Shown here: piece after piece, positions 1 to 64,000 of the stretch | Layout: the number at the start of each line of letters is the position of its first letter | How positions within the stretch are numbered: the stretch's first letter is position 1 | DNA from: Paracoccaceae bacterium | Lineage (GTDB): Bacteria; Pseudomonadota; Alphaproteobacteria; Rhodobacterales; Rhodobacteraceae | DNA length: 64,000 nt | Reading direction: 5' to 3' | Assembly (NCBI GenBank): GCA_003567315.1 | Contig: PWZT01000037.1 | Span: 62,001 to 126,000 of the forward strand | Notes under the pieces: generated by a model | Told to the model about the DNA's origin: nothing | What the model saw: only the letters and a program-made list of their open reading frames with translations | Databases searched by the model: none | Program-made: the position numbers and the translations under genes

Positions 1-2
1 CG

Positions 3-68
3 CTGACCAAGGCCGATGACGGCGGGATCGATCTGAAGAAGATCGCCCCCAAGGCGCGGGTCTATTGA
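3..68 (+). CDS. sdhA: Succinate dehydrogenase flavoprotein subunit, C-terminal end (truncated by window start)
   Basis: Frame 3 reads [21 protein letters not shown], typical SdhA C-terminus, directly upstream of sdhB. Confidence 0.75.
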   Translation: MTKADDGGIDLKKIAPKARVY

Positions 69-379
69 TCCGCGCGGTTTCGCTCTCCACGCCGCTGGCG
101 CTGGTGGCCTGCGCCGATCTGCAAGACCAGATCGCGCGGGATGCGGCGCGCGCCAGTATTCGCCCGGTTCTGGCCGAGCGCTTTCCCGGTATGCCGCTGG
201 AACCTGCGAGCGATTGCGTTATCGATAATGCGAGCGCGGGCGAGTTGACCCGGCTTGCACATGCGGCAAATCAGCCAACCGTTTCTCCCGGAACCCAGAG
301 GCTCGTGGTCGAGATTGCCACGCGCCCTGCAACGATTAGATGTCTAGCCACAGACGGGCTTGCCCCGTTCCTGAATTGA
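65..379 (+). CDS. Small hypothetical protein between sdhA and sdhB
   Basis: 104 aa ORF with TTG start overlapping the sdhA stop; hydrophobic N-terminus with Cys (LALVACAD). Confidence 0.6.
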
Positions 380-389
380 GGAGGCACCC

Positions 390-1169
390 ATGGTCCAATT
401 CGCTCTTCCCAAGAACAGCCAGATGCGTACTGGCAAGACCTGGCCCAAGCCCGAGACCGGCGGCAAGCTGCGGAAATTCCAGATTTATCGCTGGAACCCA
501 GATGACGGCGAAAACCCGCGCGTCGATACCTATTTCGTCGACCTCGATGATTGCGGGCCGATGGTGCTGGACGCGCTCATCTACATCAAGAACAAGATCG
601 ACCCGACGCTCACCTTCCGCCGCTCCTGCCGCGAGGGGATTTGCGGCTCTTGCGCGATGAATGTCGATGGGCAGAACAAGCTCGCCTGCATCTTCGGGAT
701 GGATGAGGTCAAGGGCGATGTGAAAATCTACCCCCTGCCCCATATGCCCGTGGTCAAGGATCTGATCCCCGATCTGAGCCATTTCTACGCGCAGCACGCG
801 TCTATCAAGCCATGGCTGGAGACCAAGTCGAACACGCCCGCGAAAGAGTGGCGCCAGTCGATCGAGGATCGCGAGAAACTCGACGGGCTGTATGAATGTG
901 TCATGTGCGCCTGCTGCTCGACTTCGTGCCCCTCTTACTGGTGGAATGGCGACCGCTATCTCGGGCCCGCCGCGCTGCTGCACGCCTATCGTTGGATCAT
1001 CGACTCGCGCGATGAGGCAACGGGCGAGCGACTCGATGATCTGCATGATCCGTTCAAGCTCTATCGGTGTCATACGATCATGAACTGCGCCCAGACCTGC
1101 CCGAAAGATCTGAATCCGGCAAAAGCCATTGCCGAGATCAAGAAGATGATGGTCGAGCGCACGATGTAA
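390..1169 (+). CDS. sdhB: Succinate dehydrogenase iron-sulfur subunit
   Basis: 259 aa; Fe-S motifs [45 protein letters not shown]. Confidence 0.97.
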
Positions 1170-1217
1170 TTTGCCGGGCACGCCGGGCGCGTAAATCCGC
1201 GCCCGGGCTCATCGCGC

Positions 1218-1775
1218 TCAACTCAGGCCAACGACAATCAGCGTGCCCAATGCATAGATCAGAATGCCGCCTCCGACCAGCAACCACGGGAAATTGCTTG
1301 CCACGGTCGCTTTCGCGAGGTTCTTGGCCTGTTCGGCCAGATCCGGCCATGTGTAGCTGACGAAATCACCTTGCGTGAAGAGTGCGCGCGGGCGTCCCTC
1401 GTCATCAACCACCGGCAGGCGGCGGAAGCGCTCGTTTGACATGATGCGCAGCCAGTCCAGCATCAGATCATCTTCACGCGCGACACGCGGCTCATCGGTC
1501 ATGATATCGCCTAGTGTGGTTTTCGCTGCGTCCATCTCTCCACCGACGACCTTGGTCATCACATCGCGCTCGGTGACAATCCCCTCGATCTTGCCATCGG
1601 CATCGACCACGATGATACAGCCATACCGCTTTTCGGACATTTTGCGGACAGCCTCAACGATCGGGTCCGAGGCCAGCCCGGTCAGCGGCTTCGGCTTGGT
1701 GCGGTACTCGGCGCGATCCTTCAACCGCGCGCCGCTGCGCTCCGCTGTTGCAGGTGTGTCTGTCGTCTGTGCCAT
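1218..1775 (-). CDS. CBS-domain protein with C-terminal transmembrane helix
   Basis: Two CBS motifs (GCIIVVDADGKIEGIVTERDV; RRLPVVDDEGRPRALFTQGDF); likely start MAQTTDTP. Confidence 0.85.
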   Translation of the reverse strand: MAQTTDTPATAERSGARLKDRAEYRTKPKPLTGLASDPIVEAVRKMSEKRYGCIIVVDADGKIEGIVTERDVMTKVVGGEMDAAKTTLGDIMTDEPRVAREDDLMLDWLRIMSNERFRRLPVVDDEGRPRALFTQGDFVSYTWPDLAEQAKNLAKATVASNFPWLLVGGGILIYALGTLIVVGLS

Positions 1776-1794
1776 GTGAACCTCGTCTGTTTGC

Positions 1795-2541
1795 GTGGTC
1801 TTGAGAGTAGGACGAAGATTGACCGCGTCAAAATGGCACATGTCGCGCTCTCTGGCGCCAGGATGTCGCACAGGCTGTCTTTTACCTATGCAGAGCCGTG
1901 ATTTGAAGCCACACTGCACTGTGAGATCTGACAGAATCGACATTATCGCGCTCTATGTGCTGCTCGCGCTCGCCATCGCTGGGCTTGTGCTGGCCAGCGT
2001 GGCTGCCGCCCGGACGGAAATCCGACCACCTCTCGTCCGGATCCCGCCTCCGCCGGATTTCGACCTGCAAGTGTCGTCCGACGGCACTGAAATCCAGTTT
2101 GAGGGCCGGGTCGATTTTGGCCTGACGGCTGCCATGCGCGAGCTTGTTGCGCAGCACCCCACGATCAAGCGCATGACCCTCGAGAGCCGCGGCGGCGTAA
2201 TTTCCGAGGCGCGCGGGGCAGTCACGGTCCTGCGCGCGCACGGGATTGCCACGCATGTGGAGGCGCATTGCGCATCGGCCTGTGCGCTTATTTTCGCAGG
2301 CGGGGCGACGCGCACATTGGCACCAGAGGCGCAACTCGGACTGCATGGCTACAGTCTGGCGCAGGATCGGCATTTCGGCATGATCGATCCAGTGGCCGAA
2401 ATGCAGCGTGATCTGGCGATATATCGCGCCTCCGGGCTGGAGAACCGGTTCGTGGCGAAGCTCGCAGAACTGCCGCAAAACCCGATGTGGTATCCGACCC
2501 GTGCAGAGTTGCAGGCCGCCGGGTTCGTGACCCACCCTTGA
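1795..2541 (+). CDS. Periplasmic/membrane-anchored ClpP-crotonase-like protein
   Basis: N-terminal TM helix, then RGGVISEARGAV..HCASACALIFAGG, a ClpP-like fold signature; true start may be near 1888. Confidence 0.7.
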   Translation: MVLRVGRRLTASKWHMSRSLAPGCRTGCLLPMQSRDLKPHCTVRSDRIDIIALYVLLALAIAGLVLASVAAARTEIRPPLVRIPPPPDFDLQVSSDGTEIQFEGRVDFGLTAAMRELVAQHPTIKRMTLESRGGVISEARGAVTVLRAHGIATHVEAHCASACALIFAGGATRTLAPEAQLGLHGYSLAQDRHFGMIDPVAEMQRDLAIYRASGLENRFVAKLAELPQNPMWYPTRAELQAAGFVTHP

Positions 2542-2572
2542 CGTAACTCCGACCAGCCCCCACAACATACCC

Positions 2573-2773
2573 ATGATCATTGTCCTCGGCATTCTCATCA
2601 CTATCGCGATCCTGCTGATCATGAAGCCCTGGGAGCGTCGCGCCTGTCGCTGGCGGCAGGACAGCCGCAAGCTTGCCGATGGGCGCGTCTTATTTACATG
2701 CGTCGCCTGCGGCGCGGAGGAAGCCGTGCCCAAGGGCCGTGAACCCACAACCTGCCGCGCAGGAGAGGCATGA
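2573..2773 (+). CDS. Small hypothetical protein, TM helix plus CxxC
   Basis: 66 aa ORF, overlaps the next gene by ATGA. Confidence 0.5.
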   Translation: MIIVLGILITIAILLIMKPWERRACRWRQDSRKLADGRVLFTCVACGAEEAVPKGREPTTCRAGEA

Positions 2774-3621
2774 TGCGCAAACCTCCCAAAGACGCCGATG
2801 CACGCCGCGCTGTCGCGCCAGTGGTCTGCTACCCGAATGACACGCTGCGCATCCCGCCGATGGAGCAATATCGCGCTGCACGCGAGACCGCGCGCGTGAC
2901 CACACGCATCACCGTGCCCCCGCGCGAAGCCCGGTGCTTCCATATGAGCGCAGGCAGTTTCTTTCGCATCACATGCGTCGAGGGGCCCCAGGTCGGCGAT
3001 CTCAACCTTTTTGAAGCGCGCAATCTGGACGAGCATTTCTATTCCGGCAAGACCCGTGCGCTGCATGGCAGCCATGTCAAGGTCGGTGACCGGCTCTGGT
3101 CCTGCCTGCCCTATCTGCGCCCGATGGCCACGATTCTCGAAGACACGCTGGACTGGTATGGACAGGATGAGCATGGCGGGCGTGTGCACGATGTGATCGG
3201 CACGCGCTGCGACCCTTATACGCATCACCTGCTGACGGGCGAGGATTACCACAACACCTGTCACTCCAACCTCACGCGCGCGCTCGCTGACTACCTAGGC
3301 TGTCCGCTCTCCGAGGCCGAGCCGCATGTGCATGACGTTCTCAATCTCTTCATGTGCACGGGCTTCACCCGCGACACGGGCCAGTATTTCATGAAGGCAA
3401 GCCCCGCACGCAAGGGTGACTATATAGAGGTTTTCGCCGAGATTGATCTGCTTGGCGTGCTCTCAGCCTGTCCGGGCGGTGATTGCGGCTGCGAGCACAG
3501 TTCGGATGCGGCGCAGTGCTACCCGCTGGAGGTAACGATCCATTCCCCTGCGGCCGGGGCACTCGATGGCTGGTACAGCCCGTCCAACAACCGCTATTCG
3601 CGCCGCCACGCGCCGGACTGA
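2770..3621 (+). CDS. DUF1989 (urea carboxylase-associated) family protein
   Basis: Family-like segments [49 protein letters not shown]. Confidence 0.8.
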
Positions 3622-3658
3622 AAAGGCGGGCGCAAGGTATATTGACCGCCCGCCTTTT
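3621..3658 (+). terminator. Strong intrinsic terminator overlapping the stop codon
   Basis: AAAAGGCGGGCG/CGCCCGCCTTTT, 12-bp perfect stem with T tract. Confidence 0.85.
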
Positions 3659-3676
3659 CCGCTACATACGAAGCGC

Positions 3677-5476
3677 ATGACAGAGCTTTCGCATATCCGC
3701 AATTTCTCCATCGTGGCGCATATCGACCACGGCAAATCCACCTTGGCCGACAGGCTGATCCAGATGACGGGGACCGTGTCGGATCGCGACATGAAGGAGC
3801 AGTTGCTGGACGCGATGGATATCGAGCGCGAGCGCGGCATTACCATCAAGGCCAACACAGTGCGGATCGACTACGTCGCGCAGGATGGGCAGCAATATGT
3901 GCTCAACCTGATCGACACGCCGGGCCATGTCGATTTCGCCTATGAAGTCTCGCGCTCGATGCGCGCGGTCGAGGGCTCACTTCTGGTGGTGGATGCGTCG
4001 CAAGGCGTCGAAGCGCAGACACTCGCCAATGTCTATACAGCCATCGAGGCCGATCACGAGATCGTGCCGGTCCTGAACAAGATCGACCTGCCCGCCGCCG
4101 AGCCCGAGCGCGTGCAGGAGCAGATCGAGGATGTCATCGGGCTTGATGCGTCCGAGGCCGTGCTCATTTCGGCCAAGTCGGGCCTCGGCATCCCCGATGT
4201 GCTGGAAGCCATCGTGAAGCGCCTGCCCGCGCCCAAGGGGACACGTGATGCCCCGCTCAAGGCGATGCTGGTCGATAGCTGGTATGACCCCTATCTCGGG
4301 GTCGTGGTTCTCTTTCGGGTCATGGACGGCGTCATCCGCAAGGGCGACGCGATCAAGATGATGCAGACCGGCGCAAAATACGGTGTCGACAAGCTTGCGG
4401 TGCTGAAACCTGCCATGGTGGATGTGGCCGAGCTTGGGCCGGGCGAAATCGGCGTGCTGACAGCCTCGATCAAGCAGGTGCGAGACACCAAGGTTGGCGA
4501 CACGATCACGCATGAAAAGAAAGGCTGCGAGACACCGCTGCCGGGCTTCAAACCCTCGGTCCCGGTGGTGTTCTGCGGGCTGTTCCCTGTAGATAGCGCG
4601 GAGTTCGAAGATCTGCGCAATGCCATCGAGAAATTGGCACTCAATGACGCATCTTTCAGCTACGAGATGGAAAGTTCCGCCGCACTTGGCTTCGGCTTTC
4701 GCTGCGGGTTTCTGGGTCTGTTGCATCTCGAGGTCATCCGCGACAGGTTGGAGCGCGAATATGGCATCGACCTGATCACCACCGCGCCGAGTGTGGTCTA
4801 TCATGTGCATATGCGTGATGGCGAGCTGATCGAGTTGCACAACCCCGCCGACTTGCCCGATCTCACTCATGTCGACCATATCGAGGAGCCGCGCATCAAG
4901 GCCACGATCCTTGTGCCGGATGATTTCCTTGGTGACGTGCTCAAACTCTGTCAGGACCGGCGCGGCATTCAGCAGGAGCTGACCTACGCAGGCAGCCGCG
5001 CGATGGTGGTCTATGATCTGCCGCTCAATGAGGTGGTGTTCGATTTCTACGACCGGCTGAAATCCATCACCAAGGGCTACGCGTCCTTTGATTACGAAAT
5101 CACGGGTTACCGGCAGGACAATCTGGTCAAGATGCAGATCCTCGTGAATGACGAGCCGGTGGATGCGCTCTCGATGATGGTCCATCGCGACCGCGCCGAG
5201 GGGCGCGGGCGGGCGATGTGCGAGAAGCTCAAGGACCTGATACCACGGCATATGTTCAAGATCCCGATCCAGGCGGCAATTGGCGGCAAGGTGATCGCAC
5301 GCGAGACCTTGGCGGCCTTGCGCAAGGATGTGACGGCGAAATGCTACGGTGGGGATGTGACGCGGAAGAAGAAATTGCTGGAGAAGCAGAAGGCCGGCAA
5401 GAAGAAGATGCGCCAGTTCGGGAAGGTCGAAATCCCGCAGCAGGCGTTCATTAGTGCGCTGAAAATGGATGGATAA
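3677..5476 (+). CDS. lepA: Elongation factor 4 (LepA)
   Basis: [42 protein letters not shown]; LepA C-terminal domain. Confidence 0.98.
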
Positions 5477-5500
5477 ACCCCAGGCCGCAACTCCAAAACA

Positions 5501-5587
5501 TGGTGGCCGCTGTGGGAGTCGAACCCACACGCCCTTGCGAGCAACGGATTTTAAGTCCGGTCTGTCTACCAGTTCCAGCAAGCGGCC
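5501..5587 (-). tRNA. tRNA-Leu (anticodon UAA), CCA encoded
   Basis: Reverse complement GGCCGCTTGCTGGAACTGGTAGAC...CTTAAAA...GTGGGTTCGACTCCCAC AGCGGCCACCA. Confidence 0.95.
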
Positions 5588-5638
5588 TGCCCGTGGTCTA
5601 GACCGCGCGCCAAGCCGCTTCAAGCCTGAAACCTCGCC

Positions 5639-7030
<1,392 letters not shown>

Positions 7031-7146
7031 GAAATGCTCTCACAAATGCGCAGCCGGATCAAACCGAATGCTGCGCAGCCCTTGACCTTATCTGCGTCGC
7101 GAAGGCATGTAGTGCTATCTGCACCCGCGCGCTCCGGACATATGCC

Positions 7147-7728
7147 ATGCTGCTACTGATCGATAATTACGACAGTTTCACCTATAATCTGGTGCATTAT
7201 CTCGGTGAGCTCGGCGCGGACGTTCAGGTGCACCGCAATGATGCGCTCGATGTGCAAGCGGCCATGTCGCTTCGCCCGGCGGGGATCGTGCTCTCGCCCG
7301 GGCCGTGCGACCCGGATCAGGCCGGGATCTGTTTGGCCCTCACCCTTGCCGCAGCCGAGGCTCGCGTGCCACTCCTCGGCGTCTGTCTCGGGCATCAGTC
7401 CATCGGACAGGCCTTTGGTGGACAGGTGGTGCGCGCGCCGCAGATCGTGCATGGCAAGCTTGGCCAGATGCATCACGCAGGCCAAGGCGTGTTCGAGGGC
7501 CTGCCCTCACCCCTTCTGGCCACGCGCTATCATTCACTTGTTGTGGATCGCGAGAGCCTGCCCGCCTGCCTCGAGGTCACGAGTTGGCTGGAAGACGGGC
7601 TGATCATGGGTCTGCGCCACCGTGATTTGCCCGTCGAGGGCGTTCAATTTCACCCCGAGAGCATTCGTTCCGAACATGGCCATGCCATGTTGCGCAATTT
7701 TCTAAACCAGATATCGGTGGCCGCCTGA
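7147..7728 (+). CDS. trpG: Anthranilate synthase component II (glutamine amidotransferase)
   Basis: [46 protein letters not shown]; precedes trpD. Confidence 0.95.
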
Positions 7729-8747
7729 TGGATCAACTCAAACCCCTGATCGGGATCGCTGCAACCCGCGCACTGACACGCGACGAGGCCGAAACGGCTT
7801 TTAACCTTCTGTTCGAAGGCGAGGCCACCCCGGCTCAGACTGGCGGATTTCTCATGGCGCTGCGCACGCGTGGTGAGACTGTTGACGAATACGCGGCCGC
7901 GGCGGCTGTGATGCGCGCGAAATGCGTCAAGGTGCGTGCACCTGCCGAGGCGATGGACATTGTCGGCACAGGGGGGGATGGCAAGGGCACGCTGAACATC
8001 TCCACAGCGACCGCCTTCGTCGTGGCTGGGGCGGGCGTCCCGGTCGCCAAGCACGGCAATCGAAACCTGTCGTCCAAATCGGGCGCGGCGGATGCGCTGG
8101 GGGCGCTCGGGATCAATGTGATGGTCGGCGCGGATGTAGTCGAGCAGGCGCTGCGCGAGGCCGGAATCGGTTTCATGATGGCCCCGATGCACCACCCGGC
8201 GATGCGCCATGTCGGGCCTGTGAGGATGGAGCTTGGCACGCGGACAATCTTCAACATTCTCGGGCCGCTGACCAACCCCGCGGGCGTGGCCTATCAGTTG
8301 ACAGGCGCATTCTCCGCCGATCTGCTGCAGCCCATGGCAGAGACGCTGCGGGCGCTTGGGACCAAACGTGCGTGGCTGGTACATGGCGGCGATGGCACTG
8401 ACGAGTTGTCGATTGCAGCGCAGAGCGAGGTTGTCGCGCTGGAGGATGGCCAGTTGCGCCGCTTCCGCCTGCATCCAGAGGAAGCCGGCTTGAAGCAACA
8501 CAGATTCGAAGACCTGCTCGGCGGCGCGCCGGGCGAGAATGCGGCAGAGTTGCGCGCTGTCCTCGATGGTGCCGGGCGACCTGCTTATCGCGATGCGGTC
8601 CTGCTCAATGCGGCTGCGGCGCTCGTAGTTGCAGGCCGAAGCGAGGCTTTGACCGACGGTGTGGAACGCGCACGTGAAAGCATCGCTTCTGGGGCCGCGC
8701 GAAAGGCTGCCGAAACGCTGGCACGCATCAGCCCGACTGAAACCTGA
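7728..8747 (+). CDS. trpD: Anthranilate phosphoribosyltransferase
   Basis: [49 protein letters not shown]. Confidence 0.97.
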
Positions 8748-8769
8748 TCCATTTCGGAGATTGCACGCG

Positions 8770-9579
8770 ATGGCCACCATTCTCGACACGATCAAGGCTT
8801 ACAAGCTGGAAGAAGTCGCCGCACGAAAGGCAATCCGCACGCTTGGCGACCTCGAGGACGCTGCGCGCGCTGCCCCGGCCCCGCGCGGCTTTGGCACTGC
8901 CTTGGGCGCAGCCGAACAAACCGGTTACGGGTTGATTGCAGAGATCAAGAAGGCCAGCCCCTCCAAGGGTCTGATCCGCGCGGATTTCGATCCCCCTGCC
9001 CTCGCCCGCGCCTATGAGCAAGGCGGTGCGAGCTGCCTGAGCGTGCTGACGGACACGCCCAGTTTTCAGGGCGCTGACCACTTCCTGACCGAGGCGCGCT
9101 CTGCCACCAGCCTTCCGGCGCTGCGCAAGGATTTCATGTATGATGTCTATCAGGTTGCAGAGGCTCGCGCGCTCCATGCCGATTGCATCCTGATCATCAT
9201 GGCCTCTGTCTCCGACGCGCAGGCGCAGGAGCTCGAGGCCGCAGCGTTCGACTGGGGCATGGATGTGCTGGTCGAAGTGCATGACGAGGAAGAACTGGAG
9301 CGCGCGCTATGCCTCCGCTCGCCTCTGCTGGGCATCAACAATCGTAACCTCAAGACCTTCGAGGTGACGCTCGACACCACGCGGCGGTTGTCAAAGCTGG
9401 TGCCCGAGGACAAGCTCCTCATCGCAGAGAGCGGGCTACACGCCCCGGCCGATCTGGCCGACCTCGCCGCATATGGCGCGCGCAGTTTTCTGATTGGCGA
9501 AAGCCTGATGCGGCAAGCCGATGTAGCGCGAGCGACGCGCGATCTACTGGCTGACCCGGTTCTGCCCGAAAAGGTGTGA
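8770..9579 (+). CDS. trpC: Indole-3-glycerol phosphate synthase
   Basis: [47 protein letters not shown]. Confidence 0.97.
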
Positions 9580-9580
9580 T

Positions 9581-10060
9581 GTGGAGAAACTGACACATTT
9601 TGACGCAGATGGGCACGCACACATGGTTGACGTGTCGGAAAAATCCCATACTGTGCGGGTGGCCATTGCCGAAAGCGCCGTGCAGATGCGCCCCGAAACT
9701 CTGGCGCTCATAACCGAGGGTCGCGCCAAGAAGGGTGATGTTCTGGGCGTTGCCCGGCTTGCGGGGATCATGGGGGCGAAGCGCTGCGCGGATCTCATCC
9801 CGCTCTGTCATCCGCTGCCGATTACCAAGGTCACACTCGATCTGACTCCGGATGAGACTCTGCCGGGCGTTCAAATCCGCGCGGAAGTGCGCACCACGGG
9901 CCAGACCGGGGTCGAGATGGAGGCCCTTACCGCTGCGTCGGTCGCAGCCCTGACTGTCTATGACATGCTCAAGGCCGCCGAGAAATCCATGACGATCACC
10001 GCAACACGCGTGGTTCTGAAAGATGGGGGCAAATCCGGGCGTTACGAGGCAGCCCCATGA
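9581..10060 (+). CDS. moaC: Cyclic pyranopterin monophosphate synthase
   Basis: [55 protein letters not shown] start. Confidence 0.97.
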
Positions 10061-11229
10061 TCTCTGTCGAGACGGCGCTGACGGAAATATTTTCGCTTGT
10101 AGCGCCCTTAGAGACCGAAGAGATCGCCGTGTCCGAGGCCGCAGGCCGCGTGCTGCGCTTGCCTGTCGTCGCCTCACGCGATCAGCCTCCCTTCGACGCC
10201 TCAGCGATGGACGGGTACGCTGTCGCCGATCCTGTCGCAGCGGGCGGGCGGTTCAAGATCATCGGTCAAGCCTCTACAGGCGCAAGTTTTTCAGGGTCCG
10301 TCGGTGCAAATGAGGCCGTCCGGATCTTCACTGGCGCACCGGTCCCGGACGGCGCCACCCGCATCCTCATTCAGGAAAACGTCACCCGCGATGGCGAACA
10401 CATAACGCTGGACACCTCGCCTGATCCGACCACGCATATCCGGCCTCGGGCGCAAGATTTCGCCGCAGGCGACCAGATCAGCGCGCCGCGTCGATTACGC
10501 CCTGTCGAACTCGCGCTGCTGGCTGCGATGAATTGTCCGCAAGTCACTGTCAGCAAGCGTCCGGAGGTCACGATCATCGCCACCGGCGATGAATTGGTGA
10601 TGCCCGGCGAAACCCCGCGCGCCGACCAGATCATCGCCTCGAACGCGTTTGCGATCAAGGCGATTGCCGAAGCAGAAGGTGCGCACGCGCGGATCCTGCC
10701 GATTGCCCGCGACACGGAGGAGAGCCTGCGCGCGGTGTTCGAGCTTGCGCAGGGCGCCGATATGATCATCACGATCGGCGGGGCGTCGGTTGGTGATTTC
10801 GACCTCGTGGGGCCCGTTTGCGAGGCTCTCGGAGCAAGGCGGTCTTTCTACAAGGTGGCGATGCGACCAGGCAAGCCGCTGATGGCCGGGCGCCTGGGCG
10901 ACGCGTTGTTGCTTGGCCTGCCCGGCAACCCCGTGTCTTCAATCGTTTGTGCACATCTCTTCATGCGCCCGGCGTTGCGCGCGATGCTCGGCCTCGGCGC
11001 CTATCCAATGCCAAGCGCAACAGCCTCACTCACACATGATATAGACGCCAATGGTCCTCGTGCACACTACATGCGCGCGCGTCTGGGGCCGGGGCCGTCC
11101 ATCACGGCGCTGCCGCGACAGGATTCCGCGCTTCTCGGTGTTCTTGCCGAGGCAGATGCCCTTCTCATCCGAGCACCGCATGATCCAGCGCGCGAGGAAG
11201 GTGAACATATGCGGTATATTCTACTGTAG
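10057..11229 (+). CDS. moeA: Molybdopterin molybdotransferase
   Basis: [49 protein letters not shown]. Confidence 0.96.
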
Positions 11230-11246
11230 ACCTTGACACCCAGCGC

Positions 11247-11261
11247 GAACAATGGCAGAAC
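11247..11261 (+). promoter_or_regulatory. LexA (SOS) box upstream of lexA
   Basis: GAAC-AATGGCA-GAAC matches the alphaproteobacterial GAAC-N7-GAAC/GTTC-N7-GTTC consensus; 34 bp upstream of the lexA start. Confidence 0.85.
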
Positions 11262-11294
11262 ATTTGCGAATTGCTGTCGTCTATCGGAGAAGCC

Positions 11295-11987
11295 ATGCTT
11301 ACGCGCAAACAAATCGAATTGTTACGGCTCATTCACACGCGGATGGAAGCCGATGGCGTGGCCCCTTCTTTCGACGAGATGAAGGATGCACTCGATCTGA
11401 GGTCGAAATCAGGCATTCACCGATTGATCACAGCCTTGGAAGAGCGTGGCTTTATCCGGCGCCTTGCCCACAAGGCACGCGCGATCGAGGTGCTCAAACT
11501 GCCTGATGCGCTGAGCAAGGAAGGTTTTGTTCCAACGGTTCTGGATGGCGGTGCTGTTGGAAAACAGGCCCAGCCCGCAGGCCACATGCCGGTCGAGTCT
11601 GCGGCGCTGGAATTACCGATCATGGGGCGCATCGCTGCAGGCACGCCCATTGAGGCGATCAGCGCGCGGGTGAATGACATCGCCGTCCCGGGCAGCATGC
11701 TGAATGCCCGCTCGGCGCATTATGCGCTGGAGGTCCAGGGCGACTCGATGATTGACCTTGGCATAAATGACGGCGATATCGTCGTCATCCGCGAGCAAGA
11801 CGCAGCCGATAATGGCGACATCGTGGTTGCGCTTGTAGATGGTCATGAAGCGACATTGAAGCGGTTCAAAAGGCAGAATGGCATGATCGCGCTGGAAGCC
11901 GCCAACCCGGCCTATGAAACCCGCCTTTTGCGTGACGATCAGGTGCAGGTGCAGGGACGGCTGGTCGGTCTGATAAGAAGCTATTGA
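11295..11987 (+). CDS. lexA: LexA repressor
   Basis: [30 protein letters not shown]; peptidase S24 segment [19 protein letters not shown]. Confidence 0.97.
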
Positions 11988-12225
11988 GTCTCTCGGACGC
12001 CTGGTAGCGCCCATGCGCTATGCGAGACCCGCGTAGCGTGTTGCGTGTGAGGCGACAGAATGCGCCGGAGCGAGGCAGGACAGGGCCGAATTGCACTCTG
12101 AATCGCCGAAAATCAGAGTGTGCCGATCATGCGCTCTATGATCGTTCTCTCCTTTCGAGAACGAACGCCCTTGCTGAGGTGTCGGCGCAGGCTCAAGCGG
12201 CATAATACGATATGATGCAGAGCGG

Positions 12226-13413
12226 TCAGCATCCCTGTGCGTAGCGTGCAGCGTGTTTTCCGGCCCAATACCCGGTAGCGAGACATGCCGTCAGAAGATA
12301 CCCGCCTGTTGGCGCCTCCCAATCCAGCATTTCTCCTGCCAGGAAAACCCCCGGCCAATCCCGCAGCATCAATCCATCATCAACCGCAGCATGCGCGACG
12401 CCACCTGCGGTCGAAATCGCTTCCTCCAGAGGTCGAGGCCCCCGCAGCGGAACTGGCAACGCTTTCAGGGCATTGGCAAGGCAGTTGTCATCCAATGGCA
12501 AAGGGCGCAAGCACTCCATGACCAAGGCATGTCGCACGCCTTCGAGCCGCAAAGCCCTGCGCAAACGGTTTGACACCGAGAGTTTTCGCGGCTGCCGCGA
12601 AAGCCGATGCAACAGGTCGCGCCCGTCCAGATCGGGAAAGAGGTCAATCGTCAGATCAGCCCCTTCACGCAAAGCCCTCGAGAGCGCGTAGATGCCACCC
12701 CCCTCGACGCCGTGCGAAGACACGACAAATTCCGCACGCACTTTCTGCTGGCCTGCCCGCAACGCGACATTTTTCACCGGCTCACCGAAATGAACGCGCA
12801 TATGGGGCGACCAAGCCACATCAAAGCCCATATTAGAAGGCTCGAACTGATTAACGGGAATGCTGCGTTGCTCCAGATGTGGACGCCACGCCCCGTCAGA
12901 ACCAAGCCGCGACCAGCTTGCCCCGCCCAGCGCAAGTACACAGACGCCGGGGCGTATTTCTCGCGGCCCATCCGGTGTTGCGAAAAAGAATTCACCACCG
13001 GTCCAACGCCAGCCACGCCTCAGACCAACGCCCATCATTTCAAGCCGCGCCAGCCAGGTCCGCAGCAAGGGCGAGGCTTTCATGGCACGCGGGAAAACTC
13101 GCCCGGAGGAGCCTGTAAACAGCTCCTGCCCCAGGCTCTCGGCCCAGTCCCGGATTTGTTCTGGGCCAAATTCGCGCAGCATCGGCTCAAGCCATGCTGC
13201 GGCCTCGGTGTATTTTCCAAGCTGTGCGTCAAGGGGCGCCGCATTCAGGAGATTGAGCCCGGATTTTCCCGCCATGAGAAATTTCCGGGCGGGCGATGGT
13301 TTCGCCTCGCAGATCACGACACTGCGCCCTGCACAGGCGAGCGCTTCGGCAGCCATAAGCCCGGCCGGACCTGCGCCTATCACAACTGCGTCGACTGGCT
13401 CTGGCTGAGTCAT
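12226..13413 (-). CDS. NAD(P)/FAD-dependent oxidoreductase, HI0933/BaiN-like
   Basis: VIGAGPAGLMAAEALA, KFLMAGKSGLNLLN, LALGGASWSRLGSDG, FLAGEMLDWEAPTGGYLL. Confidence 0.88.
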   Translation of the reverse strand: MTQPEPVDAVVIGAGPAGLMAAEALACAGRSVVICEAKPSPARKFLMAGKSGLNLLNAAPLDAQLGKYTEAAAWLEPMLREFGPEQIRDWAESLGQELFTGSSGRVFPRAMKASPLLRTWLARLEMMGVGLRRGWRWTGGEFFFATPDGPREIRPGVCVLALGGASWSRLGSDGAWRPHLEQRSIPVNQFEPSNMGFDVAWSPHMRVHFGEPVKNVALRAGQQKVRAEFVVSSHGVEGGGIYALSRALREGADLTIDLFPDLDGRDLLHRLSRQPRKLSVSNRLRRALRLEGVRHALVMECLRPLPLDDNCLANALKALPVPLRGPRPLEEAISTAGGVAHAAVDDGLMLRDWPGVFLAGEMLDWEAPTGGYLLTACLATGYWAGKHAARYAQGC

Positions 13414-13495
13414 CCTGCTTTGACAACGCTTTGAGGCGTCGGAGATATTGCAGTATCGATCTGAACACACATATGATTGGCAATCGAGACGCGAG

Positions 13496-14257
13496 ATGGA
13501 GGCATTGACCATAGAGCCTATGACTCAATTTGCCATCAGTTCATACAATATCCACAAGGCCGTCGGAACCGATTTACGGCGTGATCCCGCAAGAACCGTT
13601 CAGGTCATCGCCGAGCTGGGTGCGGATATTGTCGCCCTTCAGGAGGTGGATCGCCGCTTTGGTGATCGAAGGGGCGTACTTGATCCGGAGGTGCTGCACC
13701 GCGAGACAGGGCTGGATCCGGTCGTTCTGACGGATCGCTTGGGCGCGCGGGCGCATGGCTGGCATGGAAATCTGCTCTTGCTGCGCGGCGCCGAAGTGGA
13801 GCAGGCGCGCGCCGTGACCTTGCCCGGACTGGAGCCAAGAGGCGCAATAATCGCGGATATTCGCATGAATGGCCAGCCACTTCGGATTATTGCTGCGCAT
13901 CTTGGGTTGCTCCACCAATCGCGACTTTTGCAGGCCAAATTCCTGTCGCGCGAGATCGAAGGCGGCGATGGGAGACCAACGCTCGTCATGGGGGATTTCA
14001 ACGAATGGCGGCTTGGCGCCGGATGCTCGCTCATGCCACTGCGTCGTGAGTTGCGTGCAGTCAAGCGCTCCGCCCAGACGATCGCGAGTTTTCCCGCGCA
14101 AATGCCGGTCCTGCCGCTGGACCGGATCATCGGTTGCCGCAAGGCGGAAGTGACCGGGTTGCGCATCCATGACAGTGCGCTTGCGCGCAAGGCGTCGGAC
14201 CATCTGCCCATCACTGCAGGGCTCAGCTTGCCCCGCTTGCAAAGCGCGGTTATGTGA
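13496..14257 (+). CDS. Endonuclease/exonuclease/phosphatase family protein
   Basis: [40 protein letters not shown]. Confidence 0.9.
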
Positions 14258-14291
14258 GGCGAGGGAAAAACGCAGGTTGCACGAGGGGCGC

Positions 14292-15611
14292 ATGGCCAAG
14301 CCAAAGAAGCTGTTCATCAAGACATATGGATGTCAGATGAATGTCTATGACAGCGAGCGCATGGCCGAAGCGCTCGGCGCCTCGGGCTACGAGACAACCG
14401 CGCATGTCGAAGACGCCGACATGATACTGCTCAACACCTGCCATATTCGCGAGAAAGCGGCCGAGAAAGTCTATTCTGAACTCGGGCGCTTCAAACCATT
14501 GAAAGCCGCGAAGCCCGATCTCAAGATCGGGGTTGCGGGCTGCGTCGCGCAGGCCGAAGGCGAAGAGATCATCCGCCGCCAACCGATGGTCGATCTCGTG
14601 GTCGGGCCGCAGACATATCACAGACTGCCCGCGATGGAAGCAGCGGTGCAACAGGGCCACCGCGCGGTAGACACGGATTTTCCGGAAGACGACAAATTCG
14701 AACATTTACCGAAAGCGCCGCGTGCCAGGCGTGGACCGACAGCATTTCTGACCGTGCAGGAAGGCTGCGACAAGTTCTGCGCCTTCTGCGTGGTGCCGTA
14801 CACGCGCGGCGCGGAAGTCTCCCGCCCCGTCGCGCGTATTCTTGCAGAGGCCGAAGACCTCGTCGCGCGCGGTGTGCGCGAGATCACGCTGCTTGGCCAG
14901 AATGTGAATGCTTATCACGGTGCGGGCTCTGATGGAGTTTGGTCGCTGGCACGGCTGATCCGTGAATTGGCAAAGATCGATGGGCTTGCGCGCATTCGAT
15001 TTACCACATCGCACCCCAACGACATGGATGATGATCTGATCGCCGCGCATGGCGATGAGCCCAAGCTCATGCCGTATCTGCACCTGCCGGTGCAATCGGG
15101 TAGTGATCGCATTCTCAAGGCGATGAACCGCAAACACACGGCGGAGCAGTATCTGCGGATCATCGATAGGCTGCGCGCGGCGCGTCCCGATCTGCTGCTC
15201 TCGGGGGATTTCATCGTGGGCTTTCCCGGCGAGAGCGAAACGGATTTCGAGGATACGCTGGCGCTGGTCCGTACTGTTGGGTATGGGCAGGCCTACAGCT
15301 TCAAATATTCCGCCCGCCCCGGCACCCCTGCGGCAGAGCGCGCCGGCGTGCCTGATGAGGTTGCATCGGAGCGACTGCATCGCTTGCAGGCGCTTTTGTC
15401 GGAGCAACAGCGGGCAGCGCAGGAAGCGATGGTCGGGCGCGAGGTTTCGGTGCTGCTTGAAAAGCCGGGACGCATGCCCGGACAAATGGTCGGCAAATCC
15501 GAGTATCTGCATGCAGTGCATGTTACCGACCCCACGCTCGGGATCGGCGATCTTGTCCGCTTGAAGATTGTCGAAAGCGGTCCAAATTCTCTGGCAGGTA
15601 GGCTTGTCTGA
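14292..15611 (+). CDS. miaB: tRNA-2-methylthio-N6-dimethylallyladenosine synthase
   Basis: [21 protein letters not shown], radical [22 protein letters not shown] domain. Confidence 0.97.
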
Positions 15612-15703
15612 GCAGTCTCGCAAACGTGACGCCAGATATTGTATCACTACGATGAGATTCGCCCCTATCTGGGAAGATTTGGTGCGTTTTTACAAAACAA
15701 GTC

Positions 15704-16798
15704 TTGCGTGACCGCAGCGCAGTTGGCAGCATTGCAGTATCGACTCGCGGCATCACGCTGCCGCCGCAAAGGGAGAATTGCTTGGGCATCAGCGCCTTGA
15801 CCCCCCCGCCCGATCCGCGCAACGACGCAGCGCTGCATCTGGAATTCTCGGACAATCGCCTCCTGGTCGATCTCTGTGGCGAATATGATCGCAACCTGAC
15901 GCATCTGGAAAGCCAGCTTGGCGTACAGATCATAAGGCGTGGCAACCAGCTCGACATTCTGGGGCCGGACGACGCCCGCACACAAGCGCGGGACATTCTT
16001 CAGGCGCTGTATCAGCGGCTCGAGGATGGGCACACAGTGGAGGCCGGCGATATTGCAGGGCTGATCCGCATGGGCAGCGCGGCGACGCAGGACGAGGAGC
16101 CCGCAGAACAGCTCGAGATGTTCCGGACAGGTCGGCTGGAAATCCGGACCCGGAAGAAATCCATTTCGCCGCGCACCAAGGCGCAGCAGGATTACACCCG
16201 CGCGCTGATTGCAAACGAGATGAATTTCGGCATCGGCCCGGCCGGGACTGGCAAGACCTATATCGCGGTGGCTGTCGCCGTGCAGATGTTCACCGATGGG
16301 CTGGTCGACAAGATCCTGCTTTCACGCCCGGCCGTCGAGGCCGGGGAGCGGCTGGGCTTTCTGCCCGGCGACATGAAGGAGAAAGTCGACCCCTACATGC
16401 AGCCGCTTTATGACGCACTAAACGATTTCCTGCCCGGCAAGCAGTTGCAAAAGCTGATGGAAGAGCGCCGGATCGAGATCGCGCCGCTCGCCTTCATGCG
16501 CGGGCGCACGCTCTCCAACGCCTTTGTCGTACTCGACGAAGCGCAGAACGCGACCGAGATGCAGATGAAGATGTTTCTCACGCGCCTCGGAGAAGGCTCG
16601 CGCATGGCGATCACGGGCGACCGCAGTCAGGTCGATCTGCCGCGCGGGATGGCCTCGGGCCTGCGGGCTGCGGAGCGCATTCTCGAGGGGGTCGAAGGGA
16701 TCGGCTTCAGCTATTTCACCTCCGCTGATGTGGTGCGTCACCCGCTAGTTGCGCGTATCATACAAGCCTACGAGCGTGATGAGGAAAAGGGTGTCTGA
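15704..16798 (+). CDS. PhoH family ATPase
   Basis: GPAGTGKTYIAVAVAVQ, LSRPAVEAGERLGFLPGD, VVLDEAQNAT; true start likely nearer 15782 (TTG). Confidence 0.93.
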   Translation: MRDRSAVGSIAVSTRGITLPPQRENCLGISALTPPPDPRNDAALHLEFSDNRLLVDLCGEYDRNLTHLESQLGVQIIRRGNQLDILGPDDARTQARDILQALYQRLEDGHTVEAGDIAGLIRMGSAATQDEEPAEQLEMFRTGRLEIRTRKKSISPRTKAQQDYTRALIANEMNFGIGPAGTGKTYIAVAVAVQMFTDGLVDKILLSRPAVEAGERLGFLPGDMKEKVDPYMQPLYDALNDFLPGKQLQKLMEERRIEIAPLAFMRGRTLSNAFVVLDEAQNATEMQMKMFLTRLGEGSRMAITGDRSQVDLPRGMASGLRAAERILEGVEGIGFSYFTSADVVRHPLVARIIQAYERDEEKGV

Positions 16799-17324
16799 GC
16801 CCGCTCTGGTAGAGGTCATTATCGAGGAAGCGCGCTGGCATGAGGATGCGCTGGCCGCATGTGCGAACGCAGCCGCCCGCGCGACATTTCGGCATCTTGA
16901 ACTGGTGCCCACGCATTTTGAAATAGCACTTCTGGCCTGCAATGATGCTCGCATCGCCGAACTCAACCAGGCGTTTCGCGGAAAAGCCGCTCCGACCAAT
17001 GTGCTGAGCTGGCCTGCCTGGGATTTGAGCGCGTCGAACGAGGGCGGTATGCCGGACTTGCCCGAATATGGCACGCCGGAAGACCCCGAGCCGCTGGGTG
17101 ACATAGCCTTGGCATATGAAACCTGCGCGCGCGAGGCGCAGGAGCAGGGCAAGACATTTGATGCGCATGTCACACATCTGATCGTCCATTCAGTGCTGCA
17201 TCTGCTGGGATTCGATCATGGTCGTGACAAAGATGCCGCGCTTATGGAAGAAACCGAGATAAAGATACTTGCACAACTTGGGGTTCAGAACCCATATGAG
17301 GATGGGGCCGAGATGCCCCTGTGA
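16791..17324 (+). CDS. ybeY: Endoribonuclease YbeY
   Basis: HVTHLIVHSVLHLLGFDHGRDKDAALME zinc motif; overlaps the phoH end. Confidence 0.94.
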   Translation: MSEPALVEVIIEEARWHEDALAACANAAARATFRHLELVPTHFEIALLACNDARIAELNQAFRGKAAPTNVLSWPAWDLSASNEGGMPDLPEYGTPEDPEPLGDIALAYETCAREAQEQGKTFDAHVTHLIVHSVLHLLGFDHGRDKDAALMEETEIKILAQLGVQNPYEDGAEMPL

Positions 17325-17339
17325 CACCGGAAAGGAACG

Positions 17340-18212
17340 ATGGGCGATACCAGCGACGGATCTAGAGCAGCGCAGCGCGCGCTTCCCGATCCTGTAGAAA
17401 ATGAAACGCGCGGCCTCTTTGGCCGCCTGTTTGATGCCTTGACCCCCGATGACGAAGATGGCCCGGAGCGCGCCCGCGCGCTCGGACAGACCCTGCCGGG
17501 TCTGGCCAATCTGCAGCGCCTGAAGGTGCAGGATGTGGCGATCCCCAAGGCCGAGATCATCGCGATCGAGAAAGGCGCCGACCTGTCCGAGATCGTCGCC
17601 CAGTTTCGTGAGTCGGGCTATTCGCGCATCCCGGTCTATGACGAGACGCTCGATACGCCGCTAGGGCTTTTGCTGCTGAAGGATCTGGCCTTGCAATACG
17701 GGTTCAATGGCCATCATGCGATCGAACTGGACGGCATCCTGCGCCCCATTCTCTATGTCCCGCCTTCGATGCCGCTCTCGGTGCTGTTGCGCAAGATGCA
17801 GGCGGAGCGGACACATTTCGCGCTGGTGATCGATGAATATGGCGGCGTCGATGGCCTCGTCACGATCGAGGATCTGCTGGAACAAGTCGTCGGCGAAATC
17901 GAGGATGAGCACGACACCGAGGAAGAGGACGATATCGTCTTCGAGAGCAGCAAGAGCCTTCTGGCCAATGCCCGCACCTCGCTGAGCGATCTCGAGAAGG
18001 CACTCGGCTTCGCGCTGACCGAACCCGATGAAGACGAAGATATCGACACGCTGGGCGGTCTGGTCTTCCTGCTCTCGGGCCGTGTGCCCGTGCGCGGCGA
18101 GGTAATCGCGCATCCCTCGGGGCTGGAACTGGAAGTGATCGAGGCAGAGCCACGGCGCATCAAGCGTCTGCGCATCCATCTGCCCGAAGCCCTGCGCGAC
18201 GCGGCGCAGTAA
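17340..18212 (+). CDS. CNNM/CorC-type CBS-domain hemolysin-family protein
   Basis: IPKAEIIAIEKG, CBS domains, DEYGGVDGLVTIEDLLEQVVGEIEDEHD. Confidence 0.93.
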   Translation: MGDTSDGSRAAQRALPDPVENETRGLFGRLFDALTPDDEDGPERARALGQTLPGLANLQRLKVQDVAIPKAEIIAIEKGADLSEIVAQFRESGYSRIPVYDETLDTPLGLLLLKDLALQYGFNGHHAIELDGILRPILYVPPSMPLSVLLRKMQAERTHFALVIDEYGGVDGLVTIEDLLEQVVGEIEDEHDTEEEDDIVFESSKSLLANARTSLSDLEKALGFALTEPDEDEDIDTLGGLVFLLSGRVPVRGEVIAHPSGLELEVIEAEPRRIKRLRIHLPEALRDAAQ

Positions 18213-18231
18213 CGCAGGAGCATCCGGCCAC

Positions 18232-19755
18232 GTGCGCCAGTCGCAAGCATCTCCGTGGCAGGACCGCGCACGCATGACAGGCGTCTATGGGGGTCTGGGC
18301 GTACTGGCCGCGGCTGGGCAGGCGCCGCTGGGCTGGTGGTGGATGTCGATCGCGGCCCTGTTCGCGATTATGCTGGCGTTGCCAATGGCGGGCAGCACAC
18401 GCGCATGGGCCGCGCGCATGTGGCTCGCGGGGACAGGTAATTTCGGCGCCTCGCTTTTCTGGATTGTCGAGCCGTTTTTCATCGAGCCCGAAATCCATGG
18501 CTGGATGGCCCCTTTCGCGCTCATCCTCATGGCCGGTGGCATGGCCCTGTTCTGGGCGCTGAGCGGCGCGCTGGCGGCCGTCGTCACCCATGGCCGCGCA
18601 AGACTGGTGGCGCTTGCCGGGATCATGCTTGGCGCTGAATTGCTGCGCGGATGGGTGTTTACCGGATTTCCCTGGGCGATGCTGGGCCACGCCTTCGTGG
18701 GCACGCCAGTGATGCAAATCGCGGCCCTTGCCGGTGCCGGTGGGCTGAGCCTTCTGGTGCTCGTCGCCGCCACCTTGCCAGCGCTTGGCGTCACTTGGCC
18801 GCAACGCTTCCTGGGTGCGGGCCTTGCGGCTGGCATGCTCGGGCTCGGATGGCTCTGGGGCAGCGCACAAACTTCGCTCCCGGACGACCGGGCGGAGATC
18901 GTCCGGCTGGCACAGCCCAACGCTCCGCAGGCCGAGAAGTGGCAGGAAGACAACATCTTCCGCTTCTTCGACAGGCTTCTGGATCAGACCGCGTTCCCGG
19001 CCGACCCTGCACCCGATCTGGTGCTCTGGCCGGAAACATCGGTGCCGTTTCTGCTGGAATACCCGGGCGATGGGTTGACCATGATGGCTGACGCCGCCCA
19101 GCTGCACGGCAATGACACGCTGCTCGGGTTCGGGGTCCAGCGGCTGGAAGCGGATCGGTTTTTCAATTCGCTGGCGGTGCTGACCACTGATGAAGAGATC
19201 ACGCATATCTATGACAAGCATCATCTGGTGCCATTCGGCGAGTATATTCCCTTCTCCGACTGGCTACTTGGCACACCGATCGCGGGGCTCGCGGGGCAAG
19301 CGCTGCGCGGCTATAGCCCCGGCCCCGGCCCGGTGCTTCTGGATTTGGGTAGCCTTGGCACTGTGCTGCCGCTGATCTGCTACGAGTCGATCTTCCCGCG
19401 CCATCTGCGCACCACAGAACGCCCCGACTGGGTGCTTCAGATCACCAATGACGCATGGTTCGGTGAAATCACTGGCCCGTTTCAGCATCTGGCGCAAGCG
19501 CGCTTGCGCGCAGTCGAGCAGGGTCTGCCGGTCTTGCGCGCGGCCAACACAGGCGTTTCGGCCGTGATCGACGCGCGCGGGGGGATCACGGCATCGCTCG
19601 CGCTGAACGAAACGGGCTTTCTGGACGCCCGAATACCGGGCGCTTTGCCTGCCACTCCATATGCGCGGCTCGGAGACTGGCCACTGATCGGCGTGCTGGC
19701 CCTGACGATCCTTGGCGCTTTCTCGGCAGGCAGGCTCAGCCGTCGCAGATATTGA
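18232..19755 (+). CDS. lnt: Apolipoprotein N-acyltransferase
   Basis: LVLWPETSVPF, YDKHHLVPFGEYIPF, PLICYESIFP, NDAWFGEITGPFQHLAQARLRAVE. Confidence 0.96.
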   Translation: MRQSQASPWQDRARMTGVYGGLGVLAAAGQAPLGWWWMSIAALFAIMLALPMAGSTRAWAARMWLAGTGNFGASLFWIVEPFFIEPEIHGWMAPFALILMAGGMALFWALSGALAAVVTHGRARLVALAGIMLGAELLRGWVFTGFPWAMLGHAFVGTPVMQIAALAGAGGLSLLVLVAATLPALGVTWPQRFLGAGLAAGMLGLGWLWGSAQTSLPDDRAEIVRLAQPNAPQAEKWQEDNIFRFFDRLLDQTAFPADPAPDLVLWPETSVPFLLEYPGDGLTMMADAAQLHGNDTLLGFGVQRLEADRFFNSLAVLTTDEEITHIYDKHHLVPFGEYIPFSDWLLGTPIAGLAGQALRGYSPGPGPVLLDLGSLGTVLPLICYESIFPRHLRTTERPDWVLQITNDAWFGEITGPFQHLAQARLRAVEQGLPVLRAANTGVSAVIDARGGITASLALNETGFLDARIPGALPATPYARLGDWPLIGVLALTILGAFSAGRLSRRRY

Positions 19756-20776
19756 GCAGGCTGACCCATTGCCCGTCGGTCAACAGCGCAGCCGAAGCCG
19801 CCTCACCGCTGAGGGGATCGCCTTCGCGTAGAGCGGTGCTGATCTGGTCCAGCGATGGATCGAGTTGAAACGGATTATCGACAAAGGGGCGCGTGGATAA
19901 TTCCGCCCGGGCAAAGCGTTCGAGCACAGCATCCGCATCGGGCGCGGGCAAAGTTGAGCGCATCAGAACCTCTGCATAGCCTTGAGTTGCAGAAACCGGC
20001 AGATCGGCCGAGGTCAGAAGCCGGAAGGTGGCGAGCACACCGGCATGGCGCAAAAGCGGGTGCAACGGGTCATGCTCGGCGCTGCGTTGCGCCGCCAAAA
20101 GCAGCGCTCCCGCAAGCGCCTCGGGGCTTTCGGCCTCGTCCAGAAGACGCGCATCTATGATGAAGATGCGGCCCATCACATGTTGCACGCGCGGTTGCTG
20201 CGATGGCAAATCCTGCATGACGACAATCTGGGCGGGGGATTGAAACAGCCTGCGCTGCAGGATCGCAAGTGCGGGTGCAGCGTAGCTGCTCTGGCAATTC
20301 CGAGCGCCTCCTTGCAGCAATTCATGGCGCAGGCGTTCGCCGAGTTCCATCCGCTTGGGCATCGGAACCACTGATGCGGTGTGTGTCTGAAGCGCTGACG
20401 GTACGACCAGCGCCGTTATGATAAGCCCCAATAACGCAATCCCGGCCAAAATCGGTTTGCGCAACCGCGAAAGCAGGGAGCGCGGCGGCATGAGCGCGGC
20501 CTGTACCACCTTGAGCGCATCGATAAGCCAATCATCATCGAGTTCGAGCGTTTCATCCCGCTCAGCGTCAGGGGAAAATAGCGCAGGACGCTTGCCCGGA
20601 TTGAGACGGGTAACAGCCGGAAGCGACCAATGGCTGAGCACTTGCAGACTGCGCGCATCGGAAATCACGAGTGTCGCATCGCCAAAGCTGACGACGACCT
20701 CGCGGCGCTGCTCACTATCGGAAGGCGCCCAGAGACCTGTCCCCTCCAGTTTGCTGTATTTCTCAAGCGCGGTCAT
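19736..20776 (-). CDS. Membrane protein, distant or degenerate M48-peptidase-like
   Basis: Central TM helix; FIIDARLLDEAESPEALAGALLLAAQR resembles M48 context but lacks HExxH. Confidence 0.55.
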   Translation of the reverse strand: MTALEKYSKLEGTGLWAPSDSEQRREVVVSFGDATLVISDARSLQVLSHWSLPAVTRLNPGKRPALFSPDAERDETLELDDDWLIDALKVVQAALMPPRSLLSRLRKPILAGIALLGLIITALVVPSALQTHTASVVPMPKRMELGERLRHELLQGGARNCQSSYAAPALAILQRRLFQSPAQIVVMQDLPSQQPRVQHVMGRIFIIDARLLDEAESPEALAGALLLAAQRSAEHDPLHPLLRHAGVLATFRLLTSADLPVSATQGYAEVLMRSTLPAPDADAVLERFARAELSTRPFVDNPFQLDPSLDQISTALREGDPLSGEAASAALLTDGQWVSLLNICDG

Positions 20777-21104
20777 GCCGCTTGCCTGCTCTTGTTGTTT
20801 CGCGCAAGTCTATATCATCGTTCGATCCAAGACCAGAAGTCACGCGTCACGCAACTGTGCAAATCGTTGGGCTCCTGAACCCCGCGCGCAAATGGTCTTG
20901 TACCGCGCCGGCCCGCCGGCGGCGGCGCCAGCTCAAAAGCCCATCTTTTCTTGCCTAGCCGCGGCGGCTTCTTGCTTGCACGGCAAGGCAAATGCCACGG
21001 GAAGGCCATAATCCGTGCCTCATTGTGCCACGTTGTTAATGGTTAATGAAAAATGACCCCAGTCTTGTAACGCGCCCCAGCCCAGACAGTCAGAGGAACA
21101 GCAC

Positions 21105-21842
21105 ATGCCCCTAAGCTATGTCCAGAGCGTCACTACGAAGCTGTCCAGCTTGCTCGCAGAGCCCAAAGAGCCGATCGAAGGAGGCAGTGCCGATGCAATT
21201 CCCACAGGGGCCGTGCTGCGTGAACTCGGCCTCCTGCCGGATGTGCTGATCGCTCATGACGGAGGCTGGAGTCCCATCGAGCGTATTGCGGCCGGTGACA
21301 AGCTCCTCACCTTTGACAACGGATTTCAGCCAGTCCTTGAAAATCGCAGGATAACCCTGCACCGGCGTGAAATACCCGAGCGGAAGGCGTTTGTAATGCA
21401 CGTCCCCAAGAACGTGCTCGGGAATCGCTGCGACATGACGCTCATGCCGATGCAGGAAATCATGATGGAATCCGACCGTGCGGAAATGACTTATGGCGAC
21501 CCTTTCATCCTTGTCCCGGCCATCATGCTTGAAGGTTATCGCGGCATTCGGAAGGAGCCACTGACATCGGACCTCAACCTGCACGTACTTGTTTTCGAAT
21601 GTGAAGAGGTCATCCAGACGGATGGCTCGATGCTGGCACTTGCTCAAAGCCAGTCGTGTTTTTCACCCCTGGCCGAAACGCTCGCTTCACGCCCGACCAG
21701 CTATCCGCGTCTGACACCCTCGCAGCTGCGCCGGGCCATCGACCGCAGGCAAAGAAACCGCGATCCATTTGCAGCCCGGGCGCCTTTCGCTGCGCAGAGT
21801 GTTGATCAGATTTACGCCGCCCTTGATGCACGGCTGGCGTAG
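21105..21842 (+). CDS. Hint-domain protein
   Basis: LIAHDGGWSPIERIAAGDKLLTFDNGFQPV Hint-like start, later HVLVFECEEVIQTDGS. Confidence 0.7.
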   Translation: MPLSYVQSVTTKLSSLLAEPKEPIEGGSADAIPTGAVLRELGLLPDVLIAHDGGWSPIERIAAGDKLLTFDNGFQPVLENRRITLHRREIPERKAFVMHVPKNVLGNRCDMTLMPMQEIMMESDRAEMTYGDPFILVPAIMLEGYRGIRKEPLTSDLNLHVLVFECEEVIQTDGSMLALAQSQSCFSPLAETLASRPTSYPRLTPSQLRRAIDRRQRNRDPFAARAPFAAQSVDQIYAALDARLA

Positions 21843-24007
21843 AAGCCGCGCGACTCGGCTGCCATTTCCCGCAACATCTCGGGTGCCTCGAACCGGTCAC
21901 CGAAACGCGCCTGCAAGCTGTCGCATGTCTCGACCGCGAAGGCGGCGCCTAGCATGTCGAGCCATGAGAACGGCCCGCCCGACCACGGTGCAAAGCCCCA
22001 ACCGAGGATCGCGCCGACATCGCCTTCGCGGATATCCATCAGCACGCCCTCTTCCAGCGCGCGCACGGCCTCGAGCGTCTGGGCAAACATCAGCCGGTGC
22101 TGGACCGTGACCAGATCGGGTTGCTCGGCGGCGAGCGGGAATTTCTCGCCAAGGCCCGGCCAGAGCGCCTGCCGCTTGCCTTTGTCGTCATAGCTATAGA
22201 AACCGGCGGAAGACTTGCGCCCCAAACGGCCCTCTTCGACCATCCAGAAGACCACCTCATCGACATCACCATCCGGGTAGGCATCGCCCATCGCCGCGCG
22301 CGTCGCCTTGGCGATCTTGGCACCCAGGTCGAGCGAGGTTTCATCGACAAGCTGCAATGGCCCCAGCGGCATCCCCATCAACCGCGCCGCATTCTCGACC
22401 AGCGCGGGCGCCACGCCCTCGCGCACCATGCGCATCCCTTCATTCAGATAGGGAATGATGCAGCGATTGGCGTAGAAGAAGCGCGCGTCGTTCACCACGA
22501 TGGGCGTCTTGCGGATTTGCCGGACGAAATCGAGCGCCTTGGCAACGGCACGATCGCCGGTTTGCTCGCCACGGATGATCTCGACCAGCAGCATCTTGTC
22601 GACGGGCGAGAAGAAATGGATGCCGATGAACTGCTCCGGGCGTTCGGATGCCTTGGCCAGATCGGAAATCGGCAGCGTCGAGGTATTGGTTGCGAAGATC
22701 GCATTCTCCGGCAGCACAGCCTCGGCCTTCGCCGTCACCTCGGCCTTGATCTTCGGATCCTCGAACACGGCCTCGATCACCAGATCACATCCGTCCAGTG
22801 CGCTGTAATCCGTTGTGGGTGTGATGCGCCCCAGCACCTCGGCCTTCTTCGCCTCGGTCACCTTGCCGCGCTTCATCCCCTTGTCGAGGATACCTTCCGC
22901 ATGGGATTTCCCCTTGTCGGCCGCCTCCTGTTTGGCATCAATCAACACGACTTCGATGCCAGCATTCGCCGCGACATAGGCGATGCCTGCGCCCATCATG
23001 CCCGCACCCAGCACCCCGAGCCTGGCGACTTTCTCATCTTCAACCTGCGGGCGGTTGGCGCCTTTCTCAAGCGCCTCCTTGTTGATGAACAGCGAGCGGA
23101 TCATCGCGCTGGAGGACGGGTTCATCAGGACATTCGTGAACCAGCGCGCCTCGATCTTCAGCGCAGTATCGAAGGGCACAAGTGCCCCCTCATAGACCGC
23201 CGACAAGAGCGCCTTGGCGGCCGGATAGACACCTTGCGTCTTGCCATTGATCATGGCCGAGGCGCCGACGAAGGTCATGAAGCCGGCCGGATGATATGGC
23301 GCGCCGCCGGGCATCTTGTAGCCCTTGGCGTCCCAGGGCTTGACCAGATCAGCGTCCTTGGCCGAAAGCACCCAATCCTTCGCGCGCGCCAACAACTCGT
23401 CGCCCGGCACCACCTCGTCGATGATCCCGGAGGATTTCGCCTTTTTCGGCTCCGAGAGCTTGCCCTCCAGCAGGAAGGGCGCGGCCCCCATCGCGCCAAG
23501 CTTCCGCGCCAGCCGTGTCGTGCCGCCCGCACCGGGGAAAATACCGACCTTGATTTCGGGCAGGCCGATCTTGGCTTTTGGATTGTCGGCGGCGATGATG
23601 CGGTGACACGCGAGCGGAATTTCCAGCCCGATCCCCAGCGCGGTGCCGGGCAGGGCTGCGACAACCGGCTTGCCGCCTTTCAGCGTCTTCGGGTCCATGC
23701 CCGCGCGCTCGATCTTGCGCAGGACATGGTGCATGGACATGATGCCCTCGAACAGCCCCTTTTCGGGCTGATCCCCGGCCATTTCCTTCATCTTGGCGAT
23801 GACATTCAGATCCATCCCGCCCGCGAAATCGGATTTGCCGCTGGTGATGATGACACCCTTCACCGCCTCATCTGCCAGCGCCGTATCGACATGCGTCTCC
23901 AATTCGCGCAGCCCCTCCATCGAGAGGACGTTCATCGATTTGTTGGGAATGTCCCATGTGATTGTCGCGACGCCATCTGCATCGACTGAATAATGAAACT
24001 CGCTCAT
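21812..24007 (-). CDS. fadJ: Bifunctional enoyl-CoA hydratase / 3-hydroxyacyl-CoA dehydrogenase
   Basis: Crotonase domain plus GVLGAGMMGAGIAYVAANAGIEVVLID and FIGIHFFSPVDKMLLVEII. Confidence 0.93.
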   Translation of the reverse strand: MSEFHYSVDADGVATITWDIPNKSMNVLSMEGLRELETHVDTALADEAVKGVIITSGKSDFAGGMDLNVIAKMKEMAGDQPEKGLFEGIMSMHHVLRKIERAGMDPKTLKGGKPVVAALPGTALGIGLEIPLACHRIIAADNPKAKIGLPEIKVGIFPGAGGTTRLARKLGAMGAAPFLLEGKLSEPKKAKSSGIIDEVVPGDELLARAKDWVLSAKDADLVKPWDAKGYKMPGGAPYHPAGFMTFVGASAMINGKTQGVYPAAKALLSAVYEGALVPFDTALKIEARWFTNVLMNPSSSAMIRSLFINKEALEKGANRPQVEDEKVARLGVLGAGMMGAGIAYVAANAGIEVVLIDAKQEAADKGKSHAEGILDKGMKRGKVTEAKKAEVLGRITPTTDYSALDGCDLVIEAVFEDPKIKAEVTAKAEAVLPENAIFATNTSTLPISDLAKASERPEQFIGIHFFSPVDKMLLVEIIRGEQTGDRAVAKALDFVRQIRKTPIVVNDARFFYANRCIIPYLNEGMRMVREGVAPALVENAARLMGMPLGPLQLVDETSLDLGAKIAKATRAAMGDAYPDGDVDEVVFWMVEEGRLGRKSSAGFYSYDDKGKRQALWPGLGEKFPLAAEQPDLVTVQHRLMFAQTLEAVRALEEGVLMDIREGDVGAILGWGFAPWSGGPFSWLDMLGAAFAVETCDSLQARFGDRFEAPEMLREMAAESRGFYASRASRAA

Positions 24008-24022
24008 TTCCCTTGCCTCCCC

Positions 24023-25234
24023 TTACACGCGCTCGATGATTGTGGCCGCGCCCATGCCCGAGGCCACACAAAGTGTCGCAAGCCCCGTGCCCTTGCCGGT
24101 CCGCTCAAGCTCATCCAGCAGCGTGCCGATGATCATGGCCCCGGTCGCGCCCAGCGGATGGCCCATCGCGATTGCCCCGCCATTGACATTGACGCGGTCG
24201 TCAGTGACATCAAAAGCCTGCATGAAGCGCAGCACCACCGAAGCGAAAGCCTCATTGACCTCGATGAGGTCAATATCGGAAATCTGCATGCCAGCATCGC
24301 GCAGGATCTTTTCCGTCACGGGCACTGGCCCTGTCAGCATGATGGTAGGATCCGTGCCGATCCGCGCGGTCGCCTTGATACGAGCCCTTGGTTTCAAATC
24401 ATATTTCTTGCCGAACTCCGCGTTCCCGATCAGCACACCTGCCGCACCATCGACGATACCCGAGGAATTCCCGGCATGATGGATATGTTCGATTTGTTCA
24501 AGATGCGGATACTTCATCAGTGCCACCTTGTCGAAGCCGGGCATCACTTCGCCCATCTCCTTGAAGGCCGGTTTCAGCGACCCGAGGCTCTGCATATCCG
24601 TGCCCGGGCGAATATGTTCGTCCCGGTCCAGAATGGTCAGCCCGTTGATATCGGTGACTGGCACGACCGAACGCGCGAAGCGGTTTTCTTCCCATGCCTT
24701 GACCGCGCGTTTCTGGCTTTCGACTGCCAGCGCATCCGCCATATCACGGGTGAAGCCATATTCGGTTGCGATGATATCCGCCGCGATTCCCTGCGGGACG
24801 AAATACCGCTCCATCGCCACCGAAGGATCGACCGCCACCGCGGCCCCGTCCGAGCCCATGGCGACACGGCTCATCATCTCGACCCCGCCTGCGACGTAAG
24901 CCATGCCCACGCCGCCCTGCACCTGACCAGCGGCGAGATTGACAGCCTCCATGCCACTGGCGCAAAAGCGGTTGATCGCGAGCCCCGGCACCTGCTCATC
25001 GAAGCCCGAGGCCATGACTGCGGTGCGCGCAAGGCAGCCGCCCTGCTCCCCCACCTGCGTGACATTGCCCCAGATCACATCCTCGATCGCCTGCGTGTCA
25101 AGCTCACTGCGCTCCTTGAGGGCATCAAGCACCAGCGCCGAGAGCCGCACTGCCGTGACCTCGTGCAGGCTCCCATCGGCCCGCCCCTTGCCCCGCGGCG
25201 TGCGGATGGCGTCATAGATAAAAGCGTCGGTCAT
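24023..25234 (-). CDS. fadA: Acetyl-CoA C-acyltransferase (thiolase)
   Basis: INRFCASGMEAVNLAAGQV, VNVNGGAIAMGHPLGATGAM, CVASGMGAATIIE. Confidence 0.95.
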   Translation of the reverse strand: MTDAFIYDAIRTPRGKGRADGSLHEVTAVRLSALVLDALKERSELDTQAIEDVIWGNVTQVGEQGGCLARTAVMASGFDEQVPGLAINRFCASGMEAVNLAAGQVQGGVGMAYVAGGVEMMSRVAMGSDGAAVAVDPSVAMERYFVPQGIAADIIATEYGFTRDMADALAVESQKRAVKAWEENRFARSVVPVTDINGLTILDRDEHIRPGTDMQSLGSLKPAFKEMGEVMPGFDKVALMKYPHLEQIEHIHHAGNSSGIVDGAAGVLIGNAEFGKKYDLKPRARIKATARIGTDPTIMLTGPVPVTEKILRDAGMQISDIDLIEVNEAFASVVLRFMQAFDVTDDRVNVNGGAIAMGHPLGATGAMIIGTLLDELERTGKGTGLATLCVASGMGAATIIERV

Positions 25235-25247
25235 GTTTCCCTCTCTT

Positions 25248-25889
25248 TCACGACGTCGATTGCGCCCGATCAGCCGGCGATCCCGGCATCAGGTCATAAG
25301 GGTGTTTCCATCCTGGAAGCACTGCGATGCGGGCCAGCCACTGATCGATTCCGAGCCAATTGCTGCGCTCAAAACCGAAGGGTTCAGTGTAGAACAGGTA
25401 GCCGCAGCAGGCAAAATCCGCGATTGTCGGCCCTTCACCCACGATCCACTCACGGGCGCCAAGATGTGTATCCAAGACCTTGCAGGCATCTCGAAACCGC
25501 GCCTGCTGGAAGGCAATGACAGCTTCGGGCCGCTTTTCCGCGGGCAGGAAATTGGCGAGAAAGCGCGCGGAACCCGCATTTGCCGAGAGTTTATGCGCGT
25601 CCCAGAACAACCACCGCAGAACCTCGTCTTCTTCCCGCAGATCGTTTCCGCCGAACTGCCCCGCCTTGCGCGCGAGGTGACGCAGAATGACAGCGGATTG
25701 AGTCAGCACCTGCTCGCCATCTTCGAGCACCGGCACCTCCCCCATCGGATTGAGCGCGCGAAACTCGGGGCTCCGCGTGGCGCCGGCGAAGAAATCGATC
25801 CAGACCGGCTCCCAGGAAAAGCCCGTGAGTTCGAGCATGAGCGCGACTTTGTAAGCGTTGCCGCTCTCTCCGAAACAATGAAGCCGCAT
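25248..25889 (-). CDS. Glutathione S-transferase family protein
   Basis: MRLHCFGESGNAYKVALML, NPMGEVPVLEDGEQVLTQSAVILRHLA. Confidence 0.92.
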   Translation of the reverse strand: MRLHCFGESGNAYKVALMLELTGFSWEPVWIDFFAGATRSPEFRALNPMGEVPVLEDGEQVLTQSAVILRHLARKAGQFGGNDLREEDEVLRWLFWDAHKLSANAGSARFLANFLPAEKRPEAVIAFQQARFRDACKVLDTHLGAREWIVGEGPTIADFACCGYLFYTEPFGFERSNWLGIDQWLARIAVLPGWKHPYDLMPGSPADRAQSTS

Positions 25890-25928
25890 GTCTTCCCCCT
25901 TCAATGTCCCGCACGCCCCGTTGCGGTC

Positions 25929-25957
25929 AATTTGAGTATTTTTGGCAAGATGAAGCC
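25929..25957 (+). repeat. Dispersed repeat copy 1
   Basis: AATTTGAGTATTTTTGGCAAGATGAAGCC, 29 bp identical to 31494-31522. Confidence 0.9.
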
Positions 25958-25973
25958 ATGACCTGGTAACGGA

Positions 25974-25989
25974 GCATTAACGTTAATGC
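25974..25989. repeat. 16-bp perfect palindrome GCATTAACGTTAATGC
   Basis: Sequence equals its own reverse complement; intergenic. Confidence 0.9.
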
Positions 25990-26096
25990 GCAAGTCTTGA
26001 AGATGCGGTACAGGCTGGAGAGCCGATGACCGCGCAAGGTGAAGCCGCCCCGTCCTGTTGACGCCGAGCGCCGAGGGACGGGGCGCATTCCGTGGG

Positions 26097-26130
26097 TTTC
26101 ATCTTGCCCCAAATACTCCCGCCGGAGGCG
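26097..26130 (-). repeat. Dispersed repeat copy 2 (CTCCGGCGGGAGTATTTGGGGCAAGATGAAA form)
   Basis: Shares GAGTATTT..GGGCAAGATGAA core with the other copies. Confidence 0.8.
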
Positions 26131-26138
26131 CTGTCGTT

Positions 26139-26351
26139 TCATTTCTTCCGCGCCTCGAGTTCGGAGTTGAACAGGCGCAAGCGATGGCCGAGATTATCGG
26201 CATCCGTCACGGAATCGAAATTCTCGAACAGGAAGGACAGCGCCTCGCCCTCATCCAGCCCCGCTTCCTGCGCAAAGCGGCGGAGGCGACGATAGCCATC
26301 CTCGGTCATCGCGACATTGAAACGACGGGTCAGTCGGAAGCGTTTCGGCAT
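26139..26351 (-). CDS. Small protein, possible ribbon-helix-helix fold
   Basis: 70 aa: RRFNVAMTEDGYRRLRRFAQEAGLDEGEALSFLFENF; just downstream of the acyl-CoA dehydrogenase. Confidence 0.5.
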   Translation of the reverse strand: MPKRFRLTRRFNVAMTEDGYRRLRRFAQEAGLDEGEALSFLFENFDSVTDADNLGHRLRLFNSELEARKK

Positions 26352-26401
26352 GATCGTTTTCCTGCAACTGGGCGCCAGCGAAGACTGGCGCCGCTGAGGT
26401 T

Positions 26402-28177
26402 TCAGAATTGTTCGGCCGAAAGCGCCATGACGCTCTCCGCGCCGCTCTGGATGCGCGCCAGATGCATCTTTGTCGCTGGAAGTTGGCGCGCCATGTAGTA
26501 GCGACCCGTGGCGAGCTTGGCCTCATAGAAGTCGCGATCCGACGCGCCCGAATCCAGCGCGGCATAGGCCGCTTTTGCCATCTGCGCCCAGACCAGCCCA
26601 AGGCAAGCATGGCCGAAGAGATGCATGAAATCACTCGAGCCTGCCAGCGCATCATTGGGCGTTTTCATGCCCCGCTCCATGAAGAACATCGCCGCCGACT
26701 GCAGATCCTTGGACGCTGATTTGAGTGGCGCGAGGAAGCCCTCGAGCCTGGCATCATCTTCATTTTCCTTGATGAAGCCCTTGATCAGTTCGAAGAACGC
26801 CATGATGGGCTTGCCCCCATCGGCGGCGAGCTTGCGGCCCACGAGATCAAGTGCCTGCACGCCGTTGGCGCCTTCATAGATCATGGCGATCCGCGCATCG
26901 CGGGCGAATTGGGACATGCCCCATTCCTCGATATAGCCATGCCCGCCATAGACCTGCTGGGCCTCGATGCTCATCGCAAAGCCCTTGTCGGTCAGGAACC
27001 CCTTGATGACAGGCGTCAGCAGCGAGATCAGGCCATCGGCCTCCTTGTCGCCCGCGCGATGCGCGCGGTCGATCAGGCTTGCGCCCCAGAGCGTGAAGGC
27101 GCGCGCACCTTCGACGAAGCTTTTCTGATCCATCAGCATTCGCCGTACATCCGGGTGGACGATCAACGGATCAGCCGGGCCATCGGGATTCTGTGCGCCT
27201 GTCACATCGCGCCCCTGAAGCCGGTCGAGCGCATAGTCGCGGGCATTTTCATAGGCAACCGCCGCCTGCGCATAGCCCTGCAGCCCCACACCGATGCGCG
27301 CCTCGTTCATCATGGTGAACATCGCTCGCATGCCCTTGTGCAACTCGCCGATCAGATAGCCCGTCGCGCCGTCGTAATTCATGACGCAGGTGGCATTGCC
27401 ATGAATGCCCATCTTCTCTTCGATCTTGCCGACCGAGACCCCATTGCGCGGCCCGAGCGAGCCATCTTCGTTCACGATGAATTTCGGGACGATGAAGAGC
27501 GAAATCCCCTTGGTGCCCTCGCCCCCACCCGGGGCCTTGGCAAGCACCAGATGAATGACATTCTCGGCCATGTCATGATCGCCCGCAGAGATGAAGATCT
27601 TCTGACCCGTGATCTTGTAGCTGCCATCATCCTGCGGCTCGGCCTTGGTGCGCAGCATCCCCAGATCGGTGCCGCAATGCGGCTCGGTCAGGTTCATCGT
27701 CCCGGTCCAGTCCATCGAGACCATCTTGGGCAGATAGGTCGCCTTCTGGTCCTCGGAGCCATGCGCAAGGATTGCCGAAATCGCGCCATGGGTCAGGCCC
27801 TGATACATGTTCAGCGCCATATTCGCAGAGACGAAAATCTCGCCTACGGCAGAACCCATCAGATAGGGCAAGTTCTGGCCACCGAATTCCTCGGGGATAT
27901 CGAGGCCGTTCCAGCCCCCTTCCTTGATCTGATCGAAGGCCGCCTTGAAGCCCTTGGGCGTATAGACGACCCCGTTTTCCAGGCGGCAACCTTCCTGATC
28001 GCCAGACGCATTCAGCGGGGCCAGCACGCCTTCGGCGAGTTTGGCGGCCTCGTCGAGAATGGCGCTGGTGAAATCGGCCTCCAGATCCGCATAGCCGGGA
28101 ATATCCGACTCGCTGATCTTGAGCAGATCATGCAGCACGAATTGCAGATCCTTGGTGGGGGCAGTGTAGTTGGGCAT
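26402..28177 (-). CDS. Acyl-CoA dehydrogenase with C-terminal extension
   Basis: [59 protein letters not shown]. Confidence 0.95.
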
Positions 28178-28219
28178 GGGTCTCTCCCTATCCTGTCTCG
28201 GGCGCGCTCTGCGCGGCAA

Positions 28220-28618
28220 TCATTCAGCGGCCTTGGGGCGGTCGGCATTGCGCAGCACACCTTCACCCCAGGCGAGTTCCTGTTTCAGGTCGGCAATCGC
28301 CTCGTCCAACTCGTCGCGCTGGCGTTCCATATCGGCCAACCGCTCACACGCGATCTCGTAGGTCTTTCGCAATTGCTTCAATTCGCTGTCATCGCGGTCA
28401 TACATGTTCAGAAGCTGCCGGATTTCCTCGAGGCTGAAGCCGAAGCGCTTGCCGCGCAAGATCAGCTTCAGCCGCGCCTGATCGCGGCGCGAGAACAGCC
28501 GGTGCTGCCCGTCGCGGCGCGGAAACAGCAATTCCTTGGCCTCATAGAACCGCAAGGTCCGGGGTGTGACGCCGAACTCGGCGCACATCTGGCGGATTGT
28601 CTTGACCTCATCCTGCAT
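28220..28618 (-). CDS. MerR family transcriptional regulator
   Basis: MCAEFGVTPRTLRFYEAKELLFPRRDGQHRLFSRRDQARLKLILRGKRFGFSLEEIRQLL. Confidence 0.93.
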   Translation of the reverse strand: MQDEVKTIRQMCAEFGVTPRTLRFYEAKELLFPRRDGQHRLFSRRDQARLKLILRGKRFGFSLEEIRQLLNMYDRDDSELKQLRKTYEIACERLADMERQRDELDEAIADLKQELAWGEGVLRNADRPKAAE

Positions 28619-28683
28619 GACAGACCTCCATCTGACAGCACGGGCCATCCCTCCTGACCCGACTTGAGACTAAGATAAGGAAG

Positions 28684-28699
28684 TTTACGTCAACGTAAA
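28684..28699. promoter_or_regulatory. Perfect inverted repeat TTTACGT-CA-ACGTAAA, candidate MerR operator
   Basis: 7-bp perfect arms, 66 bp upstream of the MerR gene start; resembles the TTACGT..ACGTAA type reported for LiuR-like MerR regulators. Confidence 0.65.
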
Positions 28700-28728
28700 G
28701 CAAAACGTGGCGTCACGAGCGCCGGCGC

Positions 28729-29106
28729 TCAGCTCTGTTTTGTCAACAACTCTGCGGCCTCGGCGCGCAGCTTCTCGAGATCGGCAATCGTGTTCTCCAA
28801 CTCCTTGGCCTGCCGCCGCAACGCGACCAGTTGCCGATCGGCCATCTCGAGCCAGGCCCGCAATTGCGGTTCGGTGCCCTCTTTCTGGTAAATCTCCAGC
28901 CATTGCCGGATTTCCTCGAGGCTGAAGCCAAACCGCCGCCCACGCATGATCAGCGTCATGCGGGCGATTTCGCGGGGCGTGTAGAAGCGATTGCGGCCTT
29001 CCTTTTCGGGGCTGAGCAGTTCGATATATTCGTAATAGCGCAAGGTGCGTGGTGTCACATCGAATTTCGCGCACATCTCCTTGAAGCTCAATCTGGTCTC
29101 GGACAT
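28729..29106 (-). CDS. MerR family transcriptional regulator (paralogue)
   Basis: MCAKFDVTPRTLRYYEYIELLSPEKEGRNRFYTPREIARMTLIMRGRRFGFSLEEIRQWL. Confidence 0.93.
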   Translation of the reverse strand: MSETRLSFKEMCAKFDVTPRTLRYYEYIELLSPEKEGRNRFYTPREIARMTLIMRGRRFGFSLEEIRQWLEIYQKEGTEPQLRAWLEMADRQLVALRRQAKELENTIADLEKLRAEAAELLTKQS

Positions 29107-29241
29107 GGCTTCACTCCCTGCATACGCCGCGTGCCATGCTAAGGGGGCACCCGCTCAGATGCAATTCGCTTGGCGACCCTTGCCATTGGCCGGGAATCGG
29201 GCGCAGATAGGGCACCCGAGGCAAGAGGAACAGGCGCGACC

Positions 29242-29661
29242 ATGAGCGAGACCAGCCCGCAGGAATTCATCAATGCCCTGCCCTTCGCGCGCGCACTTGG
29301 CATGCAGCTTGACAGTATCGGCGGCGGACGGGCCGAAATCTCGATGGCCTGGGATGCGCGCTTCGTGGGCGATCCGGCGACGGGCGTGATCCATGGCGGC
29401 GCGGTTTCCGCGCTGATGGATACCTGCGGTGGCGCGGCCGTGATGTCCTATCCCGGCGCGCTGACCACGGCGACGATCGATCTGCGCATCGACTATATGC
29501 GCGCGGCAACGCCGGGGCAGCGGATCACGGCGCGCGCCGAATGCTACCATGTCACCCGCCGCGTGGCCTTCGTGCGCGCCACGGCCCATGACGAGGACAG
29601 CGACAATCCCGTGGCCACGGCGTCCGGCGCCTTCACTTTCGATCGCAAGGAGCGCGCATGA
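29242..29661 (+). CDS. PaaI-family hotdog thioesterase
   Basis: GVIHGGAVSALMDTCGGAAV, IDYMRAATPGQRITARAE. Confidence 0.88.
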   Translation: MSETSPQEFINALPFARALGMQLDSIGGGRAEISMAWDARFVGDPATGVIHGGAVSALMDTCGGAAVMSYPGALTTATIDLRIDYMRAATPGQRITARAECYHVTRRVAFVRATAHDEDSDNPVATASGAFTFDRKERA

Positions 29662-30161
29662 GCCGGCCCGAGCCCGTCCAGCAGGTCAAGCACCGCCGCG
29701 ATCTGGCGCTGCAGACACTGGTCGATGCAGTGCCCTATGCGGGCTTTCTGGGCATCGTCTTCGAGCGCCACGGAGACGAGCTGACCGCTGTGCTGCCTTA
29801 TGATGACAAGCTGATCGGCAACCCGGTCCTGCCTGCGCTGCATGGTGGTGTCATCGCCTCCTTCCTCGAGGTCGCGGCGATCATCGAATTGAGCTGGGCG
29901 ATGCTCTGGGACGAGTTGGAGTCGGGCCGTCTGCGCCCCGAGGAGATGGCCGCCAATCTGCCGCGCCTGCCCAAGACCATTGATTTCACGGTCGATTACC
30001 TGCGCACGGGCCTGCCCCGCGACGGTTATGCCCGCGCGCGTGTCAATCGCTCGGGGCGGCGCTATGCGAGTGTGCATGTCGAAGCCTGGCAGGACAATCG
30101 CGCCCGGCTCTTTGCGCAGGCGACCGGGCATTTCCTGATGCCACAGCGCGCGGATGGCTGA
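29658..30161 (+). CDS. PaaI-family hotdog thioesterase (second copy)
   Basis: GNPVLPALHGGVIASFLEVAAIIEL, VDYLRTGLPRDGYARARV. Confidence 0.85.
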   Translation: MSRPEPVQQVKHRRDLALQTLVDAVPYAGFLGIVFERHGDELTAVLPYDDKLIGNPVLPALHGGVIASFLEVAAIIELSWAMLWDELESGRLRPEEMAANLPRLPKTIDFTVDYLRTGLPRDGYARARVNRSGRRYASVHVEAWQDNRARLFAQATGHFLMPQRADG

Positions 30162-31485
30162 CACGGCCTCGGTGAGTAACCGCCGCATCCTGCGCATTGC
30201 CGTGCCAATCGTGCTCGCCAATCTCTCGGTGCCGCTGCTGGGTGCTGTCGATACAGGCGTGGTGGGCCAGATGGGCGCAGCCGCCCCGATTGGCGCAGTC
30301 GGGATCGGGGCGATCATCCTCGCCTCGATCTACTGGATCTTCGGCTTCCTGCGCATGGGCACGACCGGGCTTGTGGCGCAGGCGACCGGCGCGGGGGATC
30401 TGGCCGAGAGCGGCGCGATACTGACGCGCGGGGTCATGATCGGGCTTGCTGCGGGCGCGGTGATGGTCGCGGGTCAGGTGCTGATCATGGCCGCTGCCTT
30501 CCGCATCGCGCCTGCGAGTGCCGAGGTCGAGGCGCTGGCGCGCGACTATCTCGCCATCCGCATATGGGGCGCGCCCGCCACGATTGCGCTCTATGCCATC
30601 AATGGCTGGCTGATCGCGACCGAACGCACGCGCGGGGTTCTTGTACTTCAACTCTGGATGAACGGGCTGAATATCGCGCTCGATCTGTGGTTCGTGCTGG
30701 GCTTGGGCTGGGGCGTGCAGGGGGTGGCGATTGCGACGCTGATCTCGGAACTGACCGCGTTGGCGCTCGGGCTCTGGCTCTGCCGCGCGGCGTTTTCCGG
30801 CGCGCAATGGCGCGACTGGCCGCGCGTCTTCGACCGCGCACGACTGAAACGGATGTGGGTGGTCAATTCCGACATCATGCTGCGCACGATTGCGCTGCAG
30901 GGCGCGATGACGGCTTTTCTGTTCACATCAGCGGGCTTTGGCGATGTGCAGCTCGCGGCCAATCAGATCCTGTGGCAATTCCTGATGATAACCGCCTATG
31001 CGCTGGACGGCTTCGCCTTCGCCGCCGAGGCGTTGGTGGGTCAAGCGGTGGGCGCGCGCGCCATCGGGATGATGCGCGCGGCCAGCCTGCGCGCAAGCCT
31101 CTGGGCCGTAGGGGGTGGGCTCATCATGGCAGTGGGGTTCGGGCTTCTGGGGCCATTCGTCATCGACATCATGGCGCTCGACCCGGATGTGCGAAGTGCT
31201 GCGCGCGAATTTCTGCCCTTCGTGCTGGTGCTCTGCGTGCTGGGCGTCGGCGCCTATATGCTCGATGGGATCTTCATCGGCGCGACTGGCACGCGCGAGA
31301 TGCGCAACACTGTCATTCTGGCTGTCGCAATCTACGGGCTGATCCTGTGGCTCGCCGTGCCGATCTGGGGGAATGACGCGCTTTGGCTGGCATTGATCGT
31401 GCTCAACGTGCTGCGCGGTGTGTTCCTCGCAGTGCTCTATCCGCGTCTGGAGCGGCGCGTTGCGTCCACGGTGGCTCTGGCATAG
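30154..31485 (+). CDS. MATE family efflux transporter
   Basis: About 12 TM helices; FGFLRMGTTGLVAQATGAGD, NGWLIATERTRGVLVLQLWMNGLNIALD. Confidence 0.92.
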   Translation: MADTASVSNRRILRIAVPIVLANLSVPLLGAVDTGVVGQMGAAAPIGAVGIGAIILASIYWIFGFLRMGTTGLVAQATGAGDLAESGAILTRGVMIGLAAGAVMVAGQVLIMAAAFRIAPASAEVEALARDYLAIRIWGAPATIALYAINGWLIATERTRGVLVLQLWMNGLNIALDLWFVLGLGWGVQGVAIATLISELTALALGLWLCRAAFSGAQWRDWPRVFDRARLKRMWVVNSDIMLRTIALQGAMTAFLFTSAGFGDVQLAANQILWQFLMITAYALDGFAFAAEALVGQAVGARAIGMMRAASLRASLWAVGGGLIMAVGFGLLGPFVIDIMALDPDVRSAAREFLPFVLVLCVLGVGAYMLDGIFIGATGTREMRNTVILAVAIYGLILWLAVPIWGNDALWLALIVLNVLRGVFLAVLYPRLERRVASTVALA

Positions 31486-31493
31486 GCGGTCGG

Positions 31494-31522
31494 AATTTGA
31501 GTATTTTTGGCAAGATGAAGCC
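31494..31522 (+). repeat. Dispersed repeat copy 3
   Basis: 29 bp identical to 25929-25957; fills the gap between convergent MATE and pyrD genes. Confidence 0.9.
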
Positions 31523-32581
31523 TCAAAGCCACGCGTCGCGGCCTGTGCCCACAGCCTCGGAGATGGTGCCTAAGCCATCCCGATCCAGCGCCGCGAGGAG
31601 CCCCTGATTAAGGCGTGGGATCAGCGAAAAACCTTCATAGACAAGCGCTGAATAGAGCTGCACGACAGAAGCGCCCGCGCGGATCTTCTCATACGCCTGC
31701 GCGGCACTGCTGATACCGCCAACGCCGATCAGAGGTATCCGCCCTTCGGTCAGATGCGAGAGCTTCGCAAGGATGCGGGTCGAAAGGTCGAACAACGGTG
31801 CGCCCGAAAGCCCCCCTGTCTCGCGCGCATGTCTGCTCTTCAGTACCGGGCGCGAGATGGTCGTATTGGTGGCGATGATGGCATCGATCTGCGCCGACAG
31901 AGCAACATCGGTCAGTTCAGACAGATCGGCATCGCTCAGATCCGGCGCGATCTTGAGGAACACGGGGATTGGCCGCATCAGTTCCGCGCGCGCAGTCATG
32001 ACCCGTTCGAGGAGCGCGGCCAGCGCTTCCGCGCCCTGGAGGTCGCGCAGCGCCTCGGTATTGGGGGAGGAGACATTGACCGTCGCGAAATCGATATGCG
32101 CGCCGCAGCGCATGAGCACCTGAGCGAAGTCATCGGCGCGGTCGGCGCTGTCCTTGTTCGCCCCGAGATTGAGCCCCAGCACCATGTCGTGCGGTCGTTT
32201 CTCGAGGCGCGGCGCAATTGCCTCCACCCCTTCATTGTTGAAGCCGAAGCGGTTGATCACGGCGTGATCCTCGGGCAACCGATAGAGACGCGGACGCGGG
32301 TTGCCTTCCTGTGCGCGGGGCGTGGCCGCCCCCACCTCGACAAACCCGAACCCGACTTTGCCAAGGGCCTCCAGCGCGGTCGCATTCTTGTCGAAACCCG
32401 CTGCCAGACCGATGGGGTTTGGCAGATCGAGCCCGGCGATCCGCGTCGCGAGCCGTGGCGAGACCACTCGGCGCGGGCGCGGCGCCAGACCAGTGCGCAG
32501 TGCCCTGAGCGCAAACCCGTGGGCAGTTTCGGGATCGAGGCTGCGCAGGGCCGCAAGACCGGCGCGCTCAATGAGGCTCAT
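31523..32581 (-). CDS. pyrD: Quinone-dependent dihydroorotate dehydrogenase
   Basis: [62 protein letters not shown]. Confidence 0.97.
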
Positions 32582-32916
32582 ATCAGGGTCTCCGGGAATA
32601 TATGCCCCGTTGCCCCCAGCGGTAGAGATGTGTCCCACATCACATCCGCGCGACGCATGGGGCGGTAGAGATGCGGGAAGAGCGCCCCGCCGCGCGAGGG
32701 CTCCCATTTGAGCGCATCGCCCAGCGCATCGCTGTCGCAGGCCACGAGCACGAGATCGCCCTCACCCGCGAAATGCTTCGCGGCCGTTTCCATGACCTGC
32801 TGCGATGTGGAGAAATGGATGAAGCCGTCCGCGCGATCCACCGGCGCGCCAAGGGTCTCCCCAGTGGCCACCAGATCATCCCATTCCGGGCGGCGGAATA
32901 TCTTGTAGATCAGCAT
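32578..32916 (-). CDS. DUF952 family protein
   Basis: [42 protein letters not shown]. Confidence 0.88.
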
Positions 32917-32965
32917 GAATGTCTCTTGCCCAAAGCACCGCGCCGCGTCAATGGCGCGTGGGCTG

Positions 32966-33676
32966 TCAGGACGCATAGAGGTCGCGGTCCCAGAAGCTTT
33001 GTTCGCTCTCCGGGTCCATCAGCAGTGTGATCGTGCCCCCGACCGGGCCCTCGCGCTCCAGATCCGCGCGCCGCCGATCAAGGCTTTTGCCCTCCGCCCC
33101 CGTTTCATCGCGCCAATGGAGGCGGGCGTTGGGATCCTTTTTCCTGCCGCCCGACGCCATGTGCGCGACCACCTGCGCGCTGCGGCGCTCGCCCGCGCGC
33201 GCGGCGCGCAGCATGGCCGCCGTGCGGCGCCAGAAATAGCGCGCGCCCCAGAGCGCGAAGCCGAGGCTGATCAGGGCGATGGCCCCGAAGATCAGGGCCG
33301 CCCCCGAGGAATCGGCTCGATCGACCAGCACACGCTCGGGGTCATCGGGCAGATAGCGGATTGTCACAGTATCGCCCGCGCGGACCCGGCCATGAAACCC
33401 CGGCGAGACAGGCGTTCTGCCCTGGATCACCTCGCCCTCGCGCGTCTCGAAGCCGTAGCCGACCCAGGGGGTGCGCCCGCTGGATTGCGTGCCCCTGATC
33501 TCTGGGTTGCTGATGACGGCTTGCGCCTCGACCCCGCGCGAGGCGAACAGGAGCGTCTCGCGCGCGCTGTTCAGCGCCACGCCGCCCATGATCAGCGCGA
33601 CCAGAAGCGGCACCAGCACCATCCAGGCGTGCTGGCGCATCAGCAAGGTCGGGATTGGAACATGTCGCGTGGGCAT
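32966..33676 (-). CDS. DUF3592-like membrane protein
   Basis: TM helices; VRAGDTVTIRYLPDDPERVLVDRADS. Confidence 0.7.
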   Translation of the reverse strand: MPTRHVPIPTLLMRQHAWMVLVPLLVALIMGGVALNSARETLLFASRGVEAQAVISNPEIRGTQSSGRTPWVGYGFETREGEVIQGRTPVSPGFHGRVRAGDTVTIRYLPDDPERVLVDRADSSGAALIFGAIALISLGFALWGARYFWRRTAAMLRAARAGERRSAQVVAHMASGGRKKDPNARLHWRDETGAEGKSLDRRRADLEREGPVGGTITLLMDPESEQSFWDRDLYAS

Positions 33677-33740
33677 ATGACCCCCATAATGTCGCAGATG
33701 ATAAGGTGCAGCTGCAAAGGGCAAGGTGCCCAAGCGCAGG

Positions 33741-34478
33741 TCAAATGGCGTAGATGTCACGCTCCCAGAATGCCTGTTCGCTCACCGGATCGACCATGAC
33801 CGTGATGGTGTCGCCCACTCGGGCATGGGCCATCAGCCACATGCGCCCCTGGTTGAGGCTCTCGCCCTCGGCCCCGGTTTCATCGCGCCAGTGCAGACGC
33901 CAGGATGCCGGTTCATCGCCGATTTTGGCCCGGGATGGCAGGTAGTTTTGTACCTTTGCCTGTCGCGCCTCGCCGCCACGTGCAGCACGAAGCATGGAGG
34001 CGGTGCGGCGCCAGTAGCGGTGGCCGATATAGCCCGCGAGTGCGAGCGCGATCAGCGCGGGTATGATGTAGAAATACAGCCCGCCACGATGATGCGACCA
34101 GTCGAGCATGACCTGATCGGGGTTGTCGGGCATGTAGTGGATCGGCACTGTATCGCCCGGGTCATTGCGGCGGTAATACCCGGCGGATACGCGCGTCGCG
34201 CCTTCCTGCGTGGCGCCATCAGCCGTTTCGAACTGATAATCGACATGATAGCTGCGCTGCGTGCGTGTCCCGTCTGATGTCGCGCTATGGCTGACGGATT
34301 CGCGGGAATTGATGATCCGCGCCTCTGTCTCGACCCCTTGCGCCTGAAAGGCCAGCAACCGCTGCGACTGCACCAGAGCGGCAATGCCTGCAATAAGCGC
34401 GATCACAAGGGGAATGCCCGCCAGCCAGACGCGCTGGCGCTGCAGGAGTAACAGGATTGAAATGCGCCGCTCAGTCAT
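33741..34478 (-). CDS. DUF3592-like membrane protein (paralogue)
   Basis: DPGDTVPIHYMPDNPDQVMLDWSHH; shared ASMLRAARGGEAR..LHWRDETGAEGESL with its neighbour. Confidence 0.7.
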   Translation of the reverse strand: MTERRISILLLLQRQRVWLAGIPLVIALIAGIAALVQSQRLLAFQAQGVETEARIINSRESVSHSATSDGTRTQRSYHVDYQFETADGATQEGATRVSAGYYRRNDPGDTVPIHYMPDNPDQVMLDWSHHRGGLYFYIIPALIALALAGYIGHRYWRRTASMLRAARGGEARQAKVQNYLPSRAKIGDEPASWRLHWRDETGAEGESLNQGRMWLMAHARVGDTITVMVDPVSEQAFWERDIYAI

Positions 34479-34570
34479 GCGACCTCCATGCTGTGTTTCC
34501 ATGCAAAAACCGAGGGTTAGCCTGCACGATGCGAGGGCAGGATGCAATCGGGGCTGACAAGACCGTGAGA

Positions 34571-35026
34571 TCAGAGCGGACCGGGCAGGCGCTCTTCGGA
34601 CAGAAGAACATTGGCATCGACCGCCCCCACCCCGGGCAGCGTCATGATGCGGCGCCGCAGGACGCGCTCGAAATCCGACAGATCGCCCGCGACCACGCGC
34701 AGGCGATAGTCATAAAGGCCCAGCACATGCTGGACGGTTTGCACCTCGGGGATGGCCGAGACGGCACGCTCGAAATCGGCCAGAGAGACGCGGCCCTTCG
34801 CTGCAAGGCTGATCCCCAGAAATACGGTGACGCCAAGCCCGAGCGCGGGCAGGTCGAGATCGACATGCTGGCGCGCAATCGCCCCTGCGTCGCGCAATCG
34901 CTTGAGCCTGCGCCAGGTCGCGGGTTGGCTCAGGCCAAGTTGCCGTCCCAGCGCCCCCGCGCTCTGGGTGGCATCCAAAGCAAGCGCCCGCAGGAGCGCG
35001 CGGTCGGTGGCGTCAAGTTCCAGCAT
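34571..35026 (-). CDS. Lrp/AsnC family transcriptional regulator
   Basis: LDATDRALLRALALDATQSAGALGRQLGLSQPATWRRLKRLRDAGAI. Confidence 0.93.
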   Translation of the reverse strand: MLELDATDRALLRALALDATQSAGALGRQLGLSQPATWRRLKRLRDAGAIARQHVDLDLPALGLGVTVFLGISLAAKGRVSLADFERAVSAIPEVQTVQHVLGLYDYRLRVVAGDLSDFERVLRRRIMTLPGVGAVDANVLLSEERLPGPL

Positions 35027-35091
35027 CAGCGGTGCAATTGGGGCGCTGCCCTCGTCGCCATTGCCACTTGACCCGATGACATGCGGACGCC

Positions 35092-35115
35092 TTGAGTATT
35101 CGAAGCAAGATGAAG
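35092..35115 (+). repeat. Dispersed repeat copy 4 (divergent)
   Basis: TTGAGTATTCGAAGCAAGATGAAG, next to the stop codon of the downstream minus-strand gene. Confidence 0.6.
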
Positions 35116-35116
35116 A

Positions 35117-35575
35117 TCATAGCGGCAGGCTTTCGGCGTGTTTGATGTCGGACAGATGCATCAGCGCCTCGAGATCCGCGATATGCGGCAAGGGCAGGAT
35201 GCGGTCGCGATAGACCTCCTGATAATGCGCCAGATCACGCGCGATGAGGTTGAGGCGGATATCGACACGGCCGAGGAAGGTCTGGATTTCCAAAACCTCT
35301 GGCACTGTCCGCGCGGCGGCAATGAACTCGTCGAAGGCGCGCGGGTTGGTCTTGTCGAGCGTGATGCGCAGGGACACTTCCACCTCCCAGCCCAGCGCGC
35401 GCCAGTTGATCACGGCACGTTGCCCGCGCAGGATGCCCTGCGCGCGCAGCCGCTCCAGCCTGCGCCAGCAGGTCGCTTCCGTCAGGCCCGCACGCGCGGC
35501 CAGTTCTGATGTGCTGGCCTCCGGCGCGGCCACTAGAAGTCGTAGGAGGCGGCGATCATTATCATCGATACGCAT
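35117..35575 (-). CDS. Lrp/AsnC family transcriptional regulator (paralogue)
   Basis: IDDNDRRLLRLLVAAPEASTSELAARAGLTEATCWRRLERLRAQGIL. Confidence 0.93.
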   Translation of the reverse strand: MRIDDNDRRLLRLLVAAPEASTSELAARAGLTEATCWRRLERLRAQGILRGQRAVINWRALGWEVEVSLRITLDKTNPRAFDEFIAAARTVPEVLEIQTFLGRVDIRLNLIARDLAHYQEVYRDRILPLPHIADLEALMHLSDIKHAESLPL

Positions 35576-35684
35576 GGATTTCTCGTTAACTTTCTATATC
35601 GAGAATAGCTTTGACCAGAAATACCGAATATTTGCGGAGAATGAAACGTAAACTTGTGAAAACGTCTTATGCTGCGCGCCATGA

Positions 35685-36728
<1,044 letters not shown>

Positions 36729-36738
36729 GCTTCACTGA

Positions 36739-36763
36739 CGGCGGGGGCTCAGGGCTCCCGCCG
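36739..36763. terminator. Possible hairpin after ilvC
   Basis: CGGCGGGGGCTCAGGGCTCCCGCCG stem-loop without clear T tract. Confidence 0.4.
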
Positions 36764-36764
36764 C

Positions 36765-37283
36765 TTACTCTGCATAGACGCGCAGATCGACAAGCTGTGT
36801 CAGCGGCAGACCTAGCGTCGTGAAGGCCGCCAGCGAAAGCTGACTGCCGCCACCCGCAGGCGCGCCCGACGGTCGTAGCTCCACCCGCAACGAACCATCG
36901 CCCTGTTTCAACTCGACGCGCCCCTGTGTGGTCTCGCTCACAAGCCCCGTGCGCAGCCACAGCCCGGGATCTGCCGGGCTGCCGAGCGAGGCCAACGTCT
37001 CCCCCAGAAGCTGGGTGCGCGCGGCCGGGGGCGCGAGTGCTGCGGCGCGCTCTTCAGGGCTGGTCTGGTCGAGCGCGTCCGCGCGCTGACCAGCGCCCCC
37101 CAGCCGCGCCAGGCGCGAGCCGGAGCGCGCTTCCGGGCGTTGGGTTTCCGCATCGGGCGTCTGCACAGCGACATCGGCCTGCGGCGCCGGATCGGCACTG
37201 CGCGAAAAAATCGGAAGTTGCGCACATCCCGCCAGCAGCAGGAACAGGGCAACGAGGCTGAGCTTGCATGTAGAAACTGACAT
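36765..37283 (-). CDS. Hypothetical lipoprotein
   Basis: Lipobox LFLLLAGCAQ; 172 aa. Confidence 0.65.
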   Translation of the reverse strand: MSVSTCKLSLVALFLLLAGCAQLPIFSRSADPAPQADVAVQTPDAETQRPEARSGSRLARLGGAGQRADALDQTSPEERAAALAPPAARTQLLGETLASLGSPADPGLWLRTGLVSETTQGRVELKQGDGSLRVELRPSGAPAGGGSQLSLAAFTTLGLPLTQLVDLRVYAE

Positions 37284-37365
37284 GAACGAAAACTACTCCG
37301 AAACTGTTGTCATCACAACGCTCTTGCCTCTTGTCGATGGCAGAAGCGATGGCTAACTTCCCACC

Positions 37366-38370
37366 ATGACAGCGCCTCTCATCGACCCGTTCGCCCGCCC
37401 GATCTCCTACCTGCGCGTCTCGGTTACGGACCGCTGCGATTTTCGCTGTGTCTATTGCATGGCCGAGAACATGACCTTCCTGCCCAAGAAGGAGCTTCTG
37501 ACGCTGGAGGAGCTGGACCGGATGTGCTCCACCTTCATTCGGCTGGGCGTGGAGAAACTGCGCATCACCGGGGGCGAGCCGCTGGTGCGCAAGGGGATCA
37601 TGACGTTCTTCGAGGCGATGAACCGCCATCTCGAAAGCGGCGCGCTCAAGGAATTGACGCTGACCACCAATGGCAGCCAGCTCCGTCGCTTCGCGCGCGA
37701 TCTGGCCGCGTGCGGGGTGCGCCGTGTCAATGTCTCGCTCGACACGTTGGACGAGAAGAAATTCGCCGACATCACGCGCTGGGGCCGTCTGGCCCAGGTG
37801 CTTGACGGGATCGAGGCCGCGCAAGAGGCCGGGCTGCGCGTCAAGATCAATGCAGTGGCGCTGAAGGGGTTCAACGAGGATGAGCTGTTCACCCTCCAGG
37901 CGTGGTGCGCCGAGCGCGACATGGACCTGACCTTCATCGAGGTCATGCCGATGGGCGATCTGGGCAATGAGGACCGGCTGGACCAGTATTGGGCGCTGAG
38001 CGACCTGCGCGCGCGGTTGGCCGAGCGATTCACACTTGTCGATCTGGCCGAGCGCACGGGCGGACCTGCGCGCTATGTCAGGCTGGAAGAGACAGGCCAG
38101 AAGATCGGCTTCATCACGCCGCTCACGCATAATTTCTGCGAAAGCTGCAACCGGGTGCGGCTCACCTGCACGGGCGAGCTTTACATGTGCCTCGGGCAGG
38201 AGGACATGGCCGATCTGCGCGCGCCGTTGCGCGCCTCGGAAGACGACGCGGTGCTGGAGCACGCGATCCGGAGAGCGATCGAGCGCAAACCCAAAGGGCA
38301 TGATTTCGACTATTCGCGCCAGAAGGTCGATGGGCAGGTCTCGCGCCATATGAGCCATACTGGCGGCTGA
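37366..38370 (+). CDS. moaA: GTP 3',8-cyclase
   Basis: [56 protein letters not shown]. Confidence 0.97.
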
Positions 38371-38387
38371 TCACGCCACGCCGTGCG

Positions 38388-38472
38388 TGGTGCGGGTGGA
38401 GGGACTTGAACCCCCACGCCTTGCGGCGCCAGAACCTAAATCTGGTGCGTCTACCAGTTCCGCCACACCCGC
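38388..38472 (-). tRNA. tRNA-Leu (anticodon UAG), CCA encoded
   Basis: Reverse complement GCGGGTGTGGCGGAACTGGTAGACGC..CCAGA TTTAGGT TCTGG..GGGGGTTCAAGTCCCTCCACCCGCACCA. Confidence 0.95.
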
Positions 38473-38579
38473 ATCTGGCGGGCAGTTAGCAAATCATCGC
38501 GGGTGATGCGAGTGGAAAAGACGCATCACTGTGTCTGTCTGATCATGTTTCGTCAAATTTCTGCCATTGTCTTGAAGGA

Positions 38580-39260
38580 TTGTTGCGCAATCCGAAACAG
38601 ATGACGTCTGGCGCGTTTACCATGTTGTTACGTTTGTCGGGCATGGTCATTTTGAAGGAGTTTGACGATATGTTTGCTGACAACATTTCCCTTGCCCCGG
38701 CCCTGAAACCCTGCCCCGCCGCTGCGGTCACGCCCCGATCTGCGCGACCTTCGGGTTTCGCGCACGGAACACGGCTGCGAACGGTGTTCGGGATGCGGCG
38801 TGTCGAGGATCTGAAAACCGGTGATCTGCTGCTCGACACCGATTCGCGCGTGCTCGAGTTGCGCACCATCCGGCAGATCACCCCTGCGGCAGGGCATCTG
38901 ATCCAGATCGACCCGTCGGCATTCGGTCTCGGACTGCAGCCTGCGCGGCTGCATGATACGCTTCTGGTTGGCGCGGGTCAGGCCTTGGGGATGCGCGATT
39001 GGCGCACAGACATCCTTTACGGTGCGGCAGCACTTGTCCCCGCATATCGACTGGTCGATGACATCCATATCCATCGCAGCCGCGCCACTGCCCCACTCTT
39101 GCAACTGGGCTTTGACCGCGATGGGGTTGTCTGCGCGAACGGATTGCTTGCACAGGTCACACGCTCACGCGCCCAGATCAGCCAGGACTCTTGGCAGGAG
39201 TTCGGGGAGATCTTCTGCGATCAGTCCCGGGCCGAAGGCGCGCGCCGCTTCGACATGTAG
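38580..39260 (+). CDS. Hint-domain protein
   Basis: GFAHGTRLRTVFGMRRVEDLKTGDLLLDTDSRVLELRTIRQI; PARLHDTLLVGAGQALGMRDWRTDILYG. Confidence 0.7.
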   Translation: MLRNPKQMTSGAFTMLLRLSGMVILKEFDDMFADNISLAPALKPCPAAAVTPRSARPSGFAHGTRLRTVFGMRRVEDLKTGDLLLDTDSRVLELRTIRQITPAAGHLIQIDPSAFGLGLQPARLHDTLLVGAGQALGMRDWRTDILYGAAALVPAYRLVDDIHIHRSRATAPLLQLGFDRDGVVCANGLLAQVTRSRAQISQDSWQEFGEIFCDQSRAEGARRFDM

Positions 39261-40667
39261 CCAGGCCGCCGCTTCAGCCGCATCTTGCGGCGAAAACCCC
39301 CGCGCGAGCAGCCCTGCAATCAGCCCCGCCAGCACATCCCCTGTGCCAGCCGTTGCCAGCCACGGCGCATGACGCTCGCGCAAGCTCGCATGCAGCGCCA
39401 CAGCGCCCTCGGGCGACGCGATGACAGTGTCGGCTCCCTTGTGCAGCACCACAGCACCGGCCTCCTGCGCCGCGCGTTGCGTGCGCTCCAGCTTGGAATG
39501 CTCTCCCCCCGCCAGATGCGGCCAGAGGCGCGCGAACTCGCCCGAATGCGGTGTCAGAACGCAATGCGCATGCAGCCGCGCCCGCAATTCGGGCCGCTCC
39601 GCGAGCAGGGTCAAGGCATCGGCATCCAGCACGGTCGGACGCCGCGCCTCCAAGGCAGCCGCAACAAGCTCCGCCTCGCGCTGGCCAAGCCCGAGCCCCG
39701 GGCCAAGGCAGAGGGCGTTGATCCTTTCGTCCGACAGAAACGCATGCAGGGTCTCGGCACCTGCGACGGGCGCCAGCATGATGGCATCGAGCCGCATCGC
39801 ATTTTCGATCAGCGCTGCCGGCGGGCATCCGAGCGTCACCAGCCCGGCCCCGACCCGCAACGCCGCGCGCGCCGCCAAGCGCCCGGCCCCGCCGCGCCCG
39901 ACGCCTCCAGCGAGCACCAGCGCATGACCATGGCTGAATTTATGACCGTCAGGCTTGGCGAAATATCCTGCAACGGGACGCGTGATTTCGCGCGCGACAG
40001 ACATGCCCGAGGGCGATTGCGCAAGCGCCTCGACGCGTTGGGCAAGCCCGATATCGACCACGCGCAACGCCCCCGAATACCCAGCCGCGGGCAAGAGATA
40101 ATGGCCCAGCTTGGGCGCCTGAAACGTCACTGTCAGATCCGCTCCGCGCGCGAGATATGGCGGCTCTGCAAGCACCGCACCGCTGTCGGAGGAGAGCCCC
40201 GAGAGGATGTCGACCGCAACGATCGGCGCCCCGACCTCCTGCGCGAGCGCGAGGGGTTGCCAGAGGTCGCGGGCGACAGCGCGCCCCAGCCCGGTGCCGA
40301 ACAAGGCATCGACCACGACCGCCCCCTCGACAAGTTCGGCCGACACGCTGTCCTCGACCCCCCCGATCGCGGCCCAGAGTTTCGCGTTTTCCTGCGCGTC
40401 AGGCGTTGCAGGCGGGATTGGCGCCCAGACAGAGACAATCCAGCCCTGTTTTGCCAAGAGCCGCGCGATGACATAGCCATCCCCGCCATTATTTCCGGGA
40501 CCGCACAAGACCAGCGCACGGCGTCGCGCGTCAGGCCAACGCGCCACGATCGCGCGCACGACCTCTTGTCCAGCGCGCTCCATCAGCGCGAGCCGCGTGA
40601 CCTCACCCGACTCGATAGCCGCCTCTTCAACGGCGCGCATTTGTGCAGATGAGAGTATTTCAGTCAT
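39165..40667 (-). CDS. Bifunctional NAD(P)H-hydrate epimerase / dehydratase
   Basis: VLCGPGNNGGDGYVIARLLAKQGW and GGVGRGGAGRLAARAALRVGAGLVTLGCP, ATAGTGDVLAGLIAGLLA. Confidence 0.94.
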   Translation of the reverse strand: MTEILSSAQMRAVEEAAIESGEVTRLALMERAGQEVVRAIVARWPDARRRALVLCGPGNNGGDGYVIARLLAKQGWIVSVWAPIPPATPDAQENAKLWAAIGGVEDSVSAELVEGAVVVDALFGTGLGRAVARDLWQPLALAQEVGAPIVAVDILSGLSSDSGAVLAEPPYLARGADLTVTFQAPKLGHYLLPAAGYSGALRVVDIGLAQRVEALAQSPSGMSVAREITRPVAGYFAKPDGHKFSHGHALVLAGGVGRGGAGRLAARAALRVGAGLVTLGCPPAALIENAMRLDAIMLAPVAGAETLHAFLSDERINALCLGPGLGLGQREAELVAAALEARRPTVLDADALTLLAERPELRARLHAHCVLTPHSGEFARLWPHLAGGEHSKLERTQRAAQEAGAVVLHKGADTVIASPEGAVALHASLRERHAPWLATAGTGDVLAGLIAGLLARGFSPQDAAEAAAWLHVEAARAFGPGLIAEDLPELLPRVLADLGA

Positions 40668-40740
40668 TTTCGTCGCTCCAGAATTCATATTCTGCCCATT
40701 TTTTCATCCTTGCGACTGTTTTTTTTGCAATCAATCGCTT

Positions 40741-40763
40741 TGCACCGCGCCCGTGTAGGTGCA
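40741..40763. promoter_or_regulatory. Inverted repeat TGCACC-N11-GGTGCA upstream of glnB
   Basis: Half-sites match the enteric NtrC consensus TGCACC/GGTGCA, but the spacer is 11 rather than 5. Confidence 0.4.
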
Positions 40764-40768
40764 GGTAA

Positions 40769-41191
<423 letters not shown>

Positions 41192-41249
41192 GCGCGTCAA
41201 TGCTCCGGGCTGTGGCCCAGAAAACTCTCCTAAACAAAAGGAACAGAAC

Positions 41250-42656
41250 ATGAGTTCAGCTGACGTTCTCAAACTGATGAAAGATGAAGATGTCGCCTAT
41301 CTCGACATCCGCTTCGTGGACCCGCGCGGCCGCATGCTGCATGTGACCATCGTCGGGGATCTCGTGGATGAGGATTTCCTCGAGGAAGGCTTCATGTTCG
41401 ACGGCTCCTCCGTGCCGGGCTGGAAGGGCATCGAGGCGTCGGACATGAAACTCGTGCTCGACACAGGCTCGGTCTATATCGACCCGTTCTATGCCGAAAA
41501 GACACTGGCGATCCACGCCTCCATCGTCGAGCCCGACACCAACGAGCCCTATGAGCGTGACCCGCGCGGCACGGCCGAGAAGGCGGAAGCCTATCTGAAA
41601 TCGACAGGCATCGGCGATGTGTCCTATTTCGGGCCCGAAGCCGAGTTCTTCGTCTTCGACAACGTCAAGTTCAGCGACAAATACAACAAGGTCGGCTACG
41701 AGATCGACGCCGAAGAGGCCGCCTGGAATACCGACACCGATTACGAGCATGGCAATTCCGGCCACCGTCCGGGCATCAAGGGTCATTACTTCGCCATGAA
41801 CCCGATCGACGCCAATCAGGACATGCGCTCGGAAATGCTGACGACCATGAAGGACATCGGCATGAAAGTGGACAAGCACCACACCGAGGTGGCGTCCGCG
41901 CAGCATGAACTCGGCCTGATCTTCAACTCGCTGACCAAGCAGGCCGACGAGTTGATGAAATACAAATACGTCATCAAGAACGTGGCCGATGCCTATGGCA
42001 AGACCGCAACCTTCATGCCCAAGCCCGTCAAGGGCGACAACGGCACTGGCATGCATGTGAACATGTCGATCTGGAAGGACGGCAAGCCGCTCTTTGCGGG
42101 CGACAAATATGCCGATCTGAGCCAGGAAGCGCTGTGGTTCATCGGTGGCGTTCTGAAGCACGCCAAGACCCTCAACGCCTTCACCAACCCCTCGACCAAC
42201 AGCTACAAGCGTCTGATCCCCGGCTTCGAGGCCCCCGTGCTGCGCGCCTATTCCGCTCGCAACCGCTCGGGCTGCATCCGGATCCCGTGGTCGGAAAGCC
42301 CCAAGGCCAAGCGCGTCGAGGCCCGTTTCCCGGACCCGTCCGCCAACCCCTATCTGGCCTTCGCCGCGCTTCTGATGGCTGGCATCGACGGGATCAAGAA
42401 CAAGATCGATCCCGGCCCGGCCTCGGACAAGGACCTCTACGATCTGCCGCCCGAAGAGCTGGAAGGCATCCCGACGGTCTGTGCATCGCTGCGCGAGGCG
42501 CTCGATTCGTTGGCGGCTGATCATGACTTCCTGCTCGCAGGCGATGTCTTCACCAAGGACCAGATCCAAGGCTACATGGACCTGAAATGGGAAGAGGTCT
42601 ATGCCTATGAGCACACCCCGCATCCGGTTGAATACACCATGTATTACAGCTGCTGA
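41250..42656 (+). CDS. glnA: Glutamine synthetase type I
   Basis: FMFDGSSVPGWKGIEASDMKL, GNSGHRPGIKGHYF, VKGDNGTGMHVNMSIW, NRSGCIRIPW. Confidence 0.98.
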   Translation: MSSADVLKLMKDEDVAYLDIRFVDPRGRMLHVTIVGDLVDEDFLEEGFMFDGSSVPGWKGIEASDMKLVLDTGSVYIDPFYAEKTLAIHASIVEPDTNEPYERDPRGTAEKAEAYLKSTGIGDVSYFGPEAEFFVFDNVKFSDKYNKVGYEIDAEEAAWNTDTDYEHGNSGHRPGIKGHYFAMNPIDANQDMRSEMLTTMKDIGMKVDKHHTEVASAQHELGLIFNSLTKQADELMKYKYVIKNVADAYGKTATFMPKPVKGDNGTGMHVNMSIWKDGKPLFAGDKYADLSQEALWFIGGVLKHAKTLNAFTNPSTNSYKRLIPGFEAPVLRAYSARNRSGCIRIPWSESPKAKRVEARFPDPSANPYLAFAALLMAGIDGIKNKIDPGPASDKDLYDLPPEELEGIPTVCASLREALDSLAADHDFLLAGDVFTKDQIQGYMDLKWEEVYAYEHTPHPVEYTMYYSC

Positions 42657-42678
42657 TCCGGATCGCTCTGAATGTCGA

Positions 42679-42705
42679 AGCCCCTGCCGCTGGCGGGGGC
42701 TTTTT
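42679..42705 (+). terminator. Intrinsic terminator after glnA
   Basis: AGCCCCTGCC-GCT-GGCGGGGGCT followed by TTTTT. Confidence 0.85.
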
Positions 42706-42940
42706 CAGTCGGGAGAACATGCTGGCGACGCTGCTCAACCATTTGACACCATTATGTTCAACGCATACTTATCCTCGCTAGCCCCTTTGCAACTCGCGGA
42801 GGCAAGCAAAGAATACCCGTTGAACGCGCCACGTTAGCGTCAAGACGGAACACAACGAGACAGAACGCGTATCGCGGGCTTGCAGTCGGATCCGGACTGC
42901 CGCGCTTTTGCCCGCCTGCGCGAGAACACAGGGGGTTTCC

Positions 42941-44344
42941 ATGACGATCCAGACACCGCTGAGCGATATTCGGTTCGACCCTGACGCAGACGGGGCCGGG
43001 TTTGATCCCGCGCTCATCGCCGTGGAAGTTGCGCGCCTGTTGAAGGAAAAGCAGGAAGACACGATCAAGGCGTTTGTTCAGAACCAGGAACTCGCCGATG
43101 TCGCGGCGCTGATCGAAGAACTCGATGAGGGCGATGATCTGGCCGTGATGGAAATGCTGCCCCAGCATGACCAAGCCGAATTGCTGGGCTATCTGCGCCC
43201 CAGCGCGCAGATCGAGATCGCGACCCGGGTCTCGCGCCGCAAGCTGGTCGCCCTGATGACCGCGATGAGCCATGACGAACGCGCGGATCTGTTCAAGCAA
43301 CTGGATGAGGTCGCGCAGGAAGCGATCCTGCCCGCGCTGTCGAAAGCCGAGCGCGAGGATCTGCGCAGGCTGGCGGCCTATGAGGAATGGACCGTGGGCT
43401 CGGTCATGACCTCGGATTATGCGACGCTCAAACCCGAGATGTCGTCGAGCGCCGCGATTGACGCCTTGCGGATGCAGGCGATCGAGGCTGAGACGATCTA
43501 CTACGCCTATATCATCGACGATGAGCGCAAACTCATCGGCGTCATCAGCCTGCGCGATCTGCTCACGGCGCGCCCGCGTCAGAAGGTCTCGGAATTGATG
43601 GATACCGAGCCTGTCTGGGTGCGCGCGGATGAAGAGCAGGAGGAAGCCGCGCGGGTGATCGCGCGTTATGACCTGCTGGCCGTGCCGGTTCTCGACAATA
43701 ATGACCGCCTCGTCGGAATCGTGACGGCCGATGACGCGATGGACGTCACGGAAGAGGAAACCACCGAGGATTTCTACAAGGGCGCGATGGTGCAACCCCT
43801 GGAGATTTCCGTCTCCGAAGCGACCATCGCGATGCTCTATCGGGCGCGGATATTCTGGCTCGTGTTGCTGGTCTTCGGCAATATCTTCTCGGGTGCGGGG
43901 ATCGCATATTTCGAGGATACCATCGCCGCGCATCTGTCGCTTCTGTTCTTCCTGCCCCTGCTGATCGCCTCGGGCGGAAATGCTGGCACGCAATCCGCCA
44001 CCTTGATGGTGCGCGCGCTTGCGACCGGCGATGTGCGGGTGAGTGATTTCGGCCGTCTGATGACGCGTGAGATCGTGATTGCACTGGCTCTGGGCCTGAC
44101 CATGGCCGTCGCTGTCTCCCTGATCGGGGTCTGGCGCGGTGGTACCGAGATCGCGCTGGTCGTGGCGCTTGCCATGGTGAGCATCGTGATCATGGGCGCG
44201 CTGATCGGCATGTCGCTGCCTTTCATCTTCTCGCGGTTTGACAGGGATCCCGCGGCCGCGTCCGGCCCGCTGGTGACGTCGATTGCGGATGTGCTGGGCG
44301 TGTTGATCTATTTCACCATCGCCGCGCAATTGCTGGGGCTCTGA
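42941..44344 (+). CDS. mgtE: Magnesium transporter MgtE
   Basis: MgtE N domain, CBS pair, C-terminal TM domain GGNAGTQSATLMVRALATGDV. Confidence 0.95.
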   Translation: MTIQTPLSDIRFDPDADGAGFDPALIAVEVARLLKEKQEDTIKAFVQNQELADVAALIEELDEGDDLAVMEMLPQHDQAELLGYLRPSAQIEIATRVSRRKLVALMTAMSHDERADLFKQLDEVAQEAILPALSKAEREDLRRLAAYEEWTVGSVMTSDYATLKPEMSSSAAIDALRMQAIEAETIYYAYIIDDERKLIGVISLRDLLTARPRQKVSELMDTEPVWVRADEEQEEAARVIARYDLLAVPVLDNNDRLVGIVTADDAMDVTEEETTEDFYKGAMVQPLEISVSEATIAMLYRARIFWLVLLVFGNIFSGAGIAYFEDTIAAHLSLLFFLPLLIASGGNAGTQSATLMVRALATGDVRVSDFGRLMTREIVIALALGLTMAVAVSLIGVWRGGTEIALVVALAMVSIVIMGALIGMSLPFIFSRFDRDPAAASGPLVTSIADVLGVLIYFTIAAQLLGL

Positions 44345-44413
44345 GCGGCTTGCAATTTCGCCCTCTTGCGATTACCCGACGCGGGTAAAAGCACGCGGCA
44401 TATGAGGCATGAC

Positions 44414-45496
44414 ATGGACGCGATACCCGAGCTTCGCGAGAAATATCTGCAAGCGATTGCCGCTGCCGCTGATATGGACGCGCTCGAGGCGCTGCGCGTG
44501 GCAGCACTTGGCAAGAAAGGCGAGATCAGCCTGAAGATGCGCGCGCTCGGACAGATGAGCGCCGAGGAGCGTCAGGTCGCGGGGCCAGCCCTCAACGGCT
44601 TGAAGGCCGAGATCGATGCGGCGCTGAAGGCCCGGCGCGCTGCGCTCGAAGACGCGATGCTCGAGGAGCGGCTCAAGGCCGAGTGGCTGGATGTCACCCT
44701 GCCGGGGCGTCCGCGCCCCGCCGGAACGATCCATCCGGTCAGCCAGGTGATGGAAGAGCTGACCGCCATCTTCGCAGATATGGGGTTTTCCGTAGCCGAG
44801 GGGCCGCAGATCGAATCCGACTGGTATAATTTCGACGCCCTCAACATCGCCCCCGAGCACCCCGCGCGGCAGGAGCATGACACCTTCTTCATGCACCGCG
44901 CAGAAGGGGATAACCGCCCGCCCCATGTCCTGCGCACGCATACCTCGCCTGTCCAGATCCGCGCGATGCAGGCGCAGGGCGCGCCCTTGCGCGTGATCGC
45001 GCCGGGTCGCGTTTACCGCATGGATATGGACCAGACTCACACGCCGATGTTTCATCAGGTCGAGGGGCTCGCGATCGACCGCGACATCACCATGGCACAG
45101 CTCAAATGGACGCTCGAGGAATTTTGCCGCGCCTTTTTCGAGGTCGATCAGGTCGAACTGCGCTTCCGCGCTTCGCATTTCCCCTTCACCGAACCCTCGG
45201 CGGAGGTCGATATCCGCTGCTCCTGGGAGGGCGGCCAGCTCAAGATCGGCGAAGGCAATGACTGGATGGAAATCCTGGGCTCGGGCATGGTGCATCCGCA
45301 TGTCCTGCGCGCGGGCGGGATCGACCCGGATCAGTGGCAGGGCTTTGCTTTCGGCATGGGGATCGACCGCATCGCGATGCTGAAATACGGCATCCCCGAC
45401 CTGCGCGCCTTTTTCGAGTCCGACCTGCGCTGGCTGCGCCATTACGGCTTCGCAGCCCTCGACCAGCCCTCGCTCGCCGCTGGCCTCAGCCGCTGA
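44414..45496 (+). CDS. pheS: Phenylalanine--tRNA ligase alpha subunit
   Basis: [67 protein letters not shown]. Confidence 0.97.
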
Positions 45497-45515
45497 TCAG
45501 CTTGCCCCAGACGAC

Positions 45516-45650
45516 TCACGAAAGGGGTGAGCCCGCCTTGTGCCCAGAGGGGAGCCGCTGAATATGCGTCAGTGTTGTGATCCCGGCATTCTCGATCTCC
45601 GGGACTATCGTGGCCCAGTTGCAACGCGATCCCCGATCGGTCTCGAGGCA
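45516..45650 (-). pseudogene. Possible remnant of a serine-recombinase-like gene
   Basis: Minus-strand peptide NWATIVPEIENAGITTLTHIQRLPSG faintly resembles recombinase segments of the form (V)I.EI.AAG.TTLR.IA..LN.RGI. Confidence 0.25.
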
Positions 45651-45806
45651 CTCTGCAGGCCATCTGGGCTGGGCGCATGTTTCACCCCCTCCTTGCCGAA
45701 GTCTGCTACCAGACCATGCGCAAGACGCCGGGGCTTGCAACTGTAGAAGTCCGGATCGCCATCCCATGCGATAGGCTACGGCAGGCCCGCCGGCGATCAC
45801 AAGGCG

Positions 45807-46604
45807 CTATCTCTGCACGGCTGCGGCCAGCGTGGTGATCGGCACATCCTCGCTGCTTGTCACCACGACATAGTTCAGGCTATCGCTGCTCCAATAGGCC
45901 ATATGCTCATCCTGCACTCTGGCGACCCGCAACGCGTGGTCGGATTGTGTCGCTTCGCGCGGTGTCATCGAGACCGTCACCCTCTGGTCGTCGGGGTTGC
46001 GATAATAGAACACCGCAACAGGTACCTCATCAACCACCATGAGGCGCGCAGATTCCACCTGATACCCGAGCCGCTCCAATTGCGGGCTGTCGATGCGCTG
46101 CTGCATCTCTGCCGACAGCCAGGCCAGCGCGTCGTCCATCTGATCGCCGGGGAACTCGGCGCTCTCATGGGCGGCGAGCATGTAGGAATAATGCCCGGCC
46201 AGCGTCTGACTGACAAAAGCGGGATAGGCGCCATTCACCATTGAAGCGCCGCGGTCATAGACGGCATGCGCCCCCCATCCCGCGGCAAAAATGACCACGC
46301 TGGCAGCGATTTGCCGCACGCCCGGCCCATTGAGCACCGCCCAGCGCCGGCGACGCTGGAGCTTCTGCGCCAGTTGACGCTCCAGCGCCTCGATACGCAG
46401 ATTGGCGGGCTGAGCATCGGCCGAGCGGGCCGCGCCGTGGATCACATTGTCGAAATGGCGCCATTGCGCCACAGCGTCGCGAGCATCGGCATCACGCGCA
46501 AGCCGCGCCTCGACCTCGGCCACTTTTTCGGGGGGCAAGGTGCCATCCACATATGCCATCAGGTCAATATCCGGTACCGGTTCCCTGTCTTCGGCCTTGG
46601 TCAT
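45807..46604 (-). CDS. Anti-sigma factor, membrane-anchored
   Basis: DIDLMAYVDGTLPPEKVAEVEARLARD start, single TM helix, overlaps the upstream ECF sigma gene. Confidence 0.85.
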   Translation of the reverse strand: MTKAEDREPVPDIDLMAYVDGTLPPEKVAEVEARLARDADARDAVAQWRHFDNVIHGAARSADAQPANLRIEALERQLAQKLQRRRRWAVLNGPGVRQIAASVVIFAAGWGAHAVYDRGASMVNGAYPAFVSQTLAGHYSYMLAAHESAEFPGDQMDDALAWLSAEMQQRIDSPQLERLGYQVESARLMVVDEVPVAVFYYRNPDDQRVTVSMTPREATQSDHALRVARVQDEHMAYWSSDSLNYVVVTSSEDVPITTLAAAVQR

Positions 46605-47116
46605 GCGTCGCCCTCCTTGCGTTGCATCAATGTCAGTTTTCCGCTCGCCACCCCCTGTACGATCCGACGCAGTGCCGCACGTCCGCGCCCCAGCCGGGAC
46701 ATGAATGTCCCCAGCGGCACATCGAGCGTGCGCGCGGCCTCGGCATAGCTCATCTCGCGCAGAGCCACGAGAATGATCGGCATGCGCTGCGCCTCGGGCA
46801 GTTGATCCAGCGCGCCCAGCACCTGTTTCAACTCAAGCTGCGTGTGCTGACAGTCCCGTGCCAAAGGATCAGGGAGATCGGCGGCAGCATCCGCCCGGGT
46901 CTTGGCGCGACGCAGGTCGCTGATATGCGTGTTGTGCAGAATGCGGAACAACCAGGGCCGCAGATCCGTGCCATGCTGGAACGTATCCGCCTTGGCAATC
47001 GCCTTGACCAGTGTTTCCTGCACCAGATCATCGGCGGCGACAGGATCGCGGGTCAGCACCAGCGCGTAGCGGCGCAGGCTGGCAACATGAGTATGCAGTT
47101 CGGATTTCAGGCTCAT
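46601..47116 (-). CDS. ECF RNA polymerase sigma factor
   Basis: RYALVLTRDPVAADDLVQETLVKAI, RPWLFRILHNTHISDLRR, YAEAARTLDVPLGTFMSRLGRGRAALR. Confidence 0.93.
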   Translation of the reverse strand: MSLKSELHTHVASLRRYALVLTRDPVAADDLVQETLVKAIAKADTFQHGTDLRPWLFRILHNTHISDLRRAKTRADAAADLPDPLARDCQHTQLELKQVLGALDQLPEAQRMPIILVALREMSYAEAARTLDVPLGTFMSRLGRGRAALRRIVQGVASGKLTLMQRKEGDA

Positions 47117-47265
47117 CGCACCATCCGTGATGTCGTTTTGCACCAAATACGCGCGACTCTGGAGTTTCATCCGAAAAAATTCATGGCGTTTTCGTTTTTT
47201 CGGCACAGGCGCAGGGATGAAGGCCGCGCCTGATGCGTTCTTCCTGACATAGACAGGAGGTTGAG

Positions 47266-48261
47266 ATGGCGAATGAACTGATCATCCGGCCGCAAGTACC
47301 CGCCAAGCGGCCCCGGGCAAGCGTGCCCGGGCTGGTGTTCGGCTCCAGCCCGCGGGTAATCGTGAAGCGCAGCGTGCTGTATCTGGCAGCGATTCTGGTG
47401 CTCTATTTCGGGGTCATCGGCAATTTGATGCACCGCATCGACGCTGATCTGGACTTCACGCCACCCGCGCCGATCGAAGGTGGCAGCCATGCGGTGAACA
47501 TGGCCGAGGCGCTGATCAAGCGCGAGACGGTCGAGAACCGCTGGACGGCGAATGACCCGTTCTTCTTCCCCACCGGGTTTCTGGACAACATGCCGAATTA
47601 CCAGCGCGGGATGATGCGTGCGATCAGCCGCTTCACCATGGAGCTGGAAAACCAGATCGGACGGTTGCGTGGATCCTCGGCCATCGACCGCGACCTCGAG
47701 CGCGCGGTTGGCTTGCTTCAGTTCCCGACGGATGTGTGGATGTTCGACTTCGACCAGTCGTTCCTGCCGATCCAGCCCGCCGACACGCAGTTTGAAGCCG
47801 CCGCGCGCGCCTTGCGCGCGTTCAATACCCGGGTGTCGCTGGGCATGGCCGTGTTCGAGACGCGCCCCGACGCGCTGGCGCTGACGGTCGAACGGATGGC
47901 CGGAGAGCTTGGCTCGCGCGCGGCGATCGTGGATGATCATGTCAGCGGCGATGGCTTCATCATCGACTTCGTGTCCGATGACATCTTCTACTTCAACAAG
48001 GGGATGGCCTATGCGTCATATCTTCTGCTACGCGAGTTGGGGCAGGATTTCGAGACGGTGATCCGGGCCCAGGGCCTGACCAGAGTCTGGCAGCAAGCAC
48101 TGGACAGTCTGCGCCTGGCCTCGCAGCAGCAGCCGCTGATCGTGCTCAACAGCTCGGGCGCGAACAGCTTCTTTGCCAATCATCTGCACTTGCAGGGGTT
48201 CTATCTCAAGCGCGCGATCCTGCAACTCGACGAGATCGCCCGTGTGATCCGCGCCAACTGA
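47266..48261 (+). CDS. DUF2333 family protein
   Basis: N-terminal TM helix; SFLPIQPADTQFEAAARALRAFN, FNKGMAYASYLLLRELGQDF. Confidence 0.8.
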   Translation: MANELIIRPQVPAKRPRASVPGLVFGSSPRVIVKRSVLYLAAILVLYFGVIGNLMHRIDADLDFTPPAPIEGGSHAVNMAEALIKRETVENRWTANDPFFFPTGFLDNMPNYQRGMMRAISRFTMELENQIGRLRGSSAIDRDLERAVGLLQFPTDVWMFDFDQSFLPIQPADTQFEAAARALRAFNTRVSLGMAVFETRPDALALTVERMAGELGSRAAIVDDHVSGDGFIIDFVSDDIFYFNKGMAYASYLLLRELGQDFETVIRAQGLTRVWQQALDSLRLASQQQPLIVLNSSGANSFFANHLHLQGFYLKRAILQLDEIARVIRAN

Positions 48262-48284
48262 GCTGCGCCAGATCAACTGACCAT

Positions 48285-48313
48285 CGCCCCGGCCCTGCAG
48301 GCCGGGGCGTTTT
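48285..48313 (+). terminator. Intrinsic terminator
   Basis: CGCCCCGGCC-CTGCA-GGCCGGGGCG-TTTT. Confidence 0.9.
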
Positions 48314-48811
48314 CCTGCCTGCGGCGGCGCTACACACTGCACGCTTGTCTGCCGCGCAATCGGGCGGGCCCGGGCGACAGGCGGGATGGCTCAACAGGTA
48401 ATGCCACACCCTTGGCGCATCACATCTGAAGCCGTGACCGAACCGCCCGCCATGTGGCCGACATCGGTCACCGGCATGGAGACGCAGGCCAGGCGGGTGT
48501 GTTGCGATGGCGATCATCTTGCGCGGCGCGCATTTGCGATCGCTCGAACGGCGCCTTGATCCGCAACGCGAACAGGCTGCGCGATGGGAAATCATATCGT
48601 TGCGATGGCACGAACGCCCGATCAATCGGACGCGACCCGGCCTCATCGCCGGCAAAGGGCGTGCGGGGATGTGGTGAGAACAGATAAGCGGATGCGCTTG
48701 GAAAGGTGAGGCATCAGGTTCTTGCAGATCTGCGCGAGGCTGGGCCTCGATCAGCTTGCGCAGCCTCTCACTGGCGTTCCCCAAGCAAGCCGCACAACAG
48801 GGCACGAAAAA

Positions 48812-48835
48812 GGCCGGGTCAAATCTGACCCGGCC
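48812..48835 (-). terminator. Intrinsic terminator for the minus-strand gene at 48858-49220
   Basis: GGCCGGGTCA-AATC-TGACCCGGCC; T tract on the minus strand (TTTTTCG). Confidence 0.85.
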
Positions 48836-48857
48836 CTTGCACCGCGTTGCGGCCATT

Positions 48858-49220
48858 CTATTCCGCCGCGATGGCGTGATAATCGCCCCGCTGGCCGCGG
48901 CGCTGATCCTCAAGGGCCGCTTCGTCATCCTGATCCTCGACGATACGCAGCACCTCCATGCAGATCCGGGCGTCCTGGCGCGCCCGCTCCGCCAAATCCT
49001 CGACATCCATCCCCAGCGTGGCACGCGAGAATCCGAGCCGGTTCAGTTGCCGCTCGTTGAGCCGCAGCAGGCAAGCCGTCACAACACTCAGGTCGCGCTC
49101 TTCGAGCCACCGCTCATAGGCGTCACGCTCACGATGGATGATGCGGCCCCAGAGTCCGATCAGACCATCGTTGCGGCGCTTGGACAGAACGGGGCTTGGC
49201 ACATTCGCAGTCATCGTCAT
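48858..49220 (-). CDS. Hypothetical protein, 120 aa
   Basis: ORF MTMTANVPSPVLSKRRNDGLIGLWGRIIHRERDAYERW..; followed by a clear terminator. Confidence 0.65.
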   Translation of the reverse strand: MTMTANVPSPVLSKRRNDGLIGLWGRIIHRERDAYERWLEERDLSVVTACLLRLNERQLNRLGFSRATLGMDVEDLAERARQDARICMEVLRIVEDQDDEAALEDQRRGQRGDYHAIAAE

Positions 49221-49581
49221 CAGATCCTCCATCAGTTTGGTGTCAGGAAAACGCTCCAGAGCGGCGTTCCATCCAGAACTCACGGAAGCGTGAATGCGAC
49301 CCGGTCGATTGCCATATGGCAGCAATCGGCGGCCATCGCCGTCCCAACGAAAAATCGGGGAGCGCGTGTTTTTTTTCGGGATTATCACGGGCTCCAACAC
49401 GTTTGTCGAGGAAATGCGCGGCCTGTGCGCCTCGATGCGGCGAGGGGCGCGCGCGGGCGGAGCAAACCTGCAACACGCCCCGTTCACCGCCCTGGTCTTG
49501 CGGCTCGGCCCGCTTGCGCCCCCGGGGACACAGACAACGACACGCCCGCATCACCGATGGGCGAACAAATGGAGGAAAGCG

Positions 49582-51795
49582 ATGCGCCATGTGAGCGAGT
49601 TTCAGATCGACGCCAACCAGCAGTCGGAGACGGCTGTGCAAGAAGCCCTCAACGATCGGGTCACCCTGACCCGCTTTCGGGTCAGCAATTTCCGCTCGGT
49701 CACGGATTCCGGCTGGTTGACACTGGACCAGGTGACAGCACTGATCGGCGTGAACGAATCCGGCAAGACCAACCTGTTGCTGCCGCTCTGGAAGCTGAAC
49801 CCGGCCAGCGGCGGCGAGATCGTGCCGATCTCGGACTATCCAAAAGCGCTGTTCGCCACCATTCGCAACGCGCCGGAACAGTTCCAATTCGTCACTGCCG
49901 AATTCGACACTGGCGCACAGGCGGCGCAGCTGGCCGAGATGGCGGGCATCCCTGCGGCGCAGGCGCGGCGCGTATCGGTCGCGCGGCTCTATGACGGTGG
50001 CTATCAGATCGCCTTTCCGGATTTTGTCCGCGACAGCGATGCGGCACATGCCCGCGCGCTTGAGGCGCTGACCGCGGCGCGCGATGCGCTCGCGGAGCTC
50101 GACGATCCCTTGCAGGCCGACGCCGCGAGACTGGTGGCTGTGTTGCTGATTGATCTGAATGGCGCGGAGCCGGTGACAGGCAACGACCTACGGCTGGCGC
50201 GCAATCGCGTGGCTGCGCTCATCCCCGAGGATCCGCCCGCCACCAGCCATGTCATCCCACTGCTGCGCCGCCTGCAAAAATCGCTTGGCCAGGCCATGGC
50301 GGCGATGATCCAGCCCGATCCGGCCACAAGGGACACCCTGCGCCGCGCGGTTCTGGAGCGGCTGCCGCGCTTCGTGTATTACTCGAATTACGGCAACCTC
50401 GATAGCGAGATCTATCTGCCGCATGTGGTCGAGAACATGGGCCGCAGCGATCTGGGCGCAAAGGAGGGGGCCAAGGCGCGGACCTTGCGGGTGCTGTTCG
50501 ACTTCGTGGGCCTCAAGGCGTCCGAGATCCTCGAACTGGGGCGCGATTTCCGCGAGCTGCGCGAGGAGGCCGAGGCCCGCATGATCGCCGAACAGGGCCG
50601 GACCGGGCGCATTCGCAGCCTGTGGATGCGCGTGCGCAACGAGGGGCACCAGCCCGATCCGGCGTTGCTGGAGCAGATATCCACGTCAAAGCGTACGCGC
50701 TCGATCCTGCTGCAATCGGCCGGAACCAAGCTGACCGAGCGGTTTGCCGAGTGGTGGCGGCAGGGCGATTACCGTTTCCGCTTCGAGGCGGATGGCAGCC
50801 ATTTCCGGATCTGGGTCGCTGATGCCCGCCGCCCGCAGGAGGTGGAGCTGGAGCACCGCTCGACCGGGCTGCAATGGTTCCTGAGCTTCTTTCTGGTCTT
50901 CCTGCATGAAGCCAAGGGCGCGCATGACAATTGCGTTCTGCTGCTCGATGAGCCGGGCCATTCGCTGCACCCGCTGGCGCAGCGCGACCTCTCAGCCTTC
51001 TTCGACGGGCTCGGCGCAGGGAACCAGATCGTCTATACCACGCATTCTCCGTTTCTGGTCGATGCCGACCGGCTGGCCCGTGCGCGCAAGGTCTTTGTCG
51101 ATACCGATGGCTCGACCCGCGCCACGGGCGATCTGTTGCTGGCCGAGGGCACGGACACCCAGCGCGGCGCCGGTTTCGCAGTGCGCGCGGCGCTGAACAT
51201 GGCGGTGGCCGAGGCCAGCCTGCAGGGCGCGCGGCCAGTGCTGGTGCAGGGGCAGGTGGAGCAGCGTTATCTGAGCCTCATCAAGACACTGTGCACCGCG
51301 AAAGGCCAGTTCCTGCCCAGCCATGACATCGTCTTCGCGCCTGCCTGCAACGCAGAGATCATGCCGGTCATGGCGCGGATGCTGAGCGATGCCGATACCG
51401 GGCAGCCGCCAGTACTGATCGACGACAGCGCGGCAGGCCGGGCGATGAAGGCGCAGCTCAGAAGTGTCTGCCCGGTCCTCGATCTTGGCGCGCTGATCGG
51501 GCTGCAGGGTGCAACCATCGAGGATCTGATGCCCGGGGCGGAAATGGCCATGCAACTGGACCGGGTCGAACGCCGCCCGGAGCGGCTCTTCGCTGACCAG
51601 TTCGACCCGGACCGGCCTTTTGCTGCGCAGGCCGATGCATGGGCCGCAGCAGAAGGGATCGTGCTGGTTTCTGACTGGCGTCTGCGGCTGGCGGAACGGA
51701 TGCAGCGCCGTCTGCTGGGCGAGGCGCGCGCGACCCTCGATGGCGAAACCCTGACACGCTGGACGCGTGTGCTCGATCACCTCGCGCGGGGTTGA
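49582..51795 (+). CDS. AAA family ATPase with OLD-like (TOPRIM-like) C-terminus
   Basis: Walker A IGVNESGKTNL; Walker B CVLLLDEPGHSLHP; C-terminal ARPVLVQGQVEQRYL..PVLIDDSAAG..GATIEDLMPG; RBS GGAGGAAAGCGATG at 49582. Confidence 0.85.
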   Translation: MRHVSEFQIDANQQSETAVQEALNDRVTLTRFRVSNFRSVTDSGWLTLDQVTALIGVNESGKTNLLLPLWKLNPASGGEIVPISDYPKALFATIRNAPEQFQFVTAEFDTGAQAAQLAEMAGIPAAQARRVSVARLYDGGYQIAFPDFVRDSDAAHARALEALTAARDALAELDDPLQADAARLVAVLLIDLNGAEPVTGNDLRLARNRVAALIPEDPPATSHVIPLLRRLQKSLGQAMAAMIQPDPATRDTLRRAVLERLPRFVYYSNYGNLDSEIYLPHVVENMGRSDLGAKEGAKARTLRVLFDFVGLKASEILELGRDFRELREEAEARMIAEQGRTGRIRSLWMRVRNEGHQPDPALLEQISTSKRTRSILLQSAGTKLTERFAEWWRQGDYRFRFEADGSHFRIWVADARRPQEVELEHRSTGLQWFLSFFLVFLHEAKGAHDNCVLLLDEPGHSLHPLAQRDLSAFFDGLGAGNQIVYTTHSPFLVDADRLARARKVFVDTDGSTRATGDLLLAEGTDTQRGAGFAVRAALNMAVAEASLQGARPVLVQGQVEQRYLSLIKTLCTAKGQFLPSHDIVFAPACNAEIMPVMARMLSDADTGQPPVLIDDSAAGRAMKAQLRSVCPVLDLGALIGLQGATIEDLMPGAEMAMQLDRVERRPERLFADQFDPDRPFAAQADAWAAAEGIVLVSDWRLRLAERMQRRLLGEARATLDGETLTRWTRVLDHLARG

Positions 51796-51803
51796 TTTGC
51801 GAC

Positions 51804-51829
51804 TGGGGCGGCCTGGCCTGGCCGCCCCA
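51804..51829. terminator. Hairpin after the AAA ATPase gene
   Basis: TGGGGCGGCC-TGGCCT-GGCCGCCCCA, no strong T tract. Confidence 0.5.
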
Positions 51830-52003
51830 AATGCCATCGGGTTTTGCAAAATCACTGGCACGGGCGCGACCCGTATTCAATGCAACAGGATTCACGGAAC
51901 CGGGCTGCGGAACGTGTTTCATGGTCCCGGACACAGCCCGCCAGACACCGAGCCTGGGCAAGTGTGGCGCGGCTCTGGCGTCAAAGCCACGCGTTTCATC
52001 CAT

Positions 52004-52453
52004 CTAGAGACCGTCGATATCGGCCGCGACCAATGCGCCGATCTTTTCCAGCGGATGATGGACAAGATCCTTGTCGATCTCGGCCAGCACAACTTTCTGC
52101 GTGGCAGGCGACATCTCCTGACGCAGAACTGACAGGGTCTTGGGCGGCGCAACCACAACCAACCGCGCGATACCCTGTTTCTTGACCAGCTTGTTGATCT
52201 TTTCCGCGACCACGGCCGCGAAACGGTCGCGCGCAATCTGTTCATGGTCGGTCAGCTCGAGGGCGGAAAGCTGCTGTTTTCCGGTATCCTGCATCCGCCC
52301 GGGCCGGTCTGCCAGTTCCATATCCGGCCCGTCGCTTTTTTCCCGCTCATGCAGGCTCAGCCGTGGCTTGTCCGGGGTGCCCGTATTCTCGAGGAACAAG
52401 GCGGTATCTCCGCCCGCAACAACGATCCAGGTTCCCTTGGCCAGCAATGCCAT
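52004..52453 (-). CDS. Host-attachment family protein
   Basis: KGTWIVVAGGDTALFLENTG..RFAAVVAEKINKLVKKQGIARLVVVAPPKTLSVLRQEM..KDLVHHPLEKI. Confidence 0.8.
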   Translation of the reverse strand: MALLAKGTWIVVAGGDTALFLENTGTPDKPRLSLHEREKSDGPDMELADRPGRMQDTGKQQLSALELTDHEQIARDRFAAVVAEKINKLVKKQGIARLVVVAPPKTLSVLRQEMSPATQKVVLAEIDKDLVHHPLEKIGALVAADIDGL

Positions 52454-52868
52454 GCAATTCTCCTTTGTTCGGGTGCCGAATACCGGCACAAGTAATCCGG
52501 CATCCGCGATCCGGAACGCCGTCTTTGCCCAGCGTATCTAACCAGCCAGGCAGTTCAAGCATTCCCGGCATTATGCGCCTCCTCAGAAGCATGAAACCGC
52601 CAAGCCCGCGATTGTGGCCTGTCGCGTCGGCCCCAGCCGAGTCTCTCGAGCGCGATCGGGAAATAACTTTGTCTGCTATTTTCGTGACAAGCGTTACAAA
52701 TGACTTCATTTTGTGCTTAATTCAGATCATATTGTAATAGTAAGGATATCTTTCAGAACTTTTGCCCAACCAACCTGTGTTAGCATAATCATCGATGAGG
52801 CGCAGTAGGGGTCGCAAACAGACTTCGGGCGCGCATTCTTGAGACTTGACGCGAAATTGATGCAGTGA

Positions 52869-52884
52869 ATACTGTATCCAAAAT
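52869..52884. promoter_or_regulatory. Candidate GntR operator upstream of tctC
   Basis: ATACTGTATCCAAAAT; 14/16 match to the reverse complement of 61484-61499; overlaps a plausible -10 (TTGACG at 52846, TACTGT at 52870). Confidence 0.6.
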
Positions 52885-52964
52885 CCAATCGGGCCGAACC
52901 CGAGATCTACCACCAAGATCCGCCCCGCCGAGGGCGACACAAACTCGCAACAAGGGAGACGACC

Positions 52965-53942
52965 ATGTTCCTATCGAAACTTAAGCTCAAAGCGACCGCC
53001 GCCACAGCGGCCGCAGCCATGATGGCCATTGCACCGACGCTGGGCGCGGCCAGCCCGCTGGGCAGCGACCCGCTGCGTCTGGTCATCCCTTTCGGCCCGG
53101 GCGGCGGCAGTGACATCACCGCGCGCGTGCTCTCGGCCACAGCGCCCGAATTCTGCGGCCCGCGCATTGACGTCGTCAGCATGTCCGGCGCCGCCGGGCT
53201 GGAGGCCGTGAACTTCGTGCGCAATGCCGAACCCAATGGCCACACATTGCTGGTCTCGGATTACGGCCCCATCGTCACCTCCGGCTATATCGATGATGTC
53301 GACTGGAGCCATGACGACTGGCAGCCGGTGATGAATTTCACCGAATGGCAGCCGACGGTTTACACCCGCCCCGATCACCACATCCAGACCATTGATGACT
53401 GGATGGCTTACGCCGAAGAGAACCCCGACACTGTGACCTTCGGCCATGCCTCGCCACTGGGCATCGTGCATCTGCCGCTGATCCTGCTTGAGGAAACGAC
53501 CGGGATCCAGAACGTGCATGTGCCGACCTCGGGTGGCGGCGAGACGCGCAGCCTCGTGATGGGTGGCCATATCGATCTGGGCATGACCCTGCCCGCCTCG
53601 ATCGCGCCCGAAGTCGCCTCGGGCGAGTTGACCGCGCTGGGTGTGTTCTCGGAAGAGCGTGCGTCGCAACTGCCCGACACGCCGACCTTCCGCGAATCGG
53701 GCTATGACGTGGTGCTGCCCGCCTGGCTGATGATCTTCGCGACAACAGACGTGCCCGCCGAGACTGTCGAATTCCTGCAGGACTGCTTCATGGAAGCGCT
53801 GGAATCGCCGACAGCACAGGCCATGAACGACCGCGTGAATGCCGGGATCGAGCCGCTGAATTCCGAGGATGCCACCACGCTCTATCAGAACACGGTGGCC
53901 TCAATCGGGAACATCCTCCGCGACATCGGCGAGATCGAGTAA
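52965..53942 (+). CDS. Tripartite tricarboxylate transporter substrate-binding protein (TctC family)
   Basis: Signal peptide; PLRLVIPFGPGGGSDITARVL, NGHTLLVSDYGPIV, ERASQLPDTPTFRESGYDVVLPAWLMIF. Confidence 0.9.
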   Translation: MFLSKLKLKATAATAAAAMMAIAPTLGAASPLGSDPLRLVIPFGPGGGSDITARVLSATAPEFCGPRIDVVSMSGAAGLEAVNFVRNAEPNGHTLLVSDYGPIVTSGYIDDVDWSHDDWQPVMNFTEWQPTVYTRPDHHIQTIDDWMAYAEENPDTVTFGHASPLGIVHLPLILLEETTGIQNVHVPTSGGGETRSLVMGGHIDLGMTLPASIAPEVASGELTALGVFSEERASQLPDTPTFRESGYDVVLPAWLMIFATTDVPAETVEFLQDCFMEALESPTAQAMNDRVNAGIEPLNSEDATTLYQNTVASIGNILRDIGEIE

Positions 53943-54063
53943 TCAGCCGCTGACCAACCCCGCCCCGCCCCCCTGGGCGGCGCGTTTCATTCTCGCCCCG
54001 GAATGGTGACGGCCAGTCGCCGGGGCGCACCCCCTGACTGCAGCCTGAAAACGGGGTCAGCTC

Positions 54064-55584
54064 ATGTTTCTTGATGCCTTTGCCGACGCGCTTCTTCTCG
54101 CCTTCAGCCCCGAGGTCATCTTCTTCGTCGCGATCGGGATTGCCATGGGGATTACTCTTGGCGCCATCCCCGGCCTGAGCGGCGATATGGCCATCGCCAT
54201 CCTGCTTCCAGTCGTTTTCGTCCTCGAACCTGCGGCGGCACTCGGACTGCTCACAGGGATATACAAGGGCGGCATGTTCGGAGGGTCGATATCCGCGATC
54301 TCCTTCGGGGTGCCGGGCACGCCCGGCTCCGCCGCGACCGCGATCGACGGCTATCAGGCCAAGCTCAATGGCACCCCCAACAAGGCACTGAACACCGCGC
54401 TCTACTCCTCGGTCATCGGCGATTCCACCTCTGACCTGGTGCTGATATTTCTGGCGCTGCCCCTGGCCATCGTCGCGCTGACCTTCGGCCCGGTCGAGTT
54501 CTTCGCGCTCTATGCCTTCTCGCTCCTGCTGATTTCGGCGCTGACCAAGGGCAAGGTCGCCAAGGGCGTCGCGATGGCAGCACTCGGCATCCTGCTCGCG
54601 ATGATCGGGCGTGACCCGGTCGGGGGCTCGGTGCGGCTGACCTTCGGCATCCCCGAACTTGCGGGCGGGCTGGCGCTGATCCCGGTGCTGGTGGGCATCT
54701 TCGCTGTCTCCGAGCTGATCATCCAGCTTGGCCGCGCCTGGCTCGAGCGCGCGCAGAGAATCACCGCCGAAACCGAGAAGCGCGCCGAGAGCCTGCTGGG
54801 CGATTATGACCCGGCCAAGGACAAGCTCACCTTCGCCGAATTCCGCGCCACCTGGAAGGCCACCTCGATCGGCACCACCATGGGCACGCTGGTGGGCGCC
54901 CTGCCCGGCGCGGGCTCGTCGCTGGCGGCCTTCATCAGCTACGGGCTGGCGCAGCGCTTCTCGCGCAAACCCGATGAGTTCGGCAAGGGCTCGCTCGAAG
55001 GCGTCGCCGCCGCCGAGGCGGGCAACAGCGCCACCTCGGGCTCGACGCTGATCCCGCTTTTCGCCTTCGGCATCCCGGGCTCGGCCACGGCAGCGCTGTT
55101 TGGCGCGGCCTTCATCCTCATGGGCATGACGCCTGGGCCGCGGCTGATCTATGACCACACGGATGTCATCTACGCGCTGTTCCTGATTCTGATCTATGCC
55201 AATCTGATCAATCTGGTGCTGTCGCACTTCCTGCTGCCACTCTACTCCAAGATCGCGATGATCCAGTCGCGGATCCTGCTGCCCATCGTCTGCGTGCTGG
55301 CGATCCTCGGCACTTTCGCAGCGGGCAATTCGGTGATCGATGTCTATGTGCTGCTCTTCGCGGGGCTGTTCGGCGTGGTGCTGCGGCTCTACAGCTTCCC
55401 GCTGGCGCCGTTGATCCTGGGCTTCATCGTCGCCCCGGGGGCTGAACGCGCACTGCGTCAGGCGTTGCTGATCGGGCGCGGGGAATGGACCTCGCTGCTC
55501 TCCAGCCCCATCGCCATCGGGCTCTATGCCACGGCAGCGATCATGATCATCACCTTCACATTCATCCTGCGCGAGCGCAAATAA
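54064..55584 (+). CDS. Tripartite tricarboxylate transporter large permease (TctA family)
   Basis: GAIPGLSGDMAIAILLPVVF, YKGGMFGGSISAISFGVPGTPGSAATAIDGY. Confidence 0.94.
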   Translation: MFLDAFADALLLAFSPEVIFFVAIGIAMGITLGAIPGLSGDMAIAILLPVVFVLEPAAALGLLTGIYKGGMFGGSISAISFGVPGTPGSAATAIDGYQAKLNGTPNKALNTALYSSVIGDSTSDLVLIFLALPLAIVALTFGPVEFFALYAFSLLLISALTKGKVAKGVAMAALGILLAMIGRDPVGGSVRLTFGIPELAGGLALIPVLVGIFAVSELIIQLGRAWLERAQRITAETEKRAESLLGDYDPAKDKLTFAEFRATWKATSIGTTMGTLVGALPGAGSSLAAFISYGLAQRFSRKPDEFGKGSLEGVAAAEAGNSATSGSTLIPLFAFGIPGSATAALFGAAFILMGMTPGPRLIYDHTDVIYALFLILIYANLINLVLSHFLLPLYSKIAMIQSRILLPIVCVLAILGTFAAGNSVIDVYVLLFAGLFGVVLRLYSFPLAPLILGFIVAPGAERALRQALLIGRGEWTSLLSSPIAIGLYATAAIMIITFTFILRERK

Positions 55585-55601
55585 GCCAGAGGGAGGCTGC
55601 C

Positions 55602-56081
55602 ATGAAAAGCACTCTGACCGCCATGCTGAGCCGACAGGATTTCTACACCGGGCTTGTGACGATCCTTGTCGGTGTGATCGGGCTTCTCGATATTGCCTAT
55701 GGCAACTGGCGTCCTGGTCCCGGGATCGGGCCGCATGCCTTCCCGCAGCTTGCCTATATAGCGCTGGTCATCGCGGGGCTGGTGATCTGGATCGATGTGG
55801 CGCGCGGCAAATCCGATGAGCGCCCCGATTACCTGCGCGTCACGCTCTCCACGGGCGTAGCGCTGGTCGCAATCGGGATGGGCATGTTCTGGCTCGCGGG
55901 CAAGCTGGGGCTGGGCGTGAGCGTTCTGATCACGCTGATCGGCACCAGTTTCCTGCTCACGCGCGACCCGCTCAAACACTGGCAGAGCACCATCCTGGTG
56001 CCCGTCATCGCCAGCATCGTGATCTGGATTCTCTTTGTCTGGCTGATCAATATCCCCCTACCACGCGGCCTGCTGATCTGA
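55602..56081 (+). CDS. Tripartite tricarboxylate transporter small permease (TctB family)
   Basis: About 4 TM helices; small ORF directly after tctA. Confidence 0.85.
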   Translation: MKSTLTAMLSRQDFYTGLVTILVGVIGLLDIAYGNWRPGPGIGPHAFPQLAYIALVIAGLVIWIDVARGKSDERPDYLRVTLSTGVALVAIGMGMFWLAGKLGLGVSVLITLIGTSFLLTRDPLKHWQSTILVPVIASIVIWILFVWLINIPLPRGLLI

Positions 56082-56108
56082 GCCTCTGCCACGGAAGCGA
56101 GCACCCCG

Positions 56109-57137
56109 TCACTGCCGCGCGGGCCATGTATCATTGAGCCTGTACCCGCGCGGCCATGGGTCTTCGGGGTCGAGCAAAAGCTGGCGCGTGTCGGTGATCC
56201 AGCCGCGCCCCGAGATCTCGGGCAGCACTGCCGGCAACTCGCCCACACGCGCCTCGCCCATGATCCGCCCCTGAAAGCGCGAGCCGATCAGCGAGCGTGC
56301 TGTCAGCACCTGCCCCGGCGCGATCTGCCCGCGCTGATGCATCAAGGCAAGCTGCGCGGAGACCGCCGTGCCTGTGGGCGAGCGGTCCACTTTCGCGGGC
56401 TCGATCACCACAGCATGACTGACCTCGGGCCCCTCTGCGCCCGCAACCGGCGGGCTCGCCATCAGGCAGAAGGAGATATGCTGCCAGTCCGGGTTCTCGG
56501 GATGCGAGAAGCCAAGCTGCGCATTCGCCGCCGCCGTGATCCGCGCGCCCGCCTCGGCGATGTCGCGCGCCTCATCTGCGGCCATTATGAAACCCAGCGC
56601 ATTGGCATCGACCACCACGAAACTGTCGCCGCCATAGGCAGTGTCCACGCGCAAGGTGCCAAGCCCGGCAACTTCGAGCGCGACGTCGAGTTGCCCTGCG
56701 AAAGAAGGCACATTGCGCACGAAAATACGCCGCGCCTTGCCCCCCGCACATTCGGCGCGCACATGGATCAGCCCGCCCGGCGCTTCCAGCACCATCTCGG
56801 TCACAGGCTCCTGCATCGGGATGATCCCGGTATCGAGCAGCACTGTGGACACGCAGATCGAGTTCGAGCCCGACATGGGCGGCGTGTGCTCGGGCTCCAT
56901 GATGATGAACCCCATCTGCGCGCGCGGATCCTTTGGCGGCACCAGCAGGTTGATATGGCGAAACACGCCCCCGCGCGGCTCATGCAGCACGAAATCGCGC
57001 AAGCTGCCATCGCGATGGATCCAGCGCGCCTGCTCCCAGACGGTCTTGCCCGGCGGCGGCGCCACGCCGCCCACGATCACATCACCCACTTCGCCTTCAG
57101 CATGGCAGCCGACAATCTGGATGGACCGTGTCGAGCG
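56109..57137 (-). CDS. Proline racemase superfamily protein, trans-3-hydroxyproline dehydratase-like
   Basis: [59 protein letters not shown]; both catalytic Cys positions replaced (Ser, Thr). Confidence 0.8.
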
Positions 57138-57139
57138 CA

Positions 57140-58243
57140 TCAGACCACCTCCAGCACAGGCTCGCCCAGGACGCGGCGATCCGGGGTTACACCCAGCCCG
57201 GGCCGGTCCGCAGCCTGCATCCGGCCATTGATGCGCTGCGGGGCATCGGGCGCGATGGTGACAGTGCCATAGCTGTTGAAATCCGTGGCCGAGAAGGCGA
57301 AATCGCTTGGCGTGGATTGCGCCAGATGCGCGATGGCCGCCGTGACGATATCGCCGCCCCATGTATCCTCGATCGTCATCGGCACCCCGGCCGAGAGGCA
57401 CAGATCGCGCATCTGCCGCGCGCGGGTCAGCCCGCCGACCTTGGAGATCTTGAGGTTGATCACATCCATCGCCCCATCGCCCAGCGCCCGCGTGAGCGCG
57501 CCGACATCGGTGATCACCTCATCGAGCACAAACGGCAGCGGGCTGCGTCGCCGGGTCGCGAGGCATTCCTCATAAGTGGGCGAGGGCTGTTCGATATAGA
57601 CATCGAGATCGCGCACCGCATTCACCACGCGCGCGGCCTCATGCATGGTCCAGCCCGTATTGGCATCGGCCACCAGCACTTCGCCCGGCTGCATCGCCTC
57701 GGCGCAAAGCCTAATCCGCGCGATGTCGCTGTCGGCATCGGCGCCGACCTTGAGCTGGAAGCGCGTATAGCCCTCGGCGCGGTACTGCGCGACATTCTCG
57801 GCCATCGCGGCGGGTTCGATCTGCGAAATGGCGCGGTAGAGCACCACATCCTCCTGCGCCTTGCCGCCCAGCAGCGTCATCACTGGCTGGCCCGTGACCT
57901 TGCCCAAGATGTCCCAGCAGGCCACATCCAGCGGTGCCTTGGCGTAGGCATGGCCACGCAACGCCGCATCCATCCGCCGGTTCAGCACATCGAGCGCGCG
58001 CGGGTCGGCCCCGATCAGCGCGGGCGCGAGTTCCGCAAGCCCCGCGCGCACCCCGCGCGCGAAGGCCGGGAGATAGGCGGAGCCAAGCGGGCAGCTTTCG
58101 CCCCAGCCCGTGATCCCGGCATCGGTCTCGACCTCGACCACAGTGCTGTCGAACACCTCGACAAAATTGCCATTGGACCAGCTATAGCGGCCCTCCTTGA
58201 GCGGCAGATCGACCTGATAGGCGCGGATGGCAGTGATCTTCAT
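57140..58243 (-). CDS. Enolase superfamily (MLE/MR) enzyme, cis-3-hydroxyproline dehydratase- or hydroxyproline-betaine-epimerase-like
   Basis: [60 protein letters not shown]. Confidence 0.85.
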
Positions 58244-58262
58244 GGCAGCGTCTCCAGTCATG

Positions 58263-59522
58263 TCAGGAAAATGCGAAACGGTTGATGCGAAACGGCGCGA
58301 GGTCGATTTCCGGCGTGGCCCCGGTGACCAGATCGGCCACAAGCCGCGCCGTGCCCGCCGCTTGCGTGAGGCCCAGATGGCCATGGCCAAAGGCATGGAT
58401 CACCCGGCGCGTGGCGCGCGACGGGCCGATCACCGGCAGGCTGTCGGGCATGGAGGGGCGAAAGCCCATCCAGCGCTGCCCGCCCTGCGTATTCAAGCCC
58501 GGCAGGAAAGCGCGCGCCTTGTCCAGAAGCACCTCGACCCGCCGCCAGTTCGGCGGCAGGGTCAGCCCACCCAGCTCCACCGCCCCGCCAACGCGGAGGC
58601 CCTGACCGATCTTGGTGACGACAAACCCGTGATCGGCAAAGCTCAGATGTGTCTTCTGCTCAAAACGCGGGTCCGGCAGCGTGCTGTTATAGCCGCGCTC
58701 GGTCTCCAGCGGCGGGCGCTCGCCCAGACTGCGCGCCAGATAGTGCGACCACGCCCCCGCGGCCAGCACGACATGGCCCGCGCGCAAGCTCGCGCCATCG
58801 CTCTCCACCCGCACATGATCGCCCTCCGGTGCCAGCGCGCGCGCCTCGGCCTGCGCCACGCGGCCACCCGCCTGCACGAAGCAATCGCGCAGATGCGCCA
58901 GCCAGGCGGCGGGATCGGTGGTGTTGAACCAGCCCGGCGTATAGGCCGCGAAACGAAAGCGCGCATCGAGCCCGGGTTGCAGCTCGGCAATGCGCGCAAG
59001 GTCATCCTCGATCAACTCGAAGGGGATGCCATGCGCACGCCGCGCCGCCCAGCCCGGCTGGCTGGCACGAAAGCTGGCGGCGCTGTCATAAAGCTGCAAC
59101 TGCCCCTCGCGCCGCAAGAGCGGCTCGGCCCCCGTCACGGCGACCTGCGCCTCGAGCGCCGTTTTCGACAGGCCCATGAGCGCGGCTTGCGCGGCAAGCG
59201 ATTTTGCATGCTGATCACGCGAGCTTGCGCGCCAGAAGCGCAGCAACCACGGTGCGATCCTGAGCGCATAGCGCGGCGGCACCGAAAGCGGCCCCAGCGG
59301 ATCGAGCAGCCATTTCGGCGCGCGCTTCATGATGCCGGGTGCGGCCAGCGGCTCGATATCGCTGAAGGCAAAGGCCCCGGCATTGCCGCGCGAGGCCCCC
59401 TGCCCGCCCCCATCGCGTTCGATCAGCCGCACCGACAGCCCACGGCGCTGCAACTCCAGCGCCGCGCTCATGCCGATCACGCCACCGCCGATGACCAGCA
59501 CATCTTGCAGCGCGGCACTCAC
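58263..59522 (-). CDS. FAD-dependent D-amino-acid (D-hydroxyproline) dehydrogenase-like oxidoreductase
   Basis: [63 protein letters not shown] start overlapping the upstream gene stop. Confidence 0.88.
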
Positions 59523-60484
59523 GCGCGGGCTTTCGCGGCGGCAGGAGACGCGCCAGCCGGGCCGGGTATGCCGCTCGCATAAGGGTCGGAGGGCGCGAAA
59601 TGCAGCACCGCCTCGCCCGTCACCCAGGCGCGGCCCCGGATCACCGGCACGATCCGCCCCTCCGGGCCCGGCGTGTAATGCAGCCGATAGCTGCTCCCGA
59701 TGATGCTCTCCTGCACCCACTCCGTGCCAGGTGCCAGCCTGCCATCCTCGGCCAGACAGGCCAGCAGCGCCGAAGTGCCCGTGCCGCAGGGCGAGCGATC
59801 ATGGCTGCCCGCAGGGCAGAGCACATAGTTGCGCGCATCGGCCCGCCCGGACGGGCCAAGCAGGATGATGTGATCGATCCACGCCCCGCCCGCGCCGGTC
59901 CAGCCCTGCGCCTCCAGCGCGCGACGGATGCGCAGCGTTGCCGCCTGAAGCTGCGGGATATTGGCCTGCTCCAACGCACAGGGCAGATCACGGGTGATGA
60001 AAAACCAGTTGCCGCCCCAGGCGATATCGCCTGTGAAACGGCCCAGCCCCTCGACCTCCAGCGCGACATCCTTGTGCAGCCGGTAACTTTCGACATTGGT
60101 GATGCTCGCCTCATCGGGGCCATGCAACGCGACTGTGACAAGACCCACCGGCGTCTCCAACCGGTGCGTGCCCGGCTCAATCCGCCCCAGATGCGCCAGC
60201 GTGATCGCTGTCCCGATAGAGGCATGCCCGCACATGCCCAGATTACCGATCGCGTTGAAATAGATCACCCCGGCGGCGCAATCGGGCTGCGATGCCGGCA
60301 CCAGAAGTGCCGCGACCAGCGCCTCCGACCCGCGCGGCTCGCGCACCACACCATCGCGAAAACCCGCATGGTCACGCGCCAGAACAGCCGCGCGGTCGGC
60401 CACGCTGCCGCTGCCCAGATCAGGCGCGCCCGACAGGATCACCCGCGTCGGCTCGCCCTCGGTATGGCTGTCGATCACACGCAT
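59519..60484 (-). CDS. 4-hydroxyproline 2-epimerase-like proline racemase family enzyme
   Basis: MRVIDSHTEGEPTRVI, GMCGHASIGTA, DRSPCGTGTSALLA; both catalytic Cys present. Confidence 0.9.
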   Translation of the reverse strand: MRVIDSHTEGEPTRVILSGAPDLGSGSVADRAAVLARDHAGFRDGVVREPRGSEALVAALLVPASQPDCAAGVIYFNAIGNLGMCGHASIGTAITLAHLGRIEPGTHRLETPVGLVTVALHGPDEASITNVESYRLHKDVALEVEGLGRFTGDIAWGGNWFFITRDLPCALEQANIPQLQAATLRIRRALEAQGWTGAGGAWIDHIILLGPSGRADARNYVLCPAGSHDRSPCGTGTSALLACLAEDGRLAPGTEWVQESIIGSSYRLHYTPGPEGRIVPVIRGRAWVTGEAVLHFAPSDPYASGIPGPAGASPAAAKARA

Positions 60485-61443
60485 TTCAGATCGTCATCCA
60501 GCCTTTCGGACCAATCGGCATACCAGCCCCTAAACAGCGCGAGTTGCGCCTCGGCATAACCTGCCTGCGCGGGGCTCAGCATGTCGGTCGGGTTGATGTT
60601 GCGCGCATATTCCGCCTCGCCCAGCACTGTGAGCATATGCTTGTAATAAAGCACCAGATCGACCCCCTCATCGAAAGAGGACAGGACCTGCAACGCCGCG
60701 TCCAGCTCCTGCGCGGCGCGGCGCGCGCGGGCATCCCCGGCAGCAGCCTTGCGCGCGAGCGCGACCAGATGCAGCACTTCGCGCGGCAACACATTGCCGA
60801 TCCCCGTGATCGCACCGCGCGCGCCGAAATTCACGAAGCCCTCATAAACCATGGTATCGACGCCGACCATCAGCGTGATCGACGCTTCCCCGCTGGTGAT
60901 GAACTCCGCCGCGCGGCGCAGCCCTTCGCGCCCGCCGAACTCCTTGAAGCCGACAAGGTTCGGGTGCTCCGCGCGCAGAGCGAAGAACAGATCAGGGCCA
61001 GTCGCAAAGCCGTAATGCGGGCTGTTATAGATCACCGCCGGGATATCCGGTGCGGCCGACAGGATGGCCTTGAAATGCGCGCGCTGTGCGGCGACCGAAC
61101 TGCCGCGCGACAGAACGCGCGGGATCACCATCAGCGCCTGCGCGCCCACCTTCGCAGCATGCGCGGCATGCCCGACGGCGCTCGCAGTATTGACCGCCCC
61201 TGTGCCCGCCATCACCGGCACGCCAGCTTCGACCAGCCGCGCCACACCGTCCTGGCGGTCGGCATCAGAGATCAGCGGCCAGTCGCCCATCGAGCCACAA
61301 TAGACGACCCCCGACATGCCCGCGTCCATCAGCGCCTGCCCCTTGCGCACAAGCGCGGCCATGTCGGGGCGGTGATCCGCGCCGCAAGGCGTCATCAGCG
61401 CGGGCATGCAGCCATCGAGAAGTGCCGTATCCATCATCCTCAC
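60475..61443 (-). CDS. Dihydrodipicolinate synthase family protein, possibly pyrroline-4-hydroxy-2-carboxylate deaminase
   Basis: GCMPALMTPCGADHRPDMAALVRKGQALMDAGMSGVVYCGSMGDWPLIS; VIYNSPHYG. Confidence 0.85.
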   Translation of the reverse strand: MRMMDTALLDGCMPALMTPCGADHRPDMAALVRKGQALMDAGMSGVVYCGSMGDWPLISDADRQDGVARLVEAGVPVMAGTGAVNTASAVGHAAHAAKVGAQALMVIPRVLSRGSSVAAQRAHFKAILSAAPDIPAVIYNSPHYGFATGPDLFFALRAEHPNLVGFKEFGGREGLRRAAEFITSGEASITLMVGVDTMVYEGFVNFGARGAITGIGNVLPREVLHLVALARKAAAGDARARRAAQELDAALQVLSSFDEGVDLVLYYKHMLTVLGEAEYARNINPTDMLSPAQAGYAEAQLALFRGWYADWSERLDDDLKCV

Positions 61444-61483
61444 CTACCTGTTCGGGTGTCCTGCCATTTTTTCGCATGATCAG

Positions 61484-61499
61484 ATATTGGATACAATAT
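61484..61499. promoter_or_regulatory. Candidate GntR operator in the divergent intergenic region
   Basis: ATATTG-GATA-CAATAT inverted repeat between the catabolic operon and the GntR gene. Confidence 0.6.
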
Positions 61500-61561
61500 G
61501 CATTTTACACCCTTCCCCGCGGGGAAGGTCCGGGGTATTCTGCGCGCGGGAGAACAGATTT

Positions 61562-62218
61562 ATGAAAATTCAGGCATTCGACGTCTCGAAAGCGGCCTCG
61601 GCCACCAGCATCGTGTTCGACGCGCTGCGCAAGGCGATCATCACCGGCGATCTGGCGGAAGGCGAGCATCTGCGCCAGGACGAGATTGCGCGCGCCTTCA
61701 ATGTCAGCCGCATCCCTGTGCGCGAGGCGCTGCTGAAGCTGGAACAGCATGGGCTGGTGCGCAACCAGCGCTACAAGGGCGCGGTGGTCTCGGGCCTGTC
61801 ACTGGAGGAGGCCGAAGAGATCTTCGAGTTCCGCGCGCTGCTCGAACCCGAGGTGATCCGCCGCGCGGTCCCGCGCATGACGCAGGCCGTTCTGGACGAG
61901 GCACGCGCCTGCTGCGACGCATTCGCGCGCGACACCGATCCGATGCGCTGGGGCGATCACAACCGCCGGCTGCACGCCACGCTCTACGCGGCGAGCGGGC
62001 TGAGCTACCATCTCGAGGTGCTGCACAAGACGCTGGACCGGATCGAGCCCTATCTGCGCGCGCAGCTTCTGCTCAGCGACGGGATCGCGCGCGCCAATCG
62101 CGAGCACAAGGGCATCGTCGATGCCTGCGCCGCGCAGGATGCCGAGCGCGCCGCCGCCCTGACCCGCGCCCATATCCTCGGCGCACGCGATTCGCTGCGG
62201 CATAGCTGGTCGGGCTGA
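61562..62218 (+). CDS. GntR family (FCD) transcriptional regulator
   Basis: IVFDALRKAIITGDLAEGEHLRQDEIARAFNVSRIPVREALLKLEQHGLV; FCD C-terminal domain. Confidence 0.95.
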   Translation: MKIQAFDVSKAASATSIVFDALRKAIITGDLAEGEHLRQDEIARAFNVSRIPVREALLKLEQHGLVRNQRYKGAVVSGLSLEEAEEIFEFRALLEPEVIRRAVPRMTQAVLDEARACCDAFARDTDPMRWGDHNRRLHATLYAASGLSYHLEVLHKTLDRIEPYLRAQLLLSDGIARANREHKGIVDACAAQDAERAAALTRAHILGARDSLRHSWSG

Positions 62219-62430
62219 GGCGGGAGGACACCGCTTTCGCAGCCGCCCCGCAGCCGAGCCACGCGCGCCGCTGCAAAATCGGCAGCCACTTCGCAGCGCC
62301 CGAACTGCGGCCGCGCCGCGTCATATCGCTCCGCACGACCCATATCAGTCACAAAAGCCCATCCTGCCTGACGACGCCAGCGCCCTCCCCGATCAGCCCG
62401 CCCCAGACGATACCACCCAGCGCGCCCTGA

Positions 62431-62463
62431 TTTCATCTTGCCCCAAATACTCTCGCCGAAGGC
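62431..62463 (-). repeat. Dispersed repeat copy 5
   Basis: Reverse complement GCCTTCGGCGAGAGTATTTGGGGCAAGATGAAA. Confidence 0.8.
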
Positions 62464-62779
62464 AGCGCGCCGTCAGGCGCGCTTCCCCCGAGAGGCGGCG
62501 CATGCGACCCAGACAGCACACTGGCTCAACTGGATCGCGGAGCACTCCAAACCGCCTGGGAGGTGGCAAGACGGCAATACGCGTTACCCGCCTCGGTCTT
62601 GACCCTGACAGAGGAATTTTTCCGCGATGCACGCGTCGCGGGACTGTATCTTTTCGCCGCCCCAAACACTTGCCGGATGCCGCCAGGCCCCCGCAATGCC
62701 GTTCCTCGCGTTGCAAGGCCAATGTGCCAGGGTGCAAGATAGATCCGCCGTCAGACAGCGGGCACGAAACGGGCATCGC

Positions 62780-64000
62780 CTAGCGTTGTGCGCTTTGCCA
62801 GGCGGGATGCACCCAGGGCTCCAGATTGGACGCCGCCAACCGCCGACCCAGCATATGATCGGCGATCTTTTCGCCCGCCATGATCGAGGGCGCATTGAGA
62901 TTGCCATTGGTGATGCGCGGAAAGATCGAGCTGTCAGCCACGCGCACCCCTTCGACCCCGATCACCCGCCCCTCCGGGTCCACCACGGCCAGCGGATCAT
63001 CCGCCCGCCCCATCCGCGCTGTCCCGCAGGGGTGATAGGCACTCTCGACATGCGCGCGGATGAATTCATCGAGCGCGTCATCCGACTGCGCTTCCGGCCC
63101 CGGCTGGATCTCGTGGCGCAGATAGGGCGCGAAGGCCGCCTGCCCCATGATCTCGCGTGTGAGCCGGATGCAAGTGCGGAAATCCTGCCAATCCTCCGGG
63201 TGGCTCAAATAGTTGAAACAGATGCGCGGCGCCGCTTCCGGGCGGTTGGAGCGCAGCTTCACCCAGCCCCGGCTTTTCGAGCGCATCGGCCCGACATGGG
63301 TCTGAAACCCATGCCCCTCGGCAACGGCCCGCCCGTCATAACGCACGGCGATGGGCAGGAAATGATACTGGATGTCGGGATACTCCACGCCCGCCCGCGA
63401 GCGGATGAAGGCACAGGCCTCGAACTGGTTGGACGCCCCTGGCCCGCGGCGCAGAAACAGCCATTGCGCGCCCACCCAGGCTTTCCCCAGCAGGTTCCAG
63501 TACCGATAGAGCGTCACTGGCTTGGCGGCGGCATATTGCAGATAGAGCTCCAGATGATCCTGAAGATTCTCGCCCACCCCGGCCCGATCCGCCCGCAGCG
63601 CAATCCCGTGCTCTGCCAGATGCGCCGCCGGGCCAATACCCGAGAGCATAAGCAGTTTCGGCGTGTTGATGCTCGAGGCCGCGAGCACCACTTCGGCCCG
63701 CGCCACAAGCTTGCGCCCATCGAGCAACTCAACCCCCGTCGCGCGATTGCGCGCGTCGAAAAGCACCTTCGCAACCTCCCCGCGCACAAGCTGCGCACGC
63801 CGCGTGGCGAGCGCCGGGCGCAGATAGGCGCGCGCGGCCGACCAGCGCTGCCCGTGCCGGATCGTGGCCTCCATCGCGCCGAAGCCCTCCTGCTGCGCGC
63901 CATTGTAATCCTCGGTGACAGGATAGCCCGCCTGACGTCCGGCCTCGATGAAGGCATCGAAGAGCGGGTTCTCGCGCGTGCCCCGGCTTACATGCAGCGG
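62780..64000 (-). CDS. GMC family oxidoreductase (choline-dehydrogenase-like), N-terminus beyond window
   Basis: [71 protein letters not shown]. Confidence 0.93.

Follow-up and report, generated by a model that had tools for sequence, protein, structure and literature searches.

Hydroxyproline genes of Sinorhizobium meliloti are controlled by HypR, a GntR repressor, according to the passage of PMC5343134 that cites White et al. 2012. The HypR regulons of Proteobacteria described in that source comprise an FCD-type GntR protein adjoining hypD/hypE/hypO-type genes in an autoregulatory divergon, a palindromic site with 2-nt spacing, and a transporter, for which ABC, MFS and TRAP systems are named. 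HypR of Streptomyces coelicolor is an FCD-GntR repressor of hydroxyproline genes whose site, with the motif CTNTGC(A/C)ATGTCAC, covers the −10 element of its own promoter (PMC6608401). Operators of the FadR subfamily are AT-rich palindromes with TKGT/ACMA boxes, in which GT and AC stand 2–3 nt apart, and additional half-sites occur 7–12 nt from the centre (PMC4494728).

The window analyzed here, a 64,000-nt stretch of a Paracoccaceae draft genome, contains a locus of this kind (Table 1). The regulator consists of an N-terminal GntR winged helix (PF00392) and a C-terminal FCD domain (PF07729), both above cut-off, which places it in the FadR subfamily (FCD type). Its clade has a common DNA-binding segment (LRQDEIA...SRIPVREA) that is missing from the other FCD proteins of the genome, in which 7 FCD regions were found. 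The operator at 61484–61499 precedes the epimerase, dehydrogenase and deaminase genes, the DapA-family gene being the first of the catabolic operon, and the arrangement represents a putative hydroxyproline catabolic regulon in the functional sense. The HypO-like dehydrogenase has 60% identity with the corresponding enzyme of the S. meliloti pSymB hyp cluster, and the DapA-family protein is 68% identical to the one adjoining the pSymB hyp genes. The genes tctC-tctA-tctB, which run rightward from 52965 and are convergent with the catabolic operon, lie together and match all three Pfam families above cut-off; they encode a tripartite tricarboxylate (TTT) transporter. PDB relatives of TctC include BugD and terephthalate-binding proteins.

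Table 1. Features of the regulator, transporter and hydroxyproline genes in the window.
Feature	Position	Strand	Evidence or remark
Predicted tctC promoter: −35 TTGACG 52846–52851, −10 AATACT 52868–52873 (or TACTGT 52870–52875)	52846..52873	+	
Predicted operator 5′ of tctC, ATACTGTATCCAAAAT	52869..52884	+	21.5 bits; conserved in 6/6 cluster-linked tctC orthologues
Likely accessory half-site ATCCAAT	52883..52889	+	7 bp in phase 3′ of right half-site; seen in sequence
Conserved inverted repeat TCGGG-N5/6-CCCGA	52889..52903	+	Just 3′ of predicted transcript start
tctC, solute-binding receptor of TTT transporter	52965..53942	+	Pfam TctC 2.3e-35
tctA, large membrane subunit	54064..55584	+	Pfam TctA 5.6e-127
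tctB, small membrane subunit	55602..56081	+	Pfam TctB 2.6e-11
trans-3-Hydroxy-L-proline dehydratase	56109..57140	-	NCBIfam equivalog NF047722, 600 bits (cutoff 550)
NCBIfam equivalog NF043002 gene	57140..58243	-	687 bits (cutoff 500)
FAD-dependent D-amino-acid dehydrogenase, HypO-like (start codon approximate)	58263..59520	-	Pfam DAO 1.5e-60
4-Hydroxyproline 2-epimerase	59519..60484	-	NCBIfam equivalog NF052296, 452 bits (cutoff 450)
DapA-family protein, probable 1-pyrroline-4-hydroxy-2-carboxylate deaminase (HypD-like)	60475..61443	-	Pfam DHDPS 2.3e-28
Predicted operator in gntR/catabolic operon divergon, ATATTGTATCCAATAT	61484..61499	-	32.0 bits, top of window
GntR regulator, FadR subfamily with FCD, proposed repressor	61562..62218	+	Pfam GntR 4.2e-15, FCD 4.2e-25

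The locus shares with the proteobacterial HypR regulons the FCD-type regulator beside hyp-type genes, the autoregulatory divergon, the inclusion of a transporter and the 2-nt-spaced palindrome; with S. coelicolor it shares an FCD-GntR regulator, here proposed to be a repressor, and a site on a −10 element. Judged by this analogy, the system is HypR-like in kind and working. However, the transporter belongs to the TTT type, and the operator, TTGKATCCAA, departs from the TKGT/ACMA consensus: it agrees in its 2-nt spacing and in one half (TTGT) but reads CCAA in the other, and TTGGATCCAA is found in many relatives. The S. coelicolor motif is unrelated. The GntR protein and the pSymB GntR beside hypD share only 29% identity, over 85 residues, so that the former is no orthologue of the S. 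meliloti HypR; its identity to another Sinorhizobium protein is about 62%. In Paracoccus pantotrophus, a 48% relative adjoins a proline racemase-family gene and an ornithine cyclodeaminase gene, the same kind of targets as in the predicted P. denitrificans HypR regulon (PMC5343134), but neither a TTGKATCCAA-type site within one mismatch nor a TTT transporter was found near it.

The initial annotation paired the 16-mer upstream of tctC with the reverse complement of 61484–61499, and the pairing was confirmed with 14 of 16 positions identical. ATACTGTATCCAAAAT is an imperfect palindrome (5 of 8 palindromic matches) with a weaker left half. Many operators of the regulator clade carry an extra CAAT or ATTG half-site 7 bp outward and in phase. 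A symmetrised weight matrix (PWM; 26.6 bits), built from 25 sites close to the regulator gene in other genomes, placed 61484 at the top of all positions of the window (32.0 bits) and 52869 next (21.5 bits), followed by a third at 3.0 bits; the tctC site is 10 bits lower than the autoregulatory site. Pattern searches of the whole 2.84 Mb draft genome found these two loci as the sole 16-mer matches with at most two mismatches, and matches with three mismatches occurred at chance level. A third exact copy of ATTGTATCCAAT, located 5′ of purL (G000:C60:42794-42805; L226 1501-1512), was set aside because an estimate based on base composition predicts about 0.5 such copies by chance, and because its outer flanks do not match.

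The initial annotation had named a lack of conservation of the 16-mer among orthologous promoters as grounds for refutation; the site is present 5′ of gntR in 10 of 10 same-genus loci and in all six cluster-linked tctC orthologues. At gntR, the core ATTGGATACAAT or TTTGGATACAAT is retained between flanks that have otherwise diverged. An 18-bp perfect palindrome, CCTTCCCCGCGGGGAAGG (61511–61528), between the operator and gntR is not conserved in the orthologous divergons. The tctC comparison covers 11 same-genus orthologues, the window included, from few lineages. The site is kept as ATAATGTATCCAAAAT, ATTTTGTATCCAAAAT or ATAATGGATCCAAAAT, at −108 to −120 relative to the aligned start of the gene, in G012, G013, G016, G020, G031 and G033, all linked to the hydroxyproline cluster (7 of 7 with the window); in G016, gntR was seen only as fragments at contig ends. 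All four tctC orthologues from genomes that yielded no intact gntR (G002, G003, G017 and G021) lack it, the absence of gntR being provisional in G002 and G003 since these drafts are 86–87% complete. The best scores in these four promoters range from −5.6 to −0.7 bits, compared to 21.5 to 25.2 bits in the site-bearing ones. Promoters that lack the operator fall in two places of the tctC tree, and the nesting of G002 within an operator-bearing group suggests at least one separate operator loss. G021 appears to preserve a decaying regulon (L011 1501-2150, L201 9600-10650), with a gntR pseudogene containing a TAG stop and a frameshift, and a truncated dapA; its tctCAB genes are on another contig, without an operator.

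Beyond the genus, TTGKATCCAA (with at most two core mismatches) is present about 80–110 bp 5′ of the gene in 16 of 24 family-wide gntR relatives (48–65% identity), many of which form a divergon with DapA, epimerase and dehydrogenase genes. The operator also occurs with relatives of gntR from Sinorhizobium, Aminobacter, Roseibium and a Phaeobacter plasmid, and, in G024, separates gntR from an amino-acid ABC binding protein. No TTGTATCCAA was found near the loci of weaker FCD relatives (25–40% identity). In Rhodobacterales 56_14_T64, DT_103, Parasedimentitalea denitrificans and NORP86, the operator is several kb from a 55–59% identical gntR; in 56_14_T64 it precedes an operon encoding a dipeptide ABC system and an M24 (prolidase-like) peptidase, and in Sinorhizobium chiapasense and two family genomes (L190 and L191) it stands before a dipeptide ABC binding-protein gene. 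These remote operators suggest that uptake of proline/hydroxyproline peptides is under the same regulator clade. As the operator recurs across transporter contexts together with the clade-specific DNA-binding segment, it tracks the regulator clade rather than one gene neighbourhood. Operators remote from gntR were also noted at L116 17405, L117 17405, L120 17405, L121 16014, L190 17454, L191 2901 and L218 6819; in the annotated loci (L116, L190, L191 and L218) they precede a gene for a dipeptide ABC binding protein, which in L116, L190 and L191 is followed by an M24 prolidase-like peptidase gene. A weak match near an M24 gene in Zongyanglinia (L118) has three mismatches and was not counted.

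The overlap of the tctC site with the −10 element, claimed in the initial annotation, holds for either candidate element. For TTGACG, AATACT (16-bp spacer, 4 of 6 matches to TATAAT) is a better partner than the TACTGT of the initial annotation (18-bp spacer, 3 of 6 matches). TTGAC is kept in most tctC orthologues. About 9 nt past the predicted transcript start is the TCGGG/CCCGA repeat, of which one pair varies between G-C, G-U and A-U forms, with TCAGG/CCTGA in G021 and G003. Since the repeat is retained in tctC orthologues that have lost the operator, it is a separate feature, possibly a 5′ stabilising hairpin or another regulatory element.

We propose that 52869–52884 serves as an operator for the FCD-type GntR protein, which would act as a repressor and co-regulate TctCAB with 3-/4-hydroxyproline catabolism; from the sequence comparisons, we put the probability of this reading at about 0.88. 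The regulator is taken as the likely binder because the site co-occurs with its clade across genera and gene contexts. A GntR dimer would bind the 2-bp-spaced palindrome at two sites, one in the divergon that gntR forms with the hydroxyproline operon and the other over the −10 element of tctCAB; each of the two overlaps a predicted −10 element. From this placement, RNA polymerase may be blocked at both promoters when inducer is absent. A hydroxyproline isomer or pathway intermediate would then release GntR, so that transporter and enzymes are made together; with the same regulator predicted at both sites, uptake and breakdown are predicted to switch together. We infer the preference for repression over activation, the identity of the inducer and the import of a (hydroxy)proline-type compound by TctCAB. 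The initial view that transporter and catabolic operon form one predicted regulon is supported by conservation, by the weight matrix and by the joint loss of operator and regulator.

Other explanations have to account for the same data. An accidental match, or a sequence simply common in AT-rich −10 regions, would be in keeping with the overlap of the site with the −10 element, itself under conservation, and with a match originally found by eye. We consider this extremely improbable. Dinucleotide shuffles of the window give an expectation of 0.05–0.07 matches at up to three mismatches, a 3 Mb Markov sequence modelled on the composition of the window contained no 16-mer match at up to two mismatches, and one modelled on that of the two AT-rich promoters yielded 0.0004 matches per 300 bp. 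Even against a background with the composition of both promoters, 21.5 bits is reached by chance at about 1e-6 per position. Furthermore, the conserved TATCCAAAAT reaches beyond the −10 element and is lost in the orthologues from genomes without an identified intact gntR; conservation already contradicts an origin by chance.

Both sites could be genuine FadR-type operators, with a different FCD-GntR paralogue of the same genome that has a similar motif as the main binder at tctC, as FadR-subfamily motifs have a common core (PMC4494728) and the draft encodes several FCD regions. This is very unlikely given that the presence of the tctC site tracks that of gntR 61562–62218 and its cluster, that the paralogues differ in the DNA-binding segment, and that the motif is absent around weaker FCD relatives. 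Slightly less remote, although still unlikely, is activation of tctCAB by GntR, or repression of one promoter combined with activation of the other. FadR-type regulators can activate or repress according to where the site lies, a point discussed in PMC6608401, but a site on the −10 element is in the classic repressing position, and HypR of S. meliloti and of S. coelicolor are both reported as repressors (PMC5343134, PMC6608401).

The two sites define a predicted transporter-catabolism regulon of a known, conventional kind, and as such it is solidly supported. Modestly new aspects are the transporter type (TTT), the variant operator and the loss of the operator in step with the regulator; our literature search on TTT and hydroxyproline found no paper linking a TTT system to hydroxyproline. 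The more interesting part of the finding is the putative TctCAB substrate. We see an even chance that TctCAB is a TTT importer of 3-/4-hydroxyproline (or their betaines or peptides), as one of several unrelated transporters recruited to the TTGKATCCAA regulator. If so, the types recruited in different alphaproteobacteria would be TTT, dipeptide ABC with an M24 prolidase-type peptidase, and amino-acid ABC. An uncharacterised TTT transporter would be tied to hydroxyproline catabolism by a regulatory signature beyond proximity, offering a ligand guess for one TctC protein from a very large orphan family. TTGKATCCAA may be usable for annotating regulons of this GntR clade across alphaproteobacteria, and the matched loss of operator and regulator, with a change of transporter type under one operator, would provide a small, clean example of regulon evolution.

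Near the window end, the betA (choline dehydrogenase) frame at 62780–64000 begins only at about profile position 190, with the N-terminal sequence apparently in another frame, possibly reflecting a frameshift or pseudogene.
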